Positions 1 to 62,586 of a stretch of 62,586 nucleotides of DNA are shown piece after piece; the first letter of the stretch is position 1; each line of letters begins with the position of its first letter. The position numbers were made by a program, and so were the translations under genes. The notes beneath the pieces are model-generated. The model was not told where the DNA came from and did not search any database. It worked only from the letters and a program-made list of their open reading frames with translations. The DNA lies in the NCBI GenBank assembly GCA_027717985.1, contig JALLOO010000004.1, positions 1 through 62,586 of the forward strand, written 5' to 3'. The stretch is from Patescibacteria group bacterium AH-259-L05 (GTDB lineage Bacteria > Patescibacteriota > Patescibacteriia > UBA2591 > UBA6264).

Positions 1-17
1 GACATAATAGCATAAAT

Positions 18-101
18 GCCGAGGTGGTGAAATTGGAAAACACGCATGATTCAAAATCATGTGGGCGCAAGCCCTTGAGGGTTCAAGTCCCTCCCTCGGC
101 A
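18..101 (+). tRNA. tRNA-Leu (anticodon CAA)
   Basis: GCCGAGG/CCTCGGC acceptor stem, TTCAAAA anticodon loop, long variable arm, GGTTCAAGTCC T-arm. Confidence 0.93.
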
Positions 102-128
102 CTTTAAAATATTTTAACATTTAATTTT

Positions 129-1076
129 ATGGCAGAACAATCAGAAAAATATGCGCCAGAAAAGGAACAAAATTTTGCTGAACAACTTTGTAAACAAGCA
201 AATGATTATTTGCAAAATATTGCTTTTCCTCAATTTAAAAAATTACAAAAAAATTTCAAAACGTTTAGTGAGGAAATCGAAGCAAAAATAAAGTCCAAAA
301 AAAAAATAACACAAGACGAATTATATAAATTTCGTCAAGTTGGAAAGGAGGTTAATGTAGGGGTAGATAAAATACTAGCTGGGAGCGAACAATTGGACAA
401 GGAAAATTTCATGTTAACAAATCTACTAATGATGCGCACTCGTGGACTCAAAAATCAATTATTTGGGAATCTCTATGAGAGAGACGACCCAGAATCTTAT
501 ACGCATCAATTAGAGGCCTATATAGAAACAGGTGAAAAGGCCCCGCGATTAAATCTTCCTGCCATGAATTTAGATGAATTAAAGTTTATCCCTGAAAATC
601 TAGTACCTGTAAAAGATAGTGTAAGTGGAATAGGAAACCGTTCATTTTTTGCTGCTCTTGCAAGAGAGGGCATACGAGAGAGGGATGATATAAACATCAA
701 TCTTTCTCCTGCAACCATTGATGAGGAGAAGTTTTCTATTGCCCATCTTCCAGACTTCACAACTGAAGCCTTTCAAGAATTGATAAGGAACGCGGTTGAT
801 GCAATGCCGAGCGGCGGTACCATAGAGTATAAAGAAAAAAAACAAGGAGACAATCTTGTTATAACCATCTCAGATACGGGCAAGAGTATCTCACCGGAAA
901 ATCTTAAAAAAATCTTTGAAAAAGGACTTACCACAAAAGCTAAGGAAACAGGCATGGGCCTACCACTTGTTAAAACCTATTTTGAGGACATATTAGGCGG
1001 TAAATTTGAAATAAAGAGCAAAGAAGGAAAAGGTACAACTGTAACGATCGCGCTTCCCCTATCAAAGGAAAAATAA
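129..1076 (+). CDS. GHKL/HATPase_c protein, histidine-kinase-like
   Basis: N-box FQELIRNAVDAM, ISDTGKSI, KGLTTKAKETGMGLPLVKTYFE G-boxes; no obvious DHp phospho-His. Confidence 0.75.
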   Translation: MAEQSEKYAPEKEQNFAEQLCKQANDYLQNIAFPQFKKLQKNFKTFSEEIEAKIKSKKKITQDELYKFRQVGKEVNVGVDKILAGSEQLDKENFMLTNLLMMRTRGLKNQLFGNLYERDDPESYTHQLEAYIETGEKAPRLNLPAMNLDELKFIPENLVPVKDSVSGIGNRSFFAALAREGIRERDDININLSPATIDEEKFSIAHLPDFTTEAFQELIRNAVDAMPSGGTIEYKEKKQGDNLVITISDTGKSISPENLKKIFEKGLTTKAKETGMGLPLVKTYFEDILGGKFEIKSKEGKGTTVTIALPLSKEK

Positions 1077-1085
1077 AAGAATTCT

Positions 1086-1604
1086 ATGACTCATAAACAT
1101 CCTTTTGATGAATATATAGATCTTGTTGATGAACATGATAATGTTATTGGAAAGAAAAAACGATCTGAAATCTATGCAAAAAATCTATCAAACTTCAGGG
1201 TCGTAGATGCTTTTATTATAAACTCAAAAAAGGAAATCTGGATACCGCGACGTACTGTCAATAAAAGAATCTTTCCCCTGTGCTTAGATACGAGTATGGG
1301 CGGGCATGTTGAAACCGGCGAAACATACGAACATGCATTTAAACGAGAGATGAGAGAATAATTAAATATTGATATCGAAAAGACGCCATATCACTTCTTG
1401 GGGTATCTCACGCCACATAAGCATGGTGTTTCAGCATACACAAAAGTATATGAAATACAGATAGATCGTGCGCCAAATTATAATAAAGATGATTTTGTTG
1501 AGTACTTCTGGCTCACGCCAAAAAAACTATTTCAAAAAATAAAAAGTGGTGACAAAGCAAGGGGCGATCTGCCCAAATTAGTAAAATTTTTTTATGGAGC
1601 TTAA
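1086..1604 (+). pseudogene. NUDIX hydrolase (IPP-isomerase-like) interrupted by an in-frame TAA at 1359-1361
   Basis: GGHVETGETYEHAFKREMRE*LNID Nudix box; the reading frame continues without shift to 1604 (YFWLTPKKLFQKI...). Confidence 0.8.
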
Positions 1605-1613
1605 AAATAAACT

Positions 1614-2429
1614 ATGAAAACTACACTGATTAAAGCATTAAAAATTGCAGGGAAAATTTCTATGAAATATTTTGGAAAGATTGATACCGTTAAAACAAAA
1701 GAAAATCATAGTGATATTGTGACTCAAGCAGATCTTGAAGCTGATAAAGCAATTATTAAAACCATTACGGAACACTTTCCCAATCATAGTATTATCTCCG
1801 AAGAAACTGGATTTATTAACCCAGGATCAGACTATATTTGGCTTGTTGATTCCATTGACGGAACTTCGGGGTATGCCGCAGGCACTCCTTATTTTGGGAC
1901 CATTATTGGGGTATTGCAAAACTACCAACCGGTAATGGCAGGTATGTATCTACCTTTTTATCATGACCTGTACTTTGCAGAAAGAAATAAAGGCGCGTAT
2001 TGCAATGGTAAAAAAATATCAGTCACTGCTGAGACCAATTTAAAAAATGTACTGGTTGCACATTCCCTAAACTTTTCTAAAACTAAGGCACATATACAAC
2101 GAGATATAAATATTATAAAACAGGTAATTTTAAATGCACGCGCACATCGAGCCACGAATTGTTTAATTGATTATTGCTATACTGCTGATGGACGCTTTGG
2201 CGCAGTTATTCAACAATCAAACCATATATGGGAAGCACCGGCGCATTATCTTCTTATAAAAGAGGCAGGCGGTATTGCAACAGAGATAAATGGCAGACCA
2301 CTTAATTTTTATGTTGATCAAAGCAATTATACCAAAGAGTTCACTATTATTGGCGCAAATAAAACATTGCATTCAAACCTTTTAAAATTAATTGCTAAAG
2401 CCTACACTACCCGTTACAAGCTTTCATAA
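1614..2429 (+). CDS. Inositol monophosphatase family protein
   Basis: SIISEETG, WLVDSIDGTSGYAAGTPYFGTIIG and WEAPAHYLLIKEAGG motifs. Confidence 0.85.
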   Translation: MKTTLIKALKIAGKISMKYFGKIDTVKTKENHSDIVTQADLEADKAIIKTITEHFPNHSIISEETGFINPGSDYIWLVDSIDGTSGYAAGTPYFGTIIGVLQNYQPVMAGMYLPFYHDLYFAERNKGAYCNGKKISVTAETNLKNVLVAHSLNFSKTKAHIQRDINIIKQVILNARAHRATNCLIDYCYTADGRFGAVIQQSNHIWEAPAHYLLIKEAGGIATEINGRPLNFYVDQSNYTKEFTIIGANKTLHSNLLKLIAKAYTTRYKLS

Positions 2430-2497
2430 ACAAAAATTACATAACAAAAAATCGGACACCAGGATGCCGATTTTTGTTTTTATGTCTAATAAGACTG

Positions 2498-3367
2498 TTA
2501 CACCTCTATATTTAAAAATGTTCGTACTAAAAATCCAATAATAAAAGTAAAGAGAGCAATAGATAAGCTCAATCCAGCCATTTCAATAAACCGTTTTTTA
2601 AATGAAATAGTTTTTACGGTCGAAACATAAAACGTAAAAATAGAAATAACAATAAGCGCATTAAAAATTGCCCATCCAAGGGAAATATAAATATTGTTTA
2701 CAATAAGGTATGGAAAAATAAGAAAGAGTACCGTAGATACATAGGCAACTCCGGTATAGATCGCTGCGGTAAGCGGATTCCGTTTCCCGCCTTCTGCACG
2801 GGTAGACAAATACTCAGACGCACCCATAGACAGTGAGGCCGCAATACCAGTGATAAATCCAGCAGCCCCAATAAGTTTTGCATTCTGAAGCGCTAAGGTC
2901 AACCCTGCTAATGCTCCGGTTAATTCTACCAACGCATCATTTAATCCTAATACCATTGAACCAATATATTTTAATTTTTCCTCCCCGATCATATCAATCA
3001 ATTTTTGTTCATGCTGATCTTCCTCTGCAACAAATTTTTGAGCTTCGGGAAAGAGTGTAAAAATCTTTTTATATCTTTCTTGTGATTGTTTTTCTCCTCC
3101 CTCCATAAGCTTAATACCAAAGGTAATGCCAAATATTTTTGAAAGCACATAATACCACCATATGGTAATCCTTTTTGGTCTTACCTCCTTTTTGGTTATT
3201 TCTTTCCAAAAGGTATAGTGTTTGAGCTCATCATTGGCAATATGCTTGAGAAGCTTTCTATTGTCCTCATTCTTTATAGCATTCGCCAGCTTAGTATAAA
3301 TAACATGGTGCGTAATCTCATCACGCTGCGCAGCTATGATTTGTTTTTTGGTTTGTTTATCAAGCAT
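2498..3367 (-). CDS. Ferritin-like + VIT1/CCC1 membrane protein (MbfA-like iron/manganese transporter)
   Basis: N-terminal ExxH-type ferritin-like segment, then LGLNDALVELTGALAG...GASEYLSTRAE VIT1 core. Confidence 0.82.
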   Translation of the reverse strand: MLDKQTKKQIIAAQRDEITHHVIYTKLANAIKNEDNRKLLKHIANDELKHYTFWKEITKKEVRPKRITIWWYYVLSKIFGITFGIKLMEGGEKQSQERYKKIFTLFPEAQKFVAEEDQHEQKLIDMIGEEKLKYIGSMVLGLNDALVELTGALAGLTLALQNAKLIGAAGFITGIAASLSMGASEYLSTRAEGGKRNPLTAAIYTGVAYVSTVLFLIFPYLIVNNIYISLGWAIFNALIVISIFTFYVSTVKTISFKKRFIEMAGLSLSIALFTFIIGFLVRTFLNIEV

Positions 3368-3527
3368 ACCTTAATGATACCATAAATTTTATAATTGAGG
3401 AATCTGAAAAATCCTTGAAATTAATAATTTCAAGGATTTTCCCAAGATTCTGAGATTAGTTATGTGCCGAAGGCACATGTCCAATTTGTAACCCTATATC
3501 AAAAAATCAGAAGACCGATCTTCTGAT

Positions 3528-3878
3528 TTAGAGCAATATATATGTAAACACTGCTGTATTGCGAAACCACGGATACGATTCCAATGTATCCTCAATATAT
3601 GGCTTTAAAACTTTCAAACCTTCTTCCTTGGTCCGATACCGCGGCCATATATAAATTGCAGGTTGTTTTTCATCTCTTGATACCGAAATCAACAACAACG
3701 CAGCAAGTTTTTCCTTTCCAAATCGTGCAATAATACCACGCGCTTCCTCAAACGATTTTTCCTTAGTGTAATAGTGCGGATCATAATACAGACAGTATGT
3801 AGTTTTTGCACCGTTTTTCATGTAAAAACAAAGTTCATATCCACTATTCGGTCTTGATAATCCTTGATCTGACATCAA
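3528..3878 (-). CDS. Hypothetical protein
   Basis: 116 aa ORF with a terminator-like hairpin at its 3' end. Confidence 0.5.
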   Translation of the reverse strand: MMSDQGLSRPNSGYELCFYMKNGAKTTYCLYYDPHYYTKEKSFEEARGIIARFGKEKLAALLLISVSRDEKQPAIYIWPRYRTKEEGLKVLKPYIEDTLESYPWFRNTAVFTYILL

Positions 3879-3951
3879 TGCCTCCTTTAATAGTCTACAA
3901 TGAACATCTTTTTATATAATAACCCTAAAACACAAATGACGTCAAGGGGTA

Positions 3952-4000
3952 TTGACAAATTATACACTTCCTCTATATTATATAATATAAGTTCTTTTCA
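3952..4000 (+). promoter_or_regulatory. Sigma70-like promoter plus boxA-like leader (GTTCTTTTCA, 3991-4000) of the acyl-CoA dehydrogenase gene
   Basis: TTGACA 3952-3957, 16 nt spacer, TATATT 3974-3979 (or TATAAT 3981-3986). Confidence 0.65.
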
Positions 4001-4022
4001 TATAAACCAAAAGGAGAATATC

Positions 4023-5924
4023 ATGAGTGATATCAAAAAAAAGATGGGCAAGAGTATAGCCTTTGCAGAAGAACAGCGTGATACACGGCGTCTTGAAGGA
4101 TTTGCTGCTGATCTGTTTCGCGGTAAAGCAAACTTTGATCTACTTGACCCATGGTATACCCAACCAGAAGCAGAACGTCAAAAAGTAGAAGTCTTAGCAC
4201 AGAAATTTGAAAACTTCCTTACCGCACGCATTGATCCAGATAAGGTTGATCGAACTGATGAATTGCCGCCTGGAGCAATTGACTGGCTTTCTGATCATGG
4301 CTTTTTTGCATTGAAAAATCCAAAAAAATACGACGGACACGAATTATCACAAACAAGTTATAATAAGCTCATGGGTTTGAATAGCAGCTGGTGCGGAGGC
4401 ATTACTGCACTACTCTCAGCTAACAATACGATTGGCGTGGGTTTTCCTTTGAAAAAGTATGGAACACCAGAACAAAAAGAAAGGTTTTTAAAAACCGTTG
4501 GCAAGTCTCCTTCTGGATTTTCGTTTACTGAAGAAAAAGCAGGATCTGACCCCTCAAGTATGGAAGCGTATGCTGTACGGATACGTGATGCCGATGGCAA
4601 TGTTATCGGCTATGAAATCACTGGGGAAAAATGGTGGACGACCAACGCACCGCTCAATCATGAAGAGTTTCTTGCACCATATTTGTGTGTAGTTGTCAAA
4701 ACTGTAGACAAACCCGAGGATATACAAGACGAGAATTATAAGCCAGTATTTAGTGCCTTTTTTGTTCCGACTGATTTAGATGGAGTAGGGATAAAGCAGA
4801 GATGTAAGTTTCAGGGACTGCGCGGTATGTATAATGGTATCCCCCTGTTTAATCGTGTCTATGTACCGAAAAATCACCTCATAGGTGAAAAAGAAGGAAC
4901 TGGCTTTCGGATTGGTCTTGAAGCATTAAATACGGGGCGTATTTCTATCGCGGCCTCCTGTACTGCAATTTCAAAGCAATGCTTGCTTCTTGGACGCTGG
5001 TGGGGAAAAACCAGAGAACAATGGGGAAAACCTCTTGGCTATCATGAATTGCTTGGTAGCGGAATGCTTGCTTCAGGTATAGCTGATACTCTCGCAATGG
5101 AGGCAATGGTGAACTTTACCTCAGGACGACTTGATCAGGGGTTTGACACGCGACTCGAGGCAGCAATATGTAAAGTATTTGCATCTGAACGCGGCCAGAC
5201 AATAGTAGATAATACAGCACAGATATTTGGTGGTCGTGGATATGAAACAGCAAGCTCACTTGCGCGCCGTGGTGAACCACCACTGCCGGTAGAGCGTACT
5301 CTCCGGGACTTCAGGCCAGAACGTATTTTTGAAGGACCTACTGAAGTATTAGAGCTCTATGTCGTACGCGAAGGAACTGATAAATGTAAAAGGATGGGCG
5401 AAACCGTTAAGTATTCAAAAGATTGGGGGAAAAAATTAAAAGCTGCTGCTTTTTTCCCAGAAAGATACTTACTGCTCAAATTCCCCAGACGTATACCTGA
5501 TCACGTAGAAAAAAATATTGATCAGAAATTGTATAAACATGCCATCTTTGTAGAAAAAAATACGCGGAAATTCGCAAGAGCGATCATTGCAACCTATCTT
5601 AGATATCGAACAAAACTTATGCATAAGCAACTGGTGTTTGATCGACTGTTTTGGATCGCTGCCGAACTAAATGCGATGAGTATGGTATGCCTCTATGGAA
5701 CTCTCCTTGCAGAAAAATACGGTGAACAGTTCATCGATCTCGCAAACTTCTACTGTTACGAAGCACGCAATAATATCTATCAGAAACCGTTATTTAAATC
5801 TCTTAAGAAAAATAACGACGCGCTTGCCCGAAAGATTGCAAATGCACTTTTAGACGGTGCCTATGACGAGTGGCTGAAAGAAGATATTATCTCTTTTGTT
5901 CATGAACATGGATTATTGAAATAA
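4023..5924 (+). CDS. Acyl-CoA dehydrogenase family protein (start refined from 3900)
   Basis: FSFTEEKAGSDPSSM, GEKWWTTNAP, QIFGGRGYE, RDFRPERIFEGPTEVLELYV; RBS AAGGAG before ATG 4023. Confidence 0.9.
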   Translation: MSDIKKKMGKSIAFAEEQRDTRRLEGFAADLFRGKANFDLLDPWYTQPEAERQKVEVLAQKFENFLTARIDPDKVDRTDELPPGAIDWLSDHGFFALKNPKKYDGHELSQTSYNKLMGLNSSWCGGITALLSANNTIGVGFPLKKYGTPEQKERFLKTVGKSPSGFSFTEEKAGSDPSSMEAYAVRIRDADGNVIGYEITGEKWWTTNAPLNHEEFLAPYLCVVVKTVDKPEDIQDENYKPVFSAFFVPTDLDGVGIKQRCKFQGLRGMYNGIPLFNRVYVPKNHLIGEKEGTGFRIGLEALNTGRISIAASCTAISKQCLLLGRWWGKTREQWGKPLGYHELLGSGMLASGIADTLAMEAMVNFTSGRLDQGFDTRLEAAICKVFASERGQTIVDNTAQIFGGRGYETASSLARRGEPPLPVERTLRDFRPERIFEGPTEVLELYVVREGTDKCKRMGETVKYSKDWGKKLKAAAFFPERYLLLKFPRRIPDHVEKNIDQKLYKHAIFVEKNTRKFARAIIATYLRYRTKLMHKQLVFDRLFWIAAELNAMSMVCLYGTLLAEKYGEQFIDLANFYCYEARNNIYQKPLFKSLKKNNDALARKIANALLDGAYDEWLKEDIISFVHEHGLLK

Positions 5925-5933
5925 TCACAACTA

Positions 5934-5963
5934 AAAATGTCCTGAAACGTTTCAGGACATTTT
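5934..5963. terminator. Bidirectional terminator between convergent genes
   Basis: Perfect 30 bp palindrome AAAATGTCCTGAAACGTTTCAGGACATTTT. Confidence 0.85.
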
Positions 5964-5968
5964 GTTTT

Positions 5969-7195
5969 TTAATACAGGAGTTTAAAAATTGCCGCTGCGC
6001 CCATACCGAGTCCAATACACATCGTTACCATAAGGTACTGACTATTTCTTCTTCGCGCTTCATTGATTCCTTTAATGGTAAGGTACGCACCAGTACATCC
6101 TAACGGATGGCCTAGTGCAATTGCACCGCCGTTAACATTTAATCGATCCAGTGGCATCTCAATTCCTTTTTCACTCTTTAACCGTTTAATCACCGAAATT
6201 ACCTGAGAGGCAAATGCTTCGTTTAATTCAATCAAATCTATATCATCCATAGTCAAGTGAGCGCTTCTCAAGGCCCTATCAATCGCATTCACCGGCCCAA
6301 TGCCAAAGATCTCAGGAGATACACCAGTAACCTTATAAGTGACAAGCCGAGCTAAGGGCTCTAACCCCGTACGCTCTGCCTCATCTAAGGTCATTATCAG
6401 TACTGCTGCTGCGCCATCACTCTTCTGTGATGAATTCCCTGCCGTAACGGTACCTGTGCCATCTATCTTAAAAACTGGTGGTAACTGCGCTAAGACTTCG
6501 AGCGATGTATCTTTGCGCGGGCACTCATCAATTTTTGCCTCGGATTCTTCAACGACCCTATTTCCTGATACATCAAGAGATACGTTTCGTACTGGGTAAG
6601 GCAGAATTTCAGATTTAAATTTATTTTCCTCTAATGCTTTCAGCGCTTTTTGATGAGAGTGAAAAGCAAATTCATCTTGCTCTTCTCGAGTACTGCTATC
6701 TTGTTTGGCTAAAACTTCCGCGCCTAATCCCATTGACGTATAGGTTTCTTCTTGTTCTTTCGCCAGATACGGATTCGGCGCATATCGGGTTCCGCCCATG
6801 GGAACCATAGACATACTTTCTACACCACCGGCAATAGCAACCGTTTCTAGTCCTACCGCAATATCTGTTATCTTATCAACAATAGCCTGAAGACCAGAAG
6901 AACAAAAACGATTAATCGTAGCACCCGGTATTTCAACAGGCAAACCAGCTCTTAATACTGCCACCCGAGCTACATCCATCCCTTGTTCTGACTCGGGAAA
7001 CGAACATCCAAGTCTCACATCTTCAACCGTATACGGATCAATTCCTGTACTCTCTACTATTCCTTTAAACACATGAGCGGCAAGATCATCAGGACGGGTA
7101 TTTTTAAAAACACCTCTGTTTGCTTTTCCAATTGCGGTACGGTATCCAGCAACAATAACTACGTCTTTCAATAAGTTTCTTTGATCCTTATTCAT
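5969..7195 (-). CDS. fadA: Thiolase family protein (acetyl-CoA C-acyltransferase)
   Basis: NRFCSSGLQAI, IELNEAFASQ, NVNGGAIALGHPLGCTGA; 4 bp overlap with the upstream fadB-like gene. Confidence 0.9.
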   Translation of the reverse strand: MNKDQRNLLKDVVIVAGYRTAIGKANRGVFKNTRPDDLAAHVFKGIVESTGIDPYTVEDVRLGCSFPESEQGMDVARVAVLRAGLPVEIPGATINRFCSSGLQAIVDKITDIAVGLETVAIAGGVESMSMVPMGGTRYAPNPYLAKEQEETYTSMGLGAEVLAKQDSSTREEQDEFAFHSHQKALKALEENKFKSEILPYPVRNVSLDVSGNRVVEESEAKIDECPRKDTSLEVLAQLPPVFKIDGTGTVTAGNSSQKSDGAAAVLIMTLDEAERTGLEPLARLVTYKVTGVSPEIFGIGPVNAIDRALRSAHLTMDDIDLIELNEAFASQVISVIKRLKSEKGIEMPLDRLNVNGGAIALGHPLGCTGAYLTIKGINEARRRNSQYLMVTMCIGLGMGAAAIFKLLY

Positions 7196-9705
7196 TTTCT
7201 GCCTCCTTTCTTTAAAACATTTAATCGAGAAAGTGTATTTTTTGCTTTGAGTCCCAGTCCTAACATTTTTAATGATTTGATGCTTTTACCAATTCGATTC
7301 GCGATTCGTTCAAGCGTTTGATCTTGTGTGGCCAAAAACATCATTGCCTCACGTTCGCGATCAAGGACCACTTGCTCTGAAACGCGCTCGGGTTCACTTA
7401 AATCTCCACCAGTTAAGACTTTAACAATTTGAGTTGCAATCACCTCATCATATTCACCAATCACTCCTCCTTCTCTCATCAAGTAAAGTCCGGATTTGAG
7501 TGCACTGTAGAGTCGCTCGCCATATAGTATTACGCTTTGCTGTCGTGGAGGCTGATAATTTCTAGACAAGGTGAGTACCAATTGCTTTGCTTCGGCAATC
7601 AAGCGGTCTTTATTCATAACAATCACATCACTCTCTCTTAAATATCCTAGTTCTTTAGCTTCAAACGCTGAGGTAGATACTTTTGCCATACCAATAGTCA
7701 TTAGTGTCCTTTGGATAAATGGTAAGGGATCAAATTCGCGCTTGAGTCCTAAATCATGAGGGACATTCTCAAAGGTTCTCAATAACATTTCTTTTGTTCC
7801 ACCTCCGGCAGGAATTAAACCAACTGCAACCTCGACAAGACCCATATAGGTTTCATGTGCTGCGCACACCATATCGGCATGAAGACATACTTCGCTTCCG
7901 CCGCCAAACGTAACACCAAACGGTGCTGCGACTACCGGCTTGGGCATATATTTTAATGCCATATTCGCGTCCTGAAACTCCTTTAAAAAACGCTCAACTT
8001 TATCTTCCTTTCCTTCAAGCAGTGTCTTGACAATTAATTTCAGATTTGCGCCTGCGGAAAAATGCTCGCCATTATTACCAATTACCAATCCTTTGCATGC
8101 ATCATTTGTGCTTGCCTCTTCTGCCGCAGTATACATCATAGAAATGGCATCTAAACCAATCGTATTCATTTTTGAATGAAACTCCAAGCACCACACGCCG
8201 TCTCGCATGTCAATCAAGCTTGCCTCACTGTTCTCTTCAATAACATGTCCTGTATCTTTTAGGTCTTTGAGAATAATAACCCCTTCTGGTCTGTTTAATT
8301 TCTCATACTGTCTGTTATTACAACCAAAAAAGTATGTTGTTCCATTTTCGCTAAAATAAAATGACTTACGCTTGGTCTTTAACACATCGTTAGCAAGTGC
8401 GGGAACTGGTTGTTTATTTTTCTCTAAGAGCTTAACTACTTCAGATACACCTAAGGCATCCCAGATTTCAAACGGGCCTAACTCCCATAAAAATCCTTTT
8501 TTCATGGATAGATCAACGGCAACAATATCATCAGCAACTTCAGACACATATTCAGCTGCATGAGATAAAGTGGATAAAAGCGTTTTTTGAAGATATGATG
8601 CTACGCGGTCTTCCCCATTGATAAGAAACTTGATTCGCTGGGCAGTATCTATGATCTTTTTCCCTTGCTTAATGCTTTTGAACTTTGGCTTTTTCCGCGG
8701 ATGATACTCCAGGGTTTGAGGATCAACAGCCAGTATTTTACTCTTTTGTCCTTCTCGCTTGATTTTTTCATAAAATCCTTTTCCTGCCTTTTGTCCGATC
8801 CATCCGTTAGCAACCAATTGATTGACAAACTCAGGAAGAACCAGTGTTTCTTTATAAAAGTCGTCGGGAAGCGCTTCATGAAGATTGTTTACCACGCTGG
8901 CGACTATATCAATTCCCACCACATCAAGAGTGCGAAAGGTTGCACTCTTAGGCCAACCAATGGCCTTGCCCGTAATCGTGTCAACCTCTTCAATACTATA
9001 GCCATCTTCTATCATTGCAGAGATATTCTTTACTACGCCAGGGATCGCAATACGATTGGCAATAAAGCCAGGAACATCATGCGCAATAACTACGGTTTTA
9101 CCAAGTCTTTGATCACAAAAATCACTGATATACGCCAACACTTCTTTACTGGTCTCATTCGTAGGAATCATCTCTACAATAGCCTGATAGCGCGGGGGGT
9201 TAAAAAAGTGTGTTCCTAAAAAATTCTTGCGTAGATCATCAGGTAATACTTGAGCTAACGTAACCAAGGGAATTCCTGACGTATTTGAACTAATAATGGT
9301 ATCGGGGGAAACTATATCAGCTACCTGACGGAAAAGTTTATGTTTAATATCTACCTTTTCAACCACTGCCTCTATAACCCAATCTACGTCCTTTAGTTTT
9401 TCAAGATCGTCATTCCACTCAACATTTTCAAGTTTTTCTCGCGAATCACTAAAACTGCCAATCTCGATCAATTTGGCAAATTCAGACAACGCAAATGGGG
9501 TCGGATTTAACGACTTTGCCATTGCCAGTCCTTTGAGCACAAGAGAATTTCTATTTGCTGCATCTTCGAGTTCATCACTATCAAACTCCCAGTCAGGAAT
9601 CACATCTAAAAGTAACACGTCGCATCCGGCATTAACAAGATGGGCAGCAATTTGGCTTCCCATCACACCAGCGCCTAACACACCGACTTTTCTGATACTT
9701 GTCAT
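7192..9705 (-). CDS. fadB: 3-hydroxyacyl-CoA dehydrogenase / enoyl-CoA hydratase fusion
   Basis: GVLGAGVMGSQIA Rossmann start, HFFNPPRYQAIVEMIPT, C-terminal crotonase part (FSAGANLKL, PVVAAPFGVTFGGGSE). Confidence 0.9.
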   Translation of the reverse strand: MTSIRKVGVLGAGVMGSQIAAHLVNAGCDVLLLDVIPDWEFDSDELEDAANRNSLVLKGLAMAKSLNPTPFALSEFAKLIEIGSFSDSREKLENVEWNDDLEKLKDVDWVIEAVVEKVDIKHKLFRQVADIVSPDTIISSNTSGIPLVTLAQVLPDDLRKNFLGTHFFNPPRYQAIVEMIPTNETSKEVLAYISDFCDQRLGKTVVIAHDVPGFIANRIAIPGVVKNISAMIEDGYSIEEVDTITGKAIGWPKSATFRTLDVVGIDIVASVVNNLHEALPDDFYKETLVLPEFVNQLVANGWIGQKAGKGFYEKIKREGQKSKILAVDPQTLEYHPRKKPKFKSIKQGKKIIDTAQRIKFLINGEDRVASYLQKTLLSTLSHAAEYVSEVADDIVAVDLSMKKGFLWELGPFEIWDALGVSEVVKLLEKNKQPVPALANDVLKTKRKSFYFSENGTTYFFGCNNRQYEKLNRPEGVIILKDLKDTGHVIEENSEASLIDMRDGVWCLEFHSKMNTIGLDAISMMYTAAEEASTNDACKGLVIGNNGEHFSAGANLKLIVKTLLEGKEDKVERFLKEFQDANMALKYMPKPVVAAPFGVTFGGGSEVCLHADMVCAAHETYMGLVEVAVGLIPAGGGTKEMLLRTFENVPHDLGLKREFDPLPFIQRTLMTIGMAKVSTSAFEAKELGYLRESDVIVMNKDRLIAEAKQLVLTLSRNYQPPRQQSVILYGERLYSALKSGLYLMREGGVIGEYDEVIATQIVKVLTGGDLSEPERVSEQVVLDREREAMMFLATQDQTLERIANRIGKSIKSLKMLGLGLKAKNTLSRLNVLKKGGRK

Positions 9706-9795
9706 TTTCTACTCCTTTTTGTAATGAACGTTTACATCCGCGATGTGCAAGATGTAATCGTATTATATCAATTGTGGATATTGTGTCAATGCTTA

Positions 9796-9825
9796 TTGAC
9801 ATATTATGTTACTATATGGTATAAT
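9796..9825 (+). promoter_or_regulatory. Sigma70-like promoter
   Basis: TTGACA 9796-9801, 18 nt spacer, TATAAT 9820-9825. Confidence 0.7.
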
Positions 9826-9865
9826 AATATTAAATCTGTTCAATACAAAATAGGAGGAAATTAAT

Positions 9866-10036
9866 ATGCGTGCACGACCTGCTTTCTTCATTGTTGTTGG
9901 TGCCGGACTTATAATCGGAGCTGCTCTAGGATATGTGCCTGCTACCATACCAATCGCATTTATCGCAACTCCTGTAGGTATAAAAATACAAGCATGGTGG
10001 CGTAAATCAAGGAGAGAAAAAAAGACCATATCGTAA
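9866..10036 (+). CDS. Small hydrophobic protein, 56 aa, missed by the ORF track
   Basis: MRARPAFFIVVGAGLIIGAALGYVPATIPIAFIATPVGIKIQAWWRKSRREKKTIS*; promoter, AGGAGG RBS, ACCATATC/GATATGGT terminator hairpin. Confidence 0.7.
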   Translation: MRARPAFFIVVGAGLIIGAALGYVPATIPIAFIATPVGIKIQAWWRKSRREKKTIS

Positions 10037-10085
10037 TAAGAGATATGGTCTATTTTTTTATCCAAAAGCAAAAGGATAGCATTCG

Positions 10086-10700
10086 CTATCCTTGTAAGGC
10101 AATTTTGATTACGTCTGGACGTTGCAATGTGTTAACTGAAGCAATGTCGAGCGCCTCGGCTACTAATAAAAGCAGCTCATCTCTAGTTGCTAAAATCACC
10201 TTTTTAGAATTTTGTTTTTGCAAACGGTGCGCATCAGTCAAAATCTTGATATCAGTTTGTCCAATAAGGTCATAAACGGTTATCTTAAAATAATCTATCG
10301 CCTGCTTGTCTCTGGTGGCCTTTCTTTTGAAAAATTTGCGCAGTTTCTCCTGGCCTTCGTTGCTGAAGTCTCTTAATTGCATCCGGGTAATTTTTTCTTT
10401 TACATCAGTTTCTTTTGATTTAAAACGACGCCACTTATTTTGCTTACGCATTTGGAAAAGCATCTTTTTCACCAGTTTTGCCTGTTTTCGAACATAGGGA
10501 CCTCCTCTTACTGACCCCTTGCGACTAATTTTCTTAATTTGCCATGAAACAGCAGATGGAATATAGACATTGAAAAAATGTGTTAAGCAATGTCTCTCTT
10601 TATATTTGAGAAGAATAGAAGTGTCAACAATAATTAATGGCTCGGTAAAGATTTGCTTTTCTTGATAATCAGCAAGCGAACAACATTCTGATTCTGACAC
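10086..10700 (-). CDS. PIN-domain-like protein
   Basis: LIIVDTSILL start and KKVILATRDELLLLVAEALDI acidic motif. Confidence 0.6.
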   Translation of the reverse strand: MSESECCSLADYQEKQIFTEPLIIVDTSILLKYKERHCLTHFFNVYIPSAVSWQIKKISRKGSVRGGPYVRKQAKLVKKMLFQMRKQNKWRRFKSKETDVKEKITRMQLRDFSNEGQEKLRKFFKRKATRDKQAIDYFKITVYDLIGQTDIKILTDAHRLQKQNSKKVILATRDELLLLVAEALDIASVNTLQRPDVIKIALQG

Positions 10701-10863
10701 GTAACCCCCTTTCTTGTTTGTTTGGAAATTTATTGATCAAAGAACCAACCTGTATTATCAATAGTATATCACATTTTACTGTCTATGTCAATAGCACTTG
10801 CTTTTTTATTTGTTAATGATATAATCTACATATAGTTTTTTTTATACAGAGGAAGGAGGAAAC

Positions 10864-11466
10864 ATGAAAAGATATGTAATTGACCCCAAACTTTTCCAAG
10901 AAGCACAGCAAAATGCTGTTATCACAATGAGCACACTTATATCCAAAAATAACACGATAGAAGGTGCAGGAATCATTATTTCAGAAAATAAAGTCCTTGT
11001 GCCACTTCACTGTACCACAGGCAAAACAGTAGTTGTCAAAGATGGAAGAACATATCCGGCGAGAAATGAAGGTTCTTTTCTAGGCGAAGCAGAGATAGCA
11101 GTACTCACGATAAACAATTCTGCATTTCATAAACCTAATCTAAAAATAGGACCTAATCTTGAACAAGGAGAATTTGTTTTTTGGACCGCACCATTTAACA
11201 AATTTAAAAAACCAGTATTTAGTGGATATATTACTACCTCAAGTATTGGCGATGATGATATGGTGTACTATTATGTTGATGGCATTGTTATCCCGGGTAT
11301 GTCTGGAGCCGGCGTATATAACTATAGAGGTGAATTAGTTGGTATGCTCAAGGGCATTCAAACGTATAATGAGGCGAAAATGGGCATTATATTACCGGTT
11401 ACCTATCTTTTGCCATTTATTTACTCATACAGAGAAGATTTACGTCCGCCAAAAGCAGAAGCATAA
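10864..11466 (+). CDS. Trypsin-like serine protease fold protein without a signal peptide
   Basis: VLVPLHCTT (His), EAEIAVL (Asp-strand region), PGMSGAGVYN (Ser). Confidence 0.65.
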   Translation: MKRYVIDPKLFQEAQQNAVITMSTLISKNNTIEGAGIIISENKVLVPLHCTTGKTVVVKDGRTYPARNEGSFLGEAEIAVLTINNSAFHKPNLKIGPNLEQGEFVFWTAPFNKFKKPVFSGYITTSSIGDDDMVYYYVDGIVIPGMSGAGVYNYRGELVGMLKGIQTYNEAKMGIILPVTYLLPFIYSYREDLRPPKAEA

Positions 11467-11656
11467 AATTGCATATTAAAAAGACCGCTTCATATACAGT
11501 GAGTGGTCTTTTTATTTGACTCTTGCTTTTTTTATTTTGTGTGTTACTATAATTCCTAAGGGCGAATCAAATAGAAAAGTTTACTTTTATATTTGTGAGC
11601 CCTGACGGAATTTCAAGCTTTGCTTATATATATGCTATTTGACATTTTATTAATGA

Positions 11657-11729
11657 CGCGGGGTAGAGCAATTGGCAGCTCGCCAGGCCCATAACCTGGA
11701 GGTTGAGGGTTCGAGTCCCTCCCCCGCAA
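11657..11729 (+). tRNA. Initiator-like tRNA-Met (anticodon CAT)
   Basis: CGCGGGG ... CCCCGCAA with C1:A72 mismatch typical of initiators; CCATAA anticodon loop. Confidence 0.88.
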
Positions 11730-11767
11730 TATGGCCCTTCATTGCCTAAAGCAATGGAGGGCAACTT

Positions 11768-11839
11768 GGCAGGGTAGCTCAGCGGTAGAGCACCAGTATC
11801 ATAAACTGGCCGTCACGGGTTCAAATCCCGTCCCTGCTA
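11768..11839 (+). tRNA. tRNA with anticodon CAT (elongator Met or Ile2)
   Basis: GGCAGGG/CCCTGCT acceptor stem, ATCATAA anticodon loop, GGTTCAAATCC T-arm. Confidence 0.88.
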
Positions 11840-11984
11840 CTCTCAAAAAAGCGAGATCATTGCCTCGCTTTTTTGGTTGGGGAAAAGTGGTGTTGACAAG
11901 AACGAACATTTGTGTTATAATGGACAATGAAAGTGAAAGAGAGGTTCTTTCATAAATATCACTCCAAACAAAAGGGAGGAAAAC

Positions 11985-12146
11985 ATGAAAAAGTTTATCG
12001 AGTTGCTTCTAGTCGCAATACCTGTAAGGTTTTATCGGGATTTTCTTTGTAAAGATGCAGGACATATCTGCAGGGACTGTTTTATGCGAAAAGGCTATTA
12101 TTTATGGTACATGGATTCTTTCGGTGAAAAAAGGCCAGGGTTGTAA
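11985..12146 (+). CDS. Small Cys/His protein, 53 aa, missed by the ORF track
   Basis: MKKFIELLLVAIPVRFYRDFLCKDAGHICRDCFMRKGYYLWYMDSFGEKRPGL*; TTGACA/TATAAT promoter, AAGGGAGG RBS, terminator GGCCAGGG..CTCTGGCC-T7. Confidence 0.65.
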   Translation: MKKFIELLLVAIPVRFYRDFLCKDAGHICRDCFMRKGYYLWYMDSFGEKRPGL

Positions 12147-12164
12147 CTCTGGCCCTTTTTTAAG

Positions 12165-12330
12165 AAATAGTGTGCAGCAGGGTGGGGTAGATTAGAGCTT
12201 AAACCCCAAGAGTAAGGGCTACCTCACTTTTCAATCGCTGCCAAACCATTAATTCTCTCATAATCTGGTTCCCCCAGTAGTAGAGCATAGCTCACTACGG
12301 GGCAGGCAACTAAATCCCACGAGGTCTATT
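12165..12330 (+). ncRNA. Candidate structured RNA, class unknown, strand uncertain
   Basis: CCCCAGTAGTAGAGC ATA GCTCACTACGGGG hairpin, GGTAG..CTACC hairpin, AACCA..TGGTT hairpin, closing AAATAG/CTATTT pair followed by T7. Confidence 0.35.
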
Positions 12331-12360
12331 TTTTTATTTAAAACAAAAAACGGCGTGCAT

Positions 12361-13605
12361 TTATTTGCAGCCGTCTTTTTTTATCAGTTTTTTCCAAGTC
12401 ATTGCTGGTATGTAATTCTCTAAAATTTCAATAAAATCTTGTACAAGTGTCGGGCCGCTCAATGTTTTCATCAATCTCCCGTCTACAAATATCGGAGCTT
12501 TCGGATCTTCTCCCGTGCCAGGCAATGAGATTCCAATATCAGCATGTTTTGACTCGCCTGGTCCATTTACCACACATCCCATAACTGCAATATTTAAATC
12601 TTCAACGCCTGGATATCTTTCTTTCCATTGCGGCATTTGTTTTGCAATATATGTGGTAATCTCCTCTGCCATTGCCATAAAAAAGGTGCTGGTTGTGCGT
12701 CCACATCCTGGACACGCAGCAACTGAAAGCATAAAATTTCGTATGCCCAGTGATTGAAGCACATGCTGGCATATATATACCTCTGTTGTGCGATCCTCGT
12801 CTGGGGCAGGGGTTAGTGAAGCTCGAATCGTATCCCCTATTCCTTCCGAGAGCAAACAGGTCAATGCCGCAGTTATGGCAACAATACCTTGTAAGCCCAT
12901 ACCAGCCTCGGTGAGCCCGATATGAAGCGGATAATCACAGCGGCTCGCAAGTACCCGATTAACGGTAACAACATCTGAAACTGACGAAAGTTTTGCGCTC
13001 ACCACAATTTTATTATGAGCAAATCCGAGTTTTTCTGCCTGCTGTGCTGATTCTAATACACTTTCTACCACCGCATCCAAGAGCACCGTATGGGAATCCT
13101 GTGGACTCTGACGTTTTGCATTTTCATCCATGAGACGCGTCAAAAGCTGTTGATCAATTGATCCCCAGTTCACCCCAATGCGTACGGGCTTATTGTTTTT
13201 GATCGCAACCTCGATGATCTGTTGAAAATGCGGATCACGGTTCTTGCCCGCACCAACATTTCCTGGATTAATACGGTACTTATCTAAAGTCTTCGCACAT
13301 TCAGGAAAATCACGCAATAAAATATGTCCGTTATAATGAAAATCGCCGATTAAAGGCACATCTATATCCTGATCTATTAATGCCTTTTTTATCTCTGACA
13401 CCGTTGCTGCGGCTTGCTTGGTATTTACGGTAATACGCACCAACTCAGACCCTGCTTCAAAAAGCTCTCTTATCTGCTTAACCGTAGATTTAACATCTGC
13501 CGTATCAGTATTGGTCATTGATTGAACCCGTATCGGGTTATCTCCACCAATACCAACATCACCGACCATAACAACTTGAGAAACGCGTCTTGTATATGTA
13601 TTCAT
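12361..13605 (-). CDS. ispG: 4-hydroxy-3-methylbut-2-en-1-yl diphosphate synthase
   Basis: [41 protein letters not shown]. Confidence 0.96.
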
Positions 13606-14555
13606 TTCCTCTTCCTCTCTGCTTCTTTTCGAAGCCGTTTTAAGGCAGGAGAAGCAAAAGTTATATCTTCATCTATGCCTTGAAGCTCCTCAATATCATC
13701 TGCGCCAAACTCTCGAAGCTTATCAACTACCGCTTGGAGTATACGCTCTGGCGTTGATGCTCCTGAACTTACCCCTATTACGTTCTTATCTTTTAATTGA
13801 TCTTTGTTCAAACCATTCGCATCCTCAATAAAATAGGTGGGAACACCGCAGGAAACAGCAACCTCAAACAAACGATTGGTATTAGAACTCCTCTCTTGAG
13901 ATCCGACAATATATATGATATCAGAAACCTTTGCAAGATTTTTTACTGCATCCTGTCTATACTGTGTTGCATAGCAGATATCTGAAGTCTGTGGCCCTAT
14001 AATAGGGGGGAAACGTTTTTTAAGAGTCTGGATTATCTCTTTGGTCTCATCAACACTCAGAGTTGTCTGTGTTACGTACGCTACTTTTAATGGATTAGAA
14101 ACAACAACACGTTCTGCTTCCTCAACTGACCCTACTACAACCACGTGATCAGGTGCCTCACCCGTCACCCCTATTTCCTCAGGATGTCCTTCGTGGGCAA
14201 TATAAATAATAGTATAATCATCTCGTGCCCAACGCTTAACTTCAAGGTGAACCTTGAGTACCAAGGGACACGTTGCATCAAGAATATCCAGATACTTTTC
14301 ACGCGCTTCATCCCATACGGTTGGCGCTACGCCATGAGCACGTAACACTACTTTTGCTCCTCGCGGTATATGTTTGATTTCCTCAACAAATACAGCTCCT
14401 TTTTGTGCCAATGGCTCAATCGCATGTCTATTATGAACAATCCAGCCATATACATAAACTGGCGAACCATACACTTTAAGCGCAAGATCTACTACCTCAA
14501 TTGCCTGATCAACACCTGCACACGGACCTTGTGGTTTTGCTAATTTAACTTGCAT
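13602..14555 (-). CDS. ispH: 4-hydroxy-3-methylbut-2-enyl diphosphate reductase (start refined to [12 protein letters not shown])
   Basis: [49 protein letters not shown] upstream of 14555. Confidence 0.95.
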
Positions 14556-14703
14556 GGAATCCTCCTTTCTCAATGATCTAATTCCTACATACCATATCAA
14601 AAATATGATATGGTGTCAATGCTCTTGACAAAAACTTTGATTTGTGGCAGACTATATACAAAGTTCATTCACATACATAAACCAAACAATCAAGGAGGAA
14701 CAC

Positions 14704-16026
14704 ATGATGTGGAAAAAGTACTTTGGTGCAATACTGGTCATAAGTATTTTCTTTGCCTGCAGCTTTGATAGCCCGACGAAACCAACGCAAGAACAACCGG
14801 AAACAGTACTGAATGATACAACGCGCTATATTATAACATTTGAAACAGCCGAGGGCGCCGATATAGCAGAGATGATTTTTACGACCTTATTTGGCTATAA
14901 CATCTTTTACGTTGCTACAGAAATCCACAGCCTTATTGTTGATATGCCGCGGTTAAAAACATTGTCAAAAACAGTTTCAAGTCCGGGAGGAAGTTTTCGT
15001 CTTGAAAAGGTCACAGGAGAGCTACGCGCAACCTTTACAACTGCAAGTGGTGATGAATTTAATGCAATGTATGTAGAGGAAGATGATCCAAAAATGTATT
15101 GGCAGCTCAATACTGATACATATGAACTCCAGGGAGATACCAGCTGGCTTTGGCATATCAATATGATTCAAGCAGATCAATCATGGAATGCTGGTTTTAA
15201 AGGAGATGGAGTAACAACCATCTATACTGATGGAGGATTATGTCCTGACTATCAATCACATCCAGCATTTGCTGCCATTGATACCTCTATATCATTTAAC
15301 CCCTATACTGATTCAACTGATATAGAGGCAGACAAATACGAAACAAACCATGGATCTCTTGTTTTCTATTTAGGAGTAGGACAACCTTATCCTTATCAAG
15401 AAAACCAGTACTTGAGTGGTGTAGCTCCTGGGAGCAGAGCTGGATTGGTTAAACTATTTGAAATGCCGTGGGCGTCTCGGGCAATGGCAATTAAAGCAAC
15501 TGATATCGCCATCGACTTTAACCCGGACGTCATCTCAATGAGCTGGGGCGGCGGCGGAAAATCACCCACACTTCAATTACTTTTTGAAAAAGCTTATGAA
15601 AAAAGAATTGTACTGGTGGCCGCTGCTGGAAATGATGATGATTCTCCTGTACTGTATCCTGCGGGCTATTCCCAGGTCATTGCAGTCGGCGCTGTTTACG
15701 GTAATGGAGAAAAAGCATATTTTAGTAATTATGGACAAGACCTTGAAATTATGGCGCCAGGAGTAAATGTTACATCATTTTATGGTTGTGAAATTGGAGC
15801 AGCTTCTGGAACCTCTGTGTCAACGCCTTTGGTTGCAGGAGCAATAGCACTGTATATTCAAAAGTATAGGCAGATCAGAAATAATGCTTATACTAGACCA
15901 TCGCTTCTGATGCTTCGCTATCATTTACACAATTCTGCAGAAAAAGAAAATATGGGCAATAACGACTGGACTAATTACATGGGCTTTGGAATCGTAAAAG
16001 CCATGAATTTATTAGCGCAACTTTGA
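14704..16026 (+). CDS. Lipoprotein subtilisin-like (S8) serine protease
   Basis: Signal MMWKKYFGAILVISIFFAC lipobox; TIYTDGG, NHGSLVFYLG, AAAGNDDD, GTSVSTPLVAGAIALY. Confidence 0.85.
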   Translation: MMWKKYFGAILVISIFFACSFDSPTKPTQEQPETVLNDTTRYIITFETAEGADIAEMIFTTLFGYNIFYVATEIHSLIVDMPRLKTLSKTVSSPGGSFRLEKVTGELRATFTTASGDEFNAMYVEEDDPKMYWQLNTDTYELQGDTSWLWHINMIQADQSWNAGFKGDGVTTIYTDGGLCPDYQSHPAFAAIDTSISFNPYTDSTDIEADKYETNHGSLVFYLGVGQPYPYQENQYLSGVAPGSRAGLVKLFEMPWASRAMAIKATDIAIDFNPDVISMSWGGGGKSPTLQLLFEKAYEKRIVLVAAAGNDDDSPVLYPAGYSQVIAVGAVYGNGEKAYFSNYGQDLEIMAPGVNVTSFYGCEIGAASGTSVSTPLVAGAIALYIQKYRQIRNNAYTRPSLLMLRYHLHNSAEKENMGNNDWTNYMGFGIVKAMNLLAQL

Positions 16027-16099
16027 TTAGCAAACGTCATAAAAAGCTCTCATCGCACTATTGATGAAGAGCTTTTTACTTTTGATATATAATGCAAAA

Positions 16100-16636
16100 C
16101 TACTTTTGGTGTAAAATGTTGAATCGTTTTGTCAAAAATTCTATGACAAAAACTGCAAGGATGGCAGTAACAATCCCGCCTACAATATCAATGGGGTAAT
16201 GAACACCAACAAATATTCTGCTTAACCCAACTAAAAAAGCAGGGATTAATAAAATTAAGCCAAACTTTTTCCAATCAACTAATACGCTGAATACCATGAC
16301 AAACGCAAGAGAGGTATGCCCTGAGGGAAAAGAATAGTCAGTAGGAGGAACGAAAAACTTTGTTAATTGATAAATTTCATTATGCGTTATAAACGGGCGA
16401 GGACGAGCGACGACTTGATTGGTTATATATTCAACAAGAGCGACAAGAATAACCGCGCTTATGATTTTAACTGCCATGATACCAATTTTTTTTCTTTTTT
16501 TTGAGAAAAAATATACCCCAAAAATAATAAGAGGAAGGGCATAAATTAAAAAATCAGAAAATATAATGCCTATCATATCAAGCCACAACCACTTGCCTGC
16601 AAAGCTATTAATAAATGTAAGTAAAGAATAATCCAT
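16100..16636 (-). CDS. PAP2 superfamily phosphatase
   Basis: KxxxxxxRP-like ARPRPF, YSFPSGHTSLAF, SRIFVGVHYPIDIVGG. Confidence 0.9.
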   Translation of the reverse strand: MDYSLLTFINSFAGKWLWLDMIGIIFSDFLIYALPLIIFGVYFFSKKRKKIGIMAVKIISAVILVALVEYITNQVVARPRPFITHNEIYQLTKFFVPPTDYSFPSGHTSLAFVMVFSVLVDWKKFGLILLIPAFLVGLSRIFVGVHYPIDIVGGIVTAILAVFVIEFLTKRFNILHQK

Positions 16637-17052
16637 TATTCGCCTACTACTTTAACAATTAAAGTCCTCTCACGAGATCGGTTATCAAAATCGCATAGTA
16701 CAACATTCTCCCACGTACCTAAGGTCATTTTACCTTTGCTGATCGGAACAGCTAACGATGGTCCGATTAAACTGGCGCGCAGATGTGAAAATCCATTATC
16801 ATCGCCCCAGGTTGCACCATGGTGATACTGTTTATTCTTTGGTATAATCTTTTCTAACAATTCTTCAAAATCTTTAACTAAATTCGGCTCATGTTCAATC
16901 GTAGTAATCGCCGAGGTCGAGCTCGTACTAAAAACCACGACAATCCCCTCTTTTATTTTGGAATCAGATACAATATCACTAACGCGATCGGTTATATCAA
17001 CAACATCGCAAAACCCTTTGGTTGAAACACTGATTTCTTCTTGATATGTCAT
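16636..17052 (-). CDS. YjbQ/UPF0047 family protein (start refined to MTYQEE)
   Basis: STSAITTIEHEPNL, NGFSHLRASLIGPSLAVPISKGKMTLGTWENVVLCDFD. Confidence 0.85.
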   Translation of the reverse strand: MTYQEEISVSTKGFCDVVDITDRVSDIVSDSKIKEGIVVVFSTSSTSAITTIEHEPNLVKDFEELLEKIIPKNKQYHHGATWGDDNGFSHLRASLIGPSLAVPISKGKMTLGTWENVVLCDFDNRSRERTLIVKVVGE

Positions 17053-17116
17053 ATATATTAGTCTATTATAAAAATAAACACTTAACAACTGGTATTTTCT
17101 TTGATACAATCATACC

Positions 17117-17434
17117 ATGGCAAAAATAACTAAACAACACATTATCAAAGCTCTTCAGCAATGTATTGATCCTGAACTTCGCATTGATATATGGAGCTTA
17201 GGGTTAATTTATGACATTCGTATAAAAACGAAAGATAAACAAACCATTGTTGATATTACGGCGACCTTAACCACGCCTGCATGCGCGCTTGGCCCTCATA
17301 TCTTACAAGACATTACCACTAACGTAGAAAAAATATCTGGTGTTAAACAATGCAATGTGGTCATTACCTTTGAGCCGCGCTGGACGCCAGAGAAAATGAC
17401 TGAAGAAGCAAAAGCACAATTAGGATTTTTATAA
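17117..17434 (+). CDS. DUF59/MIP18 family Fe-S assembly factor
   Basis: CIDPELRIDIWSLGLIYDI, TTPACALGPHILQDI, FEPRWTPEKMTEEAKAQLG. Confidence 0.85.
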   Translation: MAKITKQHIIKALQQCIDPELRIDIWSLGLIYDIRIKTKDKQTIVDITATLTTPACALGPHILQDITTNVEKISGVKQCNVVITFEPRWTPEKMTEEAKAQLGFL

Positions 17435-17502
17435 AGGTCTTGACACTTTTAGCCAATTCTTCTATACTACTAAGGTAACTAACAAATAAAAGGAGAAACA
17501 CT

Positions 17503-18357
17503 ATGGCACAATCGAAAAGTAACGTACTCACGGTCAATTACCAATCAAAAGATGCTCCGCAAACGTTTGTACGATCACTGAAAAGTACTGGCTTTGCGGT
17601 TATCTCAAATCATGGAATTAAACACTCGCTGATTACCAAAGTATATAATGAATGGAAAAAATTCTTTGCAAGCACGGCAAAACATGACTATTTGCGTGAT
17701 AAAGGAAAACAGGCTGGCTATTTCCCTTTTCTCTCTGAAAATGCAAAAGGATATTCTAAAAAGGATCTGAAAGAATTCTATCACTTCTATCTCTGGGGAC
17801 GATTGCCGAAAGGAATGAGCAACGCCACGAAAAAACTGTTTAAGCAATTGGTCGCGTGCGCTGCAACGCTTCTTCAATGGACAGAAGAACAAACACCTGA
17901 AACTGTACGATCGCAATTTTCTATGCCACTTCCTGAAATGATCAAGGGGAGCAACCGAAATCTCCTCAGAATTATCCACTATCCGCCGCTCACCGGGAAA
18001 GAAGAGGAAGGCACGGTACGAGCAGCTGCCCATGAAGATATTAATCTTTTGACCGTACTCGTTGCGGGAACACAAATCGGACTTCAGGCACAAGATCTTG
18101 AAGGAAACTGGCATATGGTCTCCTGTGACCCGGGAATGCTGGTGGTAAATGCTGGTGATATGCTCAAAATGTGCTCAGGCGGCTATTATCCCTCAACCAA
18201 ACACCGTGTTATCAATCCAACAGGTGAAGATGCAAAAAAATCTCGATATTCTATGCCGCTCTTCCTCCATCCGCGTGATGAGGTCAGACTTTCCAAGACC
18301 CATACAGCCAAGAGTTATCTATTAGAACGGCTGGAAGAAATTGGCTTGAAAAAATAA
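17503..18357 (+). CDS. Isopenicillin-N-synthase-like Fe(II)/2-oxoglutarate oxygenase
   Basis: Fe ligands HEDINLLT (HxD) and TKHRVINP (H), KKSRYSMPLF (RxS); promoter TTGACA-17-TATACT. Confidence 0.8.
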   Translation: MAQSKSNVLTVNYQSKDAPQTFVRSLKSTGFAVISNHGIKHSLITKVYNEWKKFFASTAKHDYLRDKGKQAGYFPFLSENAKGYSKKDLKEFYHFYLWGRLPKGMSNATKKLFKQLVACAATLLQWTEEQTPETVRSQFSMPLPEMIKGSNRNLLRIIHYPPLTGKEEEGTVRAAAHEDINLLTVLVAGTQIGLQAQDLEGNWHMVSCDPGMLVVNAGDMLKMCSGGYYPSTKHRVINPTGEDAKKSRYSMPLFLHPRDEVRLSKTHTAKSYLLERLEEIGLKK

Positions 18358-18438
18358 AGTACTAAAATAAAAAAGAAATAAAAAAGACTCTGATTACTAT
18401 ATCAGAGTTTTTTTCTTGACGTAGGTAGGTGTATATGC

Positions 18439-18466
18439 TATACTAAATCTGTTCTTTTCAAAAACA
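18439..18466 (+). promoter_or_regulatory. -10 (TATACT) and boxA-like leader GTTCTTTTCAAAAAC of the SufT-like gene
   Basis: TATACT 18439-18444, 6 nt, GTTCTTTT from 18451. Confidence 0.6.
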
Positions 18467-18486
18467 TCAACAGGGAGGTAGTAACG

Positions 18487-19032
18487 ATGAAAAGTAATGA
18501 AGTTGTTACCTTGCGTCGTGATTGTGAAGGAACATTGATTCCTGCAGGCACTAAAGTTGCTCTCAGGAAAGGTCACGAGGTGAGAATCACCCAATCGCTT
18601 GGAGGAAACTATACAGTAGTTATCCATGATAATATGGTACGTATTGATAGCAAAGATGCTGATGCGCTTGGAAAAGAACCTATAAGTTCATCAAAGGGCA
18701 TCAAGCTAACAGGTAATAGAACGATTGAGGAATTAGTATGGGAACAGATGAAAACGTGCTATGATCCTGAAATTCCGGTCAACATTGTTGATCTCGGCCT
18801 CATCTACTCTTGTGAAATCAAACAGTTGTCAGACCACGGAAACAAGGTAGAGATAAAAATGACACTAACCGCTCCTGGCTGCGGCATGGGAAATATTATT
18901 GCGGATGAGGTTAAGAATAAGGTTCTATCCATACCTGGTGTTACCGAAGCAAGTGTAGAGCTGGTCTGGGATCCGCAATGGAATCAAAGTATGATGTCTG
19001 AAACAGCTAAACTTCAACTCGGGATGTTATAA
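18487..19032 (+). CDS. SufT-like protein (N-terminal extension + DUF59)
   Basis: YDPEIPVNIVDLGLIYSCEI, LTAPGCGMGNIIADEVKNKV, WDPQWNQSMMSETAKLQLGML. Confidence 0.82.
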   Translation: MKSNEVVTLRRDCEGTLIPAGTKVALRKGHEVRITQSLGGNYTVVIHDNMVRIDSKDADALGKEPISSSKGIKLTGNRTIEELVWEQMKTCYDPEIPVNIVDLGLIYSCEIKQLSDHGNKVEIKMTLTAPGCGMGNIIADEVKNKVLSIPGVTEASVELVWDPQWNQSMMSETAKLQLGML

Positions 19033-19056
19033 CAATTCAAACATATTGCTCTGATA

Positions 19057-19119
19057 TCCACACAACCTCCTCTTGATTTTTTTCACTATGTGTGCTATAG
19101 TATTACTGCTCTTTAAAAC
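19057..19119 (+). promoter_or_regulatory. Promoter (duplicated, see 20124) and boxA-like TGCTCTTTAAAAC
   Basis: TTGATT, 17 nt spacer, TATAGT 19096-19101, TGCTCTTTAAAAC 19107-19119. Confidence 0.65.
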
Positions 19120-19142
19120 CAAAACATGAAAGGGAAAAAATA

Positions 19143-20054
19143 ATGAGTAATAAAAAGAAGAAAACCGCTGGCAAGCCTCAAGTCACGATATCTCCAAAGG
19201 ATTACAAGGGAAAGGTTAATCCAGATTGGTGTGTCGGATGTGGAGATTTTGGTGTCTTGAACGCCTTTCAAAAGGCGTGTTCAGAACTTGGACTCCCGTC
19301 CCATAAGATTCTAGTGGTTAGTGGTATCGGCTGTTCCTCAAATTTCCCTGGATTTTTCAACTCCTACGGTATGCATACACTTCATGGCCGTCCCCTCCCC
19401 GTGGCCACAGGCGCTAAACTTGCCAATCATGAACTGACCGTAATCGTTACTGCCGGTGACGGAGATGGTTATGGGATTGGTGGTAACCATTTTACACACA
19501 CTGCGCGTCGAAATATTGATCTCACCTACCTGGTCATGAACAACCAGATCTACGGACTCACCACCGGCCAGATATCTCCCACGAGTCGTATGGGAATGAA
19601 GACCAAGAGCACGCCATACGGAAGCGTGGAATTACCCGTTAACCCCCTTACGTTAGCTATCATGGGCGGAGCCACCTTTGTGGCTCGAGCCTACAGTAGT
19701 GAGGGCAGCTACTTCGTAAACCTTATAAAACAGGCAATTCAGCATAAAGGCTTTTCCTTTATTGATATATTCAGCCCTTGCGTCACCTATAATCACGAGA
19801 ATACTCATACATTCTTTAAGCAACGGATAAAGCACTTGGAAGACGAGGGTCACGACCCCACTGACTGGAAAACAGCATGCGAGAAGGCCATGATCTGGGG
19901 GGATGAAATCTATACCGGGCTCTTCTTACAAAACACAGAGAGACGGACACTTGAGCAATTGGAACCGATTCTTGACAAAGGAGGACCTCTTGCACATCGG
20001 TCACTCGGCCTTACTGAAGCGCAGTCTTCAAAAATCATTGAGAAGCTAATGTAG
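19143..20054 (+). CDS. 2-oxoacid:ferredoxin oxidoreductase beta subunit (TPP-binding), no alpha subunit adjacent
   Basis: NPDWCVGCGDFGVLNAFQKA, GIGCSSNFPGF, TAGDGDGYGIGGNHF, MNNQIYGLTTGQISPT. Confidence 0.93.
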   Translation: MSNKKKKTAGKPQVTISPKDYKGKVNPDWCVGCGDFGVLNAFQKACSELGLPSHKILVVSGIGCSSNFPGFFNSYGMHTLHGRPLPVATGAKLANHELTVIVTAGDGDGYGIGGNHFTHTARRNIDLTYLVMNNQIYGLTTGQISPTSRMGMKTKSTPYGSVELPVNPLTLAIMGGATFVARAYSSEGSYFVNLIKQAIQHKGFSFIDIFSPCVTYNHENTHTFFKQRIKHLEDEGHDPTDWKTACEKAMIWGDEIYTGLFLQNTERRTLEQLEPILDKGGPLAHRSLGLTEAQSSKIIEKLM

Positions 20055-20073
20055 GGAGAGAGTAGGATTTAGA

Positions 20074-20113
20074 ATAAACCCCGCTTCAGCTAAAACTGAT
20101 GGCGGGGTTTTCC
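20074..20113 (+). terminator. Rho-independent terminator
   Basis: AAACCCCGC...GCGGGGTTTTCCTTTTT. Confidence 0.75.
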
Positions 20114-20123
20114 TTTTTACTTG

Positions 20124-20187
20124 TCCACACAACCTCCTCTTGATTTTTTTCACTATGTGTGCTATACTATATGTGCTCTTTGAAAAC
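20124..20187 (+). promoter_or_regulatory. Second copy of the 43 bp promoter plus boxA-like TGCTCTTTGAAAAC
   Basis: 43 bp identical to 19057-19099; TATACT 20163-20168; GCTCTTTGAAAAC from 20175. Confidence 0.65.
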
Positions 20188-20235
20188 TGGCTCACCTCGT
20201 ATGAGGCGAACCACAAAATATAAGGAGGTTATGTC

Positions 20236-20550
20236 ATGACCTTTATTATCACTGAACCATGTATTGGCGTGTGTGATACTGCATGTGTGGATGTATGCCC
20301 GGTTGATTGTATTCATTTTGACGTGGACGAGAAAGATGCCGGACAAAAAATGAAAGAAATGAAAGCAGCAGATCCGAATGTGGACCTAGAAAAACTTCAG
20401 CTGTTTATTGATCCTGAAGAATGTATTGACTGCGCTGCATGTGAACCAGAGTGTCCGGTAGAAGCCATCTTTCCCGAAGATGAAGTCCCTGATGTATGGA
20501 AAGACTTTATTAAGATGAACTATGAGGCCTTTGGTCAAGAGGCCCCGTAA
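20236..20550 (+). CDS. Ferredoxin, 7Fe-type motif pattern
   Basis: CIGVCDTACVDVCPVDCI and CIDCAACEPECPVEAI. Confidence 0.9.
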   Translation: MTFIITEPCIGVCDTACVDVCPVDCIHFDVDEKDAGQKMKEMKAADPNVDLEKLQLFIDPEECIDCAACEPECPVEAIFPEDEVPDVWKDFIKMNYEAFGQEAP

Positions 20551-20897
20551 TGGTAAAAAAGAAAGCTCATTCACACTATAAGGATGTGCCTGAATGCGTT
20601 GATAAAATTGGTACCAAGAAAAAAAGACCACGGCTTATGGCAGTGGTTGACGAAGATAGCTGCACCGGATGTCAGGTATGTATTCCATTTTGTCCTGTTG
20701 ACTGTATTGAAACGGTCCCGTATGAAAAGTACGATATCCCTATCCCGCCGGTTCAAATCAGATTTGATGAATGTATTGGATGTCAAATCTGCGCACGGGT
20801 ATGCACTAAGCTTACCTGGGACGCCATTCGGATGATTCCCACAGACGAATTTGAACAAACCTATGGTATTAAAATATCTGATAAAGGCCCGCAATAA
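20550..20897 (+). CDS. 4Fe-4S dicluster ferredoxin
   Basis: CTGCQVCIPFCPVDCI and CIGCQICARVCTKL; start overlaps the previous stop. Confidence 0.9.
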   Translation: MVKKKAHSHYKDVPECVDKIGTKKKRPRLMAVVDEDSCTGCQVCIPFCPVDCIETVPYEKYDIPIPPVQIRFDECIGCQICARVCTKLTWDAIRMIPTDEFEQTYGIKISDKGPQ

Positions 20898-20987
20898 AAT
20901 AAAACTATTGTGAGGCCTTTTCTTTTTTTAATACTGTGCTATACTGTGTATAGATTCTTTGAAAACAAATATGAAAGGAGATAACAA

Positions 20988-21521
20988 ATGGCAAAAGATG
21001 GATCTGGTAATATAATTGTTGCGCCTCTCAATAAACTTCTGAATTGGGCTCGCTCAACCTCGCCCTGGTATTTCCAGTTCGGTTTAGCGTGCTGTGCGAT
21101 TGAGATGATGGCAACGGCTGCCTCCCGACACGATTTAGAACGTATTGGTATGATGCCTCGCTCCTCGCCCCGCCAGGCAGATGTTATGATTGTTGCCGGA
21201 ACGGTTACCATGAAAATGGCGCTTCGAATAAAACGGCTGTACGAACAAATGGCAGAGCCAAAATATGTGGTCTCTATGGGGAGCTGCGCTACCAGCGGCG
21301 GCCCGTACTGGCAGTATGGGTATCATGTGCTCAAGGGTGTTGATTTGGTAATTCCCGTTGATGTGTATGTTCCTGGTTGTCCACCACGGCCTGAACAGCT
21401 TATTGAAGGTCTTCTGCGGTTGCAGGAAAAAATTCAAAAAGAACGACCAGTTCAGGAAATAATTGTGCCCAACATCAAGGAAATACTCAAGAAAAAGAAA
21501 AACAAGGAGAAAAAAAAATGA
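20988..21521 (+). CDS. nuoB: NADH-quinone oxidoreductase subunit B-like
   Basis: [53 protein letters not shown]. Confidence 0.93.
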
Positions 21522-22090
21522 ATGGGGTAAAACAATATTTTACAAATATCTGGCAAGCGATAACCACCCTCTCTGCAGGTATGCGCGTTACTATGAGGCA
21601 TTTACTCCATGCTCGCAAAGGAATTGTCACTCTTCAATATCCTGAAGAACGCTGGCCTCGACCTGAAAGAAATATTGGATTCCCAGAACAAGACTATAAT
21701 GTGATTCGCTCACGTCTGCATGTTGATATGGATGACTGTATTGGATGCTTAAAATGTGAGCGGGTATGTCCAGTTGATTGCATCAAAATTGAAACCGTTA
21801 AAGTTGATAAAGGTGTTGATATTCCTGATGCTGGCCATACGGGTATCACCTCACACGGAACACAGAAACGACTGCTCGTTACCCGATTTGATATTGATAT
21901 GACCGAATGCTGCTACTGTAATCTCTGTGTATATCCTTGTCCGGAAGAGTGTATTTATATGGTGGGCGGCCCGAATGCTGACAAATATCCTCTAGATTAT
22001 GAATTTTCAGAATACGATAGGGCTGACATGATCTACCGATTTGCAAAACCAGAAACTAAACCATGGGCAAAAGAGAATCTGCCTGAATAA
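21518..22090 (+). CDS. nuoI: NADH-quinone oxidoreductase subunit I-like
   Basis: [16 protein letters not shown] and [16 protein letters not shown]; 4 bp overlap with nuoB. Confidence 0.88.
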
Positions 22091-22142
22091 TAAAAACCCT
22101 GTATCAAACCGATATCAGGGTTTTCTTTTTTTTATACTATGG

Positions 22143-22168
22143 TATACTAAACCTGTTCTTTTGAAATC
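22143..22168 (+). promoter_or_regulatory. -10 (TATACT) and boxA-like TGTTCTTTTGAAATC
   Basis: TATACT 22143-22148, 6 nt, GTTCTTTT from 22155. Confidence 0.6.
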
Positions 22169-22189
22169 TAAGAATGGAGGGGAAAATCT

Positions 22190-22549
22190 ATGACAAAAAC
22201 GAAAGAAAAAACTCAAGAACCAATCCTTGAAGGAGTTACCCTAACTGAACAAGCTGCCCAACAGATTAAGAAGGTAAAAAAAGAAGATGAGGGAGAATAC
22301 CTTCGCGCATCAGTAACTGGGGGTGGATGTTCTGGCCTAAACTATCAACTTACCTGGGATAGTACGCTCAACGAATTTGATAAACAATTCGAAAGTCACG
22401 GCATTACCATTGTCGTGGATCTGAAATCTCTGCTCTACCTCAAAGGCATGGAAATTGATTACTCCACTGATATGCTCTCGGGAGGATTTCAATTCAGAAA
22501 TCCTAATGCCACAAGAACATGCGGTTGCGGAACATCATTTTCCGTATAA
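22190..22549 (+). CDS. HesB/IscA/SufA-family iron-sulfur carrier
   Basis: VTGGGCSGLNYQL and TCGCGTSFSV cysteines. Confidence 0.92.
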   Translation: MTKTKEKTQEPILEGVTLTEQAAQQIKKVKKEDEGEYLRASVTGGGCSGLNYQLTWDSTLNEFDKQFESHGITIVVDLKSLLYLKGMEIDYSTDMLSGGFQFRNPNATRTCGCGTSFSV

Positions 22550-22654
22550 AAATAGAAAGAAAAGTCCCTTACAATCAGGGGCTTTCTTTTTTTATATAGT
22601 ATGCTATACTATTATATATGTTCTTTAGAATCTATAATATAAGGAGATACACTC

Positions 22655-24106
22655 ATGCGTACCACGAAAAAACAAGCACAAGCGTTAGCAGAAGAACAAG
22701 AACAATACAAATATGGATTTGTTACTGATATTGAAGAAGAAAGCATTCCTGCCGGACTTAATGAAGATATTATTCGACTGATCTCTCTAAAAAAGAACGA
22801 GCCTGAGTTTATGTTACAATGGCGGCTCAAGGCCTATCAAAGGTGGTTGAAAATGAAAGAACCAACATGGGCAAACGTCAAATACCCCAAAATTGACTAT
22901 CAACGTATTGTCTACTACGCTGCGCCAAAGCAGCAAAAACAACTCCAAAACCTTGACGAAGTTGACCCAGAACTCCTGAAAACCTATGAAAAACTCGGTA
23001 TTCCCTTAGAAGAACGAAAACGACTTTCTGGTGTAGCGGTGGATGCAATTTTTGACAGTGTCTCGGTCGCCACAACGTTTAAACAAGAACTTGAAAAACA
23101 CGGTGTTATTTTTTGCGCTTTTTCTGAGGCAGTTGAAAAACATCCTGATTTGATTAAACAATACCTTGGTTCAGTCGTCCCGTATAATGACAACTTTTTT
23201 GCAACACTTAACTCAGCAGTATTTAGTGATGGATCATTTTGTTACATTCCTAAAGGGGTACGCTGTCCTATGGAGCTCTCAACATATTTCCGTATGAATG
23301 CAGCAATGGCTGGTCAGTTTGAACGAACCCTTATTATTGCTGAAGAAGATAGTTATGTAAGCTATTTAGAAGGATGCTCAGCGCCGATGCGAGATGAAAA
23401 TCAGCTCCACGCTGCGGTGGTTGAATTAATTGCACTCAAAAATGCTGAAATCAAATACTCGACCATTCAAAACTGGTATCCCGGCGATAAGAAAGGAAAA
23501 GGAGGCATTTATAACTTTGTTACCAAGCGCGGTATCTGTCGAGGCGACAATGCTAAAATTTCTTGGACACAAGTTGAAACCGGATCTGCGATTACCTGGA
23601 AATATCCAAGCGTGATTCTCAAAGGGAACAATACCACGGGAGAATTTTTTTCAGTCGCACTTACCAATAACTATCAGCAAGCAGATACCGGAACCAAGAT
23701 GATACATATTGGAAAAAATACTAAAAGCACGATCATTTCCAAAGGCATCTCAGCCGGTCATGGACAAAACACCTACCGCGGCAAAGTACAAATCATGAAA
23801 GGTGCACATAACGCACGTAATTACTCTCAGTGTGATTCAATTCTTATCGGCGACAAGTGTGGTGCACACACTTTCCCCTATATTGATGTTCGAAATCCAA
23901 CCGCGCAAATGGAACATGAAGCATCAACTTCAAATATTGGTGATGATCAACTATTCTACTGTGCGCAACGCGGCATTAGTACTGAAGATGCAGTTAACAT
24001 GATTGTCAATGGATTTTCTAAAGAAGTATTTCGCGAATTACCTATGGAATTTGCAGTCGAAGCCCAACGGCTTCTTGAAGTGAGTATGGAAGGGAGTATT
24101 GGATAA
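22655..24106 (+). CDS. sufB: Fe-S cluster assembly protein SufB
   Basis: [72 protein letters not shown]. Confidence 0.95.
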
Positions 24107-24112
24107 AAAAAT

Positions 24113-24148
24113 AAAAAACCCTGAATCAAAATGATATCAGGGTTTTTT
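24113..24148 (+). terminator. Rho-independent terminator of sufB
   Basis: AAAAAACCCTGAATC...GATATCAGGGTTTTTT. Confidence 0.8.
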
Positions 24149-24155
24149 GAAAAAA

Positions 24156-24542
24156 CTATTTAAAAAAATATTCGACCCACAACTTAATATTAGAATTCTT
24201 TTTACCAAAATAATTATTATTTACACCAGAGCTTTCCCGCTCGTCGTCATCTTCAAGTATGACAACGACCTCCTCACCTGGCTTTGATAGACCAAACTTA
24301 AGCCGGGCTTGTTTTTCCTTGTAGTATTCAGTCTTTCTTTTTAACAGCTCGTCAATTAACTCTTGGTTCTCTGCCTCAAGTGTTTGAATTCGTACTTCTT
24401 TTCGTACTAATTCTTTTTTCAAAGACAAACGGTACGTAATTTCACGGCCCAATGAAACAAGACCAAAAATCAAAAGCAAAATTAATACATATGAAAATGT
24501 TTTTGAAGAAATAACTCGCTTTAAAAATGATGATTTTGTCAT
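24156..24542 (-). CDS. FtsB/DivIC-like septum formation initiator
   Basis: Single TM then coiled coil (LEAENQELIDELLKRKTEYYKEKQARLKFGLSKPGEEVVVI). Confidence 0.75.
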   Translation of the reverse strand: MTKSSFLKRVISSKTFSYVLILLLIFGLVSLGREITYRLSLKKELVRKEVRIQTLEAENQELIDELLKRKTEYYKEKQARLKFGLSKPGEEVVVILEDDDERESSGVNNNYFGKKNSNIKLWVEYFFK

Positions 24543-24620
24543 ATTATTTTCAAGTGAGTGAGTGAAATGCAAAAATTTGTATTTTTGCATTTCCGAACGA
24601 ACGCAGGAAACAAGGTTCCC

Positions 24621-26435
24621 TTATTTTTTTATAATTTCCCAATATGCCTCAGGAGGAATATTAACCTTGCCTAATTTTACTAATTTTTTCTTTCCTTTTT
24701 TTTGCTTTGCTAATAATTTCTTTTTCCGGGTTACATCACCACCGTAGAGCTTTGCCGTTACATCCTTGCGCAATGGCGGAATTCTTTCTGATGCTAAAAT
24801 CCTTCCTCCTATTGCTGCTTGAATCTTAACCTCAAACAACTGCCGCGGTAAAATCTGTTTTAATTTTTTAACAACGTTTCGCCCCTCTCTATACGCCTCA
24901 TCTTTATATACCATACTCGACAGCTGATCAACCGGCTCTCCTGCTACTAAAATATCACGCTTAACGACGTCAGCTGATCTATATTCTAAAAACTGATAAC
25001 TATATGAAGCATATCCCTGGCTCACGCTTTTTAGCTCATCATAAAAACCAGTCAAAAGCAAAAATAAGGGCATATGATAATGAAGGAGCGCTCGCTGATA
25101 TAAATCTTTATCTGCTCCGCCAATATATTCTAAAGATATAAATTTAACTCGCTTCTCTTTTTGCCCGCCAATATTTGAGAGCCAATCCATAATTGAACCA
25201 ATATATGCTTTTGGTGTAATAATATCTATCTTCATCCATGGCTCTTCAATATATGAGATAGTGCTTGGGTCAGGAAGCTCAAGCGGAGAATGAACAACCT
25301 CATACTCATCATCCCCTTTTTTAAACACATGATATGCAACGCTGGGGGTTGATATAATGATTTCAAGATCATACTCTCGTTTGAGCCGTTCGCGCACAAT
25401 ATCCATATGCAGTAACCCTAAAAACCCGGCACGAAACCCAAAACCAAGTGCAGGAGAATGCATAGCCTCATATATCAAACTCGCATCATTTAACTTAAGC
25501 CTTGCCAAACCTTGGCGCAGATTTCCTTTATCAGTTCCTGCTTTTGGATAAAGGCCGGCAAATACTACTTGCTGCGGTGTGACATATCCTGCTAATGGTT
25601 TAATTGACTGATTGTTATGTGCAATCGTATCGCCAACCCGGCATTTTTCAATATCTTTTAATCCCGTGATAATATAGCCTATCTCTCCTGCTTCTAAGAC
25701 ATCTTTCTTTTTCAGATCCGGTGAAAAAATACCAACTTCTTGAACCTCAGAAAATGCATTGCTTGCTAAAAAGGTAATGTTTTCTTCTGATCTCACGTTG
25801 CCATCAAATATGCGTACATACGCAATCACGCCTTTGTATTCATCAAAGTATGAATCAAAAATAAGAGCCCGAAATGGGCTTTTTATATTATCTGGAGGCG
25901 GCGGAACCTTATCAACAATAGTTGCTAAAACGTCCTCAACTCCAGTCCCCTCTTTTGCTGAAATACAGATAATTTCTTTCTCACGTATTTTTAAAAGATT
26001 CGCAAGCTCTTTTTTTCTCTCATCAATATCAATATTTTCTAAATCAATCTTATTAATCACCGGAATAATAACTAAATTCTGTTTTTGTGCTAAATATAAA
26101 TTCGCCAAGGTTTGTGCCTGAATCCCTTGGCTTGCATCAACTAATAAAATGGCACCCTCGACTGCTGCTAATGAGCGCGAAACTTCATAGGAAAAATCAA
26201 CATGACCAGGAGTATCGATCAGGTTCAGAACATAATCCTTCCACATCATAGTGGCTGGTTGAAGCTTAATCGTAATCCCTCGCTCTCGCTCAAGCGGCAT
26301 TCTATCAAGATATTGCGGCTCCATTTTTTCTTTAGGGACAGTTTTGGTTAATTCTAAAAACCTATCAGCTAAAGTTGATTTTCCATGGTCCACGTGAGAA
26401 ATAATACAGAAATTTCGAATGCTTGAACTCGCCAT
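24621..26435 (-). CDS. lepA: Elongation factor 4
   Basis: SHVDHGKSTLADRFLELT, RERGITIKLQPATM, C-terminal KAKQKKGKKKLVKLGKVNIPPEAYWEIIKK-type tail. Confidence 0.96.
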   Translation of the reverse strand: MASSSIRNFCIISHVDHGKSTLADRFLELTKTVPKEKMEPQYLDRMPLERERGITIKLQPATMMWKDYVLNLIDTPGHVDFSYEVSRSLAAVEGAILLVDASQGIQAQTLANLYLAQKQNLVIIPVINKIDLENIDIDERKKELANLLKIREKEIICISAKEGTGVEDVLATIVDKVPPPPDNIKSPFRALIFDSYFDEYKGVIAYVRIFDGNVRSEENITFLASNAFSEVQEVGIFSPDLKKKDVLEAGEIGYIITGLKDIEKCRVGDTIAHNNQSIKPLAGYVTPQQVVFAGLYPKAGTDKGNLRQGLARLKLNDASLIYEAMHSPALGFGFRAGFLGLLHMDIVRERLKREYDLEIIISTPSVAYHVFKKGDDEYEVVHSPLELPDPSTISYIEEPWMKIDIITPKAYIGSIMDWLSNIGGQKEKRVKFISLEYIGGADKDLYQRALLHYHMPLFLLLTGFYDELKSVSQGYASYSYQFLEYRSADVVKRDILVAGEPVDQLSSMVYKDEAYREGRNVVKKLKQILPRQLFEVKIQAAIGGRILASERIPPLRKDVTAKLYGGDVTRKKKLLAKQKKGKKKLVKLGKVNIPPEAYWEIIKK

Positions 26436-26512
26436 ACCTCAATAGTATGAGATTTAGGAGACGATGTCAATAAATATAAAAGACGCCCATGCTTATTATT
26501 TGCTTGGACGTC

Positions 26513-26977
26513 CTAATCATCTTGAAGCTCCTGTCGTATTTTGTACAACATCCGTATGAATTTACGAGCTGGCAGTGAAGTATGTGGTGATTCAGGATGG
26601 CCAAGATTATGCGTCAATGTTGCATCTCTGGTTGAAACAAGTGCTTTTCGGGCTCGATTACTTTGTGTAAACTTAGCCCTCAATGCTCTTTCAATCAGTG
26701 CAAAATGCTCTGGCGAACGAAAACCGAATTCCTGGCCCTGCCACCAAACCTTTTGTTTATGACGAATCCGCCTGTTAGCTTTCTTTCCCTTGAATTTTGC
26801 TGCTCTGCCAACAAGGCTGCAAACATGTGTTTGCATCTCAGGATTTGGAAACTTCAAAGCCTGAATAAAACCTTCAGCAGAAGCGCACTCAACTCCGTCA
26901 ATCACAAATGGAGTCGCAGCAAAATTCGAAAGAACATTAGCCGCCCATCCACCTTTGCTTCCAATATTAATTGCCAT
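26513..26977 (-). CDS. NADAR/YbiA-like family protein
   Basis: AANVLSNFAATPFVIDGVECASAEGFIQALKF; C-terminal HESPHTSLPARKF-like pattern. Confidence 0.65.
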   Translation of the reverse strand: MAINIGSKGGWAANVLSNFAATPFVIDGVECASAEGFIQALKFPNPEMQTHVCSLVGRAAKFKGKKANRRIRHKQKVWWQGQEFGFRSPEHFALIERALRAKFTQSNRARKALVSTRDATLTHNLGHPESPHTSLPARKFIRMLYKIRQELQDD

Positions 26978-27147
26978 TTCAGGGCCTCCCTTTGTTTATT
27001 GTTATTTATATTATAACACAAAAATCTAAAAATGTCAAGAGCAATGTTGGGGATAAATCAAAATACCTTGACATTTATGAATAATAATGGTAGAATTATA
27101 TTATAGTAGTTCGTTTCACTATATAAACTGTATAAATGGAGGGAAAC

Positions 27148-27633
27148 ATGAAAAGAAAACCATGGCCGAATACTGAATACAAAGAAGTTTCAGACAAGTA
27201 CGCTCCGGCAATTCTAGCACTATATGAAGGGCATCCATTTCAGCCCCTTATACGGAAGAGAATCTTTACCACATACGCGGTCATTAAACCATTCAATGTT
27301 CGCAGAACAATAGCGCAAGATGAATATATAAATATGCTCAAAGGACTTTCGGCAAAAGAGCTGCCAAAAATACTTGCACAATGTGAGGATAAACAAGAAG
27401 CCCGGACTGTACTCCATTTTGCTACCACGATTGCGCTTCATACCGGATCCGAGCAAGCCGCTGTTTATGCAGCAAAAGTTGGACTTGCCTATCGAACTAA
27501 CGATAAACAGACAGAATTAACTGAGATCTTTTCTGATCTTACCAGCTGGGCTAAAGAAAATCCTGACAAGCGAATAGCTGCAGGTAATGTTATCTCGGCA
27601 GCCAAACAGTATCTCTCTAGCCTAAGTCAATAA
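27148..27633 (+). CDS. Hypothetical protein
   Basis: GGAGG RBS and TTGACA promoter upstream; no family recognised. Confidence 0.6.
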   Translation: MKRKPWPNTEYKEVSDKYAPAILALYEGHPFQPLIRKRIFTTYAVIKPFNVRRTIAQDEYINMLKGLSAKELPKILAQCEDKQEARTVLHFATTIALHTGSEQAAVYAAKVGLAYRTNDKQTELTEIFSDLTSWAKENPDKRIAAGNVISAAKQYLSSLSQ

Positions 27634-27643
27634 ATAGAGTAGG

Positions 27644-27670
27644 AGGAGGGCTTCGCCGCTCCTCCGTACT
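27644..27670. repeat. GC-rich palindrome
   Basis: GGAGGAG GGCTTCGCCG CTCCTCC. Confidence 0.7.
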
Positions 27671-27938
27671 ATATAAATGGTTCGCTCGGTCGAGATAAAA
27701 GCAAGCTTTCATTTCTCCCTCGCTGCCATTTATGAAACAAATCCCGCGATACATGCGGGATTTTCTGGTTCAAAATAACATCTGCATAAAGCTAGACTAT
27801 GTTCTTTCATGCCTACTTCCTTGTTTTTTTGGTTATCAACCGCTTAACCTTGCCCTTGGTATCTATCACCAGTAATCCTCGTAAAACAGCCTCTTTTACC
27901 TCCTCTTTTCTTGCAAAAGGCGACTTTAAAAACTTTTG

Positions 27939-29522
27939 TCAAGATAAACGCTTTTTCTTAGGAGCCAGTTTTTTGGCAAACACAGTATATAAGACTTCTA
28001 CTTCTTTGAATTTGAAAAGTAAGCTAAGAATAACATAAAATGCAATGCCGCCAATTGCTGCAAGCAAGGCTTGCGTAAACACGCCGGCAAAGGTCTGCAT
28101 GTTTACCACTGATCCTACTGTATATTTAATGATCTGAACAATGATTACCATTAAAATTGAAGCTCCGATAAACCGCGCTACTGAATACATGAGTTGCTTA
28201 TGTTTTAAATGCACCACTTTTTTATCTAAATATACATACAACAGACCAAACTGAACAATGGAAGCAATGGAAAACGCAAGCGCAAGTCCTTTAACACCTA
28301 AAAAGTGAGAAAATACTGCTGCACCAATGGCATTGATGATAAAACTGATAAAGGCAATTTTTACTGGTGTTTTGGTATCCTGAGCTGCATAAAATGCTTT
28401 GGCAAAAATAGGAATCAAACTTTGGGCGAATAATGAAAGGCTAAAAAAACCTAATGTTTGATACGTTAAAATTGTATCGCGCCAGGTAAATGCCCCTGCA
28501 CCGAGAATTATCCTGACAATTTGCGCGCGCAATGCAATAAATAATATGGTGGTAGGAATAATAAGATAAAAAATCTGGCCAATAGCTTTTGAAAATTGCT
28601 TCCGAAATCGTCGATGATCACCAATCGCAAAGGTTTTACTCAAGAGTGGAAATAAAGAAATCGCCAATGAGATACCAAAAATACTCACCGGCACATTTAC
28701 TAAATTAAATGCCAAGTTATATACTGCCACTGCACCAATAGTTATAAAAGAAGCAATAAAGGTAACCACAATAAAATTTAATTGACTTACAATTAATCCG
28801 AAACACCTCGGCACCATTAACGTAACAATCCGTTTTAAGGCAGGATGGGTAAATTCAAGGAGTGGCTTCCATCGATATCCAGTTTTAATCAGCGCAGGAA
28901 CTTGGATTAAAAAATGTAATACTGAACCTAATGCCACACCCCATGCAAGACCGAGCACACCCATTGTTTTAGTAAATATCACAATACCTATAATAATACC
29001 AATGTTATACATCACGGGCGCTATACTGTAGGCTACAAATTTACGAAATGAATTTAATACACTCCCGGCAACATTCGATAAGGTAAAAAATAAAATACCA
29101 ATGAGCATGATGCGGGTAAGACTAATGGTTAAATCTTTCACGCCCTCGCTAAAACCAGGAACGAGGAAGGGAATAAGAATGGGGGCTAATATAAAAAATA
29201 AAGCAGTAAAAAAGAAAATAATTAAAAACAATATATTTAAAACAGAATTAGTAATGCGCCACGCCTGCTCCTTATCATAGGAAAAATACTCTAAAAAAAC
29301 GGGAATAAACGCGGCTGAGAGCGCACCTAATACAAGGGTATGAAAAATTAAATCAGGAAGACGAAACGCAGCATAGTATGCATCTAATACTTCACCGGCG
29401 CCGAACGAAGAAGAGAGTAACCGATCACGAAATAATCCTAAGAGTCGTGAAAAAATAGAAAAAAGAGCAATAATCATTGCTCCGCCAGTGATCGTATTTT
29501 CAATATTATTTATCTTGAACAT
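27939..29522 (-). CDS. murJ: Lipid II flippase MurJ
   Basis: MviN core: FRLPDLIFHTLVLGALSAAFIPVFLEYF, multiple TMs. Confidence 0.93.
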   Translation of the reverse strand: MFKINNIENTITGGAMIIALFSIFSRLLGLFRDRLLSSSFGAGEVLDAYYAAFRLPDLIFHTLVLGALSAAFIPVFLEYFSYDKEQAWRITNSVLNILFLIIFFFTALFFILAPILIPFLVPGFSEGVKDLTISLTRIMLIGILFFTLSNVAGSVLNSFRKFVAYSIAPVMYNIGIIIGIVIFTKTMGVLGLAWGVALGSVLHFLIQVPALIKTGYRWKPLLEFTHPALKRIVTLMVPRCFGLIVSQLNFIVVTFIASFITIGAVAVYNLAFNLVNVPVSIFGISLAISLFPLLSKTFAIGDHRRFRKQFSKAIGQIFYLIIPTTILFIALRAQIVRIILGAGAFTWRDTILTYQTLGFFSLSLFAQSLIPIFAKAFYAAQDTKTPVKIAFISFIINAIGAAVFSHFLGVKGLALAFSIASIVQFGLLYVYLDKKVVHLKHKQLMYSVARFIGASILMVIIVQIIKYTVGSVVNMQTFAGVFTQALLAAIGGIAFYVILSLLFKFKEVEVLYTVFAKKLAPKKKRLS

Positions 29523-30600
29523 GATTTTTCACCAATGATTGTATTTTTGATTTAAATTGATCTTTTGAAAAGGTGCGTGCATGATTTTGTATTATTTGAG
29601 CATCAAACTCATTACTCTTAAACTTAATCACTGCCTCAGCCAGGCTTTCCCAGGTCTGCTCATTAAAAAATACACCGGTTCTACCCTCAACTATAGTCTC
29701 TAACGCCCCACCTCCCTTATACGCAATCACGGGGCGCCCGCTTGCCATTGCCTCTAATGGCACAATGCCAAAATCTTCTTCTTGCGGATGAATCAATGCT
29801 TTACAATGAGAAAGATATTGCACTTTTTCTCTATCGTTAACAAATCCTAAAAACTCAATATATGGCCCGGCTATTTTTTTAAGCATGGTGTCATCACCTG
29901 TACCAATAATTTTTAACGGAATCTTTAACTTATTAAATGCTTTAATCGCGCAATCCACTCGTTTATATGGACGAAATCGAGAAATGAGTAAAAAATAATC
30001 ATCAATCTTGGATGAAATTTTAAACTTATCTGTCTCAACTGGTGGATGAATAACCGTATCTGGTTTTCGACGATAATATTTTTCAATTCTGCGCGCAACA
30101 AAATCAGAATTCGCAATAATATAGTCAGGCCGTTGAGCAGCAATAAAATCCCACTGGCGTAAATATGTTAAAATAGGAGGGAGTATTTTTTTAAACAATT
30201 TCTCAGCCCCTGATAAGCCTTCGAGGTATTTATATGTATCAGACCACAAGTACCGGGTTGGTGAATGAATATATGAAATATGAACTGTATTCGGCTGAGT
30301 AATCACACCCTTACTATACGCTGAACTATCTGAAATAACAAGATTAAAATCAGACAAATCAAATCGTTCAATTGCTGCAGACATTAACGATAAATACCAG
30401 CGATATTTTTTTATGGCAAACGGTAAATTAGCAATGGGAGAAACCTTAATATCCCAGCCTTTAAATATATCACCTACTGCTTTTTTATCATAAAATAAGG
30501 TAAAAACAGGTGCTTTTGGCCATATTTCATGAAATGCCTCAAGCACTTTTTCTGCGCCGCCATATTGGGTTAAAAAATCATGGACTAAAGCTACTCTCAT
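29506..30600 (-). CDS. Glycosyltransferase family 4
   Basis: VHDFLTQYGGAEKVLEAFHE, HPQEEDFGIVPLEAMASGRPVIAYKGGG. Confidence 0.92.
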   Translation of the reverse strand: MRVALVHDFLTQYGGAEKVLEAFHEIWPKAPVFTLFYDKKAVGDIFKGWDIKVSPIANLPFAIKKYRWYLSLMSAAIERFDLSDFNLVISDSSAYSKGVITQPNTVHISYIHSPTRYLWSDTYKYLEGLSGAEKLFKKILPPILTYLRQWDFIAAQRPDYIIANSDFVARRIEKYYRRKPDTVIHPPVETDKFKISSKIDDYFLLISRFRPYKRVDCAIKAFNKLKIPLKIIGTGDDTMLKKIAGPYIEFLGFVNDREKVQYLSHCKALIHPQEEDFGIVPLEAMASGRPVIAYKGGGALETIVEGRTGVFFNEQTWESLAEAVIKFKSNEFDAQIIQNHARTFSKDQFKSKIQSLVKNHVQDK

Positions 30601-31475
30601 TTTGTTCTTTTAAACAATAAAAACTGACTCGCAATAGCAATGGATGAATACGTACCAATACCAATGCCAACCATCATCGCAAGTACAAAATTTTGAATTG
30701 ACGCTCCGCCAAATAAATAAACAACCAATAAGACAAAAAGGGTGGTCAGCGAGGTATTTAATGATCGCACAATAGTCTCGTTAAGAGATACGTTAATCGC
30801 CTCCTCCATAGTCTTAAACGAATGGGTTAATAAATTTTCTCGAATACGGTCATAAATTACAATGGTATCATTTACTGAATATCCAAGCACGATTAAAATT
30901 GCGGTAATAAATGCCGTATTTATTTCCGCTCCTTTAAAATATCCCATAAGTGCAAAAAATCCTAGCAAAATTAGAACATCATGAAATAATGCTAAGAGCG
31001 CTCCTAAACCATAACGCCATGATTCTCCTTTTTTTGCAATCTTTGACAATTTTCGAAATGCCCAGGCAATATAAAGGATAATTGCAATTAAGGCTAACGC
31101 TATTGTCCATTGCACTTTTTGCGTTAGCTCTTTGCCAATGACAGGTCCAATTGATTCAAACCGTACCTCTTCAGGATCATCTAAGACAGCTAAAATTTCT
31201 TGATGTGTCTTTTCATCAACGTCTTTAAATCGTATAAGATACCCTTTTGTTCCTGTTGCCTGAATCTTCACCTTTCCTATTTCAAAACCTGATAAACGCT
31301 CTTGAATTTCATCACTTGAAAGAGTCACCTCTATATACTCGATCTCCATCATAGATCCGCCCGTAAAATCAATACCTGGTTTGAGCCCAAAAATAAGCAA
31401 AGACAAAATTGAAATACCAAGCAGAACACCTGAGATAATAAAGAATGTTTTACGATGAGAAACAAAATCAAACAT
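30597..31475 (-). CDS. secF: Protein translocase subunit SecF
   Basis: GIDFTGGSMMEI, VLGYSVNDTIVIYDRIREN, RSLNTSLTTL. Confidence 0.95.
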   Translation of the reverse strand: MFDFVSHRKTFFIISGVLLGISILSLLIFGLKPGIDFTGGSMMEIEYIEVTLSSDEIQERLSGFEIGKVKIQATGTKGYLIRFKDVDEKTHQEILAVLDDPEEVRFESIGPVIGKELTQKVQWTIALALIAIILYIAWAFRKLSKIAKKGESWRYGLGALLALFHDVLILLGFFALMGYFKGAEINTAFITAILIVLGYSVNDTIVIYDRIRENLLTHSFKTMEEAINVSLNETIVRSLNTSLTTLFVLLVVYLFGGASIQNFVLAMMVGIGIGTYSSIAIASQFLLFKRTK

Positions 31476-31478
31476 GGG

Positions 31479-33155
31479 TTATTTTGTGGTTAATTTTAAA
31501 AACGTTTTGGTTACCACAATAGCGGTAAACATGCTCATTAAAATCCCAATGCCTAACGTGAGTCCAAATCCGCGCACCAAGCCTGTCCCAAACTGATATA
31601 AAATAAAACACACAATCAACGTGGTGATATTCCCATCTCGAATTGCAGTCCATGCATGCGCAATTCCGTCATCAATGGCAGTCTTTAATGGTTTGCCTAA
31701 GCGCTCTTCATCTTTAATGCGCTCAAAAATTAAAATATTGGCATCAACCGCCATACCCAACGATAAAATAAATCCGGCTACCCCTGCTAAAGTCAAAGTA
31801 ACAGGGATAAGTTTAAATAATGCCATGACAATCAAGATATAAATAAACAGCGCCACCGAGGCAAGCAATCCTCGAAACCGGTACAATGATATCATCAATA
31901 TCACAATAATTATAAAGCCCAGGATGCCTGCCACAAAACTTTTTTGCACAGAAATCTTTCCCAAGCTCGGTCCAACATTTTGCTGGCTGATAAGTGTAAT
32001 AGGGACAGGCAATGCTCCTGCTTCAAGCCGCTGTGCAAGCTGCCGCGCCTCTGGTACTGAAAAGTCACCAGTAATTACTGCGCGACCAGTGGTAATTGCT
32101 TCACGTACATTAGGAATGCTTAACGGGCTATTATCTAAAAAAATCGCCACTGGTTTTCCTACGTTTCGTGTGGTAATTTCACCAAAGAGCTTTGTTCCCT
32201 CATCATTAAACTCTAATGATATTTCTGGCTGGTTGGTCTGGGAGTTAAATGAAACAAATGCCGCTTTTAACTGCTTTCCTGTCAGCCCTGTATATTGCCA
32301 TTGTGCAATTGATTGTTTTGCTATCTCTTCTGTTAGAATGGCAATCAAAATATGACTAGCTCGTACCTCTGGGCGTGGCTCTACCTCTGTTTCTCCGCCT
32401 TCTTCTCCCTCTACCTCTACCGATACCTCTGGACTAATAACCCTTTCATCAGTTTTATAAATAATATGATAGCCAAATTGACTTTGTACCAGCTCTTTTG
32501 TAATCTCTCCTACTGCTAAGTCCTCAAATACTGCTTTCTCAAACTTGGGGATCATGGCTCCTTTGCCAAACCATCCTAAGTCTCCGCCTTGATCTTTTGA
32601 GCCAGGATCTTCTGAATACTGCTTCGCTAATGTGTCAAAATCAGCGCCCTCAACCAAAGCTTGTACTAAGATATCCTGTGTGCGCTCTTTTGCCTTTTGA
32701 TTATACTCCTCAATTTGCTGTTTTTCTTCCTGCGTAAGATCTCTCTCAGGTGCTGGCTCTTTAAATTCTAAAATAGGCGTCTCGCCAATCATTCCAATCG
32801 CCTCATTAACATCTTTGACGCCGGGGAGCTCGACAATGAGCCGCCATTTATCTTTTACTTTTGCGGTTTGAATCACGGGCTCAGCCACCCCAAAAATATT
32901 TACCCGACGTTCTATAACATCACGGACTCCTTCAATCGCGGAGGTCCGTTGATTTGAAGGAATATCACTCATATCAGCTGAAAACATGAGCTGTGTCCCA
33001 CCTTGGAGATCAAGACCTAAATGTATAGATTGTTTTGAAAACCACGCATTGCCGGGAATCCATGACGGTAGTTGCGGAATATCAACTAAAAACGCAAAAA
33101 GCGCCAATGCAATAATTACAACAAAAGTTGTCCACAATTTATTATGCTGATCCAT
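31479..33155 (-). CDS. secD: Protein translocase subunit SecD with inserted parvulin-like domain
   Basis: [30 protein letters not shown], plus parvulin signature [62 protein letters not shown]. Confidence 0.93.
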
Positions 33156-33268
33156 AAACGTGCTATATCATTATACTATTGTAACATTTAAACAAAATAT
33201 TACAATACGAATTTATTTACTGATCCATTTTCTTAAAGTTTGGATACAAATCTCATTCCTTACAAGGT

Positions 33269-34729
33269 TCAAGGTTCTGCGAACGGAGTGAGCAGGTTCT
33301 TATAAAGAATAACGCCCCTTTTATCATAAATCTTTTGGTAGCCCTCATCTTGCTCAATTTCTTGCCACCTCGTATATGCTGCTTCCCTATATTCTATATC
33401 ATTGCTCAACTGCAAATTAGTAATGCTTAATATTATATATTCACTATTATTTTCTTCTGGGAATAATAAAATATTATCTCTATTTGTTAAGTGCGGAACA
33501 AGAGCATTCTCCGCGCTTACTGAAGCATTATAAGGTATTAATTTTATTGCTTCCATTAGCTCATTTCTTTTACTGAGATCTGTTGAATAATAACTTGGGA
33601 GAAAAATTCTTGTCAATTTTGATCCATCAAAAAAGTGGACGTTAAGCAATAAAAATATATTTGCAAACAAGAGAATACATATAAAAGAATACTTTAAAAA
33701 CGGATACGCAATTGCCTTTCTCAATCGGTGGATTGCCGCCATTGCCCCTATAGAAATAATAGGCGCAAATTCAACAAAATAATGAAATCCATAGTCAACT
33801 CTATACTTCTCCACACTGCTTGAAAGAAAATTGCGAAACAATAAAGGCACGGCTAATAACAAATACTTGGGTCTTAAAAAAACAAGTACTCCACCAGAAG
33901 CCAAAAGAAACATCATGGACTCTCTTTTTATTTCCGAGTTAAATAACAAAGAAATAGTATATAAGGGCCGTGCAATAATATTTTTTAAAATCTCAAATGG
34001 CGATGAACCTTCATAAATTGACAAATGAACATATGATCCGCCATTTGCAAAATAAGGAACAAATACCTTAATAACTAGAAAAAAATATATACTAGATATT
34101 ATAATAGTAATGATTCCGTGAATTTTAAATTTTTTCTCTTCAAAAAGTATAAGAGCAAGCCCTAAAAATACTGCTATAAAGGCGAGGTCTTCTCGAGAAA
34201 TTAATAATAAAAATAAAAAAACATAATAGAACCCTATCTTTTGTTTTTTTAAAAAATACAACAACCAGGGCAAAAACATTATTCCCACGACATTATTATG
34301 ATACCCAAATGCAAGAGCTATAAAAATTCCGAAAAAAGAATAAAACAACAATAGCCCAACAATAGAAAGAATTTTATCTTGCGTTTCTTCTTTTAAAAAT
34401 AATAAAACGCCTATGCCGCCAAAGATTACAGCAAAAATTTGAACAATAAGCAAGGTATATGTTTTGAATAAAAAATATAACGGTGCTAGTAAAATTAAAA
34501 TCAATTCAAAATGATCTGCTAAGAGCGTAGGCACATCTCGAATAGTATTAGGCCCTAAATTAAAGTGAGCATAATGGTAAAGTGTTTGATTAAAAATGCT
34601 TAAATCCCATGCAGTGGTACGAAAATTATAATGCGGAACCAATGATATTAAACTATATAAGATAAAAAATACCATTATTAAAAAAATAATAGCGTTGCGA
34701 AAATTTTTATTTTGGGCTTTTAACTTCAT
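33269..34729 (-). CDS. DUF2079-like multi-pass membrane protein
   Basis: LSIFNQTLYHYAHFN, ADHFELILILLAPLYFLF, many TMs. Confidence 0.75.
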   Translation of the reverse strand: MKLKAQNKNFRNAIIFLIMVFFILYSLISLVPHYNFRTTAWDLSIFNQTLYHYAHFNLGPNTIRDVPTLLADHFELILILLAPLYFLFKTYTLLIVQIFAVIFGGIGVLLFLKEETQDKILSIVGLLLFYSFFGIFIALAFGYHNNVVGIMFLPWLLYFLKKQKIGFYYVFLFLLLISREDLAFIAVFLGLALILFEEKKFKIHGIITIIISSIYFFLVIKVFVPYFANGGSYVHLSIYEGSSPFEILKNIIARPLYTISLLFNSEIKRESMMFLLASGGVLVFLRPKYLLLAVPLLFRNFLSSSVEKYRVDYGFHYFVEFAPIISIGAMAAIHRLRKAIAYPFLKYSFICILLFANIFLLLNVHFFDGSKLTRIFLPSYYSTDLSKRNELMEAIKLIPYNASVSAENALVPHLTNRDNILLFPEENNSEYIILSITNLQLSNDIEYREAAYTRWQEIEQDEGYQKIYDKRGVILYKNLLTPFAEP

Positions 34730-34748
34730 ACTAATGAGTTCACAATAA

Positions 34749-35504
34749 TTAATGTCTTGCGTAGTCTTGGGGTGAGGACTTTTGAGCTATACATATAATT
34801 GAAACCCCGAATGGAAAATTAAGGAATCTTAATAAAAAAGCTTCGAATTGTAGGGCCAAAACAAAAAAATTATTAATAAATTTAGGGAGTGTAATATAGG
34901 CAATATTCTTTTTGTCTTTAGTGGGGAAAATTTTTCTCGCCGTTCGATATACCAAAACAATAGGAAACACAAAGCTGATAATATAACTCATTTTAATAAT
35001 ATCAAAACCCGCATCCTGCATTTTGTTTAAAAAACTTGAAAACAAATATCTTCTGTGATGATGCAGGACCTCATCATGCTCGCTCCAAAGAAACTGATAA
35101 GCAGGAACAGTTGCTAAAAAGTAGCCGCCTGGTTTTAAAATTCTCCAAGTTTCTTTAATAGCCTTTTTGTCGTTCTCGATATGTTCTAATACATCCATGG
35201 CCACAACCAAATCAAATGTTTTGTCAGAAACATTAATACGCTCCGCCGTTGATAAAATTAAATTATTAAATCCTCTTTTCCGACAAAAATTTAAAGCTTC
35301 TTCAGAAATATCTAGTCCTGTAACCTTCCCCCATCTACTTAAAACCTCTAAATTTCCGCCGGTCCCGCAGCCAATTTCTAAAATTTGATTTTCATTATTT
35401 TTTAAAAATCTTCTAAGCAAAGAGGATAAAATCTTTCTTCTCCCAACATGCCACCAATAAAACTGTTCAAATTTATATAACTTTTGTATTTCTTCGCTAT
35501 TCAT
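34749..35504 (-). CDS. Class I SAM-dependent methyltransferase
   Basis: ILEIGCGTGGNLEVL, FDLVVAMDVLEHIENDKKAIKETWRILKPGG. Confidence 0.9.
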   Translation of the reverse strand: MNSEEIQKLYKFEQFYWWHVGRRKILSSLLRRFLKNNENQILEIGCGTGGNLEVLSRWGKVTGLDISEEALNFCRKRGFNNLILSTAERINVSDKTFDLVVAMDVLEHIENDKKAIKETWRILKPGGYFLATVPAYQFLWSEHDEVLHHHRRYLFSSFLNKMQDAGFDIIKMSYIISFVFPIVLVYRTARKIFPTKDKKNIAYITLPKFINNFFVLALQFEAFLLRFLNFPFGVSIICIAQKSSPQDYARH

Positions 35505-35527
35505 ATATATTACAAAATTTTGGATAA

Positions 35528-35992
35528 TTATCTCTCTTTTGCTTTTTGAAATTTATCTACCAGCCAGGAACTGGATTGCAGTTTGCCTCCTTTACCTACA
35601 TTAAATATCATTTTACATCCTATTTTTTTACAAGTTGCAACTTCAGGGATATTTTTTTTAGTTCGATCACCGCCATTGGCAAAAATATCAGGGTGTATGA
35701 TTTCAAGCTCTTTACACACGCTCATATCTTTTGGATGTTCAGGATGCTGCGTCAGAACAACCTCATCAACACTGGCGAGTTCCTCAATAATTTCTTTTCG
35801 TTCCGCTCCTGGCATGAAAACATGCCCTTTTTTCTTTATAAGCCAATTATCATTATTGAGAATGACAATAAGCTTGTCGCCCAGTTTACGCGCTGCTCGA
35901 AACAAACGAACATGTCCAATGTGAATTGGATCCCAACCTCCACTCACGGCAACCACAACTTGTTTTTTGTTTTTATTCATAGCTATTGACAT
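35528..35992 (-). CDS. Cytidylyltransferase-family nucleotidyltransferase
   Basis: GGWDPIHIGHVRLFRAARKLGDKLIVILNND. Confidence 0.85.
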   Translation of the reverse strand: MSIAMNKNKKQVVVAVSGGWDPIHIGHVRLFRAARKLGDKLIVILNNDNWLIKKKGHVFMPGAERKEIIEELASVDEVVLTQHPEHPKDMSVCKELEIIHPDIFANGGDRTKKNIPEVATCKKIGCKMIFNVGKGGKLQSSSWLVDKFQKAKER

Positions 35993-36062
35993 AAATTAAT
36001 TCTTATGATAAACTATATACATCGTTCGTTAACGTTCATCTCTTTAGAGGAGGAAAGCTAAG

Positions 36063-36434
36063 ATGACATATCTCCGATGTGTGATAAGAAATAGATTCAC
36101 GTTTTGTGGTTTTATCATGCTATTCCTATTTATCCCCTTGACGCTGTACTTTGTATCGCTTGGGACTGTCTATCCTTGGCCTGCCAAGCCCATTTTTATC
36201 CTTATGACCATTTGCTTTGTGTCTGGCCTTCTCCTTTTGGCGGCAACAGGATATGGAGAGTCAACATATGATATGTATAAGAGGACTATCAGTCATATAC
36301 AAAGCCATGGAAAACTGGGTAAACGGTTTGGACGTAAAGTGCCTCATGAATATTGTGATCAAATAGGATTCAAAATAGCGCTTAAGGATTTAGGAATAGA
36401 GCAACCCTCCAACCATCCAGCCACGAAGTCTTAA
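36063..36434 (+). CDS. Hypothetical small membrane protein
   Basis: Two TM segments, GGAGG RBS, TTGACA promoter upstream. Confidence 0.6.
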   Translation: MTYLRCVIRNRFTFCGFIMLFLFIPLTLYFVSLGTVYPWPAKPIFILMTICFVSGLLLLAATGYGESTYDMYKRTISHIQSHGKLGKRFGRKVPHEYCDQIGFKIALKDLGIEQPSNHPATKS

Positions 36435-36471
36435 AAACGATTCTCGTGGCTTTTGTTTTTAACGAAATAAG

Positions 36472-37200
36472 CTATACAAATCTTTTTATCTCTTTTATCA
36501 GCTGAGATTTAAAATCTTTTAAAATTATTTGATGACTTATAGGTAAAAATTCTTTTATTCCTTTTCTGAAATCTGTTTGTGATCTTTTTAGCTTTTCCAA
36601 AAACCCTGGAAGCAATTTTTTATGTTTTGCTTCTAATATATTAGCGCGAAGCAAAAAATATAAATCGTACCAATCTCTGGCTTTTGCGCGTGCTAAAAGA
36701 GCAGATAACTTTCCATCAATAAGTTTAGATTGGGGAACTTGATACACATCATAATGAGGTATATACTCATTTTTTACTCTGGAAACAGTGCCCCGGCTTT
36801 TCTGCTTTCTAATACGAAAAGAAATCTCTATCACCAGAATCAAACTAAAATCGGAAAAAGAAAAATTTATTTTACTTAAATATCCGCCCGTAGTTTTTTT
36901 AGCTTCTATTATTTCAAGTTCAAATCCCCATGCATTTAAATTAGCTAAAGTTTCCATTAGCAAATCTTCTATCTCGCGGTATCTAATATTATTTATTCCT
37001 GTAAAGTCTATATCTCTAGAATATCTTGGACTTTGATAAATTAAACGCAAAGCTGTTCCCCCTTTAAACAACAATCTATCTGAATTCTTCAGTTTATAAA
37101 ATTCTGATAAAAAACAATTCTGGACATACTCACGAGCAATGTTCAGTGTAGACGTCTGATGCCTAGCAGATAATCGTTTTACTTCTTCTGCGCTGATCAT
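36472..37200 (-). CDS. AbiEii-type nucleotidyltransferase toxin
   Basis: LLFKGGTALRLIYQSPRYSRDIDFTG; ARAKARDWYDLYFLL. Confidence 0.88.
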   Translation of the reverse strand: MISAEEVKRLSARHQTSTLNIAREYVQNCFLSEFYKLKNSDRLLFKGGTALRLIYQSPRYSRDIDFTGINNIRYREIEDLLMETLANLNAWGFELEIIEAKKTTGGYLSKINFSFSDFSLILVIEISFRIRKQKSRGTVSRVKNEYIPHYDVYQVPQSKLIDGKLSALLARAKARDWYDLYFLLRANILEAKHKKLLPGFLEKLKRSQTDFRKGIKEFLPISHQIILKDFKSQLIKEIKRFV

Positions 37201-37792
37201 AAATTTTATTAACTAATTTAGATAAAGATTTTCTTTTAAATAATTGGGCATAGGTAATTAATTTACTTTTTGATAACCTGCTTACATCTAAACGGTCGTA
37301 GATTACTTTCTTGCCTAAATTAACAAAATAAAGATAATCAACAAAAGCCTTTTCTGGCTCAGCAATTAAAACAATATTGTCATGTATTGACTTTCTTAGA
37401 TAACCTTTAAAAGCAGATTTTTTAATTTTACTATATGTGTAAGATACATTATTGACCACGAATTCACGCGTCTGCTTAGTTGTAACAGAGGTAACCGTAT
37501 AGACCGTGTCAGGAAGTATTGAAAAATACATCATTGCATATTCAAGGGAAAGATACGAGGGGCTATACATTCTGTTAGCAATTTCTAATTCTGACGGTGG
37601 ATGCATCTTAAGCGCGTAAAGACCGTTCTTTAACTTTATAAAAAAATCATCTTTCAAATGGTAGTTTATGAAAAAGCTAGCTGCATTTTCTGTAACATCA
37701 AAGAGTCTCCTGAATTCTAAAGGAGAAAAAATCGGGATACCTTTCTCAAGTAATTTCCTTTGGACTTTGATTGGATTTAGCTTTTTTGACAT
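37163..37792 (-). CDS. AbiEi-like antitoxin/transcriptional regulator
   Basis: Adjacent to AbiEii; FSPLEFRRLFDVTENAASFFINYHLK wHTH, PSYLSLEYAMMYFSILPDTVYTVTSVT. Confidence 0.8.
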   Translation of the reverse strand: MSKKLNPIKVQRKLLEKGIPIFSPLEFRRLFDVTENAASFFINYHLKDDFFIKLKNGLYALKMHPPSELEIANRMYSPSYLSLEYAMMYFSILPDTVYTVTSVTTKQTREFVVNNVSYTYSKIKKSAFKGYLRKSIHDNIVLIAEPEKAFVDYLYFVNLGKKVIYDRLDVSRLSKSKLITYAQLFKRKSLSKLVNKIYDQRRRSKTIIC

Positions 37793-37969
37793 AGATTTAT
37801 ACAGTTTCGTTTTTTGTAGTAAATTCTAAAAAAAATAAAACGTCTTTAGTTCATTTTATCTTTTTTAAAGACGTTGTCAATATGGTTAAAATCCTCGCCT
37901 GTGGATAACTCATATCACCTCAGCCACGAAGTCTTAAAAATGACATGCGTGGCTTTTGCTTTTTCCTTA

Positions 37970-38623
37970 CTAAATTCTTATTTCCTTGCCCTTGCCAACT
38001 AATTTTATCTTGCTATTTCTTACAAGGAGAGCTTGGTCATTAGTCAGTATTTTAACAGGATACTTAGTATTCTCAATGTACTTTTTAAGGACATTTTTCC
38101 ATTCCGGCCGATAATGTGCCTTTACTATAAAGGGCACGAGGTTAAGAGCGCTCAGATCAATAACGCCATAATTATCTTTGATTTTTTTGCCCGGAAGTTC
38201 CCATCGAGACATCTCAATTGTTGGGCATACAATATATGCACCTGCACTTGATCCAATATATACGATACCATTCTCTACTAAATCTTTTATTACTTTATCA
38301 AATCCGCTCTCACGAACATATTTTAATAGATAAAACGTATTGCCGCCATCAACATACACTGCGTCTTTATTTTTTAGTACTTCATACAATTCTTTTTCAT
38401 CTTTTCCCTCAATGTCTATCTCTTCAAAATTATATCCTAAATCAAGCATTTTTTGCTTATGTCTATCTATATAAGATTTATCATCAACACCATCTGACGC
38501 AGTGGTGACATATGCAATTTTAATTTGATCAAGCGGCTTTAAAAATGCTTTATATTTATGCAATATTTTAAAACCCTGCTCTATAACAAACGAACCGCTT
38601 GACGCTAATAATAAAGTTTTCAT
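37970..38623 (-). CDS. Peptidase S51 (dipeptidase E-like)
   Basis: VYVDGGNTFYLLKYVRE, IGSSAGAYIVCPTI. Confidence 0.85.
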   Translation of the reverse strand: MKTLLLASSGSFVIEQGFKILHKYKAFLKPLDQIKIAYVTTASDGVDDKSYIDRHKQKMLDLGYNFEEIDIEGKDEKELYEVLKNKDAVYVDGGNTFYLLKYVRESGFDKVIKDLVENGIVYIGSSAGAYIVCPTIEMSRWELPGKKIKDNYGVIDLSALNLVPFIVKAHYRPEWKNVLKKYIENTKYPVKILTNDQALLVRNSKIKLVGKGKEIRI

Positions 38624-38633
38624 AATTTCCTCG

Positions 38634-39218
38634 CTATGAGGACCTGCTTATTATTTTTAAAACGTTTTTTAAAATAAGGGGTGATTCTCGTACAAGAAAA
38701 TGCCCGGCATGGGGGACCACAATAAGTTCCGCACCTAATAATTTACGCAATATTTCTCCACTTTCAAGCGGCACAAGGTGATCATTATCTGAATGAATTA
38801 CAATAATTTTACCCACTCTCTCTTTTATTTTTACATAATTAACCGATTTTTCAACAAAATCATGAAGCCAGGGAAGATGATCAACCGGCGAAGGCAGTTC
38901 TGAAAACCCGGAAACCAAAACAGCCCCGCCTATCTTTTGCCCTGTATCAAGTGATTCTAAAAATCGTAGAATCGTAATCACGCCTAAACTATGGCCAACT
39001 AAATATGTATTGTTATCTACCCTGCCAGCAACTTCTTGTATATACGAAAGCCACTCATTAAAATCAGGTGTAAGCGTGTTTGGCATTTGCGGCACGGTAA
39101 CGATAAAGCCGCGATCTTCTAATTTCTGCTTTAACCATGGAAACCAATTTGAATCAGGTGAGGCACCCCATCCATGAATGATATAGACACGTTTTTGACT
39201 TGATTTTTTATTTACCAT
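38634..39218 (-). CDS. Alpha/beta hydrolase, RBBP9/YdeN-like
   Basis: VYIIHGWGASPDSNWFPWLK, LVGHSLGVITILRFLE, HSDNDHLVPLESG. Confidence 0.88.
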   Translation of the reverse strand: MVNKKSSQKRVYIIHGWGASPDSNWFPWLKQKLEDRGFIVTVPQMPNTLTPDFNEWLSYIQEVAGRVDNNTYLVGHSLGVITILRFLESLDTGQKIGGAVLVSGFSELPSPVDHLPWLHDFVEKSVNYVKIKERVGKIIVIHSDNDHLVPLESGEILRKLLGAELIVVPHAGHFLVRESPLILKNVLKIISRSS

Positions 39219-39232
39219 ATGCTATTATTAAT

Positions 39233-39351
39233 ATAAGAACCTCTCGTTTCGCTCGAGAACCTTGAAATTTAGCTTACAGCTAAATTGTTAAATAAGAACC
39301 TCTCGCTTCGCTCGAGAACCTTGAAATTTAGCTTACAGCTAAATTGTTAAA
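39233..39351. repeat. 59 bp tandem direct repeat (two copies)
   Basis: ATAAGAACCTCTCG[T/C]TTCGCTCGAGAACCTTGAAATTTAGCTTACAGCTAAATTGTTAA twice. Confidence 0.9.
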
Positions 39352-39384
39352 TAAATCAATGATACTTTAAAAGGAGGAATAGCA

Positions 39385-39804
39385 ATGCGTCCAAAACTAT
39401 ATTTTGGGCACCCCATTAACACCTATAATACTGATTTGGAAAAGAAATTGCTTCAAATAATTAGTAAAAAATTTCATGGATGGGTTATTGAAAACCCAAG
39501 CCAGAAGTGCCATCAACAAGGATGCCAACGATATAGAGAAACAACCGGCAGACCCATGGATTACTTTACTAAAGAAGTAATTCCCAAATGTAGTGGCGGT
39601 GTCTTTCTTGCCTTTCGTGATGGTGCATGGGGCGCAGGAATATTTAAAGAAGCAAAAACACTGACAAAATTTGATTGTCCTATCTGGGAAATCAATATAG
39701 ACGGAATGTTGTCCCAACCGATCCTTGATAAAGTAAACGTACTAACTATTGAACAAACACGTGCGCGTATTCGCAACACTAATGGCACTACAAAACCGTA
39801 CTAA
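39385..39804 (+). CDS. Hypothetical, nucleoside 2-deoxyribosyltransferase-like fold possible
   Basis: KLYFGHPINTYNT...ENPS...DYFTKEVIPKCSGGVFLAFRDGAWGAGIFKEAKT. Confidence 0.5.
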   Translation: MRPKLYFGHPINTYNTDLEKKLLQIISKKFHGWVIENPSQKCHQQGCQRYRETTGRPMDYFTKEVIPKCSGGVFLAFRDGAWGAGIFKEAKTLTKFDCPIWEINIDGMLSQPILDKVNVLTIEQTRARIRNTNGTTKPY

Positions 39805-39834
39805 ACCTGGCTCGTATGAGACAGGTTTTTTCTT

Positions 39835-40341
39835 TTAAAATCTGATCTCTTCTAGAATTTGAATGTAATTCTTAGTGGTTGATTGGTTCCAGTCAAGCTT
39901 TAATAACTGAGCTAATTCATTGATCCGCTCTTTTACAGCTTCAATCTCAACAAAATAATTATTTTCTAATATATCTAACTCAACTACCGCATCTTTGAGC
40001 TTCCAATGCTCTCGATGTTTCCTATATTCAAGCCATTGAACAAAACCAAGTCCTTTTAAAATCTCTTTCGCGGTCTTAATATCATTGATCACTATTTCAT
40101 ACTCATCTTTTATCTTATATTTTTTATCTCTGCTGTAAGGTGGTCCTTTAAATGTAAGTGTATACTTATCTTGTTTTTTTATTCGTAACATTTGATCTTT
40201 CTTATTTAACATATTATTTGGTGTATCAAAAAAATAACTGTGCTCCATTCCCTTGAACATACATCGAGCACCAAGCTTTCTGAGCTTGGGGCGAACACTT
40301 TTAAAATTATTAACTTTAAATTTTAGCTCAACTTCTTTCAT
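39835..40341 (-). CDS. CYTH-domain protein (class IV adenylate cyclase / thiamine-triphosphatase-like)
   Basis: EVELKFKVNNF N-terminus, LRIKKQDKYTLTFKGP, YFVEIEA. Confidence 0.85.
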   Translation of the reverse strand: MKEVELKFKVNNFKSVRPKLRKLGARCMFKGMEHSYFFDTPNNMLNKKDQMLRIKKQDKYTLTFKGPPYSRDKKYKIKDEYEIVINDIKTAKEILKGLGFVQWLEYRKHREHWKLKDAVVELDILENNYFVEIEAVKERINELAQLLKLDWNQSTTKNYIQILEEIRF

Positions 40342-40410
40342 ATTGACAAAATTTTATAACATGATATAATTAGAGTGTTATTCTTCCCCCTAAAACAAGG
40401 AGGCGTTATC

Positions 40411-40593
40411 ATGGCCCAAACAGAAAGCCGAGAAGATCGAGATGTACACATGCAGAAAATTATGAAACGGCTGCAAAACTATAAGGAACGTCGTAATGGC
40501 GATGCAGTAAATGAACTGCAAAACCATGCTGCCGAAGACATTGATTTTTTACTCAAAGAATTAGTAAAACTTGAGCGAAAACTATTTTTGTAA
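40411..40593 (+). CDS. Small hypothetical protein
   Basis: AAGGAGG RBS, TTGACA...TATAAT promoter, 3' hairpin CCTGCTCACAACTGAGCGGGTTTTTTT. Confidence 0.55.
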   Translation: MAQTESREDRDVHMQKIMKRLQNYKERRNGDAVNELQNHAAEDIDFLLKELVKLERKLFL

Positions 40594-40773
40594 AAAGATT
40601 TAGCGGTCCACGAGTCCCTCGACAACCCCGCCGAGAAATGAAATAACTCGAGGTGCAAACCTGCTCACAACTGAGCGGGTTTTTTTAGTTTCCATGACAT
40701 CTTTAATAAAATTCTAGCCTGCCCCCTCCCATTCAATACTTGTAAGGTTATTTTATATTGATATAATTACAAT

Positions 40774-40953
40774 ATGGAGACAAAAACCGATAAAGAAACA
40801 TACTATAAATGTAGGAAATGCGGCGATGAGATCTATTGGAATACGCGCAAACAAATGACATGGTGTAAATGTAAGACCATAGCTGTTGATGGTTGTGAGT
40901 TTTATGTGCGATTAACTGGAGACGAAAAAAATTTTAAAGAGATACAAAAATAA
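40774..40953 (+). CDS. Small zinc-ribbon-like protein, 59 aa, missed by the ORF track
   Basis: METKTDKETYYKCRKCGDEIYWNTRKQMTWCKCKTIAVDGCEFYVRLTGDEKNFKEIQK*. Confidence 0.55.
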   Translation: METKTDKETYYKCRKCGDEIYWNTRKQMTWCKCKTIAVDGCEFYVRLTGDEKNFKEIQK

Positions 40954-41113
40954 ATTCTTTAATATAGTTTAACTGCATTTTTATATTATACCATATTAGA
41001 AAAATAATGTTTAAATTTTCCTCAACACCTCAACAAATACACTTGACTTTTAATAATGTTATGATATACTATTAATAACAACTTTTTCATCCTAAAAAAG
41101 GAGGAGAAAACAA

Positions 41114-41320
41114 ATGGAAGCTATTCAAAAAGAGCTGCGCGACTTAGTACGTACTTATCTGTCTAACAATCCAGGAAGTGAACGCCAACTTGCTGATGAA
41201 CTCGGCGCGTCAATTCCAATAATAAAACATTGGGCAAGCGGAAAAAACAGTCCCCCTCCTATCATAGCTCAACCATTAGTTGAAAAACTGAAAGAGATAT
41301 TGCAAAAGCAGGACAACTAG
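41114..41320 (+). CDS. Small helix-turn-helix (XRE-like) protein
   Basis: SERQLADELGASIPIIKHWASGKNSPP; GGAGG RBS; promoter TTGACT...TATACT. Confidence 0.65.
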   Translation: MEAIQKELRDLVRTYLSNNPGSERQLADELGASIPIIKHWASGKNSPPPIIAQPLVEKLKEILQKQDN

Positions 41321-41351
41321 TCCTGCTTTCTCTTTTTATATATATCCCCTT

Positions 41352-41480
41352 CTGTCATTCCGCTTCGCGGAATGACAAGGAGCGCGGAATGACAAGGAGC
41401 GCGGAATGACAAGGAGCGCGGAATGACAAGAGCGGGATGACAAGGGAACGCAGGATGATAAAAGGGGCGTGGAATGACAA
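41352..41480. repeat. Short tandem repeat array, unit about GCGCGGAATGACAAGGA
   Basis: CATTCCGCTTCGCGGAATGACAAGGAGCGCGGAATGACAAGGAGCGCGGAATGACAAGGAGCG..., decaying to the right. Confidence 0.9.
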
Positions 41481-41559
41481 GAGAGGATTGACAGGATTTT
41501 ATACCATAATATACTAATAGTGTTGTTCTTCAAATTTTAAAGCAAAAGGAGGGATGATC

Positions 41560-41847
41560 ATGGGTGAAGTGATTCACGAGGAAAACGGAAATGTGAGATT
41601 TGAATTTCACGAATCAGAAGCACTGCAGTTTAAGGATCTAAAAGTCGGTGACAAATTCATTGCAATGCCGTTACCCGGCGATGACAGCGGGCACGGAGGA
41701 TTTAAGGGAGAATTCCCGATCTTTAAAAAAATTGAAGTCACTCCTAACTATAAATTTTCTGGCACGCTCACAGATAACGCAATTCTATTAAGTGATGGCA
41801 CTGCGAGAATACTTTCCTCTAATATATGGGTTATCCAAATCCGGTAA
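41560..41847 (+). CDS. Hypothetical protein
   Basis: Promoter TTGACA 41488 / TATACT 41510 and AAAGGAGGG RBS. Confidence 0.6.
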   Translation: MGEVIHEENGNVRFEFHESEALQFKDLKVGDKFIAMPLPGDDSGHGGFKGEFPIFKKIEVTPNYKFSGTLTDNAILLSDGTARILSSNIWVIQIR

Positions 41848-41977
41848 CTAATTCTGCTTTCTTCTGGCCCAGCTGTTGCAGCTGGGCCCTTTTGTTTATT
41901 TTTACTAATGTCGTCTCCGGAAGACTTGCCTAGTTATACTAATTGACACAAATAATATTAATGTCATAATAAAAAGT

Positions 41978-42253
41978 ATGGGAAATCCATTTGAAACAAT
42001 TAAGTCACCAGAATCTTCAAAAGAAAAAGCTGAACGGTTTGAAAAAGAAGAAAAGGAATATTTTGCTGAACTTAAAAAATTAGCCAATGAAAAACAGAAT
42101 GAATTGGATCAACTTTTAGCATTGTCTGAAGAGCAGCAAGACCTTGCCAGAATATCAACCCTTACAGAAGAGTTGCGAGAAATAAATGATCAGATTACAA
42201 TGTTTGAAGAGTTTGGAGACGATTTTGAGATTGAATTTGAAGGCAGTGAGTAG
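41978..42253 (+). CDS. Hypothetical coiled-coil acidic protein
   Basis: 91 aa, Glu/Lys-rich helical pattern. Confidence 0.5.
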   Translation: MGNPFETIKSPESSKEKAERFEKEEKEYFAELKKLANEKQNELDQLLALSEEQQDLARISTLTEELREINDQITMFEEFGDDFEIEFEGSE

Positions 42254-42373
42254 AAATTAAAGACCTCAATAATTGGCTATACAAAAGCAAGCAAAGTTAA
42301 AAATCTATGGAAATTTTGACTTATCTACAATAACGCCTCTTGACAAATTTTTAATATTGTGTATAATATATAA

Positions 42374-42513
42374 TAGGAACGCTTGAGTAGGTTCCCCGGT
42401 TTCTCCCGGTCTTAGAGGACGTCAAGGTAGACAGAGCGGCGCAAGCCCCAGATCTACCGCCGGTACGTCAAGCTGGCCGAAATTTGAGTCCCCAATGCCA
42501 CGGCGTTGGGGCT
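42374..42513 (+). ncRNA. Candidate small structured ncRNA, class unknown
   Basis: TTGACA 42340-42345, 16 nt, TATAAT 42362-42367; hairpin GGTAGA..GGC-GCAA-GCC..TCTACC; terminator CCCCAATGCCACGGCGTTGGGG 42490-42511; no ORF. Confidence 0.6.
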
Positions 42514-42518
42514 CCTTA

Positions 42519-45284
42519 TTATTTCCCATGACATTTTTTATATTTCACTGGTTTGCCGGTTTCAGAATTGACTTTTCCGCACGGACAGGGGTCATTACGA
42601 CCTACTTTTCCACCTTTTTGTGGAAGTCCGATCCCCACTTTTTTGCTTGTCTTGGGTGCACCTGCTAATCGTATTTCTTGATGTCGGTGTTCTGGCACTT
42701 TTTCTACCATCCCCACCTTATATATAGAAAACACGATTTGTTTATCTACGGCATCCATTAATTCTTGAAACTTTTGATATGATTCTTTCTTATACTCAAC
42801 CAAGGGATCGCGCTGGCCATAGGCGCGAAGACCAATGCCACCTTTTAAATTCTCAATTATTTGTAAATGATACAGCCAATATCGATCAATGCTTTGTAAG
42901 GTAATGGACTTTGCAATTGTTGTCATAATTCCTTTTGGCGGTTTCTGCAGCCCTAATTGCTCTCGCGATTCTGCTATTTGTTGTTCTAAACCATCATATG
43001 CGTTAGTTGCAAGACCTGTTAAATACTTTATTAATCGATCTCTACTATATTCATCAGACTTTTTATCGCCCGCTTGTTTATATATATCAGTAAGCGCCTC
43101 ACCCAAATCATCAGATGCGGGAAAAATATTTCTTACCACCTCAACGATTTTATTAATCTCCCACTTACTCTCATCGTCTGTTTGGGTATGAAACCTAACG
43201 ACTTTTGCCAATTCCTGCTCTACTATAGTTAAAACTTCATCTCGTAACTCTTGTTCATTCATATCTAATATTTTTTTTCGTCTACGATAAATTGCTTCTC
43301 GGTGCTTATTTAATACGTCATCATACTCTAACAAATGCTTACGCGTATCAAAATTAAACCCCTCAACTTTTTGCTGAGATTTTTCAATAGAGCTCGATAC
43401 AACTTTGCTTTCAATTGGCATATCTTCTGGCACTTTTAAGGTTTGCATAACACTTGCCAGGCGTGCACCACCAAAAATACGCATCAAGTCATCTTCTAAT
43501 GATATAAAAAACTGGGATGAGCCAGGATCTCCCTGACGGCCGCTTCTTCCGCGCAATTGATTATCAATTCTGCGCGCTTCATGCCGTTCAGTGCCAATAA
43601 TATGCAATCCGCCTAACTCTAATATTTTTTGTTGTTCATTTTTATCTGGTGGATTACCGCCTAAAATAATATCAACCCCGCGGCCTGCCATATTGGTCGC
43701 AACCGTAATGGCACCACGTTTTCCGGCTTGGGCAATAATCTGTCCTTCTCGTTCATGATTGGTTGCATCCAAAACCTCGCATGGTATCCCTTGCCGTTCA
43801 AGTAAATCTTTAATAATTTTATTTTTTTCTATGGCGCCTACGGTTTGCTCGCCAATAGTAAACCCTCCTGTCCCAATCAAAATAGGTTGTCCTTTTTTGT
43901 GCCGCTCTTTTACATCACTTACAATGGCTTTAAACTTTGCCTCTTTAGTGCGGTAAATTCGATCTGACAAACTCTTTCGTATCATTTCCTTGTTAGGAGG
44001 AATCACCACTACATCAAGATCATAGATTTTATTAAATTCTTCTGCCTCAGTTACCGCCGTGCCGGTCATACCGCTCAGTTTTTCATAGTAACGAAAATAA
44101 TTTTGGAACGTAATGGTTGCTAAAGTTTGTGACTCTTTTTTAATATCAACATTTTCCTTTGCCTCAATTGCCTGATGAATTCCTTCAGAATATCGGCGGC
44201 CTTCCATGAGACGCCCGGTAAACTCATCAACAATAATAATCTCATTGTCTTTAATTACATAATCGCGGTCTTTTTGAAAAAGTGTTTGTGCTTTTAATGC
44301 CACATCAATATGGTGAATCAAGGTAAAATTATTATTTTCCCATGGATCTTCACCAAGATATGCAGTCATTTTATTAATACCGCCCTCAGTTAAGATAACG
44401 GCGCGCATTTTTTCATCAACCATATAATCTTCATCTCGTTTTAACCCCTTAATCAATCGCGCTAGTTTATAATACAAATCTGCTGATTCTTCAGCTGGTG
44501 CTGAAATAATCAAGGGAGTCCTGGCCTCATCAATTAAAATGCTGTCAATCTCATCTATAATAGCATAGTGAAGGTCGCGTTGGGCAATATTATTTAGATC
44601 ATGCGCTAAGTTATCGCGCAAATAATCAAATCCGAATTCATTATTGGTCCCATAGGTAATATCTGCAGCATATGCTTGTTTTCGAGAAATGGGCCGAAGA
44701 TAAGAATCTTCAATTCGAAAACTGCCCGTCTCATCCCGCTCCTCATCTACCTCATTTTTAGGCTTGTCTGTTGAAATTTTGACATAGGACGAATCATATA
44801 TATAGGCAGTATCATGAGCAATACAACTTACTGACAACCCAAGTGCATGATAAATCTGACCCATCCATACGGTATCTCGTTTTGCTAAATAATCATTAAC
44901 GGTTATCACATGAACGCCTTTCTGGTCTAGCGCATTTAAATATACGGGCAGTGTTGCTGATAAGGTTTTCCCTTCTCCAGTTTTCATTTCCGCAATTTTG
45001 CCCTGATGTAAGACAATACCACCCATTAATTGCACATCATAGTGCCTTTGGCCTAAGGTTCGCTTTGCAGCTTCACGAACCAGGGCAAACGCATAAGGTA
45101 AGATATCATCTTTTGTTTCATTATTGTGCAGTCTTTTTTCAAATTCTTTGGTTTTTTCAATTAAATCCTTGTCCGATAGTTTTTCAAATTCTTTTTCTGC
45201 TATATTAATAGCCTCAACCACTGGCTGAAGCTTTTGTAACTCTTTTTCATTTGGATCACCAAAAATTTTAGATACAATACCCAT
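42519..45284 (-). CDS. secA: Preprotein translocase SecA
   Basis: GEGKTLSATLPVYLNAL, YGTNNEFGFDYLRDN, NMAGRGVDIILGGNP, C-terminal CPCGKVNSETGKPVKYKKCHG zinc motif. Confidence 0.97.
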   Translation of the reverse strand: MGIVSKIFGDPNEKELQKLQPVVEAINIAEKEFEKLSDKDLIEKTKEFEKRLHNNETKDDILPYAFALVREAAKRTLGQRHYDVQLMGGIVLHQGKIAEMKTGEGKTLSATLPVYLNALDQKGVHVITVNDYLAKRDTVWMGQIYHALGLSVSCIAHDTAYIYDSSYVKISTDKPKNEVDEERDETGSFRIEDSYLRPISRKQAYAADITYGTNNEFGFDYLRDNLAHDLNNIAQRDLHYAIIDEIDSILIDEARTPLIISAPAEESADLYYKLARLIKGLKRDEDYMVDEKMRAVILTEGGINKMTAYLGEDPWENNNFTLIHHIDVALKAQTLFQKDRDYVIKDNEIIIVDEFTGRLMEGRRYSEGIHQAIEAKENVDIKKESQTLATITFQNYFRYYEKLSGMTGTAVTEAEEFNKIYDLDVVVIPPNKEMIRKSLSDRIYRTKEAKFKAIVSDVKERHKKGQPILIGTGGFTIGEQTVGAIEKNKIIKDLLERQGIPCEVLDATNHEREGQIIAQAGKRGAITVATNMAGRGVDIILGGNPPDKNEQQKILELGGLHIIGTERHEARRIDNQLRGRSGRQGDPGSSQFFISLEDDLMRIFGGARLASVMQTLKVPEDMPIESKVVSSSIEKSQQKVEGFNFDTRKHLLEYDDVLNKHREAIYRRRKKILDMNEQELRDEVLTIVEQELAKVVRFHTQTDDESKWEINKIVEVVRNIFPASDDLGEALTDIYKQAGDKKSDEYSRDRLIKYLTGLATNAYDGLEQQIAESREQLGLQKPPKGIMTTIAKSITLQSIDRYWLYHLQIIENLKGGIGLRAYGQRDPLVEYKKESYQKFQELMDAVDKQIVFSIYKVGMVEKVPEHRHQEIRLAGAPKTSKKVGIGLPQKGGKVGRNDPCPCGKVNSETGKPVKYKKCHGK

Positions 45285-45415
45285 ACATATACTGTAGCAA
45301 ATTTAACTATAAAAACAAGATGCGGGATTATTATTGACAAAGAAAATTTTTTCTGATATACTGTAATTACATAATCAAAAAGTCCTTTTCACAATCAAAA
45401 AATAAAGGGGAAATA

Positions 45416-45781
45416 ATGGATTCAGTTGTGTTCTGGGGAATTGAGTTTCGCTCTGTCACGCATATGGAATGGTTTCAAACAAGTATAGAATTTTTTGTTA
45501 CCACTATACTATTGTTTATGCTGATGGGGATCCTTGTCAAAATAGGTCAAGCAGAGCCTGAATTACTATTTATACCTGTAGTCTTTTGGGTCGTACTGAT
45601 TTTCTTTCACGGACTGGCATCGTTTGCTGCGTATATTATCACAAAAGGAGGAGCTATTAACGGCCCTGCGTGGTCTGTTGACTGCATCTGGTTCAACGCT
45701 CTCGTGGCTGGTGTCTACATAGTGTTTTGCTTGATAACGGCGAGATATTGGAAAAAACTCAAAGTAAAAACGGGGCCATAG
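45416..45781 (+). CDS. Hypothetical membrane protein
   Basis: Three hydrophobic segments; TTGACA promoter upstream. Confidence 0.55.
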   Translation: MDSVVFWGIEFRSVTHMEWFQTSIEFFVTTILLFMLMGILVKIGQAEPELLFIPVVFWVVLIFFHGLASFAAYIITKGGAINGPAWSVDCIWFNALVAGVYIVFCLITARYWKKLKVKTGP

Positions 45782-45813
45782 GTTTATGTCCCGTTTTTTT
45801 GTTTTAATATAAT

Positions 45814-46149
45814 TTATTTGCCTGTTGCCTTTTTGCTTTTGCGCTTGCGTTTTTGCCAGGTACCGCGGTATTTTTCAATTTGTCGTCGCAATTTTTTATC
45901 AACTATATCAAGAGCGGTTTGTAAATCTGGACCACGTGCAACTCCTCGAAGTATTTTATCAGGCAGGCGCAGATTAATTTCTAATCGAAACACCTGATTT
46001 TTATTATGTGTTGGGCTATAACTAAGATCAACGCGTGCCTCCCAAATGGTATCTACAAACTTATTCAACTTTAGGATTTTCTCTTCGACAAAATCCTTTA
46101 ACTCTCCAGTTAATGTTATATTTTGTGTAAAATACTTTATCTCTAACAT
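45814..46149 (-). CDS. hpf: Ribosome hibernation promoting factor HPF/RaiA
   Basis: LTGELKDFVEEKILKLNKFVD, FRLEINLRLPDKILRGVARGPDLQTALDIVDKKLRRQI. Confidence 0.88.
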   Translation of the reverse strand: MLEIKYFTQNITLTGELKDFVEEKILKLNKFVDTIWEARVDLSYSPTHNKNQVFRLEINLRLPDKILRGVARGPDLQTALDIVDKKLRRQIEKYRGTWQKRKRKSKKATGK

Positions 46150-46161
46150 AAATCTAAAATC

Positions 46162-47745
46162 TTAAATCAGAGAGGTGCCAGTCATCTCTTTAGGACTAGG
46201 AATGCCCATAATTTTTAAAATGGTTGGCGCGACATCAGCTAACACGCCGCTTGGCGTCTGAAGACTTAAATCAGGTAAATGTTCAGGCGGATTTTTATTT
46301 TCCAAAGACGGGTCGACAATAATAAAGGGTACGGGAGAAAGGTTATGCCCTTTGTCAATCTCCCCGGTTTTTAAACTTACTAATACTTCTGCATTGCCAT
46401 GATCAGCAGTAATACATATAGCAAAATCCTTTTGAATCGCCATCTTTATAATTTGCCCTATAAGTGTATCAGTTGTTTCAAGCGCTGAAATAGTTGCAGA
46501 TAAATTCCCCGTATGGGCAACCATATCAAGGTTGGCAAAATTCACCACAATAAATGAATATATATCACGATCTAATGCATATAAAATCCGGTGTGTCACC
46601 TCTTGCGCTGACATCTCCGGCTTTTGATCATATGAAGCAATTTTTGGTGACGGAATCAATATTCTGTCTTCATCTTTATATGGCTCTTCTCTGCTGCCGT
46701 TTAAAAAAAACGTTACATGGGCATACTTTTCTGTTTCTGCAATATGAAGTTGTTGTAATCCGTTGTCAGAAATAATCTTGGCCAATGGATTTTTGATACT
46801 TACTGGCGGAAACGCAATGGCAACCGGCAGACCTTTTTCATACTCGGTCATCGTAACAAAAAATAAATTTTTTAATTTTTTTCGCTTAAATTCTTTAAAA
46901 TCATCACGAACAAATGCTTTGGTAAGCTCTCTGGTCCTATCTGTTCTAAAATTAAAATAAATTACTGCATCATTGTCCTTAACCACACTCACGGGCTTAC
47001 TGTTTGATTCCATTATCACGCTTGGCTTAAACTCTTCATCATACACTTCATTTTTATATGACTCCTCAACTACACGTAACGGATCAGTGCCTTCTTTTTC
47101 TGCCAGCCCCTTGGTCATAGCAATGTAGGAGGTTTCAATTCTGTCCCACCGGTTGTCTCTATCCATAGACCAAAACCTGCCGCTTATGGTTGCGATTTTC
47201 CCTATCCCTATTGTTTTTGCTTTTTCCTCAATGTCTGCAATAAAATGTTTACCCGCGTCATGCGGCGTATCTCTACCGTCTAAAATCGCGTGGATATAAA
47301 CAGTTGAAACATTGTGCTGTGCAATAAGTTCCAATATCGCATACATATGCTCAATTGACGCGTGTACATTGCCATCAGAAGTAAGCCCTACTAAATGAAG
47401 ATCTGAATTATTTTTTTTAACATGTTCAATTGCATCTAAAAATGCAAGATTATTAAAAAAACTGCCATCAGTGATTGCGCGATTAATCAACGGTAAACTT
47501 TGCCAAATAATTTTACCTGCCCCCATATTTAAGTGCCCTACTTCAGAATTTCCTGGCTCACCCCAGCTCAACCCCACTGCCTCACCCGAAGCTTGCAGGG
47601 TAAACGTAGGATATTTTTTAATCAACGTTTGAAAAACAGGAAGGTTTGCCTGAGTAATCGCATTTGACGGGCCTGCTGGTGCAATACCAAAACCATCTAA
47701 AATTATTAACATAGCTGGTCTGATTTTATTTGTTTCGCTATTCAT
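46162..47745 (-). CDS. gpmI: 2,3-BPG-independent phosphoglycerate mutase (copy 1)
   Basis: LIILDGFGIAP, GNSEVGHLNMGAGK, AILDGRDTPHDAG, ITADHGNAE. Confidence 0.95.
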   Translation of the reverse strand: MNSETNKIRPAMLIILDGFGIAPAGPSNAITQANLPVFQTLIKKYPTFTLQASGEAVGLSWGEPGNSEVGHLNMGAGKIIWQSLPLINRAITDGSFFNNLAFLDAIEHVKKNNSDLHLVGLTSDGNVHASIEHMYAILELIAQHNVSTVYIHAILDGRDTPHDAGKHFIADIEEKAKTIGIGKIATISGRFWSMDRDNRWDRIETSYIAMTKGLAEKEGTDPLRVVEESYKNEVYDEEFKPSVIMESNSKPVSVVKDNDAVIYFNFRTDRTRELTKAFVRDDFKEFKRKKLKNLFFVTMTEYEKGLPVAIAFPPVSIKNPLAKIISDNGLQQLHIAETEKYAHVTFFLNGSREEPYKDEDRILIPSPKIASYDQKPEMSAQEVTHRILYALDRDIYSFIVVNFANLDMVAHTGNLSATISALETTDTLIGQIIKMAIQKDFAICITADHGNAEVLVSLKTGEIDKGHNLSPVPFIIVDPSLENKNPPEHLPDLSLQTPSGVLADVAPTILKIMGIPSPKEMTGTSLI

Positions 47746-49343
47746 CCTTTCTTTATTAAACTTACCCCGGTCATCTCAACTGCCTTTTCAATGCCCATTA
47801 TATCTAAAATCGTCGGCGCAACATCTGAGAGCGCGCGGCCTTTTCGCAATTTCAATCGCTTATGTTTGTTAATAAAGACAAAGGGCACAGGATTGGTAGT
47901 ATGGCTTGTTTCTATTTCATTAGTCTTTACATTAATCATTTGCTCAGCCCCACCATGATCAGCAGTAATCATACACACATATTTTTTCTTTTGCGCTACT
48001 CGTATCAAGCGCGCCACTATTGTATCAAGAAATTCTATACCTTTAATCGTGGCTTCTAAACTGCCCGTATGGGCAACCATATCAGCATTACAAAAGTTAA
48101 CACAAGCAAAATCAGGAGGGTCTTTTTTTATTTTTCCCAAAAGCGTACTGCAAATTTTTTCAGATCGCATCTCATACCGATAATCATAATGTGCTACTCT
48201 AGATGAACGAATTGCAATACGCTCTTCTCCAACAACTGGATGATCATACCCGCCATTGAAAAAAAACGTTACATGGGCATATTTTTCTGTTTCTGTAATG
48301 TAATATTGATCTAAACCGCCTAAAACCACGGGCAAGCTATTTTTAACTTCGCGTGAGGGATATGCCGTTCGCACATCATCAAGATCAGGGCCAAAATCAG
48401 TTAACGCAACAAAAAAAGTCTGGGGGAATTTTTTTCGCTTAAACGAATATGGATTTTTTTTATTAAAATCATGCTGAACAAATGCTTTGGCAAGCTCACG
48501 CGCACGATCTGAACGCAAATTCATAAATATGACCACATCATTATTATCAACCGTTGCGACGGGCTTATTATCTTTACCAACAACCACCGTAGGCGCTATA
48601 AACTCATCAGTTTCTTTCCGATTATATCCCATAACAATTGCTTCATGCACGCTTCCTGCCTTATGCCCTGCTCCTAATGTGAGAAGATCATATGTTTTTT
48701 CAATTCGCTCCCATGTTTTAGTCCGATCCATAGCATAAAACCGTCCACAGATACTGGCAATTTTTACCGCAATGTGATGGTTTAACCGTTTCTGGTTATT
48801 ACCCATCTGATCTTGAAACCGCTGTAAAATCTTAATTGCTCCATGCTGGGATGAATCTCTTCCATCCGTAAAAAGATGAAGATACACGGTATCAATATTT
48901 TGCTGATCTAAAAATTGAATCATAGCGCGCCAATGTTCTGGCGAAGAATGTGCACTGTTTTCCTCGGTAACTAATCCTATTAAATGGACTTTGGGATAGG
49001 TATGATTTTTTTTATCCAAATGACGTATTGCCTCATAAAAAATTGGATTTTTAAAAAACGTGCCGTCTTTAATACTGTCTGAAATATAGACCGCATCATC
49101 TTTTACCACTCTGCCGGCTCCTAAATTAAGATGTCCTGCTTCAGAATTGCCTACTTGATTTTTGGGTAAACCAACACATTCTCCATGAGCGCACAACTGA
49201 GTGTATGGATACTTTTTAACCAAAGAGTCAAAAAAAGGAGTTTTTGCTGATGTGATTGCATTCCCCTTATTTGGCAGTGCAATGCCCCAGCCGTCGAGTA
49301 TTACTAATAAGACTTTAGTTTTGATATTTGGTTTATCGGACAT
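47742..49343 (-). CDS. gpmI: 2,3-BPG-independent phosphoglycerate mutase (copy 2, divergent)
   Basis: LVILDGWGIAL, GNSEAGHLNLGAGR, LFTDGRDSSQHGA, ITADHGGAEQM. Confidence 0.93.
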   Translation of the reverse strand: MSDKPNIKTKVLLVILDGWGIALPNKGNAITSAKTPFFDSLVKKYPYTQLCAHGECVGLPKNQVGNSEAGHLNLGAGRVVKDDAVYISDSIKDGTFFKNPIFYEAIRHLDKKNHTYPKVHLIGLVTEENSAHSSPEHWRAMIQFLDQQNIDTVYLHLFTDGRDSSQHGAIKILQRFQDQMGNNQKRLNHHIAVKIASICGRFYAMDRTKTWERIEKTYDLLTLGAGHKAGSVHEAIVMGYNRKETDEFIAPTVVVGKDNKPVATVDNNDVVIFMNLRSDRARELAKAFVQHDFNKKNPYSFKRKKFPQTFFVALTDFGPDLDDVRTAYPSREVKNSLPVVLGGLDQYYITETEKYAHVTFFFNGGYDHPVVGEERIAIRSSRVAHYDYRYEMRSEKICSTLLGKIKKDPPDFACVNFCNADMVAHTGSLEATIKGIEFLDTIVARLIRVAQKKKYVCMITADHGGAEQMINVKTNEIETSHTTNPVPFVFINKHKRLKLRKGRALSDVAPTILDIMGIEKAVEMTGVSLIKKG

Positions 49344-49375
49344 TTCATTAAAAATTAGGAATTGGGAATTAGAAA

Positions 49376-50635
49376 TTATTTTAATTCGTTCTCAATTTCC
49401 ATTAACCGGTTATATTTGGCAACGCGTTCTCCTCGATTGGGCGCCCCTGCTTTTATATAATCAGCGTCAACTGCAACAGCAAGATCGGCAATAAATGTAT
49501 CATTGGTCTCGCCTGAACGATGCGAAATAACTACTTGGTAGTTATTGTCTTGGGCCATATCAATACATTTCATGGTCTCGGTAAGCGTACCAATTTGATT
49601 TACCTTTACCAAAATTGCATTTGCCGCATGTGATGTAATGCCCTTTTCAAGCCTTTCAACATTGGTGGCTAACAGATCATCACCGACTACTAAAAACTTC
49701 TCATTCAATGTTGTTATTTTCTTTGTTAAGTTTGTCCACGCCTCCCAATCATCTTCTGCAAACGGATCTTCAATCAATGCTAAAGGATAACGCTTAAACC
49801 AGTGATAATACAGTTTTGCCATATCAGCACTGGAACTTCTTTTCCTTCCAAACATATAATACTTTTTTGTTTCATCATAAAACACTGATGCAGCTATGTC
49901 TAAACCAAAAAATATTTCATCTCCTAAGCTATGTTTTGAAAACTCTGAAATACTAACCAATAAATCAAATACTTTTTTTGTATTTTTTAATTTTGGCGCA
50001 AATCCACCTTCATCGCCAACCGCAAAGGTCAACCCTCTTTTTTCCAATACCTCGCGCAATGCAGAAAAGACTTCTACGCCTGTTTGTACTTTTTGACCAA
50101 AACTATCGCCTTTCATAGGGATAATCATAAATTCTTGAATATCAAGACCTGAATCAGAATGCTTACCGCCATTGATCACATTAAACAAAGGCGTAGGCAA
50201 ACGATATGACGTAGAGGGAATATCATACGCCTGGCGAATGTACTTATATAAAGGTAGGCCTTGAGATCGCGCTGCTGCCCGTGCTAATGCTAATGATACT
50301 GCTAAAATCGCATTGGCGCCTAATCGCGACTTATTATTCGTGCCATCTAAAGCAATCATTATGTTATCAACATCTTGCGGATTTGCTTCTTTGCCAAGGA
50401 TGGCGGGCGCAATAATTTCAGTAATATTTTTTATGGCGCCTAACACGCCTTTACCATAGAACCGATTCGGGTCTTTATCACGCAACTCTAACGCTTCATA
50501 CTTGCCCGTTGAAGCGCCAGAGGGAACGGCGGCCTTCGCGCTTATCCCGTTATCTAACATTACGTTTGCCTCCACGGTTGGATTACCACGCGAGTCTAAA
50601 ATTTCTCGTGCAAAAACTTGTTTTATTTTCGCCAT
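49376..50635 (-). CDS. eno: Enolase
   Basis: AREILDSRGNPTVEANV, GDEGGFAPKL, LIEDPFAEDDWEAW, SHRSGETNDTFIADLAVA. Confidence 0.97.
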   Translation of the reverse strand: MAKIKQVFAREILDSRGNPTVEANVMLDNGISAKAAVPSGASTGKYEALELRDKDPNRFYGKGVLGAIKNITEIIAPAILGKEANPQDVDNIMIALDGTNNKSRLGANAILAVSLALARAAARSQGLPLYKYIRQAYDIPSTSYRLPTPLFNVINGGKHSDSGLDIQEFMIIPMKGDSFGQKVQTGVEVFSALREVLEKRGLTFAVGDEGGFAPKLKNTKKVFDLLVSISEFSKHSLGDEIFFGLDIAASVFYDETKKYYMFGRKRSSSADMAKLYYHWFKRYPLALIEDPFAEDDWEAWTNLTKKITTLNEKFLVVGDDLLATNVERLEKGITSHAANAILVKVNQIGTLTETMKCIDMAQDNNYQVVISHRSGETNDTFIADLAVAVDADYIKAGAPNRGERVAKYNRLMEIENELK

Positions 50636-50679
50636 ATGTTTTAAAATTAAATTGATTAGTCAAAATTTCCGTTCCCCTT

Positions 50680-50800
50680 TGTCATTCCGCGCTTTCTTTC
50701 TTTGTCATTCCTACAACTTTCTTTTTTTGTCATTCCGCGATTCACGCGGAAAGACAAGAGGGCCCGGAAAGACAAGAGGGTGCGGAATGACAGGAGAATG
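50680..50800. repeat. Degenerate TGTCATTCCGCG / CGCGGAATGACA palindromic repeat cluster
   Basis: Three TGTCATTCC units and three facing (G)GGAAWGACAAGAGG units. Confidence 0.8.
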
Positions 50801-50845
50801 ATAGGATACAAATCTGTATACTATCATTGTATAAAATTTTATCTT

Positions 50846-51541
50846 TTATGCCAAGTTGCTTAAATACAGACGAAACAAAAACAAAACATCCTTTTTAAGA
50901 TGCTTTTTTGCCCATATCTTCTGCTTTGCATCAAGCAATTCGCCCATACCAGCTAAAATATCGCGATCATCAAACTTCTTTAATACATCAATACACTCCT
51001 TTAAAAAGGATTTGAATGGCTTATTGACGCGGCCTTGCACCAGCTCTTTATTAATTGGCCAATTCTTTTCAAGAAAAAACCAGATATCATAAATATCACG
51101 ATTGCTTCTGCCAAGTCTTTCATACATAGCAACCAACTTATTTGCGGACATATATTCTTTTTTCATCACCAGAATTGAGACTCCAAGGTGTGTTTTTAAT
51201 TCATATTGAGAGCCAAATGGTCTGCGATTAATTTCAATTTTAATATTTTGAGCCTTTTCTTCATACGAAAGCAGAAAAAATAGATTAAATCTTTTTTTTC
51301 TAGCATCTTTGATTTGCCCATACTTCTTAACAATTTGCTTCACTCTTAGAAAAACATATTCTTCTTTTGTTTCATCCAGTAAATCAAAGTCAAGATCAAT
51401 AGAAAAACGAGGCAAACCGTAAAATATATAAGCTGCTGTTCCACCCTTGAATCCTAAAAATGGCGATATAGTGGTATCATAATAAATATCTTTAAGGATT
51501 TTAAATAATATATTTTTATGTTTTGGTATGTTTAGCGCCAT
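50846..51541 (-). CDS. AbiEii-type nucleotidyltransferase toxin (second system)
   Basis: FLGFKGGTAAYIFYGLPRFSIDLDFDLL; GRSNRDIYDIWFFL. Confidence 0.85.
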   Translation of the reverse strand: MALNIPKHKNILFKILKDIYYDTTISPFLGFKGGTAAYIFYGLPRFSIDLDFDLLDETKEEYVFLRVKQIVKKYGQIKDARKKRFNLFFLLSYEEKAQNIKIEINRRPFGSQYELKTHLGVSILVMKKEYMSANKLVAMYERLGRSNRDIYDIWFFLEKNWPINKELVQGRVNKPFKSFLKECIDVLKKFDDRDILAGMGELLDAKQKIWAKKHLKKDVLFLFRLYLSNLA

Positions 51542-51545
51542 AAAA

Positions 51546-52130
51546 TTATTGATTAGATGTGAAATCTTGATAAATTTCTTTTACATCTTTAGCCATTCTT
51601 TTATTGTTGTATATGGGCAATATCTCAAAAACCTTATCCCAATTAAGAGGAGCTGCGTTATCAAAATAATACTGTTTATATAAATATAATGTATCTAAAA
51701 ACGCTCTTTCCTTAGAAGCCATTAAATACTCTCCTTCATTCTCTAATCCTGATTTATCTGTTAAAACAATGTCCTTTATTTTCCTAAAAGAATAAACCTG
51801 TCCATCGCAAGTTATTTCTCTGGTTAAATAAGAAGCAACGAAAATCTGACTGTAGTATTGGAACGTTATGCCTGCCTGCCCCAAAACAGTTTCAAAACTA
51901 ATATATGACGGGGTAAATATTCTTGTCGCTAATTCAAATCTATCATAATTTTTGTCCTTAGCGTAAAGACCTTTGCGAATACGATATAAATCTTTGTTTT
52001 TAGTATAATAATTAACCCTGACCATAGCAGTTTTTATGCCGGCATCTCTCCATAACAAAACAATATCTTTAAAAGAAAAGACTGTTTTTTTTGAGCGTAA
52101 AATTGTTGAAAGATAATCACCTTTCTTCAT
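51546..52130 (-). CDS. AbiEi-like antitoxin (second system)
   Basis: FELATRIFTPSYISFETVLGQAGITFQYYSQIFVASYLTREI; adjacent to AbiEii. Confidence 0.8.
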   Translation of the reverse strand: MKKGDYLSTILRSKKTVFSFKDIVLLWRDAGIKTAMVRVNYYTKNKDLYRIRKGLYAKDKNYDRFELATRIFTPSYISFETVLGQAGITFQYYSQIFVASYLTREITCDGQVYSFRKIKDIVLTDKSGLENEGEYLMASKERAFLDTLYLYKQYYFDNAAPLNWDKVFEILPIYNNKRMAKDVKEIYQDFTSNQ

Positions 52131-52250
52131 ATTTAGGACTGAACATTAGTTTAAACCTTATGTTTAGTTTACAAAACAAAAAATGGGTTGTCAACCCCTA
52201 TCTGTGGATAACTCCATACTGTTGACATCGGGTGTCAACCACGTTTATTA

Positions 52251-53723
52251 CTAATCTGTTTTCTTTACTAATGCATCGGTTAAAAGTTTGCTTTGATATT
52301 GATAGGCATGGCTTGCGGGCAGACGAACTTTTTTCATCAATACTACTTCCTGGGTAATTAACCGCAGCAGATGAAGGGTAAATAAATCTTTTTTCTTATA
52401 TAGTTTTTTATATAACGGGTGGTCAGCATTAATATAGACCATATTGCCAACGGATTCAACCTCTGGTCCATCTTCACCTAAATGCGCAATACCGCAGCTA
52501 ACCCCAAACTTTTTAATACGAATTCGTTTTACCACAGAAGGTCGGGGCATAACTTTTTTTTCCTCCTTCGCTCCTGACGGAGCTTCGGAGGATGCGTCTT
52601 TCTCTTCCTCTATTTTTTCTTGTTTTTTTTCTGGAGGGACTGCACTGCCAACTAAAGTACTGCCGGTTTGTTTTTTAAGTCTGGTAATGGCTCTGCCCGA
52701 AGGAAAAAGATCTGGATTTGCTACCAAGGCCTGACGAACCTTATCTAATGCCTCGCGCAATTGCCGGGACATCTTGGCTAAATTCTTAGCATCCTGTTCT
52801 TTCTTTATCTCTTTTAAAATTGTTCCCAATTGCGCGCGCATTACAGAATAAAACAGCTTATACTTGGGATCGTCATGGATAAAATCATTGCGTGAAGTTG
52901 TAATGGGCAAAAAATCTGCATTCACATTGCCCGTAATACGCCGGACAAGGGTTCGATATTTCTCATCTAACCCAAATAGCTCTTGTTTTATAAACACCTG
53001 TTTTACCCGACACCCAATGCCTGGCCGAGAAACTAACCCCGGCCGCGCAGCTACAATAATCTCGCCCTCAATTCCCCCATACATTGTCTTTATATTCACC
53101 CCAATACTTCGTCCAGGAATGTATTTAGTGACAATGCGCTTACCGTTCAAAAAGACTCCAAACCTTTTCGCATGCAATGGCGTGGCAATTTTTAAATATT
53201 TTTCAACTTCAGCAGGGCTAAATTTCTTTTTTAGTTTTTTCAGTATTACTTTGGTGCCACGGCGCTCAAGTGACGCGGCTCGGACACGAATAATAGGCAG
53301 CTCCCAACTCGCATCTCTTTTCCATAATTCTCTATCAAAAATAACTCTATACAACCACACGCCTTTGTGGCTCTCGACTATAAATTGATCAGCCGCTGCC
53401 AATGCGGCAAATTTGCCAATTCCAAACTGACCAATTCGTTTTCTGCCAAATCGAGGCGAAACACTGCGAATCTTTTTTTCTTCTGATCCAACCGTAAAAA
53501 ATTGCCCTAACTGCCTTGCATCCATACCCGTACCATTATCCTCAACTGTAATTTTATTTGGTGTGACGGTTACATATACGTGTGTCGCATCAGCATCGTA
53601 CGCGTTATTCACTAATTCTCTAATCAGCTCAATACTTTCCACATACATTCTCTCACCCAAGGTTAACAAATGCGACTTATCAACCGTCACCGTAATAGTT
53701 TTAGGTTGTTTCGTACGTGTCAT
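52251..53723 (-). CDS. GHKL (Hsp90/MORC-like) ATPase of unknown function
   Basis: IRELVNNAYDADATHVYVTV, VEDNGTGMDARQL, RKRIGQFGIGKFAALAAAD. Confidence 0.82.
   Translation of the reverse strand: MTRTKQPKTITVTVDKSHLLTLGERMYVESIELIRELVNNAYDADATHVYVTVTPNKITVEDNGTGMDARQLGQFFTVGSEEKKIRSVSPRFGRKRIGQFGIGKFAALAAADQFIVESHKGVWLYRVIFDRELWKRDASWELPIIRVRAASLERRGTKVILKKLKKKFSPAEVEKYLKIATPLHAKRFGVFLNGKRIVTKYIPGRSIGVNIKTMYGGIEGEIIVAARPGLVSRPGIGCRVKQVFIKQELFGLDEKYRTLVRRITGNVNADFLPITTSRNDFIHDDPKYKLFYSVMRAQLGTILKEIKKEQDAKNLAKMSRQLREALDKVRQALVANPDLFPSGRAITRLKKQTGSTLVGSAVPPEKKQEKIEEEKDASSEAPSGAKEEKKVMPRPSVVKRIRIKKFGVSCGIAHLGEDGPEVESVGNMVYINADHPLYKKLYKKKDLFTLHLLRLITQEVVLMKKVRLPASHAYQYQSKLLTDALVKKTD
52561..52592. 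repeat. Palindromic element in frame within the GHKL ATPase gene
   Basis: TCCTCCTTCGCTCCTGACGGAGCTTCGGAGGA. Confidence 0.8.
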
Positions 53724-53898
53724 AATTTATGCTGTCATATACTTTTTTTAAAATAGACAGCCGTAATCGGCTGCTCTTTTCTTTTTCAAATTCTTTTAAA
53801 ATAATTGATTCTTTATTTTTCCATCGATTATCCCAACCCCTTTTATGCGGCTTACATAAAGCACAACTATACCTTTTATTTTTTAACCTCTTTCTCAT
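53701..53898 (-). CDS. Small CxxC protein, hypothetical
   Basis: NKRYSCALCKPHKRGWDNRWKNKE. Confidence 0.5.
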   Translation of the reverse strand: MRKRLKNKRYSCALCKPHKRGWDNRWKNKESIILKEFEKEKSSRLRLSILKKVYDSINYDTYETT

Positions 53899-54213
53899 AA
53901 TGGCATTATACTATATTTTATAAAAATTGCAATGCTATTTGTATTACATTTGTATACGATTGTATAAAATTTGTATACAAACTTTTATTTTATCAAATGG
54001 ATAACTTATTAAATATGTCCTATAATTTAGCTATAACTAAATTATAATACATATTAGACCTTAAAAGCAATTCTTCCCCCATAAATAAAAAGATATATGT
54101 CTCTTACTATCCGCCTCTTATTATGGTACTATATTTATACCCCTCTCTCATTACCATAATATAAAATATATGATCTCTCTTAAATTAAAAGTAACAAAAA
54201 ATAATAAACTATT

Positions 54214-54774
54214 ATGATCTCTTCATCTTCAAAAAGGACATATCTCATTATTGATTTGGAGGCAACGTGTTGGGAAAATCCTCAAAATAGAAAAAATATG
54301 GAAATAATTGAAATAGGAGCTGTTCTTGTTAATAATAATTACCAAATCATTGAAGAATATCAAACGTTTATAAAACCACTAAAAAATCCTGTCCTGTCTA
54401 AATTCTGTAAAGACTTAACTAATATTTGTCAAAAAGATATTGACAATGCCAGAATGTTTCCCATTGCTTTTAAAAAATTTATCCAATGGGCGGAAAAAAC
54501 AGCAAAGCAAAATATCGTCAATATCATTTTCTGTTCTTGGGGATATTATGACAAAAAACAAATACTACAAGATTGCGAACTGCACAATATTGAATATCCA
54601 TTTTCAACCCACTATAGTTTAAAACACAAATTCGCTGAAATAAAAAAAAGAAAACCGGTAGGAATGAAAAAAGCGCTCCGGCTATGCAACATTGATTTAA
54701 CAGGCGCTCACCATAGAGGCATTGACGATGCTAAAAATATCACAAAAATATTTATTAAAGAAAAAATTTTATAG
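54214..54774 (+). CDS. DEDDh 3'-5' exonuclease (ERI1/KapD-like)
   Basis: LIIDLEATCWE, IIEIGAVLV, CSWGYYDKKQI, HHRGIDDAKNI. Confidence 0.88.
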   Translation: MISSSSKRTYLIIDLEATCWENPQNRKNMEIIEIGAVLVNNNYQIIEEYQTFIKPLKNPVLSKFCKDLTNICQKDIDNARMFPIAFKKFIQWAEKTAKQNIVNIIFCSWGYYDKKQILQDCELHNIEYPFSTHYSLKHKFAEIKKRKPVGMKKALRLCNIDLTGAHHRGIDDAKNITKIFIKEKIL

Positions 54775-54805
54775 AGCCCTTAATTATTTTATCTTTCCGC
54801 GCCAA

Positions 54806-56005
54806 CTATTGTATCAAGGGCTTAATGCCGGGCAAGGATTTGCCAGATAAAAACGCCAACATGGCACCACCGCCGGTAGAAATGAAGACTCTACCTTCAT
54901 TTCTAACTCTAGACTGTAAACTATAAACTTTAAACTTACGTAGAGCTGATATTGTTTCTCCACCGCCAATAATAATTTTGGCTGTTTTATTTTTCAAAAT
55001 TTCCTGTGCTATTGCTTTTGTGCCTTTTCCAAATTTTTTATTTTCAAAATAGCCCATAGGCCCATTCCATACTATCATTTTTGCTTTGCTAATATATGGT
55101 GAAAATAACTTAATAGTTTCGGATCCGATATCCAATATTTCGGATTGTGTCGGGGATCGGGGCTCCGATTTTGTTTTGAAGTCAACAGGCAGTACAATTT
55201 TTTTATTTTGTAATAATTTTTTAGCTGTTTTAATCATTTTTGGTTCATAAACTGATTTCCCTATATTCACTCCTTGTGCTTTTAAAAAATTATTGGACAG
55301 GGCGCCGCCAACTAAAATATGGTCTGCAAATTTGCTTAAATTTTCTATAGCACCTATTTTAGTTGAAATCTTTACTCCGCCCATTATAACCACAAATGGA
55401 TGCTGTGGTTTTTGTAATACCTGTGACAGATTGTCAACTTCTTTTTCTAGTAAATATCCAGCATAGCTGGGTAAATACTTTGTAATCGCTGAAACTGACG
55501 CATGTTTGCGGTGTGAAACTGAAAACGCGTCATTAATATATATATCAGCCAAATCAGCTAACTGCTTTGCAAACTTTGGATCATTTTCTTCTTCTTGTGC
55601 ATAAAACCGTAGATTTTCTAGCAGCGCCACCTCGCCTGCTTTCATACTATCAACGGCCTGCTTAACTTTCTTACCAAGACAATCATTTATAAACCTCACT
55701 TTTATTTTTGGAAACCGAGTCTCCAAATTTCTATATATTAGCTTTAAGCTGTACTTTTCTACTCTTTCTCCTCTTGGTCTACCAAGATGACTGATTAAAA
55801 TCACTTTTGCGCCTCGTTCCACTAAATACTCAATCGTCGGCAGTGCAAACCGAATACGGCAATCGTCAACTACTTTTAAACAGGTCCGACCTCTTATTTT
55901 TAAAATACGAGGTCGGACATCCTCAAGCGGACAATTAAAATCAACCCGGACTAATACTCTTCTATTTCTGAAATCTTTAATTTGTCGCAATGTTTTCAAC
56001 TTCAT
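54806..56005 (-). CDS. pgk: Phosphoglycerate kinase with in-frame repeat insertions
   Basis: RVLVRVDFNCPLE, VILISHLGRPRGE, VVIMGGVKISTKIG, MIVWNGPMGYFE, IIGGGETI. Confidence 0.95.
   Translation of the reverse strand: MKLKTLRQIKDFRNRRVLVRVDFNCPLEDVRPRILKIRGRTCLKVVDDCRIRFALPTIEYLVERGAKVILISHLGRPRGERVEKYSLKLIYRNLETRFPKIKVRFINDCLGKKVKQAVDSMKAGEVALLENLRFYAQEEENDPKFAKQLADLADIYINDAFSVSHRKHASVSAITKYLPSYAGYLLEKEVDNLSQVLQKPQHPFVVIMGGVKISTKIGAIENLSKFADHILVGGALSNNFLKAQGVNIGKSVYEPKMIKTAKKLLQNKKIVLPVDFKTKSEPRSPTQSEILDIGSETIKLFSPYISKAKMIVWNGPMGYFENKKFGKGTKAIAQEILKNKTAKIIIGGGETISALRKFKVYSLQSRVRNEGRVFISTGGGAMLAFLSGKSLPGIKPLIQ
55150..55173. repeat. Repeat element copy within pgk
   Basis: TCGGGGATCGGGGCTCCGATTTTG, 22/24 identical to 57434-57457. 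Confidence 0.75.
55884..55918. repeat. 35 bp near-perfect palindrome within pgk
   Basis: GTCCGACCTCTTATTTTTAAAATACGAGGTCGGAC. Confidence 0.85.
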
Positions 56006-56117
56006 GTTTTACTGTTTTAATTCTATTTGGACTCCCGTCCAAAGGAAATCGGGATGACAAGTGGTGAGGTGCGGGGTGACCAGGAGAGTAAAGAAGTCGG
56101 GATGACAAAGGGAGAAT

Positions 56118-56225
56118 CTATGGGCAGTTGCCTGATTTTTTAAATCCAGCTGCGATCGCTTCTTGTTCCGTACAAAAATATTGCTCTCCTTTTTGTATCA
56201 ATTTTTTAATTTTATTTTCGCTCAT
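56118..56225 (-). pseudogene. 35-codon chimeric remnant: AlbA_2 N-terminus fused to nuclease C-terminus
   Basis: MSENKIKKLIQKGE|QYFCTEQEAIAAGFKKSGNCP*; compare MSKNKIKKLIEKGES (59111) and KGEQYFCTEQEAIAAGFKKSGNCP (59389). Confidence 0.75.
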
Positions 56226-56341
56226 TTTATTACTGTCAGAGATTAGTCCTTTAACTGCTTATTACTCCATTAGTATATCGAAAATAAACAAAAAAGACAG
56301 GTTAGGGCCTGATCTCCTCACGTCTTCCTTGTTATTCCTCT

Positions 56342-56656
56342 TTAGGACATGCGCCTCCGGCACATAAAAAACTCTTTTTGTATTCTTGCTTTTGTTGTAC
56401 TGACACGATTGATAAACATTTGTAAAAAGGGTTTTATATTTTTGAGCTGAACCTTAACTCCTTTTTTCTTAAATTTGTTTAATCCATTTAAAAATTCATC
56501 AATAAAGCTCCGCGAAAAAAAATCTACACCAGAAAAATCAATAACAATATGCCTTGCGCCGTCTTGTTTAATTTTTCTGTTAATGCGCTGAAACAATTTT
56601 TGCGCATCAGATCGAAAGATGAGTTGTTTTTTTGTAAAATGAATTGAACTTGTCAT
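56342..56656 (-). CDS. STAS-like (DUF4325-type) protein
   Basis: DGARHIVIDFSGVDFFSRSFIDEFLNGLNKFKKKGVKVQLKN. Confidence 0.7.
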   Translation of the reverse strand: MTSSIHFTKKQLIFRSDAQKLFQRINRKIKQDGARHIVIDFSGVDFFSRSFIDEFLNGLNKFKKKGVKVQLKNIKPFLQMFINRVSTTKARIQKEFFMCRRRMS

Positions 56657-56657
56657 A

Positions 56658-57254
56658 TTATGTAATGATTTTATAAAAATTAATATTTTTCACAGGTACT
56701 TCAACGTCAACTTTTACTCCTGTTATCCTTTTATTCAGATTTTGAAACGTAATCTTATTTTTTTGTATCATCGCCCTTGCTAAACCTGTCTTCATAATCA
56801 TCTTCCCTTCTAATTCTTGTGCTAATTTTCTTATAGAATGCAGGCCAAAACCTCTTCCTTCAAAATCCTTAGTAGAAAGTCCACTTAATGCAAATTCTAT
56901 AGCAGAAAAATCATCTTTGGCATAAATTTGCTTTAAAAGATATGATTTCCTCAGCCCTATGCCATTGTCAGCAATATTGATTAAGCATAATTGTTTGCTG
57001 ATTTTTAAAAATACCGTTGCTTTTTTTGCCTGTGAATGCTCATTAATATTTGCAAAAAGTTCTGAGATTACATAAAGAACAAAGGTTAAAAACCCTTTGG
57101 GCAGATTCATTTGTTTTATTTGATCAGATATTATATTCAGCTCATGCTCTAATTTTGCAACCGGTATTATGTTTTTCTGTTTATAAAAGGTCATATTTTT
57201 TATTGCTTTAATTTTTGACATAAAATCTCGCCTTTTTAGATATAGACAACCCAA
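56658..57254 (-). CDS. HATPase_c (anti-sigma/RsbW-like) protein
   Basis: YVISELFANINEHSQAKKATV, LINIADNGIGLRKSY, FEGRGFGLHSIRKLAQ. Confidence 0.75.
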   Translation of the reverse strand: MGCLYLKRRDFMSKIKAIKNMTFYKQKNIIPVAKLEHELNIISDQIKQMNLPKGFLTFVLYVISELFANINEHSQAKKATVFLKISKQLCLINIADNGIGLRKSYLLKQIYAKDDFSAIEFALSGLSTKDFEGRGFGLHSIRKLAQELEGKMIMKTGLARAMIQKNKITFQNLNKRITGVKVDVEVPVKNINFYKIIT

Positions 57255-57433
57255 TATTACATTGCACTATCATTATAATATATTCTATAAAACATTGCAA
57301 TGGCGTTGTAATATATTGTTCTTTTGAACCTAATCTGTTTTAAATTCGATATCAAGGCCGCATTTAATTTTTAGAAACAATACGTAGGTTAAGCCTGTAT
57401 ATAAATATGTTTCCGGGAGACGTATTTAAAAAA

Positions 57434-57457
57434 TCGGAGATCGGGACTCCGATTTTG
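57434..57457. repeat. Intergenic copy of the pgk repeat
   Basis: TCGGAGATCGGGACTCCGATTTTG. Confidence 0.75.
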
Positions 57458-57458
57458 A

Positions 57459-57535
57459 CTATGGGCAGTTGCCTGATTTTTTAAATCCAGCTGCGATCGC
57501 TTCTTGTTCCGTGCAAAAATATTGCTCTCCTTTTT
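57459..57535 (-). pseudogene. Orphan copy of the nuclease C-terminal segment
   Basis: EKGEQYFCTEQEAIAAGFKKSGNCP* with no start codon. Confidence 0.75.
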
Positions 57536-57737
57536 CTGTTCTATTTTCCCTTTAACTTCCGGATATTTCCGAATACATCCTGTATTTTATTAGTCTTGCC
57601 CTGCCTTGTTTAAGAAGCAGTCTTAACAAGACCATTTTTGATAAGTTTGTCCCTTTGTGTCCTCTTTATGTCCCCTTTATATATAGGGCTTAAAACATTT
57701 TGCTTATCATTCGGAAAAAATTTCCGCTAAATTTCCG

Positions 57738-59111
57738 CTAAATTTCCGCTAAGACATAATATGCCAACTTATCACTAACGCCCCTTTTCTGAATAACCTT
57801 TTTATCTGCAAGTCCTTTTAAATCGTTCCTCGCCATACGTTCGGTAATTTTAAAAAGCTCAGCATATTTCTTGCTCGTTATTTTTTTATATTCTTTAAGA
57901 TATTCGATCGCCTTAATCTGTCTTTCATTTAAGTTAAGTTCTTCAAGAAATTTTTCTGTTAACTTAGTTTTCCAGAATGTAATCACTAAACTTTCAGTAA
58001 TTTCTTCAAATAAAGGTTCGGGCAAACCATGTTTCAAACATTCTTCAATAATCCTATTTGTTCCAGTTCCCCATTGCTCAATAAATTTTATCAAAAAGAA
58101 ACATTTGCCAATTAAATGGTTTCTTAAAATAGAATCGTGCTTTTTCTTTAAATCTTCTAATCTTAAGGGATTTGGTAAAGGACCAACGCCCCAAACCTCT
58201 ATTCTGTCATCAAATATCCTGACCTGAACATTGCTGGATATTTCATAATCCCTATGACAGATGGCATTCGTTATAGCTTCTCTTATGGCTTCAATTGGAT
58301 ATTCCCATTTCTCAACCCTTTCTATTCCTACGATTTTAGCGTGCAGTTTGATATGTTCTTTCACAAACTCAACCGCATCATCCCTTTGATTGATAATATT
58401 TCCTTCAAAAACTTTCATATCAATAAATTCTAAAGGTTTTATTCCTTTAAACCTGGCGCATCTGGTTTGTGCCTGCAAAAAGAATCTTTGCGGTTTTTTA
58501 CCAAACAGCAGAATAGCAGCATTTGTTAATTTCCCATTTTTTATCAACCCCAACCTTTCTAATGCTTCCCCGACTGGTGTTTCTGGTTCAACATTAAAAT
58601 TTCTTTCGTACTTTGCTTTCCTTAAAAACCACTTAATTTTTTCTTCGTCAATGTCTTTAAGTGCTGCTTCTTCACAAATCTGTTCATCCCAATAAACCTT
58701 TTTCTTTTCTACAATTAATCTTTCTATTTCCTGTCTTGACATTCTCAGAGTGGACTTGCCAACTCTTTTGAAAACCCTGCCAAAAGCAAAAACTGGTTTT
58801 TCTTTGGCTTCGCTTACCTCAATAATGATTATTTTCTTTCCGTCAATTTCTTTAACTTCAATTTTGGGGTAAATTTTTGGCTCTAAGCTGGTTGAAATTT
58901 TGTTTGTTAATCTTTCTATTGTGTCCTTGCCAATTTGTAACCCCAAAATATTACCCTTAGAATAGGCCCCAATAATAATTTTACCGCCATTTTTATTAAC
59001 AAGTCCGGCAATTGTTTGGATAATCTCCTTTATTTGAGACAAGGAAGGCTTCAGCTCTAAACTTTCGCTTTCTCCTTTCTCTATCAATTTTTTAATCTTG
59101 TTTTTACTCAT
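57738..59111 (-). CDS. AlbA_2/Schlafen-type ATP-binding (RecG-like regulator) protein
   Basis: ESESLELKPSLSQIKEIIQTIAGLVNKNGGKIIIGAYSKG; EAIREAITNAICHRDYEI; C-terminal wHTH. Confidence 0.85.
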   Translation of the reverse strand: MSKNKIKKLIEKGESESLELKPSLSQIKEIIQTIAGLVNKNGGKIIIGAYSKGNILGLQIGKDTIERLTNKISTSLEPKIYPKIEVKEIDGKKIIIIEVSEAKEKPVFAFGRVFKRVGKSTLRMSRQEIERLIVEKKKVYWDEQICEEAALKDIDEEKIKWFLRKAKYERNFNVEPETPVGEALERLGLIKNGKLTNAAILLFGKKPQRFFLQAQTRCARFKGIKPLEFIDMKVFEGNIINQRDDAVEFVKEHIKLHAKIVGIERVEKWEYPIEAIREAITNAICHRDYEISSNVQVRIFDDRIEVWGVGPLPNPLRLEDLKKKHDSILRNHLIGKCFFLIKFIEQWGTGTNRIIEECLKHGLPEPLFEEITESLVITFWKTKLTEKFLEELNLNERQIKAIEYLKEYKKITSKKYAELFKITERMARNDLKGLADKKVIQKRGVSDKLAYYVLAEI

Positions 59112-59330
59112 TTTATTTCTGTTAGAATCTAATCTTTTGATTGCCTATTACTTCATTATTATAGCAAAGATAAACAAAAAAGACACGGAGTGGCGCCTGG
59201 TCTCCTCAATTAGGAATACCTGCGTCTCTACCTGCGTCTCCAGGAGACATATCCTCCTTTGCCTTCCCCTTCCTTGTGCTTTGCCCGAAATATGGATGAC
59301 AATTGGGTATATGCGGCAGACGATAACCTG

Positions 59331-59359
59331 GTAACTTGGGAACTGAGTTCCCAAGTTAC
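59331..59359. repeat. Perfect inverted repeat, 13 bp stem, 3 nt loop
   Basis: GTAACTTGGGAAC TGA GTTCCCAAGTTAC. Confidence 0.85.
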
Positions 59360-59388
59360 AAGTTATGTTTAAAGCCAGGGGTTAAACA

Positions 59389-60408
59389 TTATGGGCAGTT
59401 GCCTGATTTTTTAAACCCGGCGGCGATCGCTTCTTGTTCAGTGCAAAAATACTGCTCTCCTTTGCGCGTATCTATTTTTACAAGATTATAACTACTGCAA
59501 CCGAGAAAAAAATATACTTTTCCCGCGCCTTGTCTTGAAATATTTCCCTTAATAGTACATTCGGGATCGGTCGGGAGCGCATGCATTTCTCGATATTGGA
59601 TATTTTCTTGTTCATACTCGTCTACATACTCATCACACGCACCCCATAAACCGCGCCGCGCCATAAATGCCTGATCCCGCGCCTTAATAAAAACATTGGT
59701 ATACAGCTTATTGCGTCCGTATGAAAATTCTCGCACATAACCCTGGCGTAAAAGATGGTCATTTACAAATATATTATTTTCCAGCAAGTCACCACTGGGC
59801 AAAAACACATAGCTGAGTATACGGCCACGATCATCTACTGCCGTAACATCTTTTTCCAGCCGCACATACTTTCCCTGCACCAGTCGCACCAGCTCATTCC
59901 TTGCTTCTTCGTAATAACATTTGCCGCCTTCTGGTGCATTAATCCCAATAAGGCGGACTTTCATATCTCCCTCTATCTTAATCGTGTCCCCGTCAATCAC
60001 TTCAGTCACCAAATAAAGGTTGTCATCAGCGCGTGAGATTAGATCGCGTATCTGTAATAATTCCTCTGCGGTCAGTGACGGTTCTTGTCCAATATCTACT
60101 CTCTCGGGTGCTGTACTCACTACTTCCTGCTCAACCTCAACCATCTCGGCTGTTGTATCAACTGAATCATCCATCAGATCTGCCACGCTCAAACCTGTAA
60201 ACACAGCAAGAAGCGCGAGAAATGCAATGCTTAATTTTTTTAGTATCGGCCCTTCATACCCTGTTGCTACAAGCAAAGCAATTATACCACCTATGGTAAG
60301 AAGAATCGTGAGAACATATTGCTTAATTACTCTCCGATGTTGTTTTTCCATGCCCCACACCTTTTTATCTTTTAAATCTTTAATTTGTTTAATTGTCTTT
60401 AATTTCAT
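59389..60408 (-). CDS. Thermonuclease (SNase-like) family membrane-anchored protein; true start may be 60351
   Basis: VIDGDTIKIEGDMKVRLIGINAPEGGKCYYEEARNELV, GRILSYVFL, RQGYVREF; C-terminal YFCTEQEAIAAGFKKS. Confidence 0.87.
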   Translation of the reverse strand: MKLKTIKQIKDLKDKKVWGMEKQHRRVIKQYVLTILLTIGGIIALLVATGYEGPILKKLSIAFLALLAVFTGLSVADLMDDSVDTTAEMVEVEQEVVSTAPERVDIGQEPSLTAEELLQIRDLISRADDNLYLVTEVIDGDTIKIEGDMKVRLIGINAPEGGKCYYEEARNELVRLVQGKYVRLEKDVTAVDDRGRILSYVFLPSGDLLENNIFVNDHLLRQGYVREFSYGRNKLYTNVFIKARDQAFMARRGLWGACDEYVDEYEQENIQYREMHALPTDPECTIKGNISRQGAGKVYFFLGCSSYNLVKIDTRKGEQYFCTEQEAIAAGFKKSGNCP

Positions 60409-60410
60409 TA

Positions 60411-62519
60411 TTATTCAAGCTGTTTTAAAAATTCATCTATTTGATCTTTAAGAGAGGGGTCAAATTCTAAGGCTTTCTCGGCTGATTCTTGGGCATTTTC
60501 ATTATTTCCTGTTTTAACATAAATTTGAGCCAATTTAAAGTATAAATTTGCATCTTTTGGTTTTATATAAAGGGTCCACCGATACTGCTGAATTGCTTTA
60601 TTATAATCACCTGTTGCAATATAGGCTTGGACTAACTGAAGCATAAATGCAGCATTCTCCCACCATCGGTAATTTAATTCCCAGGCTCTTTCTGCTGCTT
60701 CAATCCCCTTTTCAAGTTGGCCATCCGCCAGATAAGCTACAGATAAATTAAATTGAGATTCTTTAACCTCTGTATCTAATTTAACGGTTTTCTCTAAAAG
60801 CTCTATAGCCTTGTCATAGTTACGTCGGATAATTTCTATACGGGCTAACTCAAAGTAGGTTTGCTGGCGAGAAGGAGATAATTCTAGGGCTTTTTGCAAA
60901 ACCCTTTCCGCATCTTCAAAATAATCTGGCTTATAGCGCGTTCCCAAATTGTGCAACTGACCTAAATATAAATAATGACGAACATCCAATGGGTGTTCTT
61001 CAACATTTTTCTTGTGTTCACTAATTGCAAATTCCGTCATTGCTACCACAGTTTGTGTATCAGGATTTTTTTGCGCATATTGTTCACTTACGGTTTTAGC
61101 TAGCTGAACTCTTATCTCTGGATTAACAAACGACTCTTTTTCTAATGCTTTTTGATACCAATGAAAACCAGACTTTAAATCAACTTTTGAAGTATGAACA
61201 CCTCTAATTGCTAATCTGGACTGTTGAAATGGTTCAACATTAAATTTATATATTGCCAATGGCAGAAAAACAATAATTAAAAATATGAGAACTGGTAGAG
61301 GGAATCTGCCTCTCTTCTGAGGTCTGACCTCCACTTGAAGGTCAGACCTCTGTGTTATAAAATAAACCAACCCCAAACTAAAATAAAAAACAATCAACGG
61401 CGCAGGCGTATCAAACACAAACAGATTCTGAACAAAATAAGCCAAAAACATCAAGCCCAAAATCATTATAGAAATACGTGCTCTATAATTCTCTATCTTT
61501 TTTAACCTTTGCCAAAGCAAATAAAATATCGAACCAAATATAGACAAATATACTAAAGCTCCAAGAGCCCCAGTTAAAGCTAATAAATCAACCATCTGAT
61601 TATGTGAACGATCAAACCATGTATTTTCCTGACCCTTACGAAGATAAAGCGGGTTATAATGTTTATTAAAAACGATATTATAATTTTCCCATCCCCAGCC
61701 TAAAGTTGGACTTTGTTTGAATCCACGCCACCCAACCTCCCAAGCCGTTGTCCTCTCTTGCATTCCATAACTTAAGTTAGCGAAACGACGAATGAAATAC
61801 GGAGCCTTACTTACCAATGGCTGTGTTTGAGGAAGTTGCATAATAAAAAAAGTAACAGTAAAAATGATCAACAAAATACTCAATCCAATTTTTGTCTTCT
61901 GAGAAGCCCGGCTAAACAATAAAAAAATGGTCAATACAAGCAGGCTTAAAGAAAATGCAACCATGACACCGCGCGAAGCTGCTAAAAACAGAATTACTAC
62001 ATTAAATACAAGTAAACTGCCAACAACCTTTTGCTGTAAAATATCTTTTTTATTATAAACTAAAATAAGTCCAGCCCAAAAAATATTAAGCATTGCATAT
62101 ACTGCCAAAAATATTGGATTTCCCAGCGTAGCAGTCATTTGTACGCCCTCTTCTTTTAATAAGAACTTGAACCCTAATTTTTGCCCGAGCCCGTAAAGGC
62201 CAACCAAAAAACTGACTATTAAACTCACATATATAAATTGTCTCCACTCTGACCAATTCTTGAAAACGCTTATCAAAACAATAAATAAAGCATAAAAGTG
62301 AAACATAGTTACAATTCCTGTCATTCTCTCTTGTGAACTCCAAAAACTTTTATAAAAATCAACTCCTGCTAAAGCTGTTAAAATTAAAATGCCCATAAAC
62401 ATGCTCAGGGCAACAACTAATGGATTTCTCCAATGAGGTCTATATTGTTTATCGCCATACATCGCCAAGAAGAGCCATGCAACAAAAATAATTTCAACCA
62501 AAATCTGAAATACTATCAC
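60411..62519 (-). CDS. O-antigen ligase-like membrane protein with C-terminal TPR repeats
   Basis: Wzy-like TMs with GWGWENYNIVF and DRSHNQMVDLLALTGALG; TPR helices at the C-terminus. Confidence 0.85.
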   Translation of the reverse strand: MIVFQILVEIIFVAWLFLAMYGDKQYRPHWRNPLVVALSMFMGILILTALAGVDFYKSFWSSQERMTGIVTMFHFYALFIVLISVFKNWSEWRQFIYVSLIVSFLVGLYGLGQKLGFKFLLKEEGVQMTATLGNPIFLAVYAMLNIFWAGLILVYNKKDILQQKVVGSLLVFNVVILFLAASRGVMVAFSLSLLVLTIFLLFSRASQKTKIGLSILLIIFTVTFFIMQLPQTQPLVSKAPYFIRRFANLSYGMQERTTAWEVGWRGFKQSPTLGWGWENYNIVFNKHYNPLYLRKGQENTWFDRSHNQMVDLLALTGALGALVYLSIFGSIFYLLWQRLKKIENYRARISIMILGLMFLAYFVQNLFVFDTPAPLIVFYFSLGLVYFITQRSDLQVEVRPQKRGRFPLPVLIFLIIVFLPLAIYKFNVEPFQQSRLAIRGVHTSKVDLKSGFHWYQKALEKESFVNPEIRVQLAKTVSEQYAQKNPDTQTVVAMTEFAISEHKKNVEEHPLDVRHYLYLGQLHNLGTRYKPDYFEDAERVLQKALELSPSRQQTYFELARIEIIRRNYDKAIELLEKTVKLDTEVKESQFNLSVAYLADGQLEKGIEAAERAWELNYRWWENAAFMLQLVQAYIATGDYNKAIQQYRWTLYIKPKDANLYFKLAQIYVKTGNNENAQESAEKALEFDPSLKDQIDEFLKQLE
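61319..61350. repeat. Palindromic element in frame within the O-antigen ligase gene
   Basis: GAGGTCTGACCT CCACTTGA AGGTCAGACCTC. Confidence 0.85.
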
Positions 62520-62586
62520 TTTAGAAAATATATACGGAAAAAGAACGGGTCGATATACCAGAAGCGGTAAAAATAAAATAACAATT

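Follow-up and report, generated by a model that had tools for sequence, protein, structure and literature searches.

The pgk gene in the window (the whole stretch of DNA analyzed, 62,586 nucleotides [nt]) contains a palindrome that, judged from presence and absence between species, is a real in-frame insertion that has not broken the gene. The inserted unit is a member of a family of palindromes that is dispersed in some Patescibacteria, where copies lie both between genes and in frame within them. We consider it probable that a nonautonomous, REPIN-like doublet of 39 nt was copied into pgk and is translated and tolerated there, with a RAYT acting in trans as the presumed agent. Rickettsia is the best-known source of palindromes that encode protein; here, such palindromes are found in genomes of ∼1 Mb from a phylum far removed from it, with pgk, mnmA, murD, and lgt among the genes concerned. 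On this evidence, hairpin mini-elements appear able to lengthen essential proteins again and again despite strong genome reduction. With a defined 39-nt unit and palindrome-flanked RAYT genes, the mechanism can be tested directly, as can the tolerance of inserts.

A 39-nt inverted doublet adds 13 residues to phosphoglycerate kinase

The sequence-only reading had placed a 35-bp palindrome in frame within pgk and proposed that it encodes extra residues, which is borne out by the sequence and by alignments of phosphoglycerate kinases (PGKs) (Table 1). Compared with the closest solved PGKs and with the PGKs of 20 related genomes, the protein has 13 additional residues between PLE and KVVDD, and a check for homologous residues in these palindrome-free proteins found none. 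The PGK of the nearest relative (G002, same family) reads PMKNGQIVDD at this site, and with the 39-nt unit removed, the protein would read PLEGLKVVDD, which is the length seen in relatives. In the same-genus genome G001 (Patescibacteria group bacterium AH-259-L07), a pgk match was not found. In two PGKs from more remote relatives (L076 and L083), other, shorter, and unrelated stretches of residues have been added to the same loop, indicating that this loop tolerates changes in length. In an AlphaFold model of the insertion-bearing protein, the PGK fold is intact (mean pLDDT, 92.2), and the inserted stretch is predicted to be a less certain loop between short strands (block mean, 66). Since the unit spans exactly 13 codons with no stop in the pgk frame and falls in a loop of variable length, the extra residues are probably translated and tolerated, and the longer loop may be close to neutral.

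TABLE 1 Location of the insertion, its host gene, and other repeat-bearing features (positions refer to the window unless a locus is named)
Feature	Position	Strand	Remarks
pgk (phosphoglycerate kinase, glycolytic)	54806..56005	-	399 amino acids (aa), intact; Pfam PGK, 4.5e-130; holds the insertion
39-nt inverted doublet	55882..55920	-	Equals the 13-codon insertion; 17-nt spacer between two cores
First core, AGGTCCGACCT	55882-55892		One end of the 39-nt unit
Second core, AGGTCGGACAT	55910-55920		Other end of the 39-nt unit
35-bp palindrome, GTCCGACCTCTTATTTTTAAAATACGAGGTCGGAC	55884..55918	.	Inner part of the doublet; as placed by the sequence-only reading
Inverted doublet, GAGGTCTGACCTCcacttgAAGGTCAGACCTC	61319..61350	-	In frame, variable loop of the Wzy_C/TPR protein
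Wzy_C (O-antigen ligase)/TPR gene	60414..62585	-	At least 724 aa, incomplete at the contig end; hosts GAGGTCTGACCTCcacttgAAGGTCAGACCTC
∼125-nt repeat, L136 (G000:C13, lgt)	About 1383-1507
∼125-nt repeat, L039 (G001 murD)	587-708
∼125-nt repeat, L050 (G001 murC, upstream part)	About 525-714
∼125-nt repeat, L034	2312-2434

The position given for the palindrome stood, and its extent had to be revised. The arms of the 35-bp palindrome are 17 nt long, 94% complementary, and separated by 1 nt. Both ends of the longer stretch are cores of the small palindrome AGGTCNGACCT, present twice in inverted order with a mismatch in one copy, so the repeat unit is 39 nt rather than 35. Written out, the doublet is AGGTCCGACCT-cttatttttaaaatacg-AGGTCGGACat, with the second core also given as AGGTCGGAC(AT). 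As single-stranded DNA, the unit is predicted to form one strong hairpin (−14.3 kcal/mol; shuffle z = −8.2), and none of 200 shuffled sequences folded as well; for the doublet at 61319-61350, z was −4.7. The window contains 10 palindromes this strong, compared to 1 to 4 in five Markov simulations. Openness across the six reading frames was not better than random. A search for the whole palindrome with exact 10-bp arms finds no copy in the genome other than that in pgk; the part that is repeated is the core, GGTCNGACC.

Related palindromes are dispersed within and between genes

All genome-wide counts were obtained by pattern searching, with the same pattern read backwards as the control. Copies of AGGTCNGACCT number 7 in this genome, 25 in G001, and 7 in another relative (G003), against 0, 2, and 0 for the reversed control. 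The majority of the 58 relatives that were searched contain at most one copy, and the abundance of AGGTCNGACCT is therefore lineage-specific. For GGTCNGACC, the counts were 36 versus 11 and 59 versus 2 for the reversed control. The sequence-only reading had proposed a search inside and outside open reading frames, and related copies turned up in both kinds of place.

The 39-nt doublet is present in near-identical form at two unrelated loci (G001:C71:7637-7663 and G001:C102:5806-5832), at the latter nested within a longer palindrome, and single palindromes with longer arms also repeat at separate loci (e.g., ATTACGGAGGTCNGACCTCCGTAAT and CTACGAGGTCNGACCTCGTAG). The sequences and lengths of the arms vary among palindromes, and their complementarity is kept. 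This variation is what would be seen if each hairpin had originated locally, by replication template switching that perfects imperfect inverted repeats without any transposition. We regard such an origin as improbable, since unrelated loci share not only the core but also extended arms or 17-nt spacers and the change in pgk is an insertion of the full unit length.

The arrangement by which a REPIN is recognized, two short palindromes in inverted order that form one hairpin and occur in several copies, was found in pgk, at 61319-61350, in L034, L041, L042, L044, L046, and L016, and 14 times in G110, where doublets are numerous (8 in one order and 6 in the other). The loop of the Wzy_C/TPR protein that contains the second doublet of the window is freely variable in length, and a further palindrome of this kind is located there in the G003 orthologue. 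Doublets are rare overall in a class sample of 286 genomes and are also present in G278, G187, and G013. A candidate rule for doublet orientation (pyrimidine center first) holds in G000, G001, and G013 and fails in G110, G187, and G278.

Other genes contain in-frame copies

Twenty of the 46 cores examined lie within open frames that span 150 codons or more, a count of frames rather than of proven insertions. Genes that include related palindromes in their reading frame are, among others, mnmA (three copies), tatD, lgt, murD, and ligA. At its palindrome, TatD of G278 has 13 more residues than Escherichia coli YcfH, and tatD contains a frame-compatible 30-nt unit. The tRNA-thiolation gene mnmA of G278 (L161, 1391-2536) carries three in-frame 30-nt doublets, GGGGTCNGACCCC-GTAC-GGGGTCNGACCCC, one of which differs by a single base; elsewhere, this MnmA aligns with solved MnmA, and its family match is well over the cutoff. 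Lgt of G001 is 13 residues longer at the palindrome than its 79% identical G000 orthologue, and an Lgt-like protein of G110 has a doublet in a similar region. LigA has gained only 3 to 4 residues at its palindrome, and GatA has gained none relative to solved homologues; thus, some palindromes would have replaced loop sequence, or their surroundings would have been trimmed.

These data bear on the possibility that the pgk stretch is a native PGK loop, a product of chance, or a regulator binding site within coding sequence. The variable loops of the L076 and L083 PGKs are compatible with the first of these, and a literature count of GGTCNGACC-like strings points to work on PdhR and LldR, two regulators of E. 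coli. However, the inserted residues are in no relative, the hairpin is far beyond the shuffled sequences, and copies lie deep within unrelated genes, in several reading frames, and above the reversed control, so that this explanation is already largely refuted and can be given very little credence.

Related palindromes flank some RAYT genes

The explanation that we favor is that pgk of this lineage received a copy of a short, nonautonomous, hairpin-forming repeat, an inverted doublet of AGGTCNGACCT, and that copies would have spread by single-strand DNA transposition, with a RAYT (Y1/HUH transposase) acting in trans. Y1 transposase matches were found in G000, G001, and G003. The RAYT-like gene on G001:C63 lies between GGGGGTCSGACCCCC palindromes, at a distance of ∼50 nt on the upstream side and ∼30 nt on the downstream side, and one more is in frame inside it (L029, 1468-1494); the RAYT-like gene on G003:C21 also has a palindrome in frame (L031, 1532-1562), similar ones flanking it. 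An inverted pair of TTCTGGGGTCAGACCCCAA is located beside the RAYT gene on G003:C1, and other palindromes are close to the RAYT-like genes on G003:C6 and G003:C21. Those at the G001:C63 and G003:C1 genes are GGTCNGACC palindromes of the GGGGTC subtype. Three GGTCSGACC palindromes lie within ∼1.3 kb at the G001:C63 gene, where ∼0.03 would be expected (36 in 1.4 Mb), and for this reason, RAYT single-strand transposition is thought most likely. By analogy with known systems, the close flanking of some RAYT genes by same-type palindromes suggests REPIN-like mobilization.

The match to the NCBIfam RAYT model was below its cutoff, and the RAYT sequence had no match in the PDB. The AGGTC subtype, to which the pgk copy belongs, flanks none of the RAYT genes found, nor does such a palindrome lie near either Y1 match of this genome. 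The tags of the tagged REP superfamilies were at control level: within 8 nt on both sides of 46 palindromes, GTAG was found in 0 of 92 and CGTC in 1 of 92 cases. One palindrome subgroup has CTAC/GTAG within its arms. The absence of the AGGTC subtype from the flanks of RAYT genes and the missing GTAG tag speak for a dispersed palindrome copied by other means, either another transposase or replication or repair acting on hairpins, as does the case of the CGTC-tagged REPs, including RPE-4 and RPE-6 of Rickettsia conorii, which are likewise without a dedicated transposase (PMC3733652). Spread without a RAYT nevertheless seems to us rather unlikely in view of the palindromes clustered around the G001:C63 gene and the inverted pair at the G003:C1 gene. 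As for the RAYT route, perfect palindromes are substrates of group 3 TnpA-REP proteins, some of which accept an altered GTAG (PMC8266576); the missing tag is therefore not fatal to this step.

Relation to known palindromic elements

In-frame palindromic insertion into a conserved protein gene, the hallmark of Rickettsia palindromic elements (RPEs), is found in pgk and in tatD, mnmA, and lgt of relatives. The proposal of the sequence-only reading that an RPE-like process operates in another lineage gains support from the 13 residues absent from relatives and from the copies found elsewhere. By analogy, the pgk element behaves like an RPE, and REP/REPIN elements are nearer to it in size and architecture. 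The likeness to RPEs is one of insertion, in that a reduced genome carries palindromic repeats inserted in frame in protein genes that are not related to one another; RPE-1 is longer, and the elements described here have no CGTC tag.

REPs and REPINs (PMC3733652, PMC3116915, and PMC8266576) are, like the elements described here, short dispersed palindromes of 20 to 40 nt, often inverted doublets (the REPIN architecture [PMC3116915]), with some copies within genes, where dimers encode 20 to 30 residues (PMC3733652), and with palindrome-flanked RAYT genes. The present elements differ in their symmetric core, GGTCNGACC, in having neither a GTAG nor a CGTC tag, in their low copy number, and in the absence of the pgk subtype beside RAYTs. 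Patescibacteria are not among the phyla named for GTAG repeats in the accessible part of that literature. Coding palindromes of Nematomorpha mitochondria (PMC6649704) are also translated inverted repeats in essential genes, but they reach 284 bp and belong to an animal organelle. Since intragenic REPs and RPEs from other phyla are already published (PMC3733652), this kind of element is already known. What appears to be new is the tagless symmetric core and its occurrence in Patescibacteria, for which a literature search, with most subscription journals outside its scope, returned no report of such elements. It is possible, if somewhat doubtful, that Patescibacteria harbor widespread tagless hairpin mini-elements with frame-keeping doublets (most commonly of 30, 33, and 39 nt) and RAYT lineages of their own; if true, such mini-elements would repeatedly supply the essential proteins of streamlined genomes with new loops.

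Additional repeats in the window and in relatives

A second, longer repeat of ∼125 nt is hairpin-rich and 84 to 93% alike between G000 and G001 (Table 1). It is in frame in lgt (GSGKRSFPVGVTGANN...), and murD uses a different frame. Rfam gave no match for this coding repeat, which is closer to RPE-1 in size than the pgk element is. Repeats of the GTCATCCCGA/TCGGGATGACA type adjoin pgk (window 56030-56110), and an RluD-like gene (L004, about 1595-1615) carries a comparable string, cttgtcatcccgagcgag, in frame close to its end. The RluD-like copy in L004 was set aside as probably due to chance, its residues VRP-TGRTHQIR being, we presume, native to the RluD family. An intergenic palindrome at window 59328-59362, CTGGTAACTTGGGAACTGAGTTCCCAAGTTACAAG, is of the same kind as AACTTGGGAACTNAGTTCCCAAGTT around the RAYT-like gene on G003:C21. 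Strong intergenic palindromes are also present at window 3406-3442 (GAAAAATCCTTGAAATTAATAATTTCAAGGATTTTCC) and 5934-5963 (AAAATGTCCTGAAACGTTTCAGGACATTTT) and are possibly terminators or further repeat families.
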